Positions 1 through 54,296 of a stretch of DNA of 54,296 nucleotides are shown here, one piece after another. How positions within the stretch are numbered: position 1 is the first letter of the stretch; every line of letters begins with the position of its first letter. A model generated the notes under the pieces. That model was not told the DNA's origin. It saw only the letters and a list, made by a program, of their open reading frames with translations, and searched no databases. The stretch is from Candidatus Limicola stercorigallinarum (GTDB lineage Bacteria > Actinomycetota > Coriobacteriia > Coriobacteriales > Coriobacteriaceae), in contig DVID01000025.1 of NCBI GenBank assembly GCA_018711625.1, positions 1 through 54,296 on the forward strand, given 5' to 3'. The position numbers were made by a program, and so were the translations under genes.

Positions 1-230
1 GGCATGATGAGCGCGATGTCGCGCGCCTCGGCCGTTTGCACCACGTGCGTGTTATCGATCCAGTCGTAATCGCGGCCAAAGAGGCCGTGCAGCAGGTACA
101 CGGTGCGATACGGGCCCTGCCTGCGCTTGGCGAGCTTGTCGCCGTCCATTTTGTCGACCGGGATGACGGCTGTCAGAATGACATTGCGCTGCAGGTAGCG
201 TGAGTAAAAGTCGACACGGAGCAGTGCCAT
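1..230 (-). CDS. Esterase family protein (alpha/beta hydrolase), N-terminal part only
   Basis: The gene reads leftward and leaves the window, so only about 76 N-terminal residues are visible. They start MALLRVDFYSRYLQRNV and reach a YLLHGLFG segment, the oxyanion-hole region of the esterase D / tributyrin-esterase family. The same layout is seen in the next gene (MARITVDFF ... FLLHGITG), so the two are adjacent paralogues. The start at 230 follows a GGGGAGGA ribosome site by six bases. The catalytic Ser, Asp and His lie outside the window. Substrate unknown; a cytoplasmic carboxylesterase is likely because no signal peptide is seen. Confidence 0.8.
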   Translation of the reverse strand, partial: MALLRVDFYSRYLQRNVILTAVIPVDKMDGDKLAKRRQGPYRTVYLLHGLFGRDYDWIDNTHVVQTAEARDIALIM

Positions 231-377
231 GATGCTTCCTCCCCACGGGACCGGGTTGTTTGCGGGCGCATCTCTGGGGGTGCGCATCTTCTTATACTAC
301 CCAACGACAGTATCGCTGAAAGTGTCAATAACGCGGGTGCGGCGCAGACGGCGGCAAGCGGTTATGCCATGCGAAAA

Positions 378-1214
378 CTAGAGCGGAAGCCAGTTGATAG
401 CATCGGTGAGGGCCTGGTTCCAGAGGTGCCAGTCGTGCCCGCCGGGGTACTCGCGCCAGTCCACCTCAAGGCCGGTGCCGCGCATGCGGTCGGCTAGGTA
501 GCGGTTGGCCTGAACGAGTGGATCCTGATTGCCGCATGCCATGAACACGCGCGGGCGCGGACGGTCGCAGTACACAAGGTCTGCGGCAAGGCGGCCGGGG
601 TCTTTGTCGCTATCCATCACGTTGTTGAGGTTGCCGAAGGTCGACTCCAAGAAGGGACGGCTCAAGAAGAAGAGGTCGTCGGAGATGATGCGGTCAAAGC
701 CGTCGACCACCATGGCTGAGGAGAGCGCCACGATGGCGCCAAAGTTCTCGCAGTAATGCAGGCCGTTGCGCAGGGCGCCATATGCGCCCATGGAGACGCC
801 GCCGATGAAGGTGTCTTCGCGGCGGGTAGAAAGCGGGAACATGCTGCGCGCCATGCGCACGAGCTCTTCGCCCACAAAGCTGCCGTAGTAGTTATGCGAT
901 TCGGGCTGGTCGAGATAGAAGGCGTTATAGCCCGAGGGCATGATCACGGCCAGGTTGTGCTCCTCGGCAAGCGCACGGATGCGTGTTTCGGAGATGAAGT
1001 CGGTATGGTTGCCGGTGATGCCATGGAGCAAGAACAGCGTTTTGAACGGGCCGGTGCGACGCGGATAGGGCGCGGCCTCGTCTTTGGACTTGTTGTGGCG
1101 CAGATCGTAATCGCGGCCCATGGCGTCGCCGACGTTATCCACGGGGAGGATGACGTCGAGCGTGGTGGTGCGCATGAGCGCCTGCGAAAAGAAATCGACA
1201 GTGATACGTGCCAA
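378..1214 (-). CDS. Esterase family protein (esterase D/FrmB-like alpha/beta hydrolase)
   Basis: This 278-residue protein carries the full esterase set: FLLHGITGN for the oxyanion hole, the nucleophile elbow GVSMG, an Asp in GNQDPLV and the catalytic His in GGHDW near the C-terminus. Such enzymes hydrolyse short acyl esters such as tributyrin or S-formylglutathione; the sequence does not tell the substrate. I take TTG at 1214 as the start because AAAGGAG lies seven bases upstream and the product then begins ARITVDFF, aligning with the paralogue next door. The open frame continues upstream to 1457, but that part has no family similarity. No signal peptide is evident. Confidence 0.85.
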   Translation of the reverse strand: MARITVDFFSQALMRTTTLDVILPVDNVGDAMGRDYDLRHNKSKDEAAPYPRRTGPFKTLFLLHGITGNHTDFISETRIRALAEEHNLAVIMPSGYNAFYLDQPESHNYYGSFVGEELVRMARSMFPLSTRREDTFIGGVSMGAYGALRNGLHYCENFGAIVALSSAMVVDGFDRIISDDLFFLSRPFLESTFGNLNNVMDSDKDPGRLAADLVYCDRPRPRVFMACGNQDPLVQANRYLADRMRGTGLEVDWREYPGGHDWHLWNQALTDAINWLPL

Positions 1215-1370
1215 GAGGAGGCTCCTTTCATTATTGCCACCCATGTTAGTGCTTGCTGCGAAGCCTCCTGTTCGGAGGGACCTCGGCTGGCGCTCTGCGC
1301 CGGTCTGCGGAACTCGCGATGGACTTCGCGGCGCACCCCTTGTGGCTTTCTCAACCGCGCGGGTGGTTAT

Positions 1371-1406
1371 ATGAGTTGCTGCACAGCCATGAGTTGCTGC
1401 ACGGCC
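1371..1406. repeat. Tandem duplication of 18 bp in the cysE-esterase spacer
   Basis: Two adjacent copies beginning ATGAGTTGCTGCAC differ at one base. They lie in the 341-base spacer 1215-1555, which separates the 3' end of cysE from the esterase. I see no other gene, RNA or clear terminator in that spacer; short open frames on both strands there look like chance. Confidence 0.7.
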
Positions 1407-1555
1407 ACGGGCGGCGTGGCCGACGTAATGGTAGCGGTTGTGGCCCGCTCTCGGCAATCGAGTGACTGCGAAACTGCGTTGCGCGTGTGATGGGGTTCGA
1501 GGGACGGGTGCGGCGGTTCGGGCGTCCGGCTCGCCTGCGCTTCACGACTCCTCGT

Positions 1556-2266
1556 CTACTCCGCCTCGCGGGATGTCAGCTGGGCAACGAGAGCGGAGAG
1601 TTCGGCAACCTGCTGCTCAAGCTCGGCGATGCGGCGCGCGTTGGCTTGGATACCCTGGCGGTTAAAGCGCGACTGCTCCTCAACAGGGTCGGGCATACTC
1701 AGGCGGTGCTTGCTTGCCTCAAAGGTTTCCTCAACCACGCGGCAGCCATTGCGCCGCACGATGCGCCCGGGGATACCCACTACCGTGCAGTCGGTTGGCA
1801 CGTCTTTCACCACCACCGAGTTGCCGCCCACGCGCACATTGTCACCAATAGTGATGTTGCCCAGCACCTTGGCGCCCGTGCCCACAATCACGTGGTTGCC
1901 CAGCGTGGGATGACGCTTGCCGCTTTCGTTGCCGGTGCCGCCTAGGGTAACGCCCTGGTAGAGTACGCAGTCGTCGCCCACGATGGTGGTCTCGCCAATG
2001 ACCACGCCCATCGCGTGGTCAATGAACAATCGGCGTCCCAGCTGTGCGGCAGGGTGAATCTCAACGCCGGTGAAAAACCGCGTGATCTGCGACAGCACGC
2101 GCGCCGGTCCGTGCAGACCGTGTTCCCAGAGCCAGTGCTCCGGCGTGTGCATCCATTTGGCATGCAGACCGGGGTAGGAGAGAAAGATGACAAACGCGCT
2201 CTGGGCGGCGGGGTCGTTCTCTTTAACGGTGCGGATATCTTCGCGAATAGTGGTGATGAAGCTCAT
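1556..2266 (-). CDS. cysE: Serine O-acetyltransferase
   Basis: The 236-residue product transfers acetyl from acetyl-CoA to L-serine, the first step of cysteine synthesis. The left-handed beta-helix hexapeptide repeats run through roughly residues 65-165 and contain the family hallmarks IDHAMGVVIGET and GKRHPTLG with the catalytic histidines, followed by GVPGRIV-like GIPGRIV. The N-terminal helical part is short, as in the EpsC/Gram-positive type. The last 50 residues form a charged heptad-like helix (IAELEQQVAELSALVAQL), probably a coiled coil. AGGAGG precedes the ATG by nine bases. No cysK lies next to it; the gene is divergent from ilvE. Confidence 0.93.
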   Translation of the reverse strand: MSFITTIREDIRTVKENDPAAQSAFVIFLSYPGLHAKWMHTPEHWLWEHGLHGPARVLSQITRFFTGVEIHPAAQLGRRLFIDHAMGVVIGETTIVGDDCVLYQGVTLGGTGNESGKRHPTLGNHVIVGTGAKVLGNITIGDNVRVGGNSVVVKDVPTDCTVVGIPGRIVRRNGCRVVEETFEASKHRLSMPDPVEEQSRFNRQGIQANARRIAELEQQVAELSALVAQLTSREAE

Positions 2267-2598
2267 CTCGATGCGCCTCCTGGGCGGGTTGTGAGGTGAA
2301 TGGATTGCACCGGGTAGGCGGTGGGGGCCGAGTAGCTAAAGCCGCAGAGCCGCACGGGCGCCACACTCGTCAGCGCTTCGGATGCCGTTAAGTATAGCGA
2401 AACACTAGGGATTAATGCGCGAAAGATGGGCGCGCAACGTCACGTTAAAACTTCAGACGAGTCTCGGGCCTGCGGTTGCGGTTTCGGGGGCGGAGTACAA
2501 TCATCTCCATATGCAAATAGGACCGTGGTGCGGGGCGGCAGGTAGATTCGGCTGCTGCGTGCTGTGGGCAATCCATCGAACAAGGGGGCATGGAAGCC
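2267..2598. other. Divergent cysE/ilvE intergenic region
   Basis: This 332-base stretch must hold promoters for both genes. On the minus strand a TATACT hexamer at 2391-2396 could serve cysE, giving a leader of about 115 bases. On the plus strand TACAAT at 2496-2501 could serve ilvE; neither has a convincing -35. I looked for T-box signature sequence and a repeated-codon leader peptide for cysteine or branched-chain amino acids and found neither. Confidence 0.4.
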
Positions 2599-3642
2599 AT
2601 GACCGTTGAGAAGAAAGATCTTGATTGGGGAAGTCTCGACTTCTCGTACCGCAAGACCGACTACAGCTACGTGTGCAACTACAAAAACGGAGCTTGGGAG
2701 GAGGGCGGCCTTACCACCGACCACACGCTCACGCTTTCTGAGTGCGCCGGCATCTTCCATTACTGCCAGGAGGTGTTTGAGGGCCTCAAGGCGTACACCA
2801 CCCAGAATGGTGACATCGTGTGCTTCCGCCCCGACCTCAATGCCGCACGTATGGCCGATTCTGCGCGTCGCATTGTGATGCCGCCCTTCCCGGAGGACAA
2901 ATTCATCGAGGCTGTGAAGATGGTCGTCAAGGCCAACGAGGCGTGGGTGCCGCCGTTTGGTTCGGGCGCTACGCTGTACGTGCGCCCCTTCATGGTTGCC
3001 ACGGGCGAGGTCATTGGCGTCGCGCCCGCCGACGAGTACCAGTTCCGTATCCTCGTGACGCCGGTGGGTCCGTACTATTCGGGCGGCGTCAAGCCTGTGG
3101 CCGTGAAGGTGCCCGAGTTCGACCGCGCCGCACCCCACGGCACCGGTGCCATCAAGGCGGGCCTCAACTACGCCATGTCGCTCTATCCGAGCGTGCGGGC
3201 GCACGCTGAGGGGTTTGCCGACAACATGTTCCTCGACCCGCAGACCCACACCTATGTGGAGGAGTCTGGCGGCGCGAACTTCCTGTTTGTAGACCAGGAG
3301 GGAACGCTTGTGGTGCCGCAGTCGGCCACCAATTCCATTTTGCCCTCCATCACGCGTCGTAGCTTGGTGTACGTTGCCGAGAACATGCTGGGCATGACGG
3401 TGGTTGAGCGCCCGGTGAAGTTTGACGAGGTCAAGTCGGGTGCGTTTGTTGAGTGCGGTATGTGCGGCACCGCAGCCGTGATCAGCCCGGTGGGCAAGGT
3501 TGCCTACGACGGCGGCGAGGTTGTGTTTGGTAGCGGCATGGGGCACGTGGGCCCCGTGATGCAGAAGCTCCGCGAGACCCTGACGGGCATCCAAGCGGGC
3601 GAGATCGAGGGCCCCGAGGGCTGGATTGTCAAAATCGCCTAG
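2599..3642 (+). CDS. ilvE: Branched-chain amino acid aminotransferase
   Basis: The protein (347 residues) is a fold-type IV PLP transaminase that interconverts Leu, Ile and Val with their 2-oxo acids. GTGAIKAGLNYA contains the PLP lysine, K186; EVFEGLKAY, YVRPFM, EESGGANFLF and ECGMCGTAAVISPV match the conserved pieces of the IlvE family, and length is normal. There are two in-frame ATGs, 2590 and 2599. The ribosome site AAGGGGG is only one base from the first but ten from the second, so I prefer 2599. It is a single-gene unit followed by a terminator. Confidence 0.95.
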   Translation: MTVEKKDLDWGSLDFSYRKTDYSYVCNYKNGAWEEGGLTTDHTLTLSECAGIFHYCQEVFEGLKAYTTQNGDIVCFRPDLNAARMADSARRIVMPPFPEDKFIEAVKMVVKANEAWVPPFGSGATLYVRPFMVATGEVIGVAPADEYQFRILVTPVGPYYSGGVKPVAVKVPEFDRAAPHGTGAIKAGLNYAMSLYPSVRAHAEGFADNMFLDPQTHTYVEESGGANFLFVDQEGTLVVPQSATNSILPSITRRSLVYVAENMLGMTVVERPVKFDEVKSGAFVECGMCGTAAVISPVGKVAYDGGEVVFGSGMGHVGPVMQKLRETLTGIQAGEIEGPEGWIVKIA

Positions 3643-3693
3643 TGGACATTTGGGGACGGGTTCGTTTCGCCCACTTCGTTTTTTGATTGGCAC

Positions 3694-3745
3694 AGGCCCG
3701 CTCTGGCTGGAAGGCAGTCTGCCTCTCGCTAGGGCGGGCCTTCGC
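3694..3745 (+). terminator. Terminator hairpin after ilvE
   Basis: The arms AGGCCCGC and GCGGGCCT pair around an imperfectly paired internal stretch, followed by TTCGCTT. It lies 50 bases past the ilvE stop, in the right place and orientation for a rho-independent terminator, although the T tract is weak. Confidence 0.55.
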
Positions 3746-3766
3746 TTGGTGGCCCAGATTGCCGGT

Positions 3767-3917
3767 TGGACAAAAATTTGAGAAGTCGGCGATTTTTGGC
3801 TGTCAGAGGCGCCCATGCATAAACCTATCCAGGGGTTTTGCCGCGCAGGTCTTCTCGGTGGGGGATTCCCATCGCCAAAACCCGTGATGTGCCGCCGACT
3901 TCTCGGATTTTTGTCCA
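3767..3917. repeat. Inverted-repeat element (MITE/REP-like), 25-bp arms
   Basis: Arms at 3767-3791 and 3893-3917 are inverted copies with 23 of 25 positions matching, separated by about 100 bases; both begin, read inward, TGGACAAAAAT and contain GAGAAGTCGGCG. No open frame of note lies inside. It sits in the 436-base spacer between ilvE and tRNA-Ser. The remainder of that spacer (3918-4078) is AT-richer and has no recognisable gene. The form suggests a non-autonomous mobile or palindromic repeat; only a genome-wide count can prove it. Confidence 0.6.
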
Positions 3918-4078
3918 CCTGGATGGGGTGCTTCGGGGAAACCGTCGATTTCCCGCTGTTTTGCTGAAAAACTTATGCATATTACACGATGTTTTATGCA
4001 ATTTGTTCGTTGTGAGCGAATCAGGCCCAATGGAGTTGCGCCTTGTGAGCATGTATTTCATTGTTGAAGGATTAAAGC

Positions 4079-4168
4079 TGGCGGAGAGAGGGGGATTCGA
4101 ACCCCCGAGACGCTCACGCGCCTAACGGTTTTCAAGACCGCCGCATTCAACCGCTCTGCCATCTCTCC
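4079..4168 (-). tRNA. tRNA-Ser (anticodon TGA), CCA encoded
   Basis: Reading leftward, the acceptor stem GGAGAGA pairs with TCTCTCC, followed by discriminator G and an encoded CCA. The D arm (GGCAGAGCGGTTGAATGC), anticodon stem-loop GGTCTTGAAAACC with anticodon TGA, a long class II variable arm (GGCGCGTGAGCGTC) and the T arm with GGTTCGAATCC are all clear. The long variable arm and TGA identify tRNA-Ser reading UCA-type codons. Confidence 0.97.
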
Positions 4169-4230
4169 GTGGTGGTAATGATAGCATCGAATTGCAATTG
4201 GTGAATACGTACACATGCAGGCGGTATTCA

Positions 4231-6183
4231 ATGGACGCTAACAATCAGTACGCTGCGGCAGGCGAAACGGGGCTCAATCAGGCGCAGATGGATGCGCAGT
4301 TTATGGCAGAGGCGCTCGAAGAAGCACGTCAGGCAGCTGCCGAGGGCGAGGTGCCCATTGGCGCCCTGGTGGTTTTTGAGGGCGCGGTGATTGCGCGCGC
4401 CCACAACCGTCGCGAGTTGGATGCCGATCCTTCGGCGCATGCCGAGTTTTCCGCCATGGTCGAGGCAGCCCGTGTGCTCGGCCGCTGGCGCCTTACCGGC
4501 TGCACCGTATATGTGACGCTCGAGCCGTGCTGCATGTGCGCGGGCCTTATGGTGAACGCCCGCATCGATCGCTGCGTGTATGGTGCGGCAGATCCTAAGG
4601 GCGGAGCGCTGGGCTCGCTCTACGCGCTCAACTGCGACCACCGCCTCAACCATGCTTTCGCCGTCACGGCTGGCGTGTGTGCCGATGCCTGCAGAGAGGA
4701 GCTTCAGCAGTTCTTTGCCCATCTGCGTGAGCGTGAGCGTTCTTTGCAGGACTCTGCCGACATTTCAGGTGTTTCGGGCACGTGCGCTTATGCCTCCGAG
4801 GACGTCTGCCTTGGCTCGAGTGCAACAGGCCCTCACGCTGCTTTGTTATCCCAGGACAGCATGCCTGCCCCTCGGGTGCTTCTGGCTATGGATTCTTTTA
4901 AGGGGTCGGCAACGAGCGCTCAAGTTGCAGCATGGGCTGCGGAGGGTGTCCATCGTGTTTGTCCGCAGGCCCAGACCACCATCTTGGCGGTGGCGGATGG
5001 GGGCGAGGGCACGCTCGAGGCGGTTTGCGCGGCGCTGGGGGGTGAGATGGTTGCCTGTACGGTAACCGGACCGCTTGGCGATTCTGTTACAGCGCATTAC
5101 GTGCGGGCGGAGCGCGCGGGTACTTCGATTGCCGTCATCGAGATGGCGAAAGCGGCGGGCTTGGGGTATTCGCCCTGTACGCACGCGGCGGCGCTTGCTG
5201 CTACTACCTACGGTGTTGGTGAGCTTATACGCCACGCGTGCGAGCATGGGGCCCAGGCGTGTTACCTGGCCCTGGGCGGCAGTGCAACAAACGATGGCGG
5301 TGCGGGCATGTTGCAGGCGCTTGGCGCGCGGCTCACCAACGCGGCGGGGGAGGAGATTCCTCGCGGCCTTGCCGGTTTGGAGCATCTCGCTGCTATTGAT
5401 TTGGCCCCTGCGCGCGAGGCGCTCAAAGGAGCCACGCTTACCATCTTCTCGGATGTGGACAATCCTCTGGTAGGTGCGCGTGGCGCGCTGGCAGTGTTTG
5501 GGCCACAGAAGGGTCTTGCAGGGTCGCTTGAACGCTTCGATGCGTGGATGATTGCCTACGGTCGGGTGCTGGATGCTGCGCGCGAGCGTATGGTGGAGGC
5601 CGAAGCCGCGGCGTCTGCCACCGACGCCGTGCTGGCTGTATCCGATGAAGGGATGCCCGCGCCCACGGATGCTTCGGAGCGGGCGGCCGCAGCGGCGCCT
5701 GCGGCCGACGGCACCGCGCCAACTCCATGCCGTCGCTCCAAACGCGCCTTCCGCTCGGTGCTGGGTGTGCCCGGTGCTGGTGCGGCAGGTGGCATGGCCG
5801 CAGCGCTTCTTGCCCTCGGTGCCCAGCTGGTGCCCGGTGTTGAGGCGGTGCTTGACCTCGTGAACTTTGACGGCGCCTGCGTCTCCTCCGACGTGGTTAT
5901 CACGGGCGAGGGGCATATGGATGAGCAATCGGCCGGCGGCAAGACACCGGTGGGCGTGGCGCACCGGGCAAAACACCTGCACAAGCCCGTTATTGCGCTT
6001 GTGGGAGGCCGGGCCGAGAATCTTGAAAGTGTGTACCAGGAGGGCGTTGACCTCGTGCTGCCGGTGGTGCGCCACCCCATGACGCTCGAACAGGCGCTCT
6101 CCGAGTCCGAGGCACATGCCAACATCGCCTGCGCTGGTGAGGCGGCAATCCGAGCGTACCTTATGGGCCGCATGCCGCATTAG
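4231..6183 (+). CDS. Fusion: tRNA-specific adenosine deaminase (TadA) + glycerate kinase
   Basis: One 650-residue frame holds two enzymes. Residues about 15-165 are TadA, which makes inosine at the wobble base of tRNA-Arg(ACG): zinc motif HAE at 70-72 and PCCMC with C100 and C103. After a roughly 45-residue linker, residues 211-650 form a GlxK-type glycerate kinase (LLAMDSFKGS, LGGSATNDGG, DVVITGEGHMD, ALVGG). An Ala/Pro-rich insert of about 50 residues (about 458-508) interrupts the kinase. The start 4231 follows AGGCGG by six bases. There is no stop between the halves; an internal ATG at 4861 (MPAPRVLLAMDS) with weak AGGA could also give free kinase. The SRP RNA gene follows, as tadA and ffs are often close. 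Confidence 0.93.
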   Translation: MDANNQYAAAGETGLNQAQMDAQFMAEALEEARQAAAEGEVPIGALVVFEGAVIARAHNRRELDADPSAHAEFSAMVEAARVLGRWRLTGCTVYVTLEPCCMCAGLMVNARIDRCVYGAADPKGGALGSLYALNCDHRLNHAFAVTAGVCADACREELQQFFAHLRERERSLQDSADISGVSGTCAYASEDVCLGSSATGPHAALLSQDSMPAPRVLLAMDSFKGSATSAQVAAWAAEGVHRVCPQAQTTILAVADGGEGTLEAVCAALGGEMVACTVTGPLGDSVTAHYVRAERAGTSIAVIEMAKAAGLGYSPCTHAAALAATTYGVGELIRHACEHGAQACYLALGGSATNDGGAGMLQALGARLTNAAGEEIPRGLAGLEHLAAIDLAPAREALKGATLTIFSDVDNPLVGARGALAVFGPQKGLAGSLERFDAWMIAYGRVLDAARERMVEAEAAASATDAVLAVSDEGMPAPTDASERAAAAAPAADGTAPTPCRRSKRAFRSVLGVPGAGAAGGMAAALLALGAQLVPGVEAVLDLVNFDGACVSSDVVITGEGHMDEQSAGGKTPVGVAHRAKHLHKPVIALVGGRAENLESVYQEGVDLVLPVVRHPMTLEQALSESEAHANIACAGEAAIRAYLMGRMPH

Positions 6184-6348
6184 AAGATGGCCCGAGACGA
6201 AAACCGCGGTTTTGGCCCGCTGCCCTCGGCACGTGCTCTACCAAGTGCTCCACAAGCCGCCCACCCCAACATCACCCAATCGCAAGGGCTTTGTAAGACC
6301 TGCGGACAACGCTAGACGGACGGGGCGCAAGCGGGTACCATGAACTAA

Positions 6349-6468
6349 GCGCTGTGCGCGCTCGATGGGTTCGGGTGACGATATGTTCCGAACCTGGTCA
6401 GGTCCGGGAGGAAGCAGCCATAAGGAGCCTCTGACGGGCACCCGAATCCATCGAGCGCACCAGGCGCT
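6349..6468 (+). ncRNA. ffs: Small bacterial signal recognition particle RNA (4.5S type)
   Basis: The apical domain shows the universal Ffh-binding core GGTCAGGTCC, a GGGA loop of the GNRA type and GGAAGCAGCC, as in E. coli 4.5S RNA. A long helix closes it: GCGCTCGATGG-GTTCGGGT on the left pairs with ACCCGAATCCATCGAGCGC on the right. GCGC plus a run of T at 6468-6471 ends the transcript. It has no Alu domain, so it is the short form. Exact ends are estimated. Confidence 0.93.
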
Positions 6469-6509
6469 TTTTCATGCTGCACCACGCAGGTATGCTTGGA
6501 GGCTGGTGC

Positions 6510-8306
6510 ATGATTAAGTTGTTTAAACGCTTTGCCGGGGCGTATCGACGCGATTTCATCGTTGGTCCGGCGTTCAAGCTGCTCGAGGTGATATTCGACC
6601 TCATCACGCCCCTCGTGATTGCTCGCATGATTGATGAAGGCGTAACCACTCACGACGTGGGTGCGGTGGTGCGCTACGGCATCGCCCTTTTGATGATGGC
6701 GCTCGTGGGCATCCTCTTCACCCTGGTGTGCCAGAAGATGGCCGCTCTTGCTTCGCAGGGTATGGGAACCGACATTCGCCGCGAGCTCTACCGCGCCATC
6801 AATCGACTTAGCTATGCCGAGCTCGACCGCTTTGGCACGCCCTCGCTCATCACGCGCATCACCAACGACGTCAACCAAATTCAGCTCGCTATCGCCCTGG
6901 GCGTGCGCCAGCTTATCCGCTGGCCATTTTTGGCGTTGGGCTCCATGGTGGCCGCTCTTGCCATCGACCTCAAGCTGGGGGTGGTCTTCCTCATCTCAAC
7001 GCCCCTCATCGGCCTGGTGTTTTGGGTGGTCATGGCCAAGTGCGTGCCATACTTCAAGCAGATGCAGCAAAAGCTCGACCGCATCGCCCTCATTACGCGC
7101 GAGGGGCTCACGGGCGCCCGCGTGGTGCGTGCCTTTGTGCGCGAAGACCACGAGCGCGAGCGGTTCCGCGCGGCGGCGCACGACCAGGCGGCAACCGCCA
7201 TCGCCGTGGGCAAGCTTTCCTCGGTGCTCAACCCGGTGACGTTCTTGGTGATGAACCTGGGCGTCTGCGCCATCCTGTGGTTGGGCGGCATCCAGGTGAA
7301 CGTGGGTGATCTAACGCAGGGCGAGGTCATGGCGTTTGTGAACTACATGACGCAGACTCTGCTTTCCATCGTATACGTGGCAAACCTGGTGGTGGTGTTC
7401 ACCCGGGCAAGCGCAAGCGCGTCCCGTGTGAATGAGGTGCTCGACTGCGAACCCGCCGTGAGTGACGAGGGCAACGCGTCCGTGCAGCTTCCTGGGCCAG
7501 CTACAGATACGCCCGCACTGCGCATGACACACGCCAGCTACACCTTCCCGGGAGCTGCGGCGCGAGCGGTTAAGGATGTCACCCTCACCCTCATGCCCGG
7601 TCAAACGCTCGGCATCATCGGTGGTACAGGCTCTGGCAAATCCACGCTGGTTTCGCTTATTCCGCGCTTGTACGACGCCACCGAAGGCACCGTTGAGGTG
7701 ATGGGGGCCGATGTGCGCACCTGGCCGCTTAAGCAGCTGCGTCAGGTGGTGGGCATTGTTCCGCAGAAGGCCGCACTCGTTTCTGGCACCATCCGCTCCA
7801 ATCTGCTGTGGCGCGATGCCTCCGCCACCGACGACGAGCTGTGGCGTGCTCTTGCCTGCGCGCAGGCGGATGGGGTGGTGCGTGCGCTGCCCCAAGGGCT
7901 CGACAGCTCGGTGGAGGCCGGCGGCAAAAACTTTTCGGGTGGCCAGCGGCAGCGCCTTACCATCGCGCGTGCCCTGGTGGGGGACCCCGCGATTCTCATT
8001 CTGGACGATTCGGCTTCGGCGCTCGACTTCAAAACCGATGCCGCCCTGCGCCGTGCCATCCACGAGCGCTCCCGTGCGGCGCAGGAGCGCGGGGCGTCTC
8101 TCACTACCGTCATCGTGTCGCAGCGCGTCTCTTCGGTGCGCGATGCCGACCTCATTTGCGTTATGCGCCACGGCGAGGTGGTGGGCCTGGGCACGCATGG
8201 CGAGCTGCTGGCAACATGCTCCATCTACCAGGAGATTTGCCTCTCTCAGCTCAAGCGCGAGGAGCTGGGGCTTGCACCCGAGGGCGCCGAAGGAGGTGTG
8301 CGATGA
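6510..8306 (+). CDS. ABC exporter half-transporter, degenerate nucleotide site (heterodimer partner 1)
   Basis: The 598-residue protein has an N-terminal six-helix exporter membrane domain and a C-terminal ATPase domain: Walker A GGTGSGKST near residue 371, Q-loop, signature FSGGQRQR near 475, Walker B LILDDS near 497. The catalytic Glu after Walker B is Asp and the switch His is Gln (IVSQRVSSV), the pattern of the non-catalytic half of heterodimeric exporters such as TM287/288 or LmrCD. The start at 6510 has GGAGG seven bases upstream. Its stop overlaps the next gene's ATG. Cargo unknown; lipids, drugs or peptides are possible. Confidence 0.9.
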   Translation: MIKLFKRFAGAYRRDFIVGPAFKLLEVIFDLITPLVIARMIDEGVTTHDVGAVVRYGIALLMMALVGILFTLVCQKMAALASQGMGTDIRRELYRAINRLSYAELDRFGTPSLITRITNDVNQIQLAIALGVRQLIRWPFLALGSMVAALAIDLKLGVVFLISTPLIGLVFWVVMAKCVPYFKQMQQKLDRIALITREGLTGARVVRAFVREDHERERFRAAAHDQAATAIAVGKLSSVLNPVTFLVMNLGVCAILWLGGIQVNVGDLTQGEVMAFVNYMTQTLLSIVYVANLVVVFTRASASASRVNEVLDCEPAVSDEGNASVQLPGPATDTPALRMTHASYTFPGAAARAVKDVTLTLMPGQTLGIIGGTGSGKSTLVSLIPRLYDATEGTVEVMGADVRTWPLKQLRQVVGIVPQKAALVSGTIRSNLLWRDASATDDELWRALACAQADGVVRALPQGLDSSVEAGGKNFSGGQRQRLTIARALVGDPAILILDDSASALDFKTDAALRRAIHERSRAAQERGASLTTVIVSQRVSSVRDADLICVMRHGEVVGLGTHGELLATCSIYQEICLSQLKREELGLAPEGAEGGVR

Positions 8307-10177
8307 GCAATCCCTATCAGTCGGTGGGCTCGGTAGCTACGGTTACCGCAAGCATTGCTGGTAACGACAGCCTTGACGGCCCGGGCGGTTCCGGCGGTCC
8401 TGAGGGGGCAGGTGCCCCGCTCGCAACAGGCGCCGTGGTGCGGCGCTTGCTCGCCTATGTGCGCCCCCATGCGTTCACCTTTGCGCTGGCGTTTGTGTCT
8501 GCGGCCATCTCGGTGGTGCTACAGCTCTATGTGCCTATCCTCATCGGCCAGGGTATCGACCTCATTATTGCGGCCGGCCGGGTTGACTTCACCGCGCTTC
8601 TGCCGCTTATTGAGTTGCTCGCCCTGGTGGTGGTAGGTGCGGCGACGTTTCAGTGGCTTCAGGGTTACTGCATCAACCGTCTGGCTTACAAAACGGTGTG
8701 CGACATGCGCGTGGAGGCCAAAGACAAGCTTTTCCGCATGCCACTTTCGTTTATCGACACACACGCCCACGGCGACCTCATCTCGCGCGTGGTGAACGAC
8801 GTGGACCAGGTGGGCGATGGCTTGCTGCAAGGGCTTACCCAGCTTTTCACCGGCATCGTGACCATTGTGGGCACCCTGGTGTTTATGCTTGCGCTCTCGG
8901 TACCCATGGCGGTTGTGGTGGTGCTGGTGACGCCGCTTTCGGTGTTGGTTGCCACGCTCATCGCCAAGGTCTCCAACAAGAGCTTTACCGCGCAGCAGCG
9001 CATCCAAGGTCAGCTTGGCGGATATGTGGAAGAGCTCGTGGGCAACCAAAAGCTTGTTGAGGCCTTTGCCTATGGCGATGAGGCTGCCGCTGGGTTCGAC
9101 CGCATCAATAGCGAACTCTATACGGCGGGCGAGCGTGCGCAGTTTCTGAGTTCGCTTTCCAACCCCGGCACACGCTGCGTGAACAACATCATCTACGCCG
9201 TGGTTGCCGTCATCGGCTGCATCTGCGTTATCACAGGCGTGCCCGCACCGCTCACCGTGGGCCAGGTGCAGACGTTTCTCTCGTATGCCAACCAATACAC
9301 CAAGCCGTTCAACGAGATCACGAGTGTGGTCACGCAGATTCAAACGGCTTTTGCCTCGGCGCGTCGCTTCTTTGCGCTTATCGATGCCGCTGAGGAGGCG
9401 CCTGACCCTGTGGACGCACGGGAGCTTGCGCAGCCTGAGGGCGCCGTTGTCTTTGACCATGTGGACTTTTCCTATGTGAAGGAGCGCCCGCTCTTGCGCG
9501 ACATCTGCGTGGCCGCGCGCCCGGGCATGCGTTTTGCCCTGGTGGGCCCCACGGGCTGCGGCAAAACAACCCTCATCAATTTGCTCTTGCGGTTCTATGA
9601 CGTTGATGCGGGCGTTATCCGTGTGGATGGTGTGGACACGCGCCGGCTCAAGCGCGCGAGCCTGCGCCGGGCGTTTGGCATGGTGCTTCAGGACACCTGG
9701 CTTTTTGAGGGAACGGTGCACGATAACATTGCTTACGGCCGGCCTGATGCCACCCGCGAGGAGGTTGTGGAGGCTGCGCGCCGTGCACATGCTCACGCTT
9801 TCATTTCGGCGCTGCCCCAGGGCTACGACACGGTGATCCCTGAGGATGGCGGCTCGTTCTCACAGGGCCAAAAGCAGCTGTTGTGCATCGCACGCGTGAT
9901 GCTTACCGATCCGGCGATCCTTTTGCTTGATGAGGCTACGAGCTCTATCGATACGCGCACCGAGCTCCAGGTGCAGGCGGCGTTTGACGAGATGATCGCC
10001 GGGCGCACGAGCTTCATTGTGGCGCACCGTCTTTCAACCATTCGCAACGCAGACTGCATCCTGGTCATGCGCGATGGTGTGATTGTGGAGCGGGGCACGC
10101 ACGACGAGCTGCTGGCACGTGGTGGCGCCTACGCGGAGCTTTACAACAGCCAATGGGCAGCAACCGTGTCGGCGTGA
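8303..10177 (+). CDS. ABC exporter half-transporter, catalytic partner (heterodimer partner 2)
   Basis: The 624-residue product begins with a 45-residue Gly/Ala/Ser-rich soluble tail, then six membrane helices and an ATPase domain: Walker A GPTGCGKTT near residue 414, signature FSQGQKQ near 518, Walker B LLLDEATSSID with the catalytic Glu, and H-loop IVAHRLSTI. It therefore has the standard residues missing in its upstream partner, and the ATGA overlap of stop and start implies coupled translation of a heterodimer. AGGAGG precedes the ATG. Membrane exporter; substrate cannot be read from sequence. Confidence 0.92.
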   Translation: MSNPYQSVGSVATVTASIAGNDSLDGPGGSGGPEGAGAPLATGAVVRRLLAYVRPHAFTFALAFVSAAISVVLQLYVPILIGQGIDLIIAAGRVDFTALLPLIELLALVVVGAATFQWLQGYCINRLAYKTVCDMRVEAKDKLFRMPLSFIDTHAHGDLISRVVNDVDQVGDGLLQGLTQLFTGIVTIVGTLVFMLALSVPMAVVVVLVTPLSVLVATLIAKVSNKSFTAQQRIQGQLGGYVEELVGNQKLVEAFAYGDEAAAGFDRINSELYTAGERAQFLSSLSNPGTRCVNNIIYAVVAVIGCICVITGVPAPLTVGQVQTFLSYANQYTKPFNEITSVVTQIQTAFASARRFFALIDAAEEAPDPVDARELAQPEGAVVFDHVDFSYVKERPLLRDICVAARPGMRFALVGPTGCGKTTLINLLLRFYDVDAGVIRVDGVDTRRLKRASLRRAFGMVLQDTWLFEGTVHDNIAYGRPDATREEVVEAARRAHAHAFISALPQGYDTVIPEDGGSFSQGQKQLLCIARVMLTDPAILLLDEATSSIDTRTELQVQAAFDEMIAGRTSFIVAHRLSTIRNADCILVMRDGVIVERGTHDELLARGGAYAELYNSQWAATVSA

Positions 10178-10286
10178 GGTGATGTGTCGGCCCGGCTGGG
10201 TACAAATACAGATGGAATGCAGATGGGTGCTGCTGAACGAGACTCTGCCTGAAGCGAGGCGGCACCCGAAGAACGATGGGGAGACT

Positions 10287-10823
10287 ATGCAGATACTGAT
10301 TGCGCATACCAGCAAAACCGGCAACACCGCACAGGTGGCAACCTATCTGGCGCACGCCTTGGAGGCTCGTGGTTCACGCGTGACGAGCATTGATTTGCAG
10401 GATGCCAGTGCAACGGAGGGGCTTGATGGAGCCATCGCGCGTGCCGACGTGGTGCTGGCAGGTTTTTGGACCGACAAGGGCGATTGCACGCCTGAGATGA
10501 CGGCGTTTTTGGAGCGCTTGGCGGGCAAGCGGGTCTTCCTCTTTGGTACCGCAGGCTTTGGCGGGAGCCAGGAATACTTTGGTCGCATCCTGGCCAATGT
10601 GCGCGCTCACGTGCCCCAAGACGCCGAGGTGGTGGGCGAAGCCATGTGCTCGGGCAAGATGGAGCCGCAGGTGCGCGAGCGCTATGTGGCGCTGCTGGCA
10701 AACGACCCGGAGGACGCGCGCGTCCGGGCTATGATTGCCAATTTCGACGCCGCCGCCGCGCACCCCAACACCGACGATCTGGTTGCAATTGCCGAGGCGG
10801 TATTTACCGCCCTGGGCATCTAG
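10287..10823 (+). CDS. Flavodoxin family protein
   Basis: The 178-residue protein has the flavodoxin fold: an N-terminal beta strand and FMN phosphate loop HTSKTGNT, a second loop GFWTDKG, and FLFGTAGFGGS lining the isoalloxazine site. Such proteins carry electrons with bound FMN in the cytoplasm. The C-terminal 40 residues are an extra helical tail. The start at 10287 has GGGGAG four bases upstream; the open frame continues upstream over the end of the ABC gene but without similarity. It follows the exporter by 109 bases, so co-transcription is possible. Its redox partner is not evident. Confidence 0.85.
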   Translation: MQILIAHTSKTGNTAQVATYLAHALEARGSRVTSIDLQDASATEGLDGAIARADVVLAGFWTDKGDCTPEMTAFLERLAGKRVFLFGTAGFGGSQEYFGRILANVRAHVPQDAEVVGEAMCSGKMEPQVRERYVALLANDPEDARVRAMIANFDAAAAHPNTDDLVAIAEAVFTALGI

Positions 10824-10944
10824 AGCGGTGCTGCGCGGTGATCACAGGGGAAAGGGCCGTCGATGGCGGGAGCCCTTGGGCGCCGCGCCGGCAGGGTTCG
10901 TTGAATAGAGCCCACAAGCGTAACAACGCGAGCAAGGGGATGGT

Positions 10945-11727
10945 ATGACCCAGCGGGAACTTTGCACGTCACAGCCGCTACCGCTTCGCGGGGCGCGCAA
11001 TGTGCGCGACCTGGGCGGCTATCCCTTTGTGGATGAGCGTGGCCAGCATGGCGTTACCGCATCGCATGTGTACCTGCGCTCGGGTGCTCTGGGCGGCCTT
11101 AAACGCGGCGACATCGCCTATCTTGAGGCGTATGGACTCGCGCGTGTTATCGACATGCGGAGCAACTTTGAGCTGAGTATCTGGCGTGACGCGTTTCAAA
11201 CGGGCCGCGTGCCGCACATCGATTACGTTCACATCCCCCTTATGGATCAGCTCAACTCCAACGGATTTCAAGGGCTTCTGCCCGAGAGCATGTTTCACGT
11301 GTACCGCGACATTGTGGATAACGATGCCGATAGCCTGCGCGTGCTTTTTGATGCGCTTGATGGTGGGGGCTGCACGCTCTTCCATTGCCGTGTGGGCAAG
11401 GACCGCACCGGCGTGATTGCCATGTTGCTGCTTGGTTTGGCAGGCGTGGACGAGGAGCACATTGTGACCGATTACGCGGCTACGCAGCGCTATATGGGGC
11501 GCGGGCTGCGGGCCCAGCGCATCATCGTTTCCATTCTTCTACGCAAACGCGTGCCGCGGTGTCTGTTTGAGGCTAACCCGCATGAGATGGAGCGCACGCT
11601 CGCCCATATACATGCTACCTACGGCGGCATCCGACGGTATCTTGAAGAGGTGGTTGGCTGCTCCGCCGAGCGGCTCGATTGTATTGCTGGCCGTCTCCGG
11701 GGAACGGTTTCAGAGGACAGGGGCTAA
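10945..11727 (+). CDS. Tyrosine-protein phosphatase (Y_phosphatase3 type)
   Basis: The 260-residue protein carries the cysteine phosphatase loop HCRVGKDRTG (HCx5R) in mid-sequence and the N-terminal motif RNVRDLGGY that is typical of this bacterial and fungal tyrosine/phosphoinositide phosphatase family. The general acid region may lie in PLMDQ. No signal peptide is seen, so it is probably cytoplasmic. AAGGGG lies six bases before the ATG. It ends before a bidirectional hairpin facing the membrane sulfatase gene. Physiological substrate unknown. Confidence 0.88.
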   Translation: MTQRELCTSQPLPLRGARNVRDLGGYPFVDERGQHGVTASHVYLRSGALGGLKRGDIAYLEAYGLARVIDMRSNFELSIWRDAFQTGRVPHIDYVHIPLMDQLNSNGFQGLLPESMFHVYRDIVDNDADSLRVLFDALDGGGCTLFHCRVGKDRTGVIAMLLLGLAGVDEEHIVTDYAATQRYMGRGLRAQRIIVSILLRKRVPRCLFEANPHEMERTLAHIHATYGGIRRYLEEVVGCSAERLDCIAGRLRGTVSEDRG

Positions 11728-11765
11728 CGAGGAGTAACAGCCCTTGGCGCGAGGACACAAAGATA

Positions 11766-11807
11766 AGCCGGGAGGTGTAGGCCCGCTTGGGCCCGCGCCT
11801 CCCGGCT
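11766..11807. terminator. Hairpin between convergent genes
   Basis: AGCCGGGAGG pairs with CCTCCCGGCT around a GGCCCGCTTGGGCC inner hairpin. It lies between the stop codons of the phosphatase (plus) and the LTA-synthase-like gene (minus), so it probably stops transcription from both sides. T tracts are poor. Confidence 0.7.
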
Positions 11808-11837
11808 CGTCGTATATGCGTGCTCGCTCAATGAGCG

Positions 11838-14138
11838 TCACTTAATCTTTGTGGTGCCCGGATCAAGGTTGGGATCTGTCTCGTTGGCAGCGCTTTGAAG
11901 CGTCTTGGTAAAAACCCCGTCGCCATGATCAAAAAGCTTGAGGTATTGCATGAGCGAGAGGTCTTGTCGCGCCTTTATCGCCCGGACCGCTTCAGCTGCC
12001 TGCGCTCCCGTGTCATCGGTGGCCGCTGTGGTTGCCGCGCCGGAGAGATACCACTCGCCCGTGCTATCGCAGAAGCCCGTGGTGTTGATCGCGGGAAGGT
12101 CGGTCTGCACGGCGAGGGCGGCCTTTTGGTAATCCGTGAGCGGTGCGCCAATGAGGTCCATGAGGTAGCTGCCAAGATAGTTGACCGAGATGTCCTTGGT
12201 GGCGCTCTCCTGCTCGCGGCCGGCCACGTCGTAGTTGGCCCAAATCACGTAGCTCGTCTGCCACAGGCGCTCCGCGTGCACGGCCTCGTCCTCGCCCGTG
12301 AACCACTGATCGTTGTACGTGGAGGGGAAGAACGGCTGATGGTCGCCAAAGAACACGACGACCACCTTGCGGTCAAGCTGGCTCAGCTTGTTTAAGAACT
12401 GCTCGAGCGCGCGGTCCGACTCCTCGATGAGGGCCAGGTACTCGTTGACCTCAGCATCGTAGATGCCATCGATGAGGTAGTCGGTCTGCTTGTCGGAGGG
12501 GATGAGGCCCGTTTCGTAGCCCGAGTGATTCTGCATCGTCACGTCAAAAATAAACTGCGGGTCGTCGTTGCTTTCGAGCATCTCGAGAATGCGATCGTAG
12601 GTGGCCTCGTCGGTCACCATGCCACGCAGCGTGTCGGCATCTCGGAAGTCATCGATGGTCAAGAACTCATCAAACCCAAAGTCGCGGTAGACGTTTTCGC
12701 GGTTCCAGTTGGTGCCGTGATTGGGATGGATGGCGGTGGTGGTGTACCCCGCATCGCTAAACTGCTGCGCAAGGTTTTCCGTATGCGTGAGGTTGTAGAT
12801 GGTGTAGGGGTACACGCCCTGCCCCAGGTACGCCATGGAGTTGCCGGTAAGGAACTCAAACTCGGTGTTGCAGGTGCCGCCGCCATAGGCAGACACATAG
12901 AGCTTGCCTGTGGCGAGGGCATCCGAGATGCTCTTGAAGTACTGGGGGCCCTGGTAGTTGGCGTGCAGGAACTGATAAATCGAGAGGTCCGAGAAGGTCT
13001 CGTTCATGATGGCGACAACCGCGGGCTTCTCCTCGTCAAACTGTTCAACAGCCTGCGTGCGGCCCTCGCTTGCGCCTTCGGTTTCGTTGAACTCCTGCGC
13101 ATAGGTGTCGATAAGCTCTTCAGCCTCCGCGCGGTCGTAGTTCTTGGGCTTGGGCGGCACAATGGTCTGCGCGCTTGAGATAAAGGCCGGGAGGAATCCT
13201 TGGCGGTAGTAGCTTTCAAGCGGGCGCCAGGTGTACACCTGGATACCCAGGGTGTTGTAGTAGTCCACGAGGGTGACGTGCCCGGTCACACCCGCCAGGC
13301 AGAGGATGCCCACCAAAAGGTTGATGGCAACCGTGCGCTTGGTGCGCTGCTCGCGCGCGGGGCGCAGGGCGGCGGCAAGCGCATAGAGCAGCATAGAGAT
13401 AGCGGCGAGCGCAATGCCATACAGGCAGAAGGACGAGAGGGTATAAGTGTAGCCCGTGCCTGCCACCGCGGCAGCCGTGGAGAGGGCCGACAGGTCTCCC
13501 GGCTGGATGGGTGTGGACTTGAACATCACGATGAAGTATTCGGCAATGCCCAGAATAAGCAGGGCAAAGATAAGCACGGCAGGTGCGGCGCCCCGGCGTT
13601 GGAAGAGGAAGAACAGGCCCGCCAAGGTAACGGTGACGAGTGCATACTCTAGCAGCGCGCAGAGGGGGTACATCCACAGCAGGTCGTGGTTGCTGGGGAT
13701 CTCAAGTCCAAAGCACGCAAAAAGGCCGGCGACAAGGATGAACCCAAGGAGTATCCACGTGGAGCGCGGTTGGTGGGTACGGCGGCCGCGCGGGGTGCCC
13801 AAGATTGCAAGGCGTGCGGCAATGACGGAGCGGCAGAAGCTGGCCCACGCGCACAGGGTGAGCACGGCCTGGGAGAGGACACCGGCCAAGGGGTCGTTTT
13901 GCACCAGCCCGATGGCAGACCAGACACCAATAAAAAGTTGGAGCGCGCAAAAGACCACGCCCCAAGCGATATCGCTTGGGTGTCGTTGCGGCAGGGGCGT
14001 GTTGTCCGCCGTGGCGCCTGCGGCACCGCCGTCGCTTGAGGATGTTGGGTTGAGCATGGGGCCAATGAGCTGTGGGCCCATGAAGGCTCCGAAAATGCTT
14101 GCGGCAAGGGCAACGAACGATATGACGGCAACAATCAT
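11838..14138 (-). CDS. LTA synthase-like phosphoglycerol transferase (sulfatase-fold membrane enzyme)
   Basis: The 766-residue protein has about seven to eight membrane helices in its first 300 residues and then an extracellular sulfatase/alkaline-phosphatase domain. Active-site features match lipoteichoic acid synthases: an acidic metal ligand in IMNETFSDLS, the nucleophilic Thr in GGGTCNTEFEFLTG, a DVTMQNHSGY segment and FFGDHQPF for metal binding. It would move phosphoglycerol from phosphatidylglycerol onto a cell-envelope polymer. The last 60 residues are less conserved. AGGA lies seven bases before the ATG. Single gene, convergent with the phosphatase. MdoB-like phosphoglycerol transferase is the main alternative name. 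Confidence 0.88.
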   Translation of the reverse strand: MIVAVISFVALAASIFGAFMGPQLIGPMLNPTSSSDGGAAGATADNTPLPQRHPSDIAWGVVFCALQLFIGVWSAIGLVQNDPLAGVLSQAVLTLCAWASFCRSVIAARLAILGTPRGRRTHQPRSTWILLGFILVAGLFACFGLEIPSNHDLLWMYPLCALLEYALVTVTLAGLFFLFQRRGAAPAVLIFALLILGIAEYFIVMFKSTPIQPGDLSALSTAAAVAGTGYTYTLSSFCLYGIALAAISMLLYALAAALRPAREQRTKRTVAINLLVGILCLAGVTGHVTLVDYYNTLGIQVYTWRPLESYYRQGFLPAFISSAQTIVPPKPKNYDRAEAEELIDTYAQEFNETEGASEGRTQAVEQFDEEKPAVVAIMNETFSDLSIYQFLHANYQGPQYFKSISDALATGKLYVSAYGGGTCNTEFEFLTGNSMAYLGQGVYPYTIYNLTHTENLAQQFSDAGYTTTAIHPNHGTNWNRENVYRDFGFDEFLTIDDFRDADTLRGMVTDEATYDRILEMLESNDDPQFIFDVTMQNHSGYETGLIPSDKQTDYLIDGIYDAEVNEYLALIEESDRALEQFLNKLSQLDRKVVVVFFGDHQPFFPSTYNDQWFTGEDEAVHAERLWQTSYVIWANYDVAGREQESATKDISVNYLGSYLMDLIGAPLTDYQKAALAVQTDLPAINTTGFCDSTGEWYLSGAATTAATDDTGAQAAEAVRAIKARQDLSLMQYLKLFDHGDGVFTKTLQSAANETDPNLDPGTTKIK

Positions 14139-15017
14139 GGGTCATCCTATCGATGGCTTGCGTGCGGGGGGCAGGCTCCTGTGATGGCGCCGCCAGCACG
14201 TCGGGTTGTTCTGGTCAAAACGTTCCCCATGGTACAACGCAATTATCAAGATTCTATAGATGTGCTCTTGCGTGTGAGCGATTGGTGATGAGCGGCACCC
14301 CGGCGCTGAGCTGTGGCGACCCACCTGGAAAGAACCCTTTGATGGCATCTCGTGCCGGAAAACGGTGTTAGAACGGCGATGCATCGAATAGCTTCAGAAG
14401 CTCCGGAGCGTTTACCTGCGGTTTCTTCGGAAGTGGACCTTTGTATAATCGTTAGCTTTCGGTTCTTGTGCCGTTTTCCGTCATGAGTTGACGCAGTTGT
14501 TCCTGAAATACGCTTAAGTGAGTCTACATTGCAGGAAGCAAGAGCGTGTGCGCTAATGCGTAGGCAAGCGTGCCTGCTTCACGAGGCTTCTGAAAAGCAC
14601 GATTGATTGCAGTTTAGGGCCGACCCGCAAAACACGCCGAGGGGGCGCCGACTCGCCTTCCCGTTCCGCGTGCGGGCCGCTCATCAAAAAAGTACGCCAT
14701 TTCAGTACGTGATTCGCGTTTTGCCGAGTACACCGCCGCCCGTGCTCAGCAAAACCCCAGTTGGCGCGCCCCTGCAAACCGTGTCTACTCGCAAAGTTTT
14801 GGAGTACGTTCTGAAATGGCGTAGTTTTTTCTGGAGGTGGACAGGGCCGAGGGCGTTCCCATCCCATCAGACTGCAATAAATCGAAATGCTTCTCATGAG
14901 GTGTTATCGGAGCGGTCAATCAAGCAGAAGGGCTAAATCGGTACAGGCCTGCTCGCATGCAAGATCCTATCGCGCGATAATGGAGGGGTTCACACACCCC
15001 TTGCGAGGAGACGCGCT
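14139..15017. other. Long 879-base intergenic region
   Basis: It separates the LTA-synthase-like gene from the nitroreductase and contains no credible gene. The inverted-repeat element at 14600-14884 fills its middle. A TATAAT-like TGTATAATCG at about 14442 may be a promoter of unknown target. Near the right end GATAAT (about 14979) and a small hairpin AGGGGTTCACACACCCCT precede the nitroreductase RBS and may be its promoter and 5' leader. Confidence 0.5.
14600..14884. repeat. Nested inverted-repeat element (MITE/REP-like)
   Basis: Three nested pairs of arms are visible. Outer: 14600-14613 with 14871-14884, 13 of 14 matching. Middle: 14686-14710 with 14806-14830, 23 of 25 matching, centred on TACGCCATTTCAG next to a run of A. 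Inner: 14718-14731 with 14742-14755, 12 of 14 matching (GTTTTGC...GAG). Open frames on the two strands of the element give similar translations only because of the symmetry, so I do not call them genes. No transposase is present. Confidence 0.65.
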
Positions 15018-15836
15018 ATGCCTGGCCAAACATACCAACCGCGAAGTTTCGACAACCCTACACTTGCTCTCATTGAACAGCGCTCGTCTACACGCTTGTT
15101 CGCAGCCGATACGCCGCCCACGCCCGAGCAGCGCGACGCCGTGCTTCACGCCGCCACACGTGCGCCCTCAGCTGGCGCCATGATGATGTATTCCATCATC
15201 GACATTCAGAGCCAGGAAACGCGCGACCGCCTCGCTGTGCTTTGCGACAATCAACCCTTCATTGCTAAGGCTCCTTGGGCGCTCGTGTTTGTGGTGGACT
15301 ATGCCAAGTGGATCGACCTCTTTGAGCACGTGGGCTGTTTTGAGCCGGAGTTTGTGGAGCAGACGGGCCACTCGCCTCGCCGGGCTCCGCACATGGGCGA
15401 CTTCTCCATTGCAGCGCAGGATGCCGTTATCGCTGCGCAGACGGCGGCGATTGCAGCCGAGGCCGTAGGCCTGGGTACCTGCTACATAGGGGATGTGGTC
15501 GAGCATGCCGAGGAGATGGCCGAGCTCTTAAAGCTCCCTGTACACACCATGCCGCTTTGTATGCTCGTGCTCGGGGCGCCCGCCAAGGAGCGTCCGGCTA
15601 CGCCGCACCCGGTGGAGAACATCGTCATGCCCGAGCACTATCGCCGTGCCGACGATGCTGCCCTTGATGCCCAGGTGGCCGAGATGGATGCGATGTTCCG
15701 CCCACACGCCACGCATGCGGGCGAGCGCGTGATCGACATCTACACACGCAAACACACGAGCGCCTTTATGGCCGAAATGGATCGCTCCGTACGCGCCTGG
15801 CTTGCCAACTGGACAGGGGAGAAGCCGCTGCGATAG
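15018..15836 (+). CDS. Nitroreductase family protein
   Basis: The 272-residue protein belongs to the FMN-dependent nitroreductase fold: the N-terminal IEQRSSTRLF phosphate-binding arginine motif, APSAGAMMMYSII at the flavin site, and AAEAVGLGTCYIGDV, the usual G-x-G-x-C-x-G helix region. These enzymes form homodimers in the cytoplasm and reduce nitro-aromatics, quinones or flavins with NAD(P)H. A C-terminal extension of about 60 residues contains helix AFMAEMDRSVRAWLANW. The RBS GAGGAG is seven bases upstream. Substrate not inferable. Confidence 0.9.
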   Translation: MPGQTYQPRSFDNPTLALIEQRSSTRLFAADTPPTPEQRDAVLHAATRAPSAGAMMMYSIIDIQSQETRDRLAVLCDNQPFIAKAPWALVFVVDYAKWIDLFEHVGCFEPEFVEQTGHSPRRAPHMGDFSIAAQDAVIAAQTAAIAAEAVGLGTCYIGDVVEHAEEMAELLKLPVHTMPLCMLVLGAPAKERPATPHPVENIVMPEHYRRADDAALDAQVAEMDAMFRPHATHAGERVIDIYTRKHTSAFMAEMDRSVRAWLANWTGEKPLR

Positions 15837-15894
15837 GGGGCGAGGTATCGCGACAACTACGGGAATTGCATCTAAGAATAAAAGAGTGAGAGGG

Positions 15895-16371
15895 CTAATC
15901 GATTATTGCGGCTATTACAGCGCAGTAGCTACAGCGGTCTCTCCAAAGTGTGTGCTGGATGAGGCTCACGACAAACGATGTGTCAACTGATGACAGCTGC
16001 TGCCTAATTGCATTGATTTTGTCTTGGACCAAGCGCGCGCCTTCGGCGCTCAACAGTTCATCGCGCATGTTTTCTACTGATATGCCAATCTGTCTTTCGG
16101 TGCCGTTTGATAGATGGGGAAAGCCGCCGTCTATTAGCCTATGTGCGGCTAAAGAGATCTCGCAATCTATGATGAAATCGGATTCTTCACCGCTTAAACC
16201 AGCACCGCGCACAAGTTTGGTTTGAATTTGCTCAGATGCTCTACCAAAGATAGCGCGAGCCGTAAATAAATTTGATTCATATCTTTGTTGGCTGTTAAGT
16301 AAAAATGATAAAAGTAACACAATAGATATCAATAAAAACATAATTATAGCAGCGCATTTTGATTTTTTCAT
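15895..16371 (-). CDS. Hypothetical signal-anchored protein
   Basis: I do not recognise this 158-residue protein. It begins MKKSKCAAIIMFLLISIVLLLSFLL in character: a short basic start and one hydrophobic helix (about residues 7-26), so it is probably anchored in the membrane with the rest outside. The remainder is mostly helical and polar; two cysteines occur near the C-terminus (WRDRCSYC). Base composition is clearly more AT-rich than neighbours, as in the adjoining broken gene, which suggests foreign origin. The start has a GGGTGAG-type RBS. Divergent from the pseudogene across a spacer with two hairpins. Confidence 0.6.
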   Translation of the reverse strand: MKKSKCAAIIMFLLISIVLLLSFLLNSQQRYESNLFTARAIFGRASEQIQTKLVRGAGLSGEESDFIIDCEISLAAHRLIDGGFPHLSNGTERQIGISVENMRDELLSAEGARLVQDKINAIRQQLSSVDTSFVVSLIQHTLWRDRCSYCAVIAAIID

Positions 16372-16385
16372 CGCTCACCCGCCAA

Positions 16386-16465
16386 ATTGGGCTATTCAGC
16401 CGCCAGCCCAATATATACAAATACCCTAAGGTATCTTACGCCATAAGGAGCTGCGAAAACGCAGC
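16386..16465. repeat. Two small hairpins between divergent AT-rich genes
   Basis: ATTGGGCT (16386-16393) pairs with AGCCCAAT (16405-16412), and GCTGCGAAAACGCAGC (16450-16465) is a six-base stem with an AAAA loop just upstream of the AAAGGAGG of the broken gene. They could be operators or 5' structures; function unknown. Confidence 0.45.
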
Positions 16466-16479
16466 ACAATGAAAGGAGG

Positions 16480-17178
16480 ATGGAGATAGTCCTTACGGGT
16501 AATGTCAGACGAATCTGTTCGATGCTGCTAGCCATTCTAGCGGTTGGTATTTGTGTGGGAGTTGTGCCAGCCGTTGCTTTCGCTCAGGTGGAGCAGGCTG
16601 GCGTTGGGGAGATGGACGTTTACTCCTCATCTGGCGATAATAAGGAATTCACTTAGTCTAAAAAAATTGTAGTGGAATTGGCGGAATTTAGTGTTGACGA
16701 TTCGTGCTACGTTGTAAACGCATTAATAAGCGAGGGATCGACTAGCAAACCGTTGGCTGTTACCGGTACGCTATCATATGTGAAATATGACGATGGAAGT
16801 GAGTATCTCTATGGCATCAATAACAGCTTTGATGCCGGGTTTGATGTGATGCGTGTCCAGATCAATCTTTCATCAGGAATGCTTGACCTTACGTTCTGCG
16901 AGGACATGTCAGAACAAATAGTGTGGGCACAAGGAAAGATCAGCGACGAGTCCTCCCTGCAAATTGAAAGTCTCATTGAGCATGAGGTCATTTGCAGAAT
17001 GAGCGATTCTGACGCGATCAAATACATGTCACCCATTCCAAGCATGGGCGCAACTGCTTCAGAGAATGGGTCCGAGAGTGTTGAAATTGGAGCTGGGCCC
17101 TCCGCAAAACCGGTGGCTCTTCCTACCTTGTCATTTGGGGTTGCCTGTTCAATCGGTAAGGCGAGGCTGATTTATTAA
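16480..17178 (+). pseudogene. Secreted hypothetical protein interrupted by an in-frame TAG
   Basis: From ATG 16480 the frame encodes a clear signal peptide (MLLAILAVGICVGVVPAVAFA, cleavage after AFA) and 58 residues, then TAG at 16654-16656. The same frame stays open after the stop to 17178, giving another 173 codons. The downstream part (from GTG 16672 if started anew) has no signal peptide and no good RBS, so it looks like the body of the same protein. The SD AAAGGAGG touches the ATG directly, which is also poor. No family recognised. A point mutation, a sequencing error or TAG readthrough would all explain it. AT-rich like its neighbour. Confidence 0.65.
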
Positions 17179-17366
17179 GCGTGCGATAGGATTCGAGTCG
17201 TTGCTCGCCACAATAAAATGGACATTCAAGGCGCGCTTCTTATTTCGGTTGGTTTTGCTTTCAAGTGAGTCCGACTCTACTCAGGTATAACCAGTATGTA
17301 GGTTTGGTTGGCGGCATGTTTCAGTTGGGCATCCTGAAGCATGCCGCGTGTTTTGCAAGGAGTTTC

Positions 17367-19511
17367 TTACGGCCTTTCGTCCGGGGCGATACGCGTGAGC
17401 TTGTTCACGGTTGTGAACTTGATGAACAACGGCACGTACTCAATGAAGACCGACGAGTTCTCCAGGCCATACCAGCGCACGGGAGAGCCGGCGACGCTGC
17501 GGATGGCGTACTTGAGCGCGATGGCCGTGCGCTCGCGCGGGTCCACGTCGCTCTCGGGCGCAAGGGTCTTACGCAGCATGCAGAAGCGGAACGAGCCAAT
17601 GGGGCCGGGCTTCTTGTACACCGAGTAGTCGTGCACCTGCACGGGCAGCTCCCCTGTGGCCGAGAGGTCGGTGACCACCTGGCGCAGGTAGGCGTTCACG
17701 CGCTGGTTGACCTTATAACCCAAGAACAGGTGCACACGGAACACGTAATCGGTGCCAAACGATTCCACCGAATAGGCGTGTGTGTACGGGTCGTCCATAA
17801 CCTCAACGTTCACAAACCACCAGGCGCGCGCACGCTTGGGGTGCTTGTCCAGGATAGAGTAAAGGATGTCGCGGTCGAGGTAGTCGGTATTGGTGTCGTT
17901 GGTGAGGTAGATGAGGTTATCGCTCACCAGGTCGTAGGTGGTGTCGTCGCGCAGGCGCTCAAGCTGCTTTAGGTAGTTGCGCACCGGCAGCAGCGTGGCC
18001 TGACGACGTTCCACCGCCGTGCCCGCGTACCAGCTGAGCATGATGCCCATGATGAGGGCCGCAAGCAGGATGGTGAAGTAGCCGCCGTGGAAGAACTTTG
18101 TGAGCGAGGAGCCAAAGAAGAAGCCCTCGAGCGCCAGGAAGAACGCCAGAAAGACCCACGGCAGCACCTTGAGCTTTCGAATCTTGCGCAGGTAGAAGAA
18201 GAGCAGCACGGTTGTGGAGAGCATGGTGATGGTGATCGCCAGGCCGTATGCCGCCTCCATGTGTGCCGACGACTGGAAAAGAAGCACCACAATGACGCAG
18301 CCCACCCACATGACGTAGTTCACCATGGGGATGTAGAGCTGGCCCTTGGTCTCGGCGGGATAGAAAATCTGCATGTGCGGCATAAGGTCAAGGCGGCTCG
18401 CCTCAGAAACCAGGGAGAACGCGCCCGTGATAAGCGCCTGCGAGGCGATGATGGCGGCAAGCGCGGAGAGGATCACGCTGAAGGGGCGGATGCCGCCACC
18501 GAGCATCTGGAAGAAGGGGTTGAGGTCGCTTACGGCCGCAAGGTCGGCGTTGCCCTGGTTGGCAAGAAGCCAGGCTCCCTGTCCCAGGTAGTTGAGGATG
18601 AGGCAGACCTTAACAAAGGGCCACGTGGCGTAGATGTTGCCGCGACCCACATGGCCCATGTCGGAGTAGAGCGCCTCGGCACCGGTGGTGGCGAGAAAGC
18701 AGCTGCCCAGAATCATGATGCCGGCAAGGTTGTGGGACGAGAACAAGAACTGAATGCCGTAGAGCGGGTTGATGGCCAGCAAGATGATGGGGTTGCCCAG
18801 CACATACACAAGGCCGCTTACGCCCAGGAACAAAAACCAGAACGTCATAACCGGGCCGAAGGCGCGGCCAATCTTCGAGGTGCCGGCGCGCTGCACGGCA
18901 AACAGGATGCACACGATCACCAGCGTGATGGCGACCACGTTCATCTGGTTGTCGCCTATGAGTGCGTGCATCTCTGGGATGGTGCGCAAGCCCTCGACCG
19001 CGGTGGTGATGGTAACGGCGGGCGTGAGCACGCCGTCGGCAAGGAGTGCCGAGCCGCCGAGAATGGCGGGGATGATGAGCCATTTGCCAAAGCGGCGCAC
19101 CAAGCTAAAGAGGGCGAAGATGCCGCCTTCGCCGTGGTTGTCGGCCTTGAGCGAAATGAGGACATACTTCACCGTGGTGAGCAGGGTGACCGTCCAGATA
19201 ACCAGGGACAGCGCACCCAGCACAAACTCCTCGGTGACGTTCATGATGCCGCCCTGGCCCGCAAGGAGCGCCTTGGTGACGTACATAGGCGACGTGCCGA
19301 TATCGCCGTACACCACGCCGAGGGTGACGAGCATCATGGCGATGCTCACCGGGATGGAGCCACCGTGATGCGGCTCATGATTCACCACTTTGGCGGTACG
19401 GGTGTGCGAAGGTTCCTTTTTGTGTTGCAAGGACTTGGGGTCAGGCGGGGCAGCGACACCGTCGGTTTCGCCGAGGTCGTCGGCAGACTCAATATCTGAT
19501 TGTTGGGACAT
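17367..19511 (-). CDS. kup: Kup-type potassium uptake transporter
   Basis: The 714-residue protein is a KUP/HAK/KT potassium-proton symporter. After a 55-residue hydrophilic N-terminus comes the family signature GVVYGDIGTSPMY, then about twelve membrane helices (including DGVLTPAVTITTAVEGL and TTGAEALYSDMGHVG), and a cytoplasmic C-terminal domain of about 200 residues. I prefer ATG 19511 over the upstream ATGs because GAGGAG lies seven bases before it. A TGCTATAAT promoter sits about 90 bases upstream. I looked for a c-di-AMP (ydaO) riboswitch in the leader and found none; the leader is too short. Confidence 0.93.
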   Translation of the reverse strand: MSQQSDIESADDLGETDGVAAPPDPKSLQHKKEPSHTRTAKVVNHEPHHGGSIPVSIAMMLVTLGVVYGDIGTSPMYVTKALLAGQGGIMNVTEEFVLGALSLVIWTVTLLTTVKYVLISLKADNHGEGGIFALFSLVRRFGKWLIIPAILGGSALLADGVLTPAVTITTAVEGLRTIPEMHALIGDNQMNVVAITLVIVCILFAVQRAGTSKIGRAFGPVMTFWFLFLGVSGLVYVLGNPIILLAINPLYGIQFLFSSHNLAGIMILGSCFLATTGAEALYSDMGHVGRGNIYATWPFVKVCLILNYLGQGAWLLANQGNADLAAVSDLNPFFQMLGGGIRPFSVILSALAAIIASQALITGAFSLVSEASRLDLMPHMQIFYPAETKGQLYIPMVNYVMWVGCVIVVLLFQSSAHMEAAYGLAITITMLSTTVLLFFYLRKIRKLKVLPWVFLAFFLALEGFFFGSSLTKFFHGGYFTILLAALIMGIMLSWYAGTAVERRQATLLPVRNYLKQLERLRDDTTYDLVSDNLIYLTNDTNTDYLDRDILYSILDKHPKRARAWWFVNVEVMDDPYTHAYSVESFGTDYVFRVHLFLGYKVNQRVNAYLRQVVTDLSATGELPVQVHDYSVYKKPGPIGSFRFCMLRKTLAPESDVDPRERTAIALKYAIRSVAGSPVRWYGLENSSVFIEYVPLFIKFTTVNKLTRIAPDERP

Positions 19512-19599
19512 GTGAGTGCTCCTCGTCATTATCGGATAGAGCCAGCCATGCATTCATGCTGGTCAGGCTCGTGCGCACGACTAAAATGCGCGATATGCC

Positions 19600-19608
19600 A
19601 TTATAGCA
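19600..19608 (-). promoter_or_regulatory. Extended -10 promoter for kup
   Basis: Reading leftward the sequence is TGCTATAAT, an extended -10 element, followed by a leader of roughly 85 bases to the kup ATG. The -35 region (ATCGCC at 19628-19623) is weak, as expected for extended -10 promoters. Confidence 0.55.
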
Positions 19609-19640
19609 ATATCGGCTGCTGGGGCGATCGGCGCTTAACA

Positions 19641-19678
19641 GGCGCCCGGGTGTCCCTCTGGAGGGGTCCGGGCGCCTT
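19641..19678 (-). terminator. Hairpin after the RlmK/RlmL gene
   Basis: GGCGCCCGG and CCGGGCGCC form a strong stem around a further-paired CCCTCTGGAGGGG loop, ten bases past the stop codon of the minus-strand methyltransferase gene and upstream of the kup promoter. The T tract is short (TGTT). Confidence 0.65.
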
Positions 19679-19688
19679 GACGAGCCGG

Positions 19689-22142
19689 CTACATGCGGCG
19701 AACGAGGTAGCACTTATGGATACGCGGGTTGCGCGAAAAGTCCTCTGGGATGGTCTGGGCGGTGATGTCAGTGAGCTCAACGCCCAGACGCGCAAGCTCG
19801 GCCGTGCGCGGTTTGAAGGTACGCAGGTTGCACGAGAAGATCGCCTCGCCGTCGTCGGTGAGTAGGTCAGCCACACCGCCCAAGAGCTCCACTTGGTCGC
19901 GCTGCACGTCAAAGCTCGACCGCGCCATCTTGGCCGAATTGGAGAATGTGGGCGGGTCGCAAAAAATGAGGTCCCAGCGGTTGGCGGTTTCGCGTTGCCA
20001 GGCAATCCAGTCCAGCACGTCGGCACGCACAAAATGGTGCCTGGGGCCGTCAAAGCCGTTGAGGTGCATGTTGCGCTCGGCCCAATCGAGGTAGGTGTTG
20101 GAGAGGTCCACGGTCACCGTTTCCTCCACACCAGCATCCGCCGCATAGCAGGTGGCCGTGCCGGTGTAGGCAAACAGGTTGAGGAACCAGCGGCGGCCGT
20201 GCGCGTGCTCGCGCACAAGCGAGCGCGTGATGCGGTGGTCGAGGAAGATGCCCGTGTCCAGGCGTTCGTCGAGATTGACGGCAAAGGTGAGGCCGCTTTC
20301 CTCGATGAGGGGCGTGGCGGCAGAGCTTGCCGCGCGCTTGCCCGCGTGCGCCTGAGCATACTGCGAGCCGCCGCGGGCGCGTTGGCGCGCTTTGGCAAAT
20401 ACGTGGTTCTGGGGCACGCCGAGTACCTGCGGGGCGATGGCAAGCACATCGAGCATGCGCGCTTGGGCTCGCGCGGGATCGATGCTTTTAGGTGGCGCAT
20501 ATTCAGCAATCACCAGCCAGCGGCCCGGTGTTGCGGCAGAACCCTCGTAGAGGTCGATGGCGACGGCGTAGTCGGGAAGGTCGGCGTCATAGACGCGGTA
20601 GCAGGTGATACCGGTGCGCTTTGCCCATTTGCGGCGCAGGCGGGCAACCTTCTTCAAGCGATGCGCAAACTGCTCCGACTCGGGGATGAGCGCCGGGATG
20701 CGCGTACCGTCACCGAGGTCGACGATGGTTTCGGTGAGTGCGGGCGCCGGCGAAGGGGTGGGTGCGGGCGAAGGCGCGGCGGAAGCTGCGGCTGCCGGGG
20801 CTCCCACCGTTGCCGCCGTAGCTGGGGCTGTGGGTGCAGCGGGGAAGGCGGCATGCTGACCGGGCTGCTTGGTGTAGCGGGCTTCCTCTGCGGCATCTGC
20901 CGGTGCTTCGGTAGCATCCTGGGGAGCTGCGTAGCAGCAGATTGTCGCTTCTTCGTTGTTGGGACGCACAGCAACTGAGCGCGTGCTTGCGCCCAGAACG
21001 GGCTTTAGCGAGAGCTCGCGCGTGAGTGCTGCCAGGGGGAAGCTAGCAAGGCGGGCATCCAGGCGCAGATGTCGCACGCGGGCAAGTAACGCCGGCTGAG
21101 CGGTGAGGGAAACCTCGGTGGCGTCCGCCACAATGCCGCCGCGCGTGCTGTCTGCCGCCTCGGTGCCATGCCCCACGCCCGTCTTTACCAGGGCGCGCGA
21201 CCAGGCTGCTTCACTGGGCTCAACCACGCGCACCCATGGGTCGAGCCCGGCGGATTGCACCAAGCGTTGGGTAAGCGAGCGGGCCTGCGCGCTGTCGTCG
21301 CAGGCAATGATGCGCCCGCAGGTGCGCTCGGCCGCGGCCGCTCGTGCGTGCGCCTCTTTCACCAGCGCCTCCCACGCCGTGTCATCGAAAGCCGCCCAGC
21401 CTTTAAAACCCCAGCGCGCGCGGTCAAGGCCTGGCGCACGGTCAGCCAGGATGCTCGCTGCCTCCAGCACCATGCCGCCGCCGGCGCAGGAAGCATCAAG
21501 CAGGAGTGCCCGCGGGGCGTCCGCTTGGCTATGCGCTGTCTGGCAGGTCTCTGTCCATGAAAGTTCTGCGAGCACGCGTGCTGCATAGTCGGGGCGCAGC
21601 ACATGGGCTTCGCGGCCGCTTTCGGCGCTCACCGCTCGGCGCGGCAGGCGCTTGAACAGGGGGTCTCCCGAGAGGTCAAACGCCACGGAGGCGCGATTCT
21701 TGCGGATGGTGAGCGTGAGGTGCGCGTCCGGGTGGTCCACTTCAACCCGGGGTCGCTGGCCTGTGACCTCAAGAAGGCGGTCACAGATGGCGTCTTTTAG
21801 CCTGAGGGCTGCAAAATGCGAGTTGGAGAGCGCGGGGTTGGTGCCGCGCGCAGAGACAGCGATGGTGGCGCCAGCGCGGAGCACCTGCTCCCATGCAAGC
21901 GCGCGTCCACCAGCGTAGAGCTCGTCGGCGTTTGCGGCACCAAAGCGGCCCAGCACACAAAACACTCGGCTCGCAAGGCGCGACCACAAGCATATCCGCA
22001 GGCCGCAGGTGGCATCTCCCGCAAAGGAAACGCGGCCCTTAAGCGGGCGCACCTGCGCGGCGCCCAGCGCCTTCAGCTCGTGGGCCAGCGCCTGCTCAAA
22101 GCCAGTGGGGCAGCTGGCGTAGTACTCCATCGCGAGGTCCAT
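19689..22142 (-). CDS. rlmL: RlmK/RlmL-type bifunctional 23S rRNA methyltransferase; RlmL half looks degenerate
   Basis: The 817-residue protein has the RlmKL layout: THUMP (about 1-155, CPTGFEQALAHELKALG), an RlmL-like N2-guanine methyltransferase domain (to about 395), an Ala/Pro-rich linker (about 405-465), and an RlmK-like N7-guanine domain (FAYTGTATCYA, DLIFCDPPTFSNS near 730). In the RlmL half, motif I is DASCAGGGM instead of the usual DPxCGSGT, and where NPPYG is expected (near 340) the sequence reads ADATEVS. So the m2G2445 activity is doubtful while the m7G2069 half looks intact. CGGAG precedes the ATG. It follows the DeoR-type gene by 26 bases on the same strand. Confidence 0.88.
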   Translation of the reverse strand: MDLAMEYYASCPTGFEQALAHELKALGAAQVRPLKGRVSFAGDATCGLRICLWSRLASRVFCVLGRFGAANADELYAGGRALAWEQVLRAGATIAVSARGTNPALSNSHFAALRLKDAICDRLLEVTGQRPRVEVDHPDAHLTLTIRKNRASVAFDLSGDPLFKRLPRRAVSAESGREAHVLRPDYAARVLAELSWTETCQTAHSQADAPRALLLDASCAGGGMVLEAASILADRAPGLDRARWGFKGWAAFDDTAWEALVKEAHARAAAAERTCGRIIACDDSAQARSLTQRLVQSAGLDPWVRVVEPSEAAWSRALVKTGVGHGTEAADSTRGGIVADATEVSLTAQPALLARVRHLRLDARLASFPLAALTRELSLKPVLGASTRSVAVRPNNEEATICCYAAPQDATEAPADAAEEARYTKQPGQHAAFPAAPTAPATAATVGAPAAAASAAPSPAPTPSPAPALTETIVDLGDGTRIPALIPESEQFAHRLKKVARLRRKWAKRTGITCYRVYDADLPDYAVAIDLYEGSAATPGRWLVIAEYAPPKSIDPARAQARMLDVLAIAPQVLGVPQNHVFAKARQRARGGSQYAQAHAGKRAASSAATPLIEESGLTFAVNLDERLDTGIFLDHRITRSLVREHAHGRRWFLNLFAYTGTATCYAADAGVEETVTVDLSNTYLDWAERNMHLNGFDGPRHHFVRADVLDWIAWQRETANRWDLIFCDPPTFSNSAKMARSSFDVQRDQVELLGGVADLLTDDGEAIFSCNLRTFKPRTAELARLGVELTDITAQTIPEDFSRNPRIHKCYLVRRM

Positions 22143-22168
22143 GGAAGCTCCGTTCGTGGTTGTGTGCG

Positions 22169-22981
22169 CTAGATGCGCGGGAAGGTTGTGGGGTCGTCGG
22201 CAACAATGAGGGCGGGCTGATGATGTGTCTTTTCAACCGCATGCCGCAGCACCGCCTCCGGGTCCGTCTCGGTGATCACCGTATCGAAGTCCGAAAGCGT
22301 AGCAAACTGATAAAAGCTCGTTTTGCCCACCTTGCTTTCGTCGAGCATCATAAAACGCTGGCGCGAATTGGAGTTGTACACCTGCTTGATGCTCACGCTA
22401 AAGTCATGCTCCACGGTAAAGCCGCGATCGGGATGAAAGCCATCGGCGCTCACAAAGGCCTTGTCGGCGTAGAGCTTCGACATGCTGTCGAGCGTAAGCG
22501 AACCCGCCACATACATATGTCCTTTGCGCAGCGTGCCGCCAAGCAAGAGCACCTCGGCATGCGGCAGGTTGAAGCTGGCGTAGTTTGCGATGGCAAGGTC
22601 GCCGGTGATGATGGTGATGTCGCGTTTCTCGGTAAGCTGCTGCACAAAGTAGAAGCCCGTGGTGCCAATATCGGCAATGATGACGTCGCCGTTAGAGACA
22701 AACGACGCAGCTATAGCGCCGATGGTGCGCTTGGCCTGCACATTGAAGTTGATGCGCTCTTCGGGGTAGGAGATGGAGGCGGCACGCGACCGCGAGACGG
22801 CGCCGCCGCGTATGCGTCGGATTTTGCCCTGCGACTCAAGCGTCATAAGGTCGTGCCGGGCGGTAACCTCAGAGACGCCGTAATGTTCGGTGATGTCTCC
22901 AATCGAGATGCTCGGCTTGTCTGCCAGCCAGTTCATGATGTAGCGATGCCGCTCCGCGGCGGCCGTGTCGTCACGTGCCAT
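22169..22981 (-). CDS. DeoR-family transcriptional regulator of the adjacent PTS operon
   Basis: The 270-residue protein has the DeoR helix-turn-helix at about residues 10-60 (ISIGDITEHYGVSEVTARHDLMTLESQGKIRRIRGGAV) and a DeoRC sugar-phosphate-binding domain with ADIGTTGFYF and LLLGGTLRKGH. Members usually repress sugar operons and release DNA when a sugar phosphate binds. It is divergent from the transaldolase-PTS operon across a 332-base AT-rich region with a palindrome over its own likely start point, so it probably controls both. It also lies 26 bases upstream of the RlmK/RlmL gene, which may be co-transcribed. Confidence 0.92.
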   Translation of the reverse strand: MARDDTAAAERHRYIMNWLADKPSISIGDITEHYGVSEVTARHDLMTLESQGKIRRIRGGAVSRSRAASISYPEERINFNVQAKRTIGAIAASFVSNGDVIIADIGTTGFYFVQQLTEKRDITIITGDLAIANYASFNLPHAEVLLLGGTLRKGHMYVAGSLTLDSMSKLYADKAFVSADGFHPDRGFTVEHDFSVSIKQVYNSNSRQRFMMLDESKVGKTSFYQFATLSDFDTVITETDPEAVLRHAVEKTHHQPALIVADDPTTFPRI

Positions 22982-23313
22982 GATGCGCTCCCGTTGCTTT
23001 GTTTTTGCGGGAAAGCTGATTAACGCTTTCGATATCGAAAATTATAGCTCGATGGGTCAGTTGTGGACGCTTCATCCATGCAATGCATTATGAAATCGTA
23101 AGTAAAGCCGAAACGCATATCAAACGAAATGTGCACCTGTAACACCAGCATTTCACTAATTAGCAGATTCACAAACAAAAGCAAGCTGGTAAACGCTCAC
23201 GCTAACTTTTATACCGTTCACGGAAGAAATACATAATTCTCTTCACTTACTTACGAAATAACTTTTAAATGAAACACGCAATACTTTATTGGCAGCGTAC
23301 GAAAGGACGTTCT
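22982..23313. promoter_or_regulatory. AT-rich divergent control region of the deoR and PTS operon
   Basis: This 332-base region is much more AT-rich than its surroundings. For deoR a TATAAT (minus, 23046-23041) is visible. For the operon, TTCACT at 23242 with TTAAAT 17 bases later is one candidate. CGAAA-type boxes recur: 23027-23040, GCCGAAACGC (about 23107), AAACGAAATG (about 23122) and TTACGAAATAA (about 23251), like the repeated half-sites bound by DeoR-family repressors. Confidence 0.5.
23027..23040. promoter_or_regulatory. Perfect 14-bp palindrome, likely DeoR-type operator
   Basis: TTTCGATATCGAAA is self-complementary over 14 bases and starts immediately downstream of the TATAAT of the deoR gene, so it would cover the transcription start. 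That position suggests autoregulation by the DeoR-family protein. Confidence 0.55.
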
Positions 23314-24018
23314 ATGGCCATCAAAGTCTTCGCCGACGGCGCCGACCTCGCAGGCATGCTGGAGATGTACCACGAGGGCAACGTGCAGGGCTTCACTACC
23401 AATCCCTCGCTCATGAAAGCGGGCGGCGTGACTGATTACCGCGCCTTCGCCTCCGAGGTGCTCGACAAGATTCGCGACCTGCCTGTTTCGTTTGAGGTGT
23501 TTGCCGACGACGAGGCCAGCATGGAGGCCGAGGCACGCGAGATCGCCAGCTGGGCCGATAACGTGTACGTGAAGATCCCCGCGCTCACCACGCAGGGCGT
23601 TTCCACCTCCGGTCTGGTTCGCCGCCTCTCGGCCGATGGCATCAAGGTCAACGTGACCACGCTCTTCACGCCCGAGCAGAACCACGAATTCATTGATGCT
23701 GTGAGTAGCGACACCCCGTCCATCATCTCGATTTTTGCCGGCCGTATTGCCGATACGGGCGTGGATCCGCTTCCCATCATGGTTGACGCGATCGAGTACG
23801 CCGCTTCAAAGCCGGGCTGCGAGATTTTGTGGGCCAGCACGCGCGAGCTGCTCAACATCTACCAGGCCGAAAAGATCGGCTGCCACATCATCACCGTGCC
23901 TAACGCGATTCTCGCCAAGCGCAAGAACGTGGGCAAGGACCTCTTTGAGTACTCGCTCGACACGGTAAAGGGCTTTGCTCGCGACATCCAGTCGCTCGGT
24001 TTTCACATCCTGCCCTAA
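23314..24018 (+). CDS. Transaldolase / fructose-6-phosphate aldolase family protein
   Basis: The 234-residue protein is of the small transaldolase type (TalC/FSA, usually about 215-230 residues). The Schiff-base lysine is K87 in VYVKIPAL; GFTTNPSLM at the N-terminus, IKVNVTTLFT, ISIFAGRIADTG and ILWASTRE are family motifs. It cleaves or transfers a dihydroxyacetone unit of a ketose phosphate. As first gene of a PTS operon it probably acts on the phosphorylated sugar brought in. AAAGGA lies six bases before the ATG. The EIIA gene follows after 11 bases. Confidence 0.9.
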   Translation: MAIKVFADGADLAGMLEMYHEGNVQGFTTNPSLMKAGGVTDYRAFASEVLDKIRDLPVSFEVFADDEASMEAEAREIASWADNVYVKIPALTTQGVSTSGLVRRLSADGIKVNVTTLFTPEQNHEFIDAVSSDTPSIISIFAGRIADTGVDPLPIMVDAIEYAASKPGCEILWASTRELLNIYQAEKIGCHIITVPNAILAKRKNVGKDLFEYSLDTVKGFARDIQSLGFHILP

Positions 24019-24029
24019 GGAGGCCATTC

Positions 24030-24482
24030 ATGCTGATGGATCTGCTGACTCCCGAGTTGGTGCAGGTGCGTGCCCACGCGGCAGATTGGCGTGAGGCTAT
24101 TACGCTCGCTGGCAGCCTTTTTGAGCATGCGGGCGCCTGCGACCACAGCTACACCGAGGCCATGATTGCTTCGGTGGAGCAGTTTGGCCCGTACATGGTG
24201 CTTGAAGAGGGCATCGCCATGCCGCATGCCCAGTCGACGGGCAACGTGTCTAAGCAGGGCGTGTGCGTGGTGACGCTCGATGAGCCCGTTGCCTTTGGCC
24301 ACGAGGAGTTCGATCCGGTGTGGGTGCTTGTGGGCATCTGCGCGCCCGATCCCACGGCGCACCTGGGCTGCCTCACCGAGCTCGCCGGTCTTTTTGAGGT
24401 TGATGACGCGGTCGAGCGCCTGCGTGCCTGCGCGTCAACGGCGGAGGTTCTTGCGTTCATGCGCGAGGTGTTTGGCGCCTAA
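24030..24482 (+). CDS. PTS EIIA component (mannitol/ascorbate type)
   Basis: The 150-residue protein has the PTS EIIA type-2 fold; the phosphorylated residue is H66 in GIAMPHAQ. It accepts phosphate from HPr and passes it to the EIIB encoded next. UlaC of the ascorbate system is the nearest functional analogue given the partners. AAGGAGG stands five bases before the ATG, 11 bases past the transaldolase stop. Confidence 0.9.
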   Translation: MLMDLLTPELVQVRAHAADWREAITLAGSLFEHAGACDHSYTEAMIASVEQFGPYMVLEEGIAMPHAQSTGNVSKQGVCVVTLDEPVAFGHEEFDPVWVLVGICAPDPTAHLGCLTELAGLFEVDDAVERLRACASTAEVLAFMREVFGA

Positions 24483-24542
24483 GCAACGCCGCGCACTTGT
24501 TATGCGGATACGGGCGTTATGCCCACTTAGAAAGGAGTGCTC

Positions 24543-24821
24543 ATGCACATCATCACAGTTTGTGGCAATGGTATCGGGTCGAGCCTCATGCTTGCCGGCA
24601 AGGTTCAGGAGCTTTGCGACGCCGAGGGCATTAAGGCCGAGGTTGAGTCGATGGACCTTAATGCTGCATCTTCGGCCAACCCCGACATGTTCATCACGGT
24701 GAAGGAGCTCGCTCCCGAGCTGCACGGCAACATCGTGATCGTTCGCAGCTATGTGAACAGCAAAAAGATTCGTGAGGACGCCCTCGAAGCCATCAAGAAG
24801 GCAGCCGCCGAGGCCGAGTAG
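24543..24821 (+). CDS. PTS EIIB component (lactate/ascorbate type)
   Basis: The 92-residue protein begins MHIITVCGNGIGSS, with Cys7 as the phospho-cysteine in the CGNGxGSS loop typical of UlaB-like EIIB proteins. It receives phosphate from EIIA and gives it to the sugar during transport by EIIC. ATG 24543 is chosen over GTG 24537 because AAAGGAG is then five bases away. Confidence 0.92.
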   Translation: MHIITVCGNGIGSSLMLAGKVQELCDAEGIKAEVESMDLNAASSANPDMFITVKELAPELHGNIVIVRSYVNSKKIREDALEAIKKAAAEAE

Positions 24822-24893
24822 CACCTGCCGCAGCTTTTCAGCTTAGCAACTATGAGTAACGTCGTTTGCGCAATCAAGAGATAGGAGAGAGTG

Positions 24894-26285
24894 ATGGAAG
24901 TAATCATCCCCATCCTTGAGTTTTTCCAGTCGATTTTGACGCAGCCCGCGTGGATCATGGGTCTCTTCGCATTTGTGGGCCTTGTTGCCCTCAAGCGCCC
25001 TGGCCACAAGATCATGACGGGAACCCTGAAGCCGATCCTGGGCTACCTCATGCTTTCGGCCGGCTCCACCGTGGTCCAGGACAATCTGGCTCCGCTGGGT
25101 ACCTTCATCGAGACCGGTTTCCACATCACCGGCGTTGTTCCCAACAACGAGGTCATCGTATCCATGGCGCAGAGCGTGCTCGGCGTTCAGACCATGGTCA
25201 TCCTCATCCTGGGCTATGCGGTGAACATCATCATCGCCCGCTTCACCAAGTTTAAGTACATCTTCCTCACCGGCCACCACAGCCTGTTCATGGCCTGCCT
25301 GTTCTCCGCAGTGCTTCAGGCCTCTGGCTTTGAGGGCGCACAGCTCTGCATCACGGGCGGCCTCTTCCTGGGCCTGGTAAGCGCCATGCTTCCCGCCGTG
25401 GGTCAGCGCTTCACCGAGAAGGTCACCGAGGGCGACGAGATCGCCATGGGTCATTTTGGCTCGCTTGCGTACTACATTTCGGCTGCTGTGGGCTCCATCT
25501 TCAAGAAGGAAGCCGATACCAACAACACCGAGAAGATCGAGGTGCCCGAGTCGCTCGCCTTCCTGCGTGACACCACCATCTCCACGGCGCTCACCATGTC
25601 GTTCTTCTACCTGATCACCGCTGTCGCCGCCTACATTGCCGACCCGGCTGTCGTTGAGGAGCTCGCCGGTGGCAACAACTTCATCGTGTACGCGCTCACC
25701 TGCGCCCTCTCCTTCGCTGTGGGCGTCACCATCGTGTACAACGGCGTGCGCATGATCCTGGCTGACCTGGTGCCGGCATTCCAGGGCATCTCCAACAAGA
25801 TCATCCCGGGTGCCATCCCCGCTGTCGACTGCGCCGTGTTCTTCCCCTATGCTCCCACCGCGGTCATCCTGGGCTTCGTTGCCTCTTTCATCGGTGGCGT
25901 TGTAGGCATGTTCATCGTGGGCGCCGCCATGGGCATCTTCATCATCCCGGGCATGGTTCCCCACTTCTTCTGCGGTGCTACCGCGGGCGTGTTTGGTAAC
26001 GCTACGGGCGGCCGCAAGGGTGCCGTGCTTGGTGCGTTCGTGAACGGCCTGCTCATCACCTTCGCTCCCGCGCTCCTGCTTCCGGTGCTTTCGGTCTTTG
26101 GTTTTGAGAACACCACCTTCGGTGACTTTGACTTCGGTGTGATTGGCATCATCCTCGGCCGCGCTGCCGAGTGGTTCGGCTCTATGGGCGTCTACGCCAT
26201 CCTTGCCGCGCTCATCGTGATCGCCTTCATCCCCAACTTCATCAAGACCAAGTCGAACGTTATCAACCACGTTCCCGAGGAGTAA
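24894..26285 (+). CDS. PTS EIIC component, ascorbate (UlaA/SgaT) family
   Basis: The 463-residue, strongly hydrophobic protein with about eleven membrane helices is of the UlaA/SgaT family; motifs such as GLVALKRPGHKIMTGTLKPILGYLML and the HHSLFMACLFSA segment are typical. It would form the membrane channel and bring in a sugar acid or pentitol-like substrate as its phosphate. The classical ascorbate genes ulaD, ulaE and ulaF are absent here and a transaldolase is present, so the substrate may differ from ascorbate. Start at ATG 24894 after GGAGAGAGTG. A strong terminator follows. Confidence 0.92.
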   Translation: MEVIIPILEFFQSILTQPAWIMGLFAFVGLVALKRPGHKIMTGTLKPILGYLMLSAGSTVVQDNLAPLGTFIETGFHITGVVPNNEVIVSMAQSVLGVQTMVILILGYAVNIIIARFTKFKYIFLTGHHSLFMACLFSAVLQASGFEGAQLCITGGLFLGLVSAMLPAVGQRFTEKVTEGDEIAMGHFGSLAYYISAAVGSIFKKEADTNNTEKIEVPESLAFLRDTTISTALTMSFFYLITAVAAYIADPAVVEELAGGNNFIVYALTCALSFAVGVTIVYNGVRMILADLVPAFQGISNKIIPGAIPAVDCAVFFPYAPTAVILGFVASFIGGVVGMFIVGAAMGIFIIPGMVPHFFCGATAGVFGNATGGRKGAVLGAFVNGLLITFAPALLLPVLSVFGFENTTFGDFDFGVIGIILGRAAEWFGSMGVYAILAALIVIAFIPNFIKTKSNVINHVPEE

Positions 26286-26361
26286 CCTCTCGTAGCTCCT
26301 GCACACACCTCGTGTATCTATGGGGCATATAAACGTGTTTGCCCGTAGAGCTTCCCTTTCC

Positions 26362-26394
26362 AGAAGAGCCCCCAGCCTTGTTGGGGGCTCTTCT
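26362..26394 (+). terminator. Rho-independent terminator of the PTS operon
   Basis: AGAAGAGCCCCCA and TGGGGGCTCTTCT form a perfect 13-bp stem with a seven-base loop, 77 bases after the EIIC stop codon. Confidence 0.9.
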
Positions 26395-26529
26395 CGTATG
26401 TGGACGCGTATGTGGGCGGTGCTTGCTGCTTGCGTGCAAACGGGCGCGAGATGGCAGACGATGAGGGTTATCTCGCTGGCGGGGCAAGGTATCATCATGC
26501 AGGTAAAACACGTTTGAGAAAGGATCTAC

Positions 26530-27363
26530 ATGCAACGTGGCGCAAGCGCAACAGATGAGCGGGCAGTCTTGTTCTTTGATATCGATGGCACTCTGGTATA
26601 TCACCGCAAGAGCGAAAACGGTGACGACCGCTGGGATTACCCGCCGTCGCCTGCGGTTGTTGAGGCGATTCACGAGCTGAGGGAGCGCGGTCATCAGACG
26701 TTTATCTGCACGGGGCGTCCCATGTCGTTTGTGGTGCCCTCACTGCGCGCGCTTGACCTTACAGGTATTGTTGCCGCCGCCGGTGCCTGCATAGAGATCG
26801 ATGGTGAGGTGGTTGAGGAGCACATCATCTCGGCCGATTTGCTCGCCGAGCTTGTTGACCGCGCCCTGCATGACCGGGTTGAACTGCTCTTTGAGGGCGG
26901 TGACGGCTGCGTAGGCCTTATGCCGGCGGGTATGACGTTTACCCTCATCCCCGGCGTTCCTACGGCGCATTCGCTCGACGAGATGGCGGTGCACGTTCCG
27001 GCGCTTCGCTTCAACAAGTTTTGCTATCGGAAGTCCACTATGGAGGGGACCGCATTCTGGGATTTCATTCAGCGTGATTTTTGCAACTTCAATCTGCCGG
27101 GTGCTTTGAGTGAGGTGTGCTTGAAGGGCATCAACAAAGGCGCTGGCGTGGCGCGTGTGCTTGAGCTTCTGGGCCACGGAACAGAGAACACCTATGGTTT
27201 TGGTGACTCCCAAAATGATCTACCCATGCTAAAGGCTGTTTCGGTTCCCGTTGCCATGGGTAACGCCGAGGAGGCAATTAAAGTGGTGGCTTCTTACGTG
27301 ACCGACACAGTGGAAAATGATGGCGTGGTGTCTGCCCTCAAGCACTTTGGGCTGATTGCCTAG
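26530..27363 (+). CDS. HAD-superfamily hydrolase, Cof type
   Basis: The 277-residue protein has HAD motif I LFFDIDGTL, motif II CTGR, a large C2-type cap in the middle, the lysine motif KGINKGAGV and motif IV FGDSQNDLPML. Cof-type enzymes are cytoplasmic magnesium-dependent phosphatases for sugar phosphates or related metabolites. AAAGGA lies five bases before the ATG. It has its own spacing from the PTS operon terminator, so it is probably a separate unit, although a role in dephosphorylating PTS sugar products is conceivable. Confidence 0.9.
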   Translation: MQRGASATDERAVLFFDIDGTLVYHRKSENGDDRWDYPPSPAVVEAIHELRERGHQTFICTGRPMSFVVPSLRALDLTGIVAAAGACIEIDGEVVEEHIISADLLAELVDRALHDRVELLFEGGDGCVGLMPAGMTFTLIPGVPTAHSLDEMAVHVPALRFNKFCYRKSTMEGTAFWDFIQRDFCNFNLPGALSEVCLKGINKGAGVARVLELLGHGTENTYGFGDSQNDLPMLKAVSVPVAMGNAEEAIKVVASYVTDTVENDGVVSALKHFGLIA

Positions 27364-27699
27364 AACGCGCTGACGTCTGCCCGGCGACGAGACGTGCTCG
27401 ATCCTCTGCTCTCAATCGCCGCCCTTCGGAGGCGACCGGTGCGTGGGGCGCCCCTCGGGGTGCCTGCGCCTGCAGGGCGGCCGCGTCCGGACAAGACAAG
27501 ACGTAATTTTTGATCACATACGAGAGAAATTACGCCAGTCATGCCTGGCACAGTAGGGGCATGCTGTGCGAAAAAACACGGCAGAGCTTTTGCGGCGAAG
27601 AAAAAGGCCCCGGCCGGTCCTGCGAACGCCTGATGGCGTGCGGGCCGTGGCCGGGGCCTTTGTTGTGCCCACCTTCATGGCGGGCAGCAAGCCGAATCG
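27364..27699. other. Spacer between convergent HAD and ABC genes with a terminator
   Basis: This 336-base region contains no gene. It holds a short inverted repeat CGTAATTT (27502-27509) with AAATTACG (27527-27534), a GCCAGTCATGCCTGGC hairpin nearby, and a strong bidirectional terminator at 27602-27664. Confidence 0.6.
27602..27664. terminator. Strong bidirectional terminator
   Basis: AAAGGCCCCGGCC pairs with GGCCGGGGCCTTT, with further pairing inside. Plus-strand transcripts end in CCTTTGTTGT and minus-strand transcripts in CCTTTTTCTT, so it can stop both the HAD gene and the ABC operon. Confidence 0.9.
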
Positions 27700-29700
27700 T
27701 TATTCCAGCTCAAACGCTCCCGTGTAGAGCTGGTAGTAGGTGCCGCGCTTGGCAATGAGCTCGTCGTGGCTACCGCGTTCGATGATGCGGCCGTGATCGA
27801 GCACAATAATCGCATCAGAGTTACGCACGGTGGAGAGGCGGTGCGCAATCACAAAGGTGGTGCGACCCTTCATGAGGGCGTCCATGCCCTTTTGCACGAT
27901 GGCCTCGGTGCGGGTGTCGATCGACGAGGTGGCCTCGTCGAGGATCATCACCGGCGGGTCGGCCACGGCGGCGCGGGCAATGGAGAGCAGCTGGCGCTGG
28001 CCCTGGCTCAGGTTGGAGCCGTTGTCGGAGAGCATGGTGTTATAGCCCTCCGGCAGGCGCTCGATGAAGCGATGTGCGCCAGCGAGCATAGCTGCGGCAA
28101 CGCACTCTTCGTCCGTGGCGTCGAGACGGCCGTAGCGAATGTTGTCCATGACGGTGCCGGTGAAGAGGTTCACGTCCTGCAGCACCATGCCGAGCGAACG
28201 ACGCAGATCGGGCTTCTTGATCTTGGTGACATTGATGCCGTCGTAGCGGATCTTGCCATCCTGGATGTCGTAGAAGCGGTTGATGAGGTTCGTGATGGTG
28301 GTCTTACCAGCACCGGTGGCACCCACGAAGGCCACCTTCTGGCCCGGCTTTGCCCACACGCTTACGTCGTGCAGCACGGTGTGGCCCGGCTTGTAGCCAA
28401 AGTCCACGTTGTACAGGCGCACATCGCCACGAAGGGGCACCAGGTCGGTGGTGCCATCGTGATGCGGGTGCTTCCAAGCCCACTTGCCGGTGCGCTCGTT
28501 GCACTCGGTGAGCGTGCCGTCGGCGTTCTCGCGCACGCGCACGAGCGTCACGTAGCCCTCGTCCTGCTCGGGAACCTCGTCCATCAGCTCAAACAGACGC
28601 TCGGCGCCTGCAAGGCCCATAACCACCGCGTTGATTTGCTGCGAGATCTGGCCAATCTGGCCGGCGAACTGCTTGGTCATGTTCAAGAACGGTACGGTTA
28701 CAGCCACCGAGAAGGCCAGACCCGAGATGGAGATGTTAGGCACGCCCAGCGAGATGAAGATGCCGCCGGCAAGTGCCACCACCACATACATGAGGTTGCC
28801 CAGGTTCATAAGGATGGGGCCAAGCGTGTTGGTGTACATGTTTGCGGCGCGCGATGCGCGGAACAGGGCCTCATTGCGCACGTCAAAGTCGGCCTGGGCG
28901 GCGTCCTCGTGGCAGAAGACCTTCACCACGCGCTGGCCGTTCATGATCTCTTCGACATGGCCCTCAACAATACCGATCTCGCGCTGCTGCGCCACAAAGT
29001 TGCGAGCGGAGCGGCCGCCGAGCACCTTGGTCATATACACCATGAACAGCACGCCCAGCACAACCACCAAGCACATCCACACGCTGTAGTACAGCATGAC
29101 GCACACCACCGAGCAGCAGGTGACCACGGTGAGGGTGATGTTGGGCAGCGACTGGCCAATCATCTGGCGCAGCGTGTCGATATCGTTGGTGTAGTGGCTC
29201 ATGATGTCGCCACGCTGGTGCTGGTCGAAGTAGCTAATGGGAAGATCCTGCATGTGATCAAAGAGCTTCTCGCGGAACTTCTTGAGCGAACCCTGCGTGA
29301 TGATGGCCATGAGCTGGGTGTAGAGCGTGTTGAGCGCAAGCGACACCACATAGATGCCAATAAGGGTGATGGAGAGGGTGCCGATGCGCCCGGCAACCGA
29401 GCTCCAATCGCCCGACTCCCAGGTAGCGGTCACAATCTCAAGTGCGCGCTGCAAAAACGTTGCAGGCAGCGCCGAGAGGATTGCCGAGATGATGATGCAC
29501 ACGACAACAATCGGCAGCAGCTTGGGATAGAACGAGAAGAGCGTCTTGATGAGGCGGCCAAGCGTCTTGCCGCGCACGTTCTGGTGCTTTGGTGCCGGTG
29601 CCTGGCGGCCGGCAACGCTGCGCTTGTTCTCCGTAGGCGCTTCGGCGATATGTGCGATGTGCTCAACGGTTGTAGCCTTTGTGATGTCCTTAGCGCTCAT
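27700..29700 (-). CDS. ABC exporter half-transporter, catalytic partner (MarR-linked)
   Basis: The 666-residue protein has an unusually long soluble N-terminus of about 60 residues, six membrane helices and a complete ATPase domain: Walker A GATGAGKTT, signature LSQGQRQ, Walker B MILDEATSSID with catalytic Glu, and IAHRLSTV. About 40 extra residues (VRVRENADGTL ... HPHHDGTTD) sit between membrane and ATPase domains. GGGAGG precedes the ATG. The start overlaps the previous gene by 11 bases, indicating a heterodimer with it. Multidrug or lipid/peptide exporter; cargo unknown. Confidence 0.92.
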   Translation of the reverse strand: MSAKDITKATTVEHIAHIAEAPTENKRSVAGRQAPAPKHQNVRGKTLGRLIKTLFSFYPKLLPIVVVCIIISAILSALPATFLQRALEIVTATWESGDWSSVAGRIGTLSITLIGIYVVSLALNTLYTQLMAIITQGSLKKFREKLFDHMQDLPISYFDQHQRGDIMSHYTNDIDTLRQMIGQSLPNITLTVVTCCSVVCVMLYYSVWMCLVVVLGVLFMVYMTKVLGGRSARNFVAQQREIGIVEGHVEEIMNGQRVVKVFCHEDAAQADFDVRNEALFRASRAANMYTNTLGPILMNLGNLMYVVVALAGGIFISLGVPNISISGLAFSVAVTVPFLNMTKQFAGQIGQISQQINAVVMGLAGAERLFELMDEVPEQDEGYVTLVRVRENADGTLTECNERTGKWAWKHPHHDGTTDLVPLRGDVRLYNVDFGYKPGHTVLHDVSVWAKPGQKVAFVGATGAGKTTITNLINRFYDIQDGKIRYDGINVTKIKKPDLRRSLGMVLQDVNLFTGTVMDNIRYGRLDATDEECVAAAMLAGAHRFIERLPEGYNTMLSDNGSNLSQGQRQLLSIARAAVADPPVMILDEATSSIDTRTEAIVQKGMDALMKGRTTFVIAHRLSTVRNSDAIIVLDHGRIIERGSHDELIAKRGTYYQLYTGAFELE

Positions 29701-31489
29701 CGGCGTCGCCTCCCTTCACGGCTGCGTCTTCTGCGGCGGCATCCGCCTCTGCAGCCTCTTCGCCCGTACGGTTCTGCTGTTCGTAAATGTCGCGATAGAT
29801 GTCGCAAGTCTTCATAAGCTCATCGTGCGTGCCCAGGCCTGCAATGTGGCCGTTGTCGAGCACGAGGATGCGGTCGGCGTGCTCAACCGAGCTGGTGCGC
29901 TGCGCGATGATGATCTTCGTGGTGTCGGGCAGATACTGCGCCAGGCCCTCACGGATGAGCGCGTCGGTCTTGGTGTCCACGGCAGAAGTGGAGTCATCCA
30001 GAATGAGCACCTTCGGGTGCTTCAGGAGGGCGCGCGCAATGCACAGGCGCTGCTTCTGGCCACCGGAAACGTTGGTGCCGCCCTGCTCAATGTAGGTGTC
30101 GTACTTGTCGGGGAAGCCCTGGATAAACTCGTCTGCCTGGGCAAGCTTGCACACCTCTACGATCTCGTCGTAGGTGGCGTTCTCATCGCCCCAGCGCAGG
30201 TTCTCCTTGATGGTGCCCGAGAACAGCACATTTTTCTGCAGCACGACAGCCACGTTATTACGCAAGAACTCAAGGTCGTAGTCGCGAACATCCACGCCGC
30301 CAACCTTCACGGAGCCCTCGGTGACATCGTACAGACGGCTGATGAGGTTCACGAGCGAGGTCTTGGCAGAGCCGGTGCCGCCCATGATGCCCAAGGTCTC
30401 GCCGCTCTTGATGTGCAGGTCAACCTCGGCAAGCGCTCGGTGCTCGGCCTTCTCGGAGTATTTGAACGTCACGTGGTCGAAGTCGATCGAGCCGTCCTTC
30501 ATCTCGGTGATGGGGTTCTCGGGGTTCTTGATGGTGGGGACCGTCTCGATAACCTCAACAATACGCTCGGCAGACTCCTGCGCCATGGTGATCATGGCAA
30601 AGACCATCGAGACCATCATGAGCGCCATCAAGATCATGAAGCCATAGGTGGTAAGCGCGGACATCTGGCCTACGTTAAAGAGCGTGCCACGGCTGGAGAT
30701 GATGATCCATGAGCCAAACTGAATGACCACTACAAACACGGTGTACACCGCGAAGTTCATCATGGGCGTGTTGAGGGCGATGATGCGCTCGGCGCGGGTG
30801 AAGTCGCGGCACACGTCCTCGGCGGCACGGCCGAATTTCTGCTTCTCATAGTCCTGACGCACATAACTTTTCACGTCGCGCATGCCCGTGACGTTCTCCT
30901 CGATGGACTCGTTGAGGGCGTCGTACTTGCGGAACACGGAGCGGAAGATGGGGTGTACCGTGCGTACAACCTTGAAGAGGCCAAAGCCCAGGATCGGCAC
31001 GATGATCACAAACACGATGGCCATGAGGCCGCCCATGATAAAGGCCATGATGATGCCGCAGATAAGAATGAGCGGGCAGCGGATGGCGGTGCGGATGATC
31101 ATCATGTAGGCGAGCTGAACATTGGTGATGTCGGTGGTGAGGCGTGTCACCAGCGAGCTCGACGAGAACTGGTCAATGTTGGCGAAGCTGAAGCGCTGCA
31201 CGGCGGCAAAGACGTCGTGGCGCAGATTCTTGGCAAAGCCGCAGCTTGCCTCGGAGCAGGTAACGCCCGCGCCAATGCCAAAGCACAGCGAGGCAAGCGC
31301 CATGAGCACCAAAAGCCCGGCGTAGGGGAGCATCTGGGCGATGGAGGCTCCCGCCTGGATGGTGTTGATAAGCTGAGCGGTTACAAAGGGGATGAGCACC
31401 TCCATAACCACCTCGCCCGTCACGATGATGGGCGTTGCAATCGCGGCCTTTTTGTACTCGCGGATGCTGCCCATAAGGGTATTAATCAT
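29690..31489 (-). CDS. ABC exporter half-transporter, degenerate nucleotide site (MarR-linked)
   Basis: The 599-residue protein has six membrane helices and an ATPase domain that departs from consensus at three places: Walker A is GGTGSAKTS (Ala for the last Gly), the residue after Walker B is Asp (LILDDSTS) and the switch His is Gln (IIAQRTSS). That is the non-hydrolysing half of a heterodimeric exporter. Signature NVSGGQKQR is normal. ATG 31489 is chosen because GGGAGG lies eight bases upstream; it overlaps the end of the marR gene by eight bases. C-terminus is Ala/Glu/Asp-rich. Confidence 0.92.
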   Translation of the reverse strand: MINTLMGSIREYKKAAIATPIIVTGEVVMEVLIPFVTAQLINTIQAGASIAQMLPYAGLLVLMALASLCFGIGAGVTCSEASCGFAKNLRHDVFAAVQRFSFANIDQFSSSSLVTRLTTDITNVQLAYMMIIRTAIRCPLILICGIIMAFIMGGLMAIVFVIIVPILGFGLFKVVRTVHPIFRSVFRKYDALNESIEENVTGMRDVKSYVRQDYEKQKFGRAAEDVCRDFTRAERIIALNTPMMNFAVYTVFVVVIQFGSWIIISSRGTLFNVGQMSALTTYGFMILMALMMVSMVFAMITMAQESAERIVEVIETVPTIKNPENPITEMKDGSIDFDHVTFKYSEKAEHRALAEVDLHIKSGETLGIMGGTGSAKTSLVNLISRLYDVTEGSVKVGGVDVRDYDLEFLRNNVAVVLQKNVLFSGTIKENLRWGDENATYDEIVEVCKLAQADEFIQGFPDKYDTYIEQGGTNVSGGQKQRLCIARALLKHPKVLILDDSTSAVDTKTDALIREGLAQYLPDTTKIIIAQRTSSVEHADRILVLDNGHIAGLGTHDELMKTCDIYRDIYEQQNRTGEEAAEADAAAEDAAVKGGDADER

Positions 31490-32006
31490 CCAATTCCTCC
31501 CAACGTGTACGTATCCTCTCAAGCATGTCGAGGAGTGTTTTGCGCTCCTCGATGCTCAGGCAGTCAAATGCCTGTGCGCGGAAATGCCGCCGCGCTTCTT
31601 GGTCGCGTGCTGCTTCGGCGCGGCCTTTGTCCGTGAGACGAATGGTGAGCTGACGGCGGTCTTCGGGGTTGCGCGTCCGCTCGATGAACCCTGCGGTTTC
31701 GATTTTGGCAAGCACCTCGGAGAGCGAACCGGGTTTGAGCTCGAAAAACGAGCCCAGCTCTTGCTGCGTTATCTGGCCACCGCGCTTGGCGATGAGGCAG
31801 ATAATGGGCGCTTTTCCCGAGCGTCCGCCACCATGGAAGTGCATGTAGTGGCCGCAATAGCCCAAGCCTTCGAGCAAGCGACGCGATAGGGCCTCTTCGG
31901 GGCTATCGGTAATGGTGTCCCACATGTCGGCGCCGGGTGACGCGCTGCTTGCGCCCGACGCATCGCCGGACTCGGGCTCATCGTTCACGTCCACAAGTTC
32001 GCACAT
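31482..32006 (-). CDS. MarR-family transcriptional regulator
   Basis: The 174-residue protein has the MarR winged helix: ITQQELGSFFELKPGSLSEVLAKIETAGFIERTRNPEDRRQLTIRLTDKG in character, with the wing motif NPEDRRQ. The first 60 residues are Ser/Ala/Asp-rich. It is the first gene of an operon with two ABC half-exporters, all overlapping, so it most likely represses that exporter and itself until a ligand binds. ATG 32006 follows GGGAGG by four bases; the longer frame upstream has no support. Confidence 0.92.
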   Translation of the reverse strand: MCELVDVNDEPESGDASGASSASPGADMWDTITDSPEEALSRRLLEGLGYCGHYMHFHGGGRSGKAPIICLIAKRGGQITQQELGSFFELKPGSLSEVLAKIETAGFIERTRNPEDRRQLTIRLTDKGRAEAARDQEARRHFRAQAFDCLSIEERKTLLDMLERIRTRWEELDD

Positions 32007-32050
32007 ACATCCTCCCTTCGTTATGTTCCTGCGATTGATTTGACGAAAGA

Positions 32051-32078
32051 AGGTTACTACTGAACGTATCAATGTCAA
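32051..32078 (-). promoter_or_regulatory. Probable promoter of the marR-ABC operon
   Basis: A perfect TTGACA (minus, 32078-32073) is followed after 16 bases by TAACCT (32056-32051). The spacer and flanks contain GATACGTTCAGTAG, and the palindrome TGATATATCA lies upstream at 32107-32116; either could be a MarR operator. Confidence 0.5.
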
Positions 32079-32212
32079 GGTACCGAATCATTAGGATGCA
32101 AAATATTGATATATCACGCAATTTTAGGGCCACCGACATTCTGCCGGGCGCCGCCGGGGCTTGTCTGGGGCCTCGCGCTGCGTTTGCTTTGTTTATGCGA
32201 TTGAGTCGTGTG

Positions 32213-32662
32213 CTAGGAGAGCTGCTCCAGCAGTGCGGTGCAACCAGCGAGCACGTCGCGCCATGTGGCGTCAAAGTTGCCGGTGTACCAGGGATCGGCC
32301 ACATCGGCAGGGCGGTCGGTCCAATCGAGCAGTCGGCTCACCTTGCCTTGCGGGTCGCCGCCCAAAATGCGCATGAGGCCACGGCGGTTCTCGCCATCCA
32401 TATAAATGATGTGGTCCCATCGGTCGTATTCGCTGAGCGCAATCTGTCGCGCACGGTGCGGCACCACGGGGAAACCCTCGGCGCGCAGCTTTGCCACTGT
32501 GCCGTGGTGTGGCGGATTGCCCAGCTCCTCGCGGCTTGTGGCGGCTGAGTCGATTTCAAATTCGTTCGAGCGCCCCGCGCGGTGCACCAGCTCGGTCATT
32601 ACGGACTCGGCCATGGTCGAACGGCAGATGTTGCCGTGGCAGATAAAGAGTATGCGATGCAT
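32213..32662 (-). CDS. Low-molecular-weight protein tyrosine phosphatase
   Basis: The 149-residue protein has the diagnostic CHGNICRS loop at residues 8-15 and the general-acid Asp in DPWYTG near 120, as in Wzb/PtpA-type phosphatases. Length is normal. It may dephosphorylate a tyrosine kinase of surface polysaccharide synthesis, but none is encoded nearby. AAGGAT lies six bases before the ATG. Single gene divergent from the epimerase. Confidence 0.93.
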   Translation of the reverse strand: MHRILFICHGNICRSTMAESVMTELVHRAGRSNEFEIDSAATSREELGNPPHHGTVAKLRAEGFPVVPHRARQIALSEYDRWDHIIYMDGENRRGLMRILGGDPQGKVSRLLDWTDRPADVADPWYTGNFDATWRDVLAGCTALLEQLS

Positions 32663-32740
32663 GGTCGTATCCTTCTCACCGGTGGATGGGACGGGTTCGT
32701 TTCATGTAAATCATAGCCGCTCCGCGGTACCTTTCCGGAG

Positions 32741-32804
32741 TTGCGGCTCATATGTGCCATTTTGAGGCGAAAAAAGGCCCCAGAATGGCACATATGAGCC
32801 GCAA
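32741..32804. repeat. Perfect 21-bp inverted repeat (long hairpin)
   Basis: Arms 32741-32761 and 32784-32804 are perfectly complementary over 21 bases (core GGCTCATATGTGCC), with a 22-base loop that can pair further. It lies between two divergent genes, where no terminator is expected. On the plus strand TTTATTTTTC follows, so it also has terminator form in that direction. The rest of the 32663-32912 spacer shows only a weak TACGAT before the epimerase. Confidence 0.8.
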
Positions 32805-32912
32805 TTTATTTTTCGGGGCCGTAACGGCGGCGGATGCGGAGGGCGCACTTGGGTACGATAGGGAAAGCGGGCGAGTGCCCGCGACATCATTCCTGCGTTT
32901 CAAGGAGCGGCT

Positions 32913-33797
32913 ATGTCCACAACTACTATCACCAACGGCGGCGTCACCGCAGTCCTCAGCTCGCACGGAGCCGAGCTTGTGAGCTTGAAGAAGGGCGGCG
33001 ACGAGTACTTGTGGCAGGCCGATCCTCGCTGGTGGACGGGCCAGGCGCCTATCCTTTTCCCCATGGTTGGCAGCCTGCGAGGCGAGCATGCCACGAGCGC
33101 CCAGGGCCCCGTCGCGCTGCGCCGTCACGGTCTTGCACGCGACTACGAACACGAAGTTGTGAACGCAACCGCGTCGAGCGTGACCTTCCAGCTTGTTGAT
33201 AGCGCCCAGACGCGCGAGGGCTACCCTTACGCCTTCAAGCTCAACATGACCTATGCTCTTTCCGACGAAGGCGTGCTTTCGCAGACTTTCCGCGTTGAGA
33301 ACACCGGTGACGTTGACCTGCCGTTCTCGGTGGGTGGGCATCCGGCGTTCAATATTCCCGCTCCGGGCACCAAGGGTGAATTCTTCTCCGATTACGAGCT
33401 GGTGTTTGCACAGCCCTGGTCGTGCGTAGCGCCCAAGATTGCCGAGGGCGGCCTGCTTACGTACGATACGGCTTTCACTGTGTTTGAAGATGCCGACGTG
33501 CTGCCTATCACACGTGAGCTCTTTGCCGATGACGCCGTGATGCTCACCGATGTTCCGGGCAACACGGTTACGCTGCGCAGCCGCGTGTCGGGCCGTGGGG
33601 TAAAGGTTGATTTCCCCGGCTTTAAGTACATTGGCGTGTGGTCGGCCGCGGGCGACGCTCCCTTTGTGGCGCTTGAACCCTGGACGGGTCACGCGACGCT
33701 CACGAGCGAAGACGACGTATTTGAGCACAAGCGCGACATCACGACGCTCGCGCCTGGTGCGGTGGACGAGCGCATGTTCACGGTCACCTTGCTGTAG
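32913..33797 (+). CDS. Aldose 1-epimerase family protein
   Basis: The 294-residue protein is of the galactose mutarotase-like fold, in the LacX/YeaD-like subgroup: HGAELVSLKKGGDEYLWQADPRWW at the start, RRHGLARD with the active-site His, and FSVGGHPAFNIP with a second His. It interconverts alpha and beta anomers of an aldose or hexose phosphate. CAAGGAG lies six bases before the ATG. Single gene with a terminator after it. Confidence 0.9.
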   Translation: MSTTTITNGGVTAVLSSHGAELVSLKKGGDEYLWQADPRWWTGQAPILFPMVGSLRGEHATSAQGPVALRRHGLARDYEHEVVNATASSVTFQLVDSAQTREGYPYAFKLNMTYALSDEGVLSQTFRVENTGDVDLPFSVGGHPAFNIPAPGTKGEFFSDYELVFAQPWSCVAPKIAEGGLLTYDTAFTVFEDADVLPITRELFADDAVMLTDVPGNTVTLRSRVSGRGVKVDFPGFKYIGVWSAAGDAPFVALEPWTGHATLTSEDDVFEHKRDITTLAPGAVDERMFTVTLL

Positions 33798-33835
33798 CGC
33801 CCCAGTTTTTCTCGCCCTCTTGCGTATGCCCTCTC

Positions 33836-33866
33836 CGGCGGCCCGTGCTTTCCGTGCGGGCCGCCG
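33836..33866 (+). terminator. Terminator after the epimerase
   Basis: CGGCGGCCCG and CGGGCCGCCG form a ten-base perfect stem with an eleven-base loop, 39 bases after the stop codon. The following CGCGTTTG is a weak T tract. Confidence 0.7.
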
Positions 33867-34001
33867 CGCGTTTGAGCGTGTGTCATCGTTTTCCGCTCTC
33901 ATCGGTGAGCCAGCTGCATGCAGGGGCAAAGAGGGCGCGTCCGTGCTTGTGGACGTTTTGCGCGAGGGCAGCCGTGGTGCTGCCTGCGGCGGCATTCAGG
34001 C

Positions 34002-34029
34002 TTGCCCTGGTGGATGAGCTGGGTATGAT
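34002..34029 (+). promoter_or_regulatory. Probable promoter for prfA
   Basis: TTGCCC (34002-34007), a 16-base spacer and TATGAT (34024-34029) form a plausible sigma-A promoter. The transcript would start about 34036 and carry a leader of about 145 bases that contains short open frames. Confidence 0.5.
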
Positions 34030-34057
34030 AGGTGGTCGAGAGAAAGGATGGGTCCGC

Positions 34058-34084
34058 ATGTACCTCAAGTTCGACAAGTTCTAG
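34058..34084 (+). CDS. Short upstream ORF (leader peptide candidate) ending in UAG
   Basis: ATG 34058 follows AAAGGATGG by six bases, a good ribosome site, and encodes MYLKFDKF followed by TAG. In the same frame readthrough would add eleven codons to a TAA at 34115. A second small frame, 34107-34151 (MSPNNGQQSTTSPV), also ends in TAG but has a weaker RBS. Both lie in the leader of prfA, whose product is the only factor that reads UAG. Whether these are translated is unknown. Confidence 0.35.
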   Translation: MYLKFDKF

Positions 34085-34180
34085 CTGGTTGAGACGCAGG
34101 CGTTCAATGTCGCCAAATAACGGACAGCAGTCGACAACGTCGCCGGTGTAGCCGGCACCAAGGTATGAAAGGTTCCCATC

Positions 34181-35248
34181 ATGCGAGACAAACTGGAAAA
34201 ACTCATCGTTGCCTACGAAGAGCTTGAGAAGAAGCTCGCCGATCCCTCGGTGGCCTCCGACATCAAGGAATACACCCGCCTCAACAAGGAGTATGCGCAC
34301 CAGACCCCGTTGGTGACGGCGGCGCGCGAGTATCTCGCGGCGCTGGACGACATCGAAGCGGCAAAAGAGATGCAGCGCGATACGAGCGACCCCGACGAGA
34401 AGGCCATGCTCCAGGAGGATATCGAGGCCAACGAGGCCAAGCTTCCGCAGCTTGAGGAAGACATCAAGTTCATGCTCATCCCCGGCGACCCGAACGACGA
34501 GAAGAACACCATCGTGGAGATTCGCTCGGCTGCGGGCGGCGACGAAGCTGCCATCTTCGCGGGCGACCTCTTTAAGATGTATCAGCGTTTCTGCGAGCAC
34601 CAGGGCTGGAAGCTCGAGGTGCTTGATGCAAGCCCGAGCGAGGCCGGCGGCTTCAAGAGCATCGAGTTCAAGGTCAATGGCGACAAGGTGTACTCCGTGC
34701 TTAAGTACGAGAGCGGCGTGCACCGCGTGCAGCGCGTTCCCAAGACCGAGAGCCAGGGTCGCATCCAGACCTCCACGGCTACGGTGGCGGTGCTTCCGGA
34801 GGCTGACGAGATCGACATCCACATTGAACAGTCCGACCTGCGCATCGACACCTACTGCGCCTCCGGCCCGGGCGGTCAGTGCGTAAACACCACGTATTCG
34901 GCCGTGCGCATCACCCACCTGCCCACCAATACCGTGGTGCAGTCTCAGGAGCAGCGCTCGCAGATTCAGAACCGCGAGGTGTGCATGCAGATGCTGCGCG
35001 CCCGTTTGTATGAGATGGAGCTTGAGAAGCAGCAGGCCGAGCTGGGTGCCGAGCGTCAGAGCCAGATTGGCCACGGCAACCGCTCCGAGAAGATCCGCAC
35101 TTACAACCAGCCGCAGGACCGCGTGACCGATCACCGCATCGGTTTCAACTCCACGTACAACGGCGTGCTCCTGGGCGACCAGCTGGGCACGGTCATCGAG
35201 GCCCTCGCTGCAGCCGACCGCGCCGAGAAGCTGGCTCAGGCGGTATAA
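34181..35248 (+). CDS. prfA: Peptide chain release factor 1
   Basis: The 355-residue protein releases nascent peptides at UAA and UAG. The GGQ motif is near residues 231-233 ([19 protein letters not shown]) and the codon-recognition tripeptide is PKT in [11 protein letters not shown], of the PxT form of RF1 as opposed to SPF of RF2. Two residues next to GGQ differ from E. coli (Cys for His, Tyr for Asp). Length is normal. GAAAGG lies seven bases before the ATG. The gene ends in TAA and is followed by a terminator, so prmC, which methylates the GGQ glutamine, has its own transcript or readthrough. Confidence 0.97.
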
Positions 35249-35552
35249 GAAGAGGTGTTCGTGCGGCTGCCCTGCGTGGGCAGCCGCTTGCCTTAGGCAC
35301 GTTGCTGCGCTTCTGCGCGCAGGCATTTGTGTTTTTGCCCGGGAGAAGGGCCGCTTGCCCATGGGCGATGCACTGGCAACAGCGCCCTGTGCGCACGTGC
35401 TGCCTTGCCCTTTCCTAATGCCCGGGTTGCGCGGTAAGAATCGGGGAAGCTTTGCGCGCACATTTGAGACAAACGGATGACCCTCGGCAGGTAAGGTGAG
35501 GGCATCTGCCCACGCTCGCACACACGAACGCTCACGCACAAGGAGGTACGCC
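35249..35552. other. Spacer between prfA and prmC
   Basis: This 304-base stretch contains the prfA terminator at 35263-35287 and no gene. I see a GGGCATCTGCCC mini-hairpin near 35503 and no convincing promoter for prmC, only TAAGGT-like hexamers. Confidence 0.5.
35263..35287 (+). terminator. Terminator after prfA
   Basis: GCGGCTGCCC and GGGCAGCCGC form a ten-base stem with a five-base loop, 14 bases after the stop, followed by TTGCCTT. Confidence 0.8.
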
Positions 35553-36698
35553 ATGGATGGCGAGGTCTGGACTGTCAGGCGCTGCATGGATTGGACGGTT
35601 GACTATCTGTCTCGGTTGGGCGACGAGCGTCCGCGGCTTACGGCGGAGTGGCTTTTGGGTGCTGCAACGGGGCTCAAGCGCATCGAGCTCTATATGAATA
35701 TGGATCGGCCCCTCTCGGCCGAGGAGCGCGGCGTGATGCATCACGCTGTGGTGCGCCGGCGCTCGGGCGAGCCGCTCCAATATATTGTGGGCGAGACAGC
35801 GTTTCGCTCGCTTGACGTGTGGTGCGAACCCGGTGTGCTCATCCCACGCCCCGAGACCGAGATGCTCGTTGAGGTGGTGCTTGAGCACTTGGACCGTGCG
35901 GTGCTTAACGTGGGGCCCGAGGGCTTCAGGGCATGGCGTGAGCGGATAGAGCTGCCATGGAATGCCGAGGTGGATCAGGCCCGTCGTGAGGAGGCGGAGC
36001 GCCTGCGTCAGGAGCGTGCAGAGGCGAGTGCCGAAGGTGCCGCTGCGGAGGCGGCGAGCGCGGAAGCCGACGGGGACGTGCCCGCGCCAGCATCGCAGGA
36101 GGTTCCTGCCCAAGAAGCACTGCCCCATGCGGCTAACGACCCCGCCGCCGCAGACGAGCTGCCCTGCGCCCGCGTGCTCGAAGTGGGCTGTGGAACGGGC
36201 TGCATCGCGCTTTCGCTTGTGGCGGAGCGCCCGAATCGTGTGACGTGCGTTGCCATCGATATAGACGAGCATGCGTGTGACCTTGCCCGGCGCAATCGCG
36301 ACCGCCACGCGCTCACGTCCACCGAGGTTGATATCCGTCAGGGCGATTTGGTGGCTCCGGTGCGGCCCGATGAGTTTGGCACCTTTGATGTGCTCGTCTC
36401 CAACCCGCCGTATATCCCGAGCGCGGTTATGGCAGACCTTCCTCGCGAGGTAGCGCAGTTTGAGCCGCACCTGGCGCTTGACGGCGGCGCCGATGGCCTT
36501 GATGTATTTCGACGCTTGCTCGCCGCGGCTCCGCAGATGCTTCGCCCTGGCGGTCTTTTGGCCTGTGAGCTCTTTGAGGACGCTACGGAGCCGGCGGCCG
36601 AGCTCTGCCGTGCGGCAGGCTTTGAGGAGGTCCGCGTCGTGTCCGACCTCACACGTCGTCCGCGCTTTGTGCTGGCGCGTGTGCCTATGGCTCGATAA
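35553..36698 (+). CDS. prmC: Release factor glutamine methyltransferase with large insertion
   Basis: The protein (381 residues) N5-methylates the glutamine of the GGQ motif of release factors. The N-terminal helical domain (LTAEWLLGAATGL, RRRSGEPLQYIVGETAF), LIPRPETEMLVE near residue 100, SAM motif VLEVGCGTGCIAL near 208 and catalytic NPPY at 284-287 are intact. Between the PRPETE and the SAM motif there are about 100 residues instead of the usual 20 or so; the extra part is Ala/Glu-rich (about 140-200). Family length is about 280. AAGGAGG lies six bases before ATG 35553. It sits downstream of prfA, its substrate's gene, as is common. Confidence 0.95.
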   Translation: MDGEVWTVRRCMDWTVDYLSRLGDERPRLTAEWLLGAATGLKRIELYMNMDRPLSAEERGVMHHAVVRRRSGEPLQYIVGETAFRSLDVWCEPGVLIPRPETEMLVEVVLEHLDRAVLNVGPEGFRAWRERIELPWNAEVDQARREEAERLRQERAEASAEGAAAEAASAEADGDVPAPASQEVPAQEALPHAANDPAAADELPCARVLEVGCGTGCIALSLVAERPNRVTCVAIDIDEHACDLARRNRDRHALTSTEVDIRQGDLVAPVRPDEFGTFDVLVSNPPYIPSAVMADLPREVAQFEPHLALDGGADGLDVFRRLLAAAPQMLRPGGLLACELFEDATEPAAELCRAAGFEEVRVVSDLTRRPRFVLARVPMAR

Positions 36699-37019
36699 GC
36701 CCTGTGCCCGGTACCGTTTATCTCGATATTTGCCTTCAGCCACGCCGCTGTTGCTGTTCCGAAGACGCCAGGAGGTTTATTCATCTTGGTGTGGCCTGCG
36801 CGGCGCCGCTTGGGTACGGGGTGAATAAGACCCCGACGCCCCACATTCAATCGACACATTTTTGCCCTTCGCCGGAAAGGTCGCTACGCCCGCGGGGTGG
36901 CGGTCCTTTGCCGGCGTGGTTCGGCGCCGAGCGTGAGACAATACCCCGAACAAGTATGTAAATAGCGTCCGCGCCTCGGGCGGTTCGGGACGTGTGGTGG
37001 GGGAGGCAAGGCAACGCGT
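36699..37019. other. Spacer between prmC and tsaC
   Basis: I see no gene, RNA or clear terminator in these 321 bases. CAGGAGG at about 36769 resembles a ribosome site but is followed only by a short frame from TTG 36786 to a TGA. TATGTAAAT near 36956 could be a -10 for tsaC. Confidence 0.4.
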
Positions 37020-37763
37020 ATGCTGAGGTGCTACCGAATCGACGGGGAGGACATCCGTCCAGATGCTTGGGCGGTACGCGAGGTTGCTCAGGCAATGCTT
37101 GCGGGCAATCTTGCTGTTATCCCCACCGAAACGGTATATGGCATCGGTGTTGCCATCTCTGCCGTGCCGGCCGCGGAGTCCGCGCAAGCAGGGCTGACGG
37201 TCAACGGCGTGCCCCTTCCTCCTGCAGACTCGGGTTACCGCCGCATCTTTTCGGTCAAACATCGTGACCTTACCCAAACGGTTCCCTGGCTCGTGTCGGG
37301 TCCCGAAGACCTTGACCGGTTTGGCTGCAATATCGACCCTGCTACGCGTGCCCTTGCAAACGAGCTCTGGCCGGGCGCGCTCACGCTTGTGGTGCAAGCA
37401 GCGCCCAACGTGCCACGCTTTATGCAGGCTGCCGACGGCACCGTGGCCCTCCGCGCCTCTGCGTCGCCCGTGGTGCAGGCCTTGGTGCGCTCCTGTGGGT
37501 GCCCGCTCGCCGTTACCAGCGCCAATACGCACGGCATGCCCGCTCCCACCTCCTGCGAGGCGGTGGAGCTGGCGGTGCTTGAGGGTGCCGACGTTGCTAT
37601 CGATGCCGGGCCCACACCCTGCCAAGATGCCTCGACCATTGTGTCGGTCGTCTCGGGCACGCTTTCGATTATTCGTCAGGGAGCTCTTTCTGCTCACACC
37701 ATAGAACGCGTGGTTGCCGCGGCTATGCCTGAGGCCTGTCCGCCGCAGCCGGAGAAGGTGTAA
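37020..37763 (+). CDS. tsaC: Threonylcarbamoyl-AMP synthase (TsaC/Sua5/YrdC family)
   Basis: The 247-residue protein makes threonylcarbamoyl-AMP from threonine, bicarbonate and ATP, the first step of t6A37 in tRNAs. Motifs PTETVYGIG, the substrate KH-R segment (FSVKHRDLTQ), LWPGALTLVV and LAVTSANTHG match the YrdC domain. An insertion of about 20-25 residues (VPAAESAQAGLTVNGVPLPP) lies after ETVYGIG. There is no Sua5 C-terminal domain. The stop is three bases before glpK's ATG, so they are co-transcribed. RBS GGGAGG is rather far (13 bases) from the ATG. Confidence 0.93.
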   Translation: MLRCYRIDGEDIRPDAWAVREVAQAMLAGNLAVIPTETVYGIGVAISAVPAAESAQAGLTVNGVPLPPADSGYRRIFSVKHRDLTQTVPWLVSGPEDLDRFGCNIDPATRALANELWPGALTLVVQAAPNVPRFMQAADGTVALRASASPVVQALVRSCGCPLAVTSANTHGMPAPTSCEAVELAVLEGADVAIDAGPTPCQDASTIVSVVSGTLSIIRQGALSAHTIERVVAAAMPEACPPQPEKV

Positions 37764-37766
37764 AAG

Positions 37767-39371
37767 ATGGCAATTTCTCTGCCGGGCAACCTCACCCTCA
37801 AAAATAGCGACTTCTCGTTTGAGAGCTCCTACATCATGGCGCTCGACAGTGGTACCACCTCTGTACGCGCCGTAATTGTGGACGAGTACGGCTGCATCGT
37901 GGCCCAGGCCTCGCGTCCGCTTAAAACAAGCTACCCGCACTCGGGGTGGGTCGAGCAAGATCCCATGGAGATTCTCGCCTCGCAGATTGCCGTCATGATT
38001 GAGGTCCAGTACAAAAGTGGCATTCATTCGGGCAGCATTGCCGCCGTGGGTATCTCCAACCAGCGCGAGACCACCGTGGTGTGGGACCGCGAGAGCGGTC
38101 AGCCCATCTATAACGCCATCGGCTGGCAGTGCCGTCGGACGGCGCCCATCGCCGCGCAGCTTGTGGCCGACGGCCACGGCGAGATGATTCGCGCCAAAAC
38201 CGGCCTTATGCCCGATGCGTACTTCTCGGCCACCAAGATTGCCTGGATTCTTGATAACGTGAGCGGCGCCCGCGAGATGGCAGAGGCGGGTCGTTTGGTG
38301 TTTGGCACCATCGACAGCTGGCTTATCTTCAATCTCACGGGTGGCTTGGTGCACGCCACCGACTACACCAACGCCAGCCGCACCATGCTCTTCAATATCC
38401 ATACGCTTACCTGGGATGACGACCTTCTCAATCTCCTTGATATCCCGCGCAGCATGCTGCCCGATGTGCGCGAGAGCGCAAGCGACTACGGTCGGGTTTC
38501 GCGCGAGGTTATGACCCACATGCCGCCCATCATGGGCGTTGCGGGCGATCAGCAGGCGTCCCTGTTCGGCCATTGCTGCTTTAACCCGGGCCAGACCAAA
38601 AACACCTATGGTACGGGTTGCTTTATGCTCATGAATACGGGTGACACGGTGGTGGATTCGCGGTGCGGGCTTGTGTCGACCATCGGCATTGCTGAAGGCG
38701 GCCATGTGAGCTACGCGCTTGAGGGCTCCATTTTCCATGCGGGCTCGGTCATTCAGTGGCTGCGCGATAAGCTGGGTATTGTTTCCTCCACGAGCGAGGT
38801 TTCGGACGTGGCCTCCTCGCGCGCAGATAACGGCGGCTGCTATTTGGTGCCGGCCTTCAGCGGGCTAGGTGCCCCCTGGTGGGATGCAGACGCGCGCGGC
38901 ATCCTGTGCGGCCTCACCGCTGCGTCCGACCGTGCAACCATTGTGCGCGCCGCCTGCGAGTCCATGGCATATCAAAGCTACGACGTGCTGCGCGCCATGG
39001 AGGTTGATGCTGGCGTGACGCTCGACAATCTCTATGTTGACGGTGCGGCCTCGCGCAACGATTTCATCATGCAGTTCCAGGCCGATTTGCTCAACATCCC
39101 CGTCATCCAATCGGAGTCGGTGGAAACAACGGCGCTTGGTGTGGCCTACCTGGCGGGCCTTGCGGCGGAGTTTTGGGAGGACCGCGAAGAGATCGAGCAA
39201 AACCGCACCATCGCCGAGCGGTTTGATCCACGCATGGGAGAGGAGCGCCGCGCGCAGGTGCTTGCTGGCTGGCACGACGCGGTGGCATGCACGCGCTCGC
39301 ATGCGGGCGGATGGACGCCGTCTGTTTCTGCGCCGTACGAAGACGGTAGCGCCGCGACGCTTCGGGTATAG
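37767..39371 (+). CDS. glpK: Glycerol kinase
   Basis: The 534-residue FGGY-family kinase makes sn-glycerol 3-phosphate from glycerol and ATP. Visible motifs: ALDSGTTSVRAVIVDE, GISNQRETTVVWD, NAIGWQCRRT, GVAGDQQASLFGHCCF, KNTYGTGCFMLMNTG and LYVDGAASRNDFIMQFQADL. An extra N-terminal stretch of about 23 residues and a C-terminal tail of about 30 residues (after AGWHDAV) exceed the roughly 500-residue norm. GGAGAAGGTG supplies the RBS from inside the tsaC end. No glpF or glpD adjoins. Other FGGY kinases are less likely given the conserved glycerol-kinase motifs. Confidence 0.93.
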   Translation: MAISLPGNLTLKNSDFSFESSYIMALDSGTTSVRAVIVDEYGCIVAQASRPLKTSYPHSGWVEQDPMEILASQIAVMIEVQYKSGIHSGSIAAVGISNQRETTVVWDRESGQPIYNAIGWQCRRTAPIAAQLVADGHGEMIRAKTGLMPDAYFSATKIAWILDNVSGAREMAEAGRLVFGTIDSWLIFNLTGGLVHATDYTNASRTMLFNIHTLTWDDDLLNLLDIPRSMLPDVRESASDYGRVSREVMTHMPPIMGVAGDQQASLFGHCCFNPGQTKNTYGTGCFMLMNTGDTVVDSRCGLVSTIGIAEGGHVSYALEGSIFHAGSVIQWLRDKLGIVSSTSEVSDVASSRADNGGCYLVPAFSGLGAPWWDADARGILCGLTAASDRATIVRAACESMAYQSYDVLRAMEVDAGVTLDNLYVDGAASRNDFIMQFQADLLNIPVIQSESVETTALGVAYLAGLAAEFWEDREEIEQNRTIAERFDPRMGEERRAQVLAGWHDAVACTRSHAGGWTPSVSAPYEDGSAATLRV

Positions 39372-39412
39372 TACAGGGCGTCGATAGGCAATCTACAACA
39401 AAAGGAGCTGCC

Positions 39413-39868
39413 ATGCGCGTGGCTATTGGCGCCGATCACGGTGGGTTTGAGCAGAAGCAGGAACTTGCTCGGTATTTGGCCGAAGAGCTGGGGTGTGAGG
39501 TGGTCGACATGGGCACCGACAGCACCGAAAGCGTTGATTATCCCGATTACGCCGAGAAGGTCGCCCGCGCTGTGGGCCGTGGCGAGGTCGAGCGTGGCGT
39601 GCTCATCTGCGGCACGGGCATCGGCGTGTCGCTTGCCGCCGACAAGGTTGCCGGCGTGCGCGCCTCCTCCATCACCTCTGTTCCCTTTGCAGAGCTTTTC
39701 CGCCAGCACAACAACGGCAACGTGGTGTGCTTGTCGGGCCGCTTTGTTGACCTGGACGTCAACAAAGCCATCGTCAAAACCTTCTTGGAGACCCCCTTCG
39801 AGGGCGGTCGTCACCAGCAGCGTGTTGACAAGATCATGGCGCTCGACGAAACGGGTCGTGTGGCGTAG
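39413..39868 (+). CDS. rpiB: Ribose 5-phosphate isomerase B
   Basis: The 151-residue RpiB/LacAB-family protein interconverts ribose 5-phosphate and ribulose 5-phosphate. MRVAIGADHGGFEQK holds the phosphate-site residues, GTDSTESVDYPDYA the conserved YPDYA and LICGTGIGVSLAADK the catalytic Cys. AAAAGGAG is five bases before the ATG. It follows glpK by 41 bases. Confidence 0.95.
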   Translation: MRVAIGADHGGFEQKQELARYLAEELGCEVVDMGTDSTESVDYPDYAEKVARAVGRGEVERGVLICGTGIGVSLAADKVAGVRASSITSVPFAELFRQHNNGNVVCLSGRFVDLDVNKAIVKTFLETPFEGGRHQQRVDKIMALDETGRVA

Positions 39869-40014
39869 GTTCCACCCGCCGGCATCCGGCGCCCACTCTG
39901 CACCGCCACATTTCCGCTCTGGCATGTCGTCTCAACAATATGGGCACTCCATTCACATCCCGCTATGGGAAGATGTAGGAAAATGTTTGTCGTGCAATTT
40001 TGATGCTGGGTGGC

Positions 40015-40020
40015 TAGAAT
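40015..40020 (+). promoter_or_regulatory. Possible -10 of the ATP synthase operon
   Basis: TAGAAT is the best -10 match upstream of the small membrane gene that opens the atp cluster; TGCAAT 16 bases earlier is a poor -35. The preceding spacer has a GCCGGCATCCGGC hairpin just after rpiB. Confidence 0.35.
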
Positions 40021-40071
40021 AGGCGGATATGCCGTGGCCCAAGCCACATGTACACGCATAAGGAGAGCGCG

Positions 40072-40368
40072 ATGATCATGGCTGACATGGCGTTTAACCT
40101 GCCGCTTGTATGCGCGGGGGCTCTTTTGGGCGTAGCTGCGTGCATACCGCTTTGCTGGGCGGTTATGCGCGCATGGAAGCCGCGCCCAACGGCAAACATC
40201 GGCGTTGGCGTCGCCTGCGTGATGCTTTCGTTTCTGGTGCTGGTGGCCGGCGTTGCCTGGGTGTACGCAGATGCGCCAGGTGGGGTTGTCCCCTTTGTGG
40301 CGGGCGAGCTCGTAGGGTTCTTCTGCTGCATGATAGTGCTGGTTGCCGTTGCCATGCGCAGGAGGTAA
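40072..40368 (+). CDS. Small three-helix membrane protein at the atpI position
   Basis: The 98-residue product is almost entirely membrane: helices at about 8-31, 44-67 and 73-94, with short basic loops (RAWKPRPT) and tail (MRRR). I do not recognise a family by motif. It directly precedes atpB with 42 bases between, where atpI (an assembly factor for the c ring) stands in many operons, so a similar role is a guess. ATG 40072 follows AAGGAG by six bases. Confidence 0.7.
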   Translation: MIMADMAFNLPLVCAGALLGVAACIPLCWAVMRAWKPRPTANIGVGVACVMLSFLVLVAGVAWVYADAPGGVVPFVAGELVGFFCCMIVLVAVAMRRR

Positions 40369-40410
40369 TCAAACTCGGCAGGGCCGCTGCCGTGTCTGAA
40401 AGGTGGAATC

Positions 40411-41208
40411 GTGGAAGCGTTTGAGAAGCTTTCGGGAGAGATTCAGCATCTCGTGTCTGAGTTTAGCTCGATCCCTGTGCTGGGTGACCTCTCGCTTGGT
40501 CTCACGCAGTACTCGTTTTGGCTGCTCATCGCCACGGTGGTTTTCGCCATTGTGGTGTTTACCTTTGTGAAGAAGCAGACGCTCGTGCCGCATGGCATCT
40601 TTGTGAACGGTGTTGAGTGGCTTGTTGAGTATGTAGAGAACGACGTGGCCAAGGGCGTTGTGGGCACCAACTGGCGTCGCCACTTCCCCTTCTTGATGAC
40701 CATCTTTTTGTTCATTCTCATCAACAACATCATCGGCCTCATTCCGGGCATGAAGCCGGGCACAGGTGCCATTGGCTGCACGGCTGTGCTGGCACTCTGC
40801 TCGTTCATGTACTTCGTGTACCAGGGATGCCGCGCGCATGGCGTGTGGGGCTACATTAAGAGCCTGGCTCCTGCCGGTGTCATGTTCCCCATGAACCTGT
40901 TTGTGTGGGTTATCGAGGTCTTTTCGCTGCTGCTGCGCCCCATCACGCTGGCCATCCGTTTGTTCTGCAACATGTTCGCCGGCCACATCGTCATGGGTTC
41001 CTTTGCCATCATGGCGTCGCTTTTCATGGAGCCCCTCATCGAGCATCTGAGCGCTCTCAATGCGGTGCAGGCGCTACCCACGCTTGCGTGGATGGCCATT
41101 CTTATCATCATCTACCTAGTCGAATTTATTGTGGCCTTTGTTCAGGCATACGTGTTCACGGTCCTCTCGGCGGTGTATATCCAGATCGCCGAAGCCGACG
41201 AGCACTAA
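40411..41208 (+). CDS. atpB: ATP synthase F0 subunit a
   Basis: The 265-residue membrane protein forms the proton half-channels. The essential Arg is in LAIRLFCNMFAGH, with NNIIGLIPG earlier, both typical of subunit a. GTG start with AAAGGTGG five bases upstream. First of the contiguous atpBEFHAGDC set. Confidence 0.96.
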   Translation: MEAFEKLSGEIQHLVSEFSSIPVLGDLSLGLTQYSFWLLIATVVFAIVVFTFVKKQTLVPHGIFVNGVEWLVEYVENDVAKGVVGTNWRRHFPFLMTIFLFILINNIIGLIPGMKPGTGAIGCTAVLALCSFMYFVYQGCRAHGVWGYIKSLAPAGVMFPMNLFVWVIEVFSLLLRPITLAIRLFCNMFAGHIVMGSFAIMASLFMEPLIEHLSALNAVQALPTLAWMAILIIIYLVEFIVAFVQAYVFTVLSAVYIQIAEADEH

Positions 41209-41290
41209 GTGCTTATAAAGGATGTCAGCGGGCGCACGCCTGTAGACATAGAAGATCATGCGTCTTCAGACGCACGTCAAAGGAGGAATT

Positions 41291-41482
41291 GTGGGAGTTA
41301 TCGGTTACGGTCTTGGTGTCATCGGCGCAGCACTCGCCATCGGTCTTGCTGCTTTCGGCGCCACGAGCGCTATGGCCCGTCAGCCTGAGGTGCAGGGACG
41401 CGCCTTCACCGTCTTCATTCTGGCGTCCGCATTCGCCGAGGCTCTGGGCCTCATCGGCTTTGTTGTGACGCTGATCTCCTAA
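41291..41482 (+). CDS. atpE: ATP synthase F0 subunit c (short form)
   Basis: From GTG 41291, three bases behind a perfect AAAGGAGG with AATT, the product is only 63 residues: helix 1 (GYGLGVIGAALAIGLAAFGATSAMA), the polar loop RQPE at 30-33 and helix 2 with the ion-binding Glu50 in AFAEALGLIGF. Typical c subunits have 70-85 residues. An in-frame ATG at 41258 would give 74 residues but has a weak RBS. The Glu is followed by Ala and helix 1 lacks the Na+ ligand set, so proton coupling is likely. Confidence 0.92.
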   Translation: MGVIGYGLGVIGAALAIGLAAFGATSAMARQPEVQGRAFTVFILASAFAEALGLIGFVVTLIS

Positions 41483-41515
41483 GTTCGGCCCGTCGTGTCG
41501 ATCAAGGAGCACGCC

Positions 41516-42115
41516 ATGAAGTCATGTAAACATCTGTCGGGCGCCGCTTTGGTTGCACTGGTGGCAGCAAGTGTGCCCGTCTCGGCATATGCCGAGGAGT
41601 CGGCGGGCGGAGCGGATATCCTCATCCCCAAGATGGCGGAGTTCATCCCGGCGCTCGTCGCCTTCCTCATCATTCTTGTTCTTGCGATAAAAATCGCGTG
41701 GCCGCAGGTGCTGGCCACGCTTGAGGAGCGCGAGCGTCGTATCGCCGACAGCCTCGACGAGGCCGAGCGCACCAAGCAGAAGGCCATCGAGGATCGCGCG
41801 GCGTCCGATGCCATCGTCACCGACGCGCGCCGTCAGGCTGCCGATATCGTGCTGGCTGCTCGTCAGGATGCCGAGGCCGAGCGCTCGCGCATCTTGGCTG
41901 CTGCGCATACCGAGGCGGAAGAGATCATCGCCAAGGCTCACGCCCATGTAGAGGAGGAGCGCCGTGCGCTCTACGCCGATGCCGCCGGCACCATTGCCGA
42001 CCTTTCGGTGTCGGTTGCCTCGAAGATTGTTGAGAAGGCGCTTGACGAGGACGGCGAGCAGCGCCGACTCATCGAGTCCTATATCAAGGAAGCGGGGAGC
42101 CTGAATGCCAACTAG
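41516..42115 (+). CDS. atpF: ATP synthase F0 subunit b, with signal-peptide-like N-terminus
   Basis: The 199-residue peripheral stalk protein has a membrane helix (FIPALVAFLIILVLAIKIAW) and a long charged helical stalk. In front of the helix is an extra stretch MKSCKHLSGAALVALVAASVPVSAYA that reads as a cleavable signal peptide with AYA site, unusual for subunit b. ATG 41516 follows AAGGAG by six bases. The end overlaps atpH by 11 bases. Confidence 0.94.
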   Translation: MKSCKHLSGAALVALVAASVPVSAYAEESAGGADILIPKMAEFIPALVAFLIILVLAIKIAWPQVLATLEERERRIADSLDEAERTKQKAIEDRAASDAIVTDARRQAADIVLAARQDAEAERSRILAAAHTEAEEIIAKAHAHVEEERRALYADAAGTIADLSVSVASKIVEKALDEDGEQRRLIESYIKEAGSLNAN

Positions 42116-42590
42116 CCGTCGCGAGAATAGGGTCATCGAGACCTACGCGCGCTCCCTCATGGAGTCGGCCAAGGCTGAGGGCCGTATCTTCAGCGACCTG
42201 GCCGATCTTCGGGTGCTTGCCCAGGCCTCGCCCGAGGTGATGGCAGTGCTTGCTACCATGATCGAGCGCGGCCAGCTCGACCTGCTATCGCAAGTAGCTG
42301 ACGCGTTCCAGACCATGTCGGAGGAAGATACCGACGTGGTGGGTGTGAGCGTTACCACGGCGGTGCCGCTTGATGACGACCTGCGTCAGGCAATCACCGA
42401 GCGCTACCAGCGCGAGCTGGGACGCGAGGTGTTCTTGATCGAGCATGTCGATCCCTCAATCATTGGCGGCATCGTAATCGAGGCCCGTGGCCAGCGCCGC
42501 GATGTCTCGGTGAGGACGCAGCTGCGGGCTGCGCGTTCGGCGCTTACCGCTACTGAAATGAAAGTTGGAGGTGAGGCAAACCATGGCTGA
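42105..42590 (+). CDS. atpH: ATP synthase F1 subunit delta
   Basis: The 161-residue protein is a little short for the family (about 175-180). The N-terminal helical part ([18 protein letters not shown]) and the C-terminal [26 protein letters not shown] motif are diagnostic. It overlaps both neighbours, by 11 and 8 bases, so translation is coupled. Confidence 0.94.
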
Positions 42591-44190
42591 GACCTTGAAG
42601 ATGGAGGATATCGCTCAGGCGCTCTCAGAGCGTCTTGAGGCGCTTTCCGCCACGGTGGACACCCAAGAGGTCTCCCACGTAGATGAGGTGGGAGACGGTA
42701 TTGCCCGCGTTTCGGGCCTGAGAAGCGCCATGGCGGGCGAGCTGCTTGAGTTCAAGAGCTCGCTCACGGGCAACACAGTCTACGGTTTGGCCCAGAACCT
42801 CGAGACCGACGAGGTGGGCGCCGTGCTGTTTGGCGATGTCTCCTCCATCAAGGAGGGCGACGAGTGCCGTACCACGGGCCGTATTATGGATATCCCGGTC
42901 GGTCGTGCCATGCTTGGCCGTGTGGTGAACCCGCTTGGCCAGCCAATCGACGGCCTGGGCGAGATCCACACGCACCACCGTCGTCCTATTGAGTTCAAGG
43001 CGCCCGGCATCATCGAGCGCACGCCGGTGTGCGAGCCGGTGCAGACGGGCCTTTTGGCCATCGACTCGATGATTCCCATCGGCCGCGGCCAGCGCGAGCT
43101 CATCATTGGCGACCGTAAGACGGGTAAGACCGCCATCGCCATCGACGCGATTATCAATCAGCGCGGCAAGGACATGATCTGCATTTACGTGGCCATCGGC
43201 CAGAAGGCCTCCACGGTGGCAAACATCCGTGAGACTCTGGCTCAGCACCATGCGCTTGATTACACCATCATCGTGTCGGCAACGGCTGCCGATTCCGCGC
43301 CGCTGCAGTACATCGCCCCTATGGCGGGTGCCGCTATTGGTGAGTACTTCATGTATAACGGTTCTGACGGCAAACCGGCTTCGGCCGAGAACCCGGGCGG
43401 ACACGTGCTGGTGGTCTACGACGACCTTTCCAAGCAGGCTGTCGCCTACCGTCAGATGTCGTTGACGCTTCGCCGTCCACCGGGACGTGAGGCCTACCCG
43501 GGCGACATCTTCTATCTGCATTCGCGCCTGCTGGAGCGCGCCTGCAAGCTCAGTCGCGAGAACGGCTACGGCTCCATGACGGCGCTGCCGCTCATCGAGA
43601 CGCAGGACGGCGACGTTTCGGCCTACATCCCCACCAACGTGATTTCCATCACCGATGGCCAGATTTACCTGCAGAGTGATCTCTTCCACCAGGGCCAGCG
43701 CCCCGCTGTGGACGTAGGCATCTCGGTTTCGCGCGTGGGTGGCGCGGCACAGGTGAAGTCGATGAAGCAGGTTTCGGGATCGCTCCGCCTCGATTTGGCG
43801 TCGTACCAGGAGCTTGCCGGCTTCTCGCAGTTTGGCAGCGACCTGGATGCCGCAACGCAGCAGCAACTCACGCACGGTGCGCGTATGACCGAGCTTCTTA
43901 AGCAGTCTCGCTTCCGCACGCTCGACGTGACCGAGCAGGTGGTGGCGCTCTATGCAGGCAACGAGGGATTCGTGGACGACCTGCCCATCTCTCAGGTGTT
44001 GCCCTTCCGCGATGAGCTCATGGAGCACATGAGTGGTGCCTATGCTCCGCTTATGGAGCGCCTGCGCACCGAGAAGGTGGAGGGCGACCTCGCCGAGAAA
44101 CTGCACCGGGCAGTCGAGGATTTCAAACGCGATTTCGTCTCTAAGCATGCGTCCGCACAGGCCGCAGCCGAGACGGTCGAGGAGAGCTAA
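42583..44190 (+). CDS. atpA: ATP synthase F1 subunit alpha
   Basis: The 535-residue protein has Walker [33 protein letters not shown] and the Arg finger region [14 protein letters not shown]. It forms the non-catalytic nucleotide sites of F1. The C-terminus extends about 25 residues ([14 protein letters not shown]). ATG 42583 follows GGAGGTGAGG. Confidence 0.97.
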
Positions 44191-44194
44191 CTTA

Positions 44195-46557
<2,363 letters not shown>

Positions 46558-46560
46558 GCC

Positions 46561-46956
46561 ATGCGCGTTCGGATTGTTTGCCCGGAGCTTTCTGCCTATG
46601 AGGGCGAGGCGGCTTTTGTCGCCCTGCCCTCCACCACGGGCGAGCTGGGCGTGCTGCCGCACCATGCCAACGAGATCTGCACCATCGCCAAGGGCTACGT
46701 GCGCGTCTCTGATGTCCAGGCGGGCACGGTTGACCACACCTTCGCGGTTTCGGGCGGGTATGCCGAAATCACGGGTGAAGAGGTGGTCATTTTGGCTGAG
46801 CGCGCCGCCGATGTCGACGCTGCCAATGCGGAGGAATTGCGTAAACGGGTGGCAGATTTTGGAGACAAGCTGAGTAATTTGTCTGAAGATGATGCACGCC
46901 GTGCCTACCTCTATAATGAAATCGCATGGTGCGAGCTTTTGCTTGCAAAGAAATAG
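46561..46956 (+). CDS. atpC: ATP synthase F1 subunit epsilon
   Basis: The 131-residue protein has the beta-sandwich domain (STTGELGVLPHHA, FAVSGGYAEITGEEVVILAERA) and a C-terminal helical pair that can inhibit hydrolysis. It follows atpD by three bases and ends the operon; a terminator follows. Confidence 0.95.
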   Translation: MRVRIVCPELSAYEGEAAFVALPSTTGELGVLPHHANEICTIAKGYVRVSDVQAGTVDHTFAVSGGYAEITGEEVVILAERAADVDAANAEELRKRVADFGDKLSNLSEDDARRAYLYNEIAWCELLLAKK

Positions 46957-47012
46957 CCGGTGAGGCTGCCGGTTTATTAGTGCATCCTCAACGGATGGCT
47001 ACCGAGCATCAT

Positions 47013-47038
47013 GCCCGGGGACGCTTGCGTCTCCGGGC
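47013..47038 (+). terminator. Terminator after the atp operon
   Basis: GCCCGGGGACGC and GCGTCTCCGGGC pair nearly fully with a TT loop, followed by GTTCTTGTG, 56 bases past atpC and just before murA. Confidence 0.75.
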
Positions 47039-47059
47039 GTTCTTGTGAAAGGGTAGGCT

Positions 47060-48343
47060 TTGGATATCATTCGTGTGCATGGCGGGTACCCCGTCGAAGG
47101 TGTTGTGCCTATTTCGGGCGCCAAGAACTCGGCGCTCAAGTTGATGGCGGCAACCCTGCTCGCTCCGGGTGCTACAACCCTTACCAACGTTCCCAACATT
47201 TCCGACGTTCACGTTATGGGTAAGGTGCTCAAGGGCATGGGCGCCACGATTGAGGTGGCCGATGAGCACACCTTGGTCATCGACACCTCGAGCGTTGATT
47301 CGTGGGAGGCACCCTATGGCCTGGTTGCCAAGATGCGTGCATCCACGGCGGTCATGGGCCCTTTGCTGGGACGATTTGGCCGCGCGAAGATTGCCATGCC
47401 GGGTGGTTGCAACCTTGGTGCCCGCAAGATTGACATGCATATTCTGGGCCTTGAGGCGCTTGGCGTGTCGTTTGACACCGAGCACGGCTATATTTATGCC
47501 AACGCCGAGCAGGGCATGACGGGCACGTTTGTCACCTTGGAGTTTGCAAGCGTTGGCGCTACCGAGAACCTCATCATGGCCGCGGTGCGTGCCCACGGCA
47601 CCACCACCATCGATAACGCAGCGCGCGAGCCCGAGATTGTCGATTTGGCTAATATGCTGAACGAGATGGGCGCGCGCATTAGCGGTGCCGGTACGCCGGT
47701 GGTTACCATCGAGGGCGTGGAGGAGCTCCACCCGGTGACGCACCAGGTGATTGGCGACCGCATCGAGGCGGGGTCCTTCATTGTCGCCGGTGCCCTTGCA
47801 GCGGGCGAGCGTGGCGTTGAGGTGGTTGGCTTCAACCCGCATCATTTGGGCATGGTGCTCAAGAAGCTTGAGCTCATGGGGGTTACCTACGAGCGTATTG
47901 AGGGCGGTGTGCGCGTGCACCGCGCTTCGCACCTCAAACCCGTTGATATCCAGACCCTGCCGTTCCCGGGCTTCCCCACCGATATGCAAGCGCAGATCAT
48001 GATTCTCAACGCGCTTGCCGACGGCAGCTCCATCATCACCGAGAACATTTTTGAAAATCGCTTCATGTTTGCCTCTGAGCTGGGGCGCATGGGTGCCAAT
48101 ATTCGTATCGAGAGCCATCATGCAGTGGTCCATGGCGTGCCCAAGCTTTCGGGCGCCCAGGTGGTCTCGCCCGATCTGCGCGGCGGCGCGGCGCTTGTTA
48201 TCGCCGGCCTGGTTGCGGAGGGCGTGACGGAGGTCTCGGCTATCCACCACATCGACCGCGGCTACGAGCGCTTCTGCGACAAACTCGATGCCATTGGCGC
48301 TCACGTGGAGCGCGATACCATCCCCGACCCCGAGGAAGATTAA
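47060..48343 (+). CDS. murA: UDP-N-acetylglucosamine 1-carboxyvinyltransferase
   Basis: The 427-residue enzyme adds enolpyruvate to UDP-GlcNAc, the first committed step of peptidoglycan synthesis and target of fosfomycin. ISGAKNSALK at the N-terminus and the loop PGGCNLGARKIDMH with the PEP-reactive Cys (fosfomycin-sensitive form) are visible, as is FPTDMQAQ. TTG start, six bases after AAAGGG. The LCP gene follows after 15 bases, so the two envelope genes probably share a transcript. Confidence 0.95.
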   Translation: MDIIRVHGGYPVEGVVPISGAKNSALKLMAATLLAPGATTLTNVPNISDVHVMGKVLKGMGATIEVADEHTLVIDTSSVDSWEAPYGLVAKMRASTAVMGPLLGRFGRAKIAMPGGCNLGARKIDMHILGLEALGVSFDTEHGYIYANAEQGMTGTFVTLEFASVGATENLIMAAVRAHGTTTIDNAAREPEIVDLANMLNEMGARISGAGTPVVTIEGVEELHPVTHQVIGDRIEAGSFIVAGALAAGERGVEVVGFNPHHLGMVLKKLELMGVTYERIEGGVRVHRASHLKPVDIQTLPFPGFPTDMQAQIMILNALADGSSIITENIFENRFMFASELGRMGANIRIESHHAVVHGVPKLSGAQVVSPDLRGGAALVIAGLVAEGVTEVSAIHHIDRGYERFCDKLDAIGAHVERDTIPDPEED

Positions 48344-48358
48344 GGGCAGGAGTGCCGT

Positions 48359-49531
48359 ATGAGTATGCGTAAAAAACCCGTGCAGCAGTCGCGCCGACCG
48401 TCTTCGGGGGCCGCAAGCCGCATTTATAGCCGTGAGAACGTGAGCCGGTATTCCGAGCGCGCGCGCCAGCGTCAGCGTAGCCGCCGTATCAAGCGCGGTG
48501 TCTTGGCAGGCGTCCTGGGCGTGCTGCTCGTGGCCGTGGTGGGCGCCGGTGCATGGTTCTCGAGCATTGTCTCGCGCCTGAACAACTCCAACATCATCAC
48601 CGACGCGCTGAACCAGATCCTCGTGGATTCCGACGTGGCCCGCGAGCCGTTCTACATGCTTCTTCTGGGTACCGATGGCCGTACCGATGAAGAGGTCGAG
48701 CGCACCGACTCCATCATCCTCGCGCGCATCGACGCCCCCGAGAAGAAGGTCACCCTTATTTCAATCCCGCGTGACACCAAGGTCGAGATTAACGGCTCCA
48801 TTTACAAGATCAATGCCGCCTACTCCCTCGGCGGTGCCGAAGGTGCGGTCGAGGCGGTCAACGAGCTCTGTGGCGTGCAGATTTCGCACTATGCGCAGGT
48901 GAGCTTTGAGGGCATGAAAGAGCTCATCGATGCTGTGGGCGGCATCGATATCTACGTGCCCGAAGGCGATGAGGTTGACGACCCCGAGGCAGGCCCGGTA
49001 ACCATTGAGGCCGGCCAGCAGCACATGGATGGCGAGGCGGCGCTTACCTTCAGCCGTGCGCGTCACCAGTTTATAGACGGCGACTACACCCGCATGCGCC
49101 ATCAGCGCATGGTGCTCGGCGCACTGGCCGATCAAATCCTCAACAAGCTTGACGCGTCGACCATCGTTCCGCTCGTGGAGTCGGTGGCCAACATGGTGGT
49201 GACCGATCTGAGTGTGGGCGACATCGTGTCTCTCGTTAACGCCATGCGCGGCATGGATACGTCGAGCATCTGGTCGGCAAATATCCCCTCCTATGCCAAC
49301 GGCAGCACCTATATCAATGGCCAGAGCTTTGTATTTGTATACGAGGATGCCCTTAAGAAAATGATGGAGCGTGTGGATGATGGCCTAGATCCGCAGGGTC
49401 CCCAGTCCATGGGGCAGGGTGGTAATGCGTCGGCCACAATCGATGACCTTTCGGATAACAGCAACCGCGATTGGGCGTCGGGAACTGCCACGACACACTC
49501 TCAGGAGGAAGAAGAGGAGAGCGAGGAGTAG
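48359..49531 (+). CDS. LytR-CpsA-Psr (LCP) family cell-wall polymer ligase
   Basis: The 390-residue protein has a basic cytoplasmic N-terminus, one membrane helix (about 44-66, GVLAGVLGVLLVAVVGAGAWF) and an extracellular LCP domain: LLGTDGR, RTDSIILARID, SIPRDTKVEI, LTFSRARHQFIDGDYTRMRHQR with the pyrophosphate-binding arginines. LCP enzymes attach teichoic acids or capsule to peptidoglycan. The C-terminal 50 residues are Ser/Glu-rich and disordered. CAGGAG lies six bases before the ATG. Grouped with murA. Confidence 0.93.
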   Translation: MSMRKKPVQQSRRPSSGAASRIYSRENVSRYSERARQRQRSRRIKRGVLAGVLGVLLVAVVGAGAWFSSIVSRLNNSNIITDALNQILVDSDVAREPFYMLLLGTDGRTDEEVERTDSIILARIDAPEKKVTLISIPRDTKVEINGSIYKINAAYSLGGAEGAVEAVNELCGVQISHYAQVSFEGMKELIDAVGGIDIYVPEGDEVDDPEAGPVTIEAGQQHMDGEAALTFSRARHQFIDGDYTRMRHQRMVLGALADQILNKLDASTIVPLVESVANMVVTDLSVGDIVSLVNAMRGMDTSSIWSANIPSYANGSTYINGQSFVFVYEDALKKMMERVDDGLDPQGPQSMGQGGNASATIDDLSDNSNRDWASGTATTHSQEEEEESEE

Positions 49532-49574
49532 CCGCTGCTGTCAGCGTGCGCGCCTTCTAGATCCTAGATACGCT

Positions 49575-49607
49575 ACGACCCGCCGTGCTGGCTGCGCGGC
49601 GGGTCGT
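49575..49607. terminator. Bidirectional terminator between LCP gene and pepT
   Basis: ACGACCCGCCG and CGGCGGGTCGT form an eleven-base stem between two convergent stop codons; TTTGTGTG follows on the plus strand. Confidence 0.85.
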
Positions 49608-49637
49608 TTGTGTGAACGCCTTGTTGCTGCAGGCTCC

Positions 49638-50888
49638 TTACGCGAAGCGGCGCACAAGCTCCTCGAGCACGTCCACCATCTTTTCAAGCGAGCTCACCGG
49701 TACAAACTCGTTGACGCCGTGGCAGCAGAATGCGCCCGTCGAAAGGTTGGGGCACGGAAGCCCGCGGAACGAGAGCTGCGCGCCGTCGGTGCCGCCACGG
49801 ATGGGGATCACGTGCGGCTCAACGCCTGCGGCGGCAAACGCTTCCTTGGCGGTGTCAACAAGCTCGGGGTAGTCAGAAACGATCTCGGCCATGTTGCGAT
49901 ATTCCTGGTGCGCCTCTACGGTCACACGCTCGCAGCCAAGCTCATCGTTAAGGAAGCGGGCTGCGCGCTCCATAAGGTCGATTTTGTCCTGGAACTTGCG
50001 GGCGTCATGGTCGCGCACAATGTAGCGAGCGCAGGCGTATTCCACGGTGGCAGAGCAATTCTGCAGGTGGATATAGCCTTCATAGCCCTCGGTGTGTTCG
50101 GGACGCATGTGGGCGGGCAGCATGTTGTGGTAGTTCACCATCAGGTTGGCGGCGTTGACCATGCGATCTTTGGCGTCGCCCGGGTGAATGGAGTAGCCGG
50201 CAAAGCGAACGGTGACCTCGCAGGCGTTGAAGCACTCCCACTCAAGCTCGCCCAAGGGGCCGCCGTCTACGGTGTAGGCATAGGTGCAGCCAAAGCGGTC
50301 GAGGTCGAGAAGGGCAGCACCGTGCCCAATCTCCTCATCGGGGCAGAAACAGATACCAAGTGCCGGGTGCTTGAGCTCGGGATGGCGCACCAGGCGCTCA
50401 ACAAGCGCCATAATCTCGGCGACGCCAGCCTTGTCATCGCCGCCCAGAAGGGTGGTGCCATCGCTGCAAACAAGGTCTTCACCGCAAAGGGTGTTCAAGG
50501 CGGGCACCTTGTCGGGGCCGATAGATACCGGCGTGCCGTCAACCGTGCCACACACCAGCTCGCCGCCCTCGTAATGCACAATGTGGGGCTTTACGCCAAA
50601 GCCCGAGACCACCTGGGTGGTGTCCAAATGTGCGAGAAGGCCCAGGCGCGGGCGATCCTCGCAGCCAGCGCTTGCGGGAATATGCGCCACTACGTAGGCG
50701 TGGTCGGTGACCTCAACGTTTTCAGCACCAAGGTCGCGCAGCTCGTCGGCCAAAAGATTTGCCAGATCAAATTGGATGGCGCTCGAGGGTGTGACGTCGG
50801 CATGCTCCTCGGCCGATTGCGTATCCACCTGGACATAGCGCAAAAAGCGCTCAAGAACATTGGAGGTGTGTGCATTATGCTCTGCCAT
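49638..50888 (-). CDS. pepT: Peptidase T (tripeptide aminopeptidase)
   Basis: The 416-residue M20B metallopeptidase removes the N-terminal residue of tripeptides in the cytoplasm. LLAHLDTTQVVSG has the first zinc His and Asp, LLGGDDKAG the bridging Asp, CFCPDEEIGHG the catalytic Glu pair, and IPIRGGTDGAQLSFRGLPCPNLSTG with the late metal His region. Length is that of the family. Convergent with the LCP gene, divergent from the DtxR-type gene. Confidence 0.95.
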   Translation of the reverse strand: MAEHNAHTSNVLERFLRYVQVDTQSAEEHADVTPSSAIQFDLANLLADELRDLGAENVEVTDHAYVVAHIPASAGCEDRPRLGLLAHLDTTQVVSGFGVKPHIVHYEGGELVCGTVDGTPVSIGPDKVPALNTLCGEDLVCSDGTTLLGGDDKAGVAEIMALVERLVRHPELKHPALGICFCPDEEIGHGAALLDLDRFGCTYAYTVDGGPLGELEWECFNACEVTVRFAGYSIHPGDAKDRMVNAANLMVNYHNMLPAHMRPEHTEGYEGYIHLQNCSATVEYACARYIVRDHDARKFQDKIDLMERAARFLNDELGCERVTVEAHQEYRNMAEIVSDYPELVDTAKEAFAAAGVEPHVIPIRGGTDGAQLSFRGLPCPNLSTGAFCCHGVNEFVPVSSLEKMVDVLEELVRRFA

Positions 50889-50974
50889 GGCGGCTCCCCT
50901 CGGTTATGGCGCATAGCGCCCATGTGTATGCGTTTCGTTACTCTAGCACGTGAGAGATGGATGGGGCGGACGAG

Positions 50975-51019
50975 GTGCACCGATTCGCCTGCACATGCGG
51001 CGCGGCCGGTGCACTTTTT
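50975..51019 (+). terminator. Terminator-like hairpin in a divergent spacer
   Basis: GTGCACCG and CGGTGCAC pair, with more pairing inside, and TTTTT follows on the plus strand. Nothing on the plus strand lies upstream except antisense to pepT, so it may end an antisense or small RNA, or act in the leader of the DtxR-type gene if transcription starts farther left. Confidence 0.5.
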
Positions 51020-51071
51020 GCTCGCTCAACGAGGCGTTTGCAGGTGCCCGGGCCCAGGTATGCCATGGCAA

Positions 51072-51098
51072 ACAAATGTCCAACAAATGCGCTAGAAT
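51072..51098 (+). promoter_or_regulatory. Promoter with direct repeats before the DtxR-type gene
   Basis: TAGAAT at 51093-51098 is a good -10, but no -35 consensus is present. Instead ACAAATG occurs twice, at 51072-51078 and 51083-51089, exactly 11 bases apart, on one face of the helix. This could be a regulator site. The ATG is 28 bases past the -10. Confidence 0.45.
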
Positions 51099-51125
51099 GG
51101 GCTGCGAGTTATGAGAGGGGACGAT

Positions 51126-51551
51126 ATGGAAACCACGGAGCGTTCGCACGAGCTGAATCTCACCATGGCCAACGAGGACTATCTTGAGTGCATGGTGCGC
51201 ATTGAGGAGGAGCTGGGCGCCGAAGGCGGTGTGCGGTCGGTGGATATCGCCAATCGCCTCAAGGTTTCCAAGGCTTCGGTGAACAAGGCCGTGACCGCCC
51301 TCAGGAATCAGGGGCTTGTTGAGCAGTCGCACTACGGAAAGGTGCTGCTCACATCGCAGGGGCGTGAAGTGGGCGCGGCGGTGTGGCACCGCCATCGGCT
51401 CATTCGCACGTTTCTCATTCAGGAGCTGGGGGTTGACTTTGACACCGCCGACTCCGAGGCGTGCATGATGGAGCACGCTCTTTCTGAAGACACCATGGCC
51501 CGCTGGATCGCCTATCTCGAGGGCCAGGGCATAGCTGTGGCGAATGGCTGA
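51126..51551 (+). CDS. DtxR/MntR-family metal-dependent regulator
   Basis: The 141-residue protein has the winged helix (SVDIANRLKVSKASVNKAVTALRNQGLV) and the metal-binding dimerisation domain but no SH3-like third domain, the MntR length. The metal ligands look mixed: EDYLE near the start gives Asp at the position used by MntR, whereas EACMMEH gives Cys-x2-Glu-His as in DtxR/IdeR. VWHRHRLIRTFL supplies the anchor-site His. ATG 51126 follows GAGGGGA by four bases; ATG 51111 has no RBS. The end overlaps the next gene by eight bases. Confidence 0.9.
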   Translation: METTERSHELNLTMANEDYLECMVRIEEELGAEGGVRSVDIANRLKVSKASVNKAVTALRNQGLVEQSHYGKVLLTSQGREVGAAVWHRHRLIRTFLIQELGVDFDTADSEACMMEHALSEDTMARWIAYLEGQGIAVANG

Positions 51552-52497
51552 GGCGGTCATGGAGCAAGAAAAGTCGCGCGTGGCCAGCGTTGACGTGGCG
51601 TATGACACTACCTATTACCAGCGCTTGGGTGCGAGCGAGCTCATGGAGCGTTTGACCTGCGAGACCCTCCTTGCACAGGGGCCCATGGGTAGCGTGCTCA
51701 TGCAAGGTGACGATGCCGCAAACGTTCCAGCCGCTTTTTGGAACCTCGCGGAACCTCAAACGGTTGAGCGCCTTCACGCACTCTATGCCAATGCCGGTGC
51801 CCAGGTGCTTATCACCAACACCTTCCAGGCGTCGGCGCCTGCGCTTGAGCGTGACGGCATCATACAAGGTGTTGACGAGGTCAACCGTGCTGCGGTGGAT
51901 TGTGCCCGCGCGTGCCGCCCAGAGTTTGTGGTGGGCTCGGTAGGGCCCTGCGGCGTTGATTGGTTTCAGGAGGATTCGGCAGAGTTTCGTGCAGCGCGTA
52001 GCGCCTATCGTCAGCAGGCGCACAGCCTTTTGACGGCGGGCGTAGACGCCGTGCTCTTGGAGACCTTTGTTTCGGTGCGTGACCTTACGCCGGCGCTTAT
52101 GGGCGTGTGTGATGTGGCCGACGGCATGCCAGTGCTGGTGAGCTGTGTGGTGGATGAGGACGGCAATCTGCTTGGGGATGGCCTCTCGCTTGAGGGCTTT
52201 GTGGTGTGGGCCGAGAAGCATGGCGCCTGCGCCGTTGGAGTGAATTGCTGCAGCATCGAGGCGGCACGCGCGGCAGTCCCACGTTTGGTGGCTGCGGCGC
52301 GTACGCCTGTTATGGTGCGCCCCCACGGGGGCCTGCCCGAGCGCGACGCAGATGGCGTGCCCGTGTGGAATGAGCAGCCTGCGGCCTTTGCCGAGGCGTG
52401 CAGGGCGTGGCGCGCGGCGGGCGCACGCCTGGTGGGCGGCTGCTGCGGCACCACCCCGGTGACCACGGCGGCCATGGCAGAGGCGCTTAGCGCTTAG
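51544..52497 (+). CDS. Homocysteine S-methyltransferase family protein
   Basis: The 317-residue protein has the Zn-dependent methyltransferase barrel shared by MmuM, BHMT and the N-terminal module of MetH. GPMGSVLMQ replaces the usual DGAMGT start, TNTFQAS is conserved, and zinc cysteines are in GVNCC and GGCCGTT. It moves a methyl group to homocysteine; the donor (S-methylmethionine, betaine or methyl-folate with a partner) is unclear. It overlaps the DtxR-type gene, so the two are translationally linked. ATG 51559 after GAGGCGG is an alternative start. Confidence 0.88.
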   Translation: MAEAVMEQEKSRVASVDVAYDTTYYQRLGASELMERLTCETLLAQGPMGSVLMQGDDAANVPAAFWNLAEPQTVERLHALYANAGAQVLITNTFQASAPALERDGIIQGVDEVNRAAVDCARACRPEFVVGSVGPCGVDWFQEDSAEFRAARSAYRQQAHSLLTAGVDAVLLETFVSVRDLTPALMGVCDVADGMPVLVSCVVDEDGNLLGDGLSLEGFVVWAEKHGACAVGVNCCSIEAARAAVPRLVAAARTPVMVRPHGGLPERDADGVPVWNEQPAAFAEACRAWRAAGARLVGGCCGTTPVTTAAMAEALSA

Positions 52498-52661
52498 CAC
52501 GCGGCGCGAATAAACCTATTTTCTCGGGCTTTCGTCCGCACCTCAGCCGTTGCCACATTGCTTGCGATGCTAATTGTGGACACAGAACATGGGGCGGCTG
52601 TAAGCACATCGTCTGGGTATATCTACTACGCATGTAACGGACGACCCGAGGGGGACGGCGC

Positions 52662-54062
52662 GTGAGCGCGATCATTCATTTCGGTACCGATGGTTGGCGG
52701 GCTAAAACCGACGGCGACTTTACCGCGGAAAACGTGACCCGTGTAGCGGAGGCGCTGGGAGCGTTGTGGTCGCGCAGGTATCCGCGCGCACGAGTATATG
52801 TGGGCTATGACACCCGTATGGGCGCCGAGGCGTTTGCTGCTCTGGCCGGCGAGGTGCTTGCTGGTGCAGGGCTTACCGCGGTGGTGAGCGATCGCTATCT
52901 GCCCACGCCGGCGCTATCGTGGGCTGTTGCCCAAGATTCGCGTGCCTGTGGCGGCCTCATGATCACCGGTTCGCACAATCCCCCCGATTACCTGGGCATA
53001 AAGCTTCGCATGGAAGATGGCGGTACGGCTTCGGACGATTTCATCGAGGAGCTTGAGTCGCTCATCATGCCAGAGACCATAGGTGTGCGCGGCGAGATTG
53101 AACGAGCCAATATGGTGACACCCTATTTTGATCATCTGTGTTCGCTGGTAGACGCGGATGCCATTGCCGCAGCCCATCTGCGTGTGGTGTACGACCCGCT
53201 GTACGGGTCTGCCCGCGGATATATGCCACTGGTTATGGGGGCCCTTGGCATTGAGACCGTAGAGATTCACGGCGTGGACGACGAGGACGCGCGCGAGCTT
53301 CATCCCGACCCTATTGAGCCGTGGGTAGACGATTGCGAGCGCACAGTATGCGAGACGGGCGCTGTTGCTGGCCTTATCAACGATGGTGACGCCGACCGTA
53401 TTGGCGCGGTTGATGAATATGGTCACTTCGTGAGCCCTCACAAGATCATCGCTCTTGTAGCAGGGCATCTCGTGAAGAATCACGGCATGTCGGGCAGGAT
53501 TGTAGTCAACCAGTCAACTTCCACGCTCACTAAGCGCGTAGCGCGCGTTCTCGGCTGCCGCGTTACGGTGAAGCCAAACGGCTTCAAACATATATACAAG
53601 GAGATGTGCAAGGGCGACGTGCTGATTGCAGGCGAGGAGGCCGGCGGCATTGGCATCCCAAGCCATCTGTGCGAGCGCGATGGGCTGCTCGTGATTCTTC
53701 TGCTGTGTGAGCTGATGGCGCAAAGCAAGAAAACGCTTGGGCAGCTGGTTTCAGAGATAGAGGGCGCATGCGGAAGCCTCAAATATGGGCGACGCGATTT
53801 GCGCCTTGAGCCTGAAGTGATTGAGATGCTCCGTACCATGCTGCCGGGCCTAAACCCTCATGAGGTGCTTGGCCAGGAGCCGGTGGCGGTGAGCCATCTT
53901 GATGGCCTGCGCCTAGAGTTTGCCGATGAGTCGTGGATGCTTGTGCGCCCGGCAGGAACCGAGCCCGTGGTGCGTGTGTACGCGGAGGCTCCAACCATCG
54001 AGCAGCGCGACGGGCTTCTTGATGCAGGGTGCGAGCTGGCGCGAGGGGGATTCGCGAAATAG
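52662..54062 (+). CDS. Phosphoglucomutase/phosphomannomutase family protein
   Basis: The 466-residue alpha-D-phosphohexomutase has all four sites: phosphoserine loop ITGSHNPPDY, Mg loop DGDADRIGA, sugar loop GEEAGGIGI and phosphate loop RPAGTEPVVRVY. It interconverts 1- and 6-phosphates of glucose, mannose or glucosamine. Length and TGSHNP do not decide the sugar; the N-terminus IHFGTDGWR is compatible with PGM or GlmM. GTG start after GAGGGGGA with six bases. Separate from the previous gene by 164 bases that hold only a weak TATATC. Confidence 0.92.
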   Translation: MSAIIHFGTDGWRAKTDGDFTAENVTRVAEALGALWSRRYPRARVYVGYDTRMGAEAFAALAGEVLAGAGLTAVVSDRYLPTPALSWAVAQDSRACGGLMITGSHNPPDYLGIKLRMEDGGTASDDFIEELESLIMPETIGVRGEIERANMVTPYFDHLCSLVDADAIAAAHLRVVYDPLYGSARGYMPLVMGALGIETVEIHGVDDEDARELHPDPIEPWVDDCERTVCETGAVAGLINDGDADRIGAVDEYGHFVSPHKIIALVAGHLVKNHGMSGRIVVNQSTSTLTKRVARVLGCRVTVKPNGFKHIYKEMCKGDVLIAGEEAGGIGIPSHLCERDGLLVILLLCELMAQSKKTLGQLVSEIEGACGSLKYGRRDLRLEPEVIEMLRTMLPGLNPHEVLGQEPVAVSHLDGLRLEFADESWMLVRPAGTEPVVRVYAEAPTIEQRDGLLDAGCELARGGFAK

Positions 54063-54296
54063 CGGAACCATTCGACGAAGTCTTGTCAGCGTCGGTAGGC
54101 GGTCGACTTTAGTGGCTGAACGTTCTAAGACCACAACATATAGTTGAACAGACCGTCCAAAACTGCCGAGTTGTGTGCACATTGTGGAGGCCCCGATTCC
54201 CGCCCCCGCGGCCGCCGGGGTCTGGCAATATATCCCCTTGCCGCACGGCACCGGCGCGACCGGCGCCGCGGCGGGTACCTTGAGAACCGGATATCG
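54063..54296. other. Window end: possible leader of an rRNA operon
   Basis: After the phosphohexomutase there is no gene. The end contains CAATATAT near 54226, a very GC-rich block, and TACCTTGAGAACCGGATA near 54276. A TTGA(G/A)AAC(T/C)-type string followed by GGATA resembles sequence found just before 16S genes (antitermination/box region), so an rRNA operon may start to the right. This cannot be confirmed here. Confidence 0.3.

Follow-up and report, generated by a model that had tools for sequence, protein, structure and literature searches.

A degenerate, putatively pseudoenzymatic RlmL half in the fused RlmK/RlmL protein of Candidatus Limicola stercorigallinarum and its relatives

Background

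Bacteria can often do without a given rRNA modification enzyme, and whether such an enzyme is kept for modification or for RNA handling is a question whose two sides are separated naturally by lineages of the order considered here. The best solved relatives of the protein described in this report are the structures of Escherichia coli RlmKL (YcbY; PDB 3v97 and 3v8v), which has the same fused architecture and carries CGSGT and NPPYG in its RlmL half. A 2024 study (PMC11194073), conducted in an E. coli strain without ten modification enzymes, reports that m2G2445 is lost with the laboratory mutant RlmL(N309A), which nevertheless stimulates 50S assembly as the wild-type protein does. According to the same source, RlmK alone does not stimulate 50S assembly, the assembly effect of RlmL is ascribed to unwinding of helix 74, and knocking out rlmKL alone in E. 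coli brings no significant change in ribosome profile.

The protein under study is encoded in a window of 54,296 nucleotides (the whole stretch of DNA analysed) from Candidatus Limicola stercorigallinarum. The CGSGT and NPPYG motifs of E. coli RlmKL are both replaced in it. As in RlmL(N309A), the asparagine of NPPY is changed; unlike that mutant, the window protein is natural and old, has several sites changed rather than one, and is known here from its sequence. We found no paper on degenerate RlmL or on reciprocal RlmKL halves in the open-licence literature. The degenerate RlmL half, taken together with second copies in a related family in which the opposite half has died, appears to be an unreported variant of the known fused enzyme. 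Three types of lineage can be distinguished: those whose protein would be without RlmL chemistry, those that have dropped the half, and those in which a second copy restores the RlmL motifs and loses RlmK. These lineages offer a comparison among natural proteins that parallels the E. coli N309A result, predict clearly which bacteria would lack m2G2445, and open a way to test what such enzymes do apart from their chemistry.

Results

Architecture of the fusion and loss of the RlmL motifs

The fusion gene and its elements are listed in Table 1. Its neighbours lie on the same strand and are a K+ transporter gene (K_trans, window 17367-19553) and a gene for a DeoR-type regulator (window 22169-22981), which ends 26 bases ahead of the fusion start. 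E. coli RlmKL matches the window protein with 150 bits over the N-terminal stretch of RlmL and 280 bits over RlmK, and differs from it in having no comparably long Ala/Pro-rich linker between the halves.

Table 1 Features of the RlmK/RlmL fusion gene (residues of the protein; coordinates of the window)
Feature	Residues	Window coordinates	Strand	Remarks
RlmK/RlmL fusion gene		19689..22142	-	817 aa; putative pseudo-RlmL half and intact RlmK half
RlmL_1st ferredoxin-like domain	6-61	21960..22127	-	Pfam 66.7 bits, cut-off 27
THUMP domain, kept	69-155	21678..21938	-	Pfam 59.6 bits, cut-off 20.6
LRPDYAARV replacing the LKETLAA-type element before motif I	182-190	21573..21599	-	E175 equivalent changed in 25/25 f1
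Altered SAM motif I, DASCAGGGM	216-224	21471..21497	-
APGLDRARWGFKGW element	236-249	21396..21437	-	R220, W223 and G224 equivalents 25/25; W228 24/25
Motif II place, ACDDSAQ	280-286	21285..21305	-	Acidic residue at E. coli D262 kept, 23/25
Motif IV place, VADATEVSLT	338-347	21102..21131	-	NPPY lost; VADATEVS = 338-345, 21108-21131
End of RlmL methyltransferase domain, RPNNEEATICCY		20931..20966	-	N367 equivalent lost, 0/25
Ala/Pro-rich linker between halves	405-487	20682..20930	-	Long; variable in f1
RlmK half, intact	488-817	19692..20681	-	E. coli RlmKL C-terminal half, 279.6 bits
RlmK motif FCDPPTFSNS	727-736	19935..19964	-

A sequence-only reading of this DNA had described an RlmL half without its catalytic motifs beside an intact THUMP domain and an intact RlmK half, and profile searches bore this description out. 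THUMP and the Methyltrans_SAM profile of the RlmK half (78 bits) both exceed their Pfam cut-offs, and the RlmK half carries FLDHR, LNLFAYTG, DPPTFSNS and DVQRD, while UPF0020, the profile of the RlmL methyltransferase, stays below its cut-off (19.0 bits vs 22.3). The whole protein passes the NCBIfam RlmK/RlmL equivalog NF008748 (632.5 bits vs a cut-off of 466), so that automatic annotation would call it bifunctional. NF008748 is blind to the dead half, and fusions of this kind would be credited wrongly with m2G2445 activity by annotation at the equivalog level.

Motif I reads DASCAGGGM in the window protein vs DPMCGSGTL in E. coli, and the motif IV place reads VADATEVS vs LSNPPYGE, with DATE at the position of NPPY and D340 aligned to E. 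coli N309 (profile alignment; E. coli numbering checked). The earlier reading had allowed for an intact NPPY elsewhere in the domain, and a search for [ND]PP[YFWH] over the whole window protein found none. The loss is in fact broader than first described: the equivalents of E175 (LKETLAA to LRPDYAA), H160 and N367 are also changed, each in 25/25 sequences of the window organism's family (f1; other families are labelled f2 to f10, f5 being a two-copy family). Sequencing error was ruled out as a cause, because NPPY is absent from all 36 readable f1 fusions (0/26, and 0/10 in a further set).

Comparison of the 25 f1 sequences with intact RlmL by hhalign gave a probability of 100 over 205 aligned columns, and by this profile match the RlmL methyltransferase fold is retained along the full length of the domain. 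A structure prediction for residues 1-430, made with one relative as additional input, reached a mean pLDDT of 37.3 and a pTM of 0.30, and the model was discarded. To compare individual residues, positions near-invariant in 18 intact sequences were scored in 25 f1 rows. C8, E13, K113, D114, R162, E206, R220, W223 and G224 are kept in 25/25 rows, and P310, P311, Y312, E175, H160 and N367 in 0/25, with no aromatic consensus at the Y312 equivalent. The N309 equivalent is D in 20 rows and N in 4 (n=25). D195, C198, G201 and D262 are mostly kept, in 22-24 of the 25 rows (G201 22/25, D262 23/25). Since f1 has for the most part retained D340, the glycine-rich loop and D262, a SAM-like pocket, SAM binding or residual activity is possible. 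The APGLDRARWGFKGW element is retained even where motif I is destroyed.

Distribution of the degenerate half

Relatives were taken from a genome search; a contig search for related loci gave one distant match (L031). The window protein has a match in 37/40 sampled relatives, and an RlmK half is present in 124/149 genomes of the order. Motifs were read in 87 fusions from genomes chosen among search matches rather than at random; contig-end (G010b) and masked (G023) sequences were left out of the motif I and IV group statistics where unreadable. Besides f1, NPPY was read in 2/15 fusions of f2, 0/1 of f3, 2/2 of f4, 11/11 of f6, 0/4 of f7, 1/1 of f8, 2/2 of f9 and 0/1 of f10, in 0/19 natives and 2/2 second copies of f5, and in 2/2 of E. 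coli and a planctomycete. NPPY thus survives in five sister families, in part or in all of the fusions examined. The f10 fusion has IPPA at the NPPY place and keeps CGSG in motif I. A further 10 f1 and 9 f5 fusions gave 0/10 and 0/9, all with RlmK motifs. As judged from these counts, the loss of the RlmL motifs is a lineage trait of f1.

In other genomes the RlmL half is absent from the ORF altogether: five of f1 (G005, G013, G017, G024, G080), five of f2 (G060, G077, G103, G127, G153) and one of f3 (G026). Apart from G024, these encode RlmK-only proteins that are orthologous to the RlmK half of the window protein and differ from it in that neither the ORF nor the fetched neighbourhood contains an RlmL half. 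Because the G024 gene is divided between contig ends, the absence there is based also on a THUMP search, which found a single match in each of G005, G013, G017, G024 and G026. By these comparisons the RlmL half is lost outright in several lineages. RlmK-only loci at which relatives have the fusion include L035, L036, L037, L040, L089, L092, L097, L103, L104 and L138. Two further f1-type loci (L045 and L046, of G009 and G021) read DVSPQTG or DASPQAG at motif I and have lost motif II, with RAPG..R..WGFEGW kept.

An RlmK tree of 96 rows requires at least 5 changes when intact RlmL is set against all other states, and 10 changes when intact, dead and absent are separate states. A single clade of all non-intact rows was rejected (AU test on the quick tree, p 0.006). 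All trees are quick ones with SH-aLRT support only, and their deep forks are weak. G010b, G034a, G132b and G154b were left out of the RlmK tree, G023 out of the RlmL tree, and s_G209 (contig end) out of the second-copy tree. The RlmK half is rare outside the order: at E 1e-45 it was found in 24/296 sampled genomes of the phylum, two of them outside the order. One of the two (G443, L242) has a fusion in which CGSGT, NPPYG and the RlmK motifs are all intact, so that the order may have acquired its fusion; the other (G463, L243) has RlmK only.

Constraint on the dead half and its probable role

Nine f1 pairs, which have branches in common and are not independent, were used for estimates of dN/dS. 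The ratio is 0.08-0.26 (median 0.14) for the N-terminal and THUMP region and 0.06-0.29 (median 0.14) for RlmK, compared with a median of 0.29 for the part from motif I to WGF and 0.03-0.64 (median 0.31) for the motif IV part. Relative to RlmK, the divergence of THUMP is 1.04 in intact sequences, 1.35 in f1 and 1.29-1.48 across dead groups; that of the motif IV part is 1.51, 3.58 and 2.55-3.66, respectively. By both measures, then, the constraint on the RNA-binding part comes close to that on RlmK, and the catalytic part is relaxed, not neutral. With a homologous fold kept, catalytic residues lost and retention under selection, the RlmL half can be classed from its sequence as a pseudoenzyme.

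Because the N309 residue and more have changed and the RNA-binding parts are kept, we favour the reading that pseudo-RlmL is kept for RNA binding and remodelling, and consider it rather probable. The likelihoods that we attach to this reading and to its three rivals overlap slightly. By analogy with E. coli RlmL, the dead half probably binds and unwinds RNA and helps assembly. With its fold, its THUMP RNA-binding part and its APG..R..WGF.GW element retained, it would bind 23S rRNA near helix 74 and help to remodel the rRNA there, which would assist large-subunit assembly, delivery of the RlmK half, or both. Counting against retention are the mild relaxation of THUMP itself, whose relative divergence exceeds the intact value, and the reported absence of a significant effect of the E. 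coli knockout on the ribosome profile. The dead half is also dispensable, since 11/94 in-order rows of the RlmK tree have no RlmL half, and it is plausible that any retained role is useful, not indispensable.

The relaxed methyltransferase region and the absence of the half from 5 f1, 5 f2 and 1 f3 rows would equally suit a decaying relic, that is, an RlmL half without function that persists through its fusion to a useful RlmK and is heading for deletion. The further decay of G009 and G021 would suit it as well, both belonging to the genus (g4) of the RlmK-only G005, G013, G017 and G024. We regard such a relic as unlikely, given that the constraint on the N-terminal and THUMP region is near that on RlmK, that R220, W223 and G224 are invariant in f1, and that most members of this large and deep family still carry the dead half. 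The proposal of the sequence-only reading that the domain is kept only for rRNA binding is accordingly no firmer than plausible: the near-RlmK constraint on THUMP and the assembly activity of RlmL(N309A) bear on it, as do the relatives that dropped the RlmL half.

Reciprocal decay in a two-copy family

In f5, 36/121 genomes (5/35 genera) hold a fusion with an intact-type UPF0020 of 75-151 bits. A match of 51.5 bits in G068 was not counted as RlmL, its locus (L108) having no match to the window protein. The native fusion is also present in 33 of the 36 genomes and was not found on searching the other three, G179, G221 and G246, of which G221 and G246 have assemblies 83% and 89% complete. All natives of the two-copy genomes (33/33) are without NPPY and have FLDHR, the NLF motif and PTFSNS; one, that of G163, still has CGSGT in motif I. 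The second copies (35, G179 being left out) show the reverse, with NPPY in 34/34 readable sequences, CGSG in 35/35, and PTFSNS, the NLF motif and FLDHR in 0/31 readable. They are thus the same fusion as the window protein with one half dead, but the opposite half (e.g. L119, L121, L173-L192). Second-copy loci also include L223-L238. The one fusion of G179 is intact in both of its halves.

The second copies and G179 form one lineage (SH-aLRT 99) apart from the natives, and therefore come from an old second lineage, which may have arisen by either transfer or retained duplication. The simple reading is that each f5 copy lost what the other supplies: a live RlmL beside a decayed RlmK in the second copies implies that, of the two native halves, RlmK provides the lost function and RlmL does not. 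By the same simple reading, the native RlmL would have no function as an enzyme, and RlmL activity would be worth having in the two-copy genera. More tentatively, and with somewhat less confidence than for retention in f1, RlmL catalysis may have been switched off repeatedly in this order with the protein kept as an RNA-remodelling assembly factor, and methylation may have been restored in f5 by a second fusion lineage whose RlmK died. If so, the two half-dead enzymes would be a complementary pair with one modification each, both perhaps remodelling RNA.

The f5 natives have DLSW nearly fixed at the NPPY place (e.g. L050, L115), which preserves an acid and an aromatic residue. D is present at N309 in 19/19 of them and W at Y312 in 18/19; D at N309 in 20/25 f1 rows, glycine 201 in 22/25 and the CGSGT of the G163 native likewise agree with an RlmL half that would continue to transfer methyl groups through a non-canonical pocket, perhaps to another base. 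We consider this improbable. P310, P311 and Y312 are gone from every f1 row without an aromatic consensus, E175 and N367 are lost, the motif IV region is relaxed, and the added f5 copy has an intact RlmL beside its decaying RlmK, as though the native RlmL were idle.

Substitute enzymes and target bases

The window organism's own genome (about 95% complete) has 1 match to the window protein, 2 to UPF0020 and 2 to THUMP, and none of these searches found another RlmL. The UPF0020 match at window 35496-36698 was rejected as a PrmC-type protein, the other UPF0020 match as a uracil-5 methyltransferase, and the second THUMP protein as ThiI. Across f1, an intact UPF0020 at E 1e-12 was found in 0/65 genomes, 57 of them at least 90% complete, by a search positive in 11/14 control genomes. 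That m2G2445 is still made in the window genome by an unrelated or undetected enzyme, whose gene could be missing from the assembly or, if non-homologous, be invisible to homology search, is very doubtful in light of the f1 result and of the 36/121 f5 genomes positive in the same search.

With NPPY, canonical motif I, E175 and N367 all lost, the catalytic pocket is gone, and m2G2445 is most likely missing in the window organism; the RlmK half is expected to make m7G2069. The missing m2G2445 activity suspected in the sequence-only reading thereby gains strong support: several active-site blocks are altered jointly, the loss is repeated in other families, searches of the window organism's genome gave no spare RlmL, and f5 keeps an intact-RlmL copy, with its own RlmK half decaying, beside dead copies.

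A change of the target bases was considered for the relatives, the window organism's own assembly having no 23S match. Of 27 23S loci, 22 were readable for position 2069 and 23 for 2445; 4 were fragments, and one more was unreadable at 2069. A target-base change was rejected: the 18 genomes whose 23S could be read, among them dead, absent and intact RlmL cases, show no alteration of G2069, of G2445 or of the bases flanking them.
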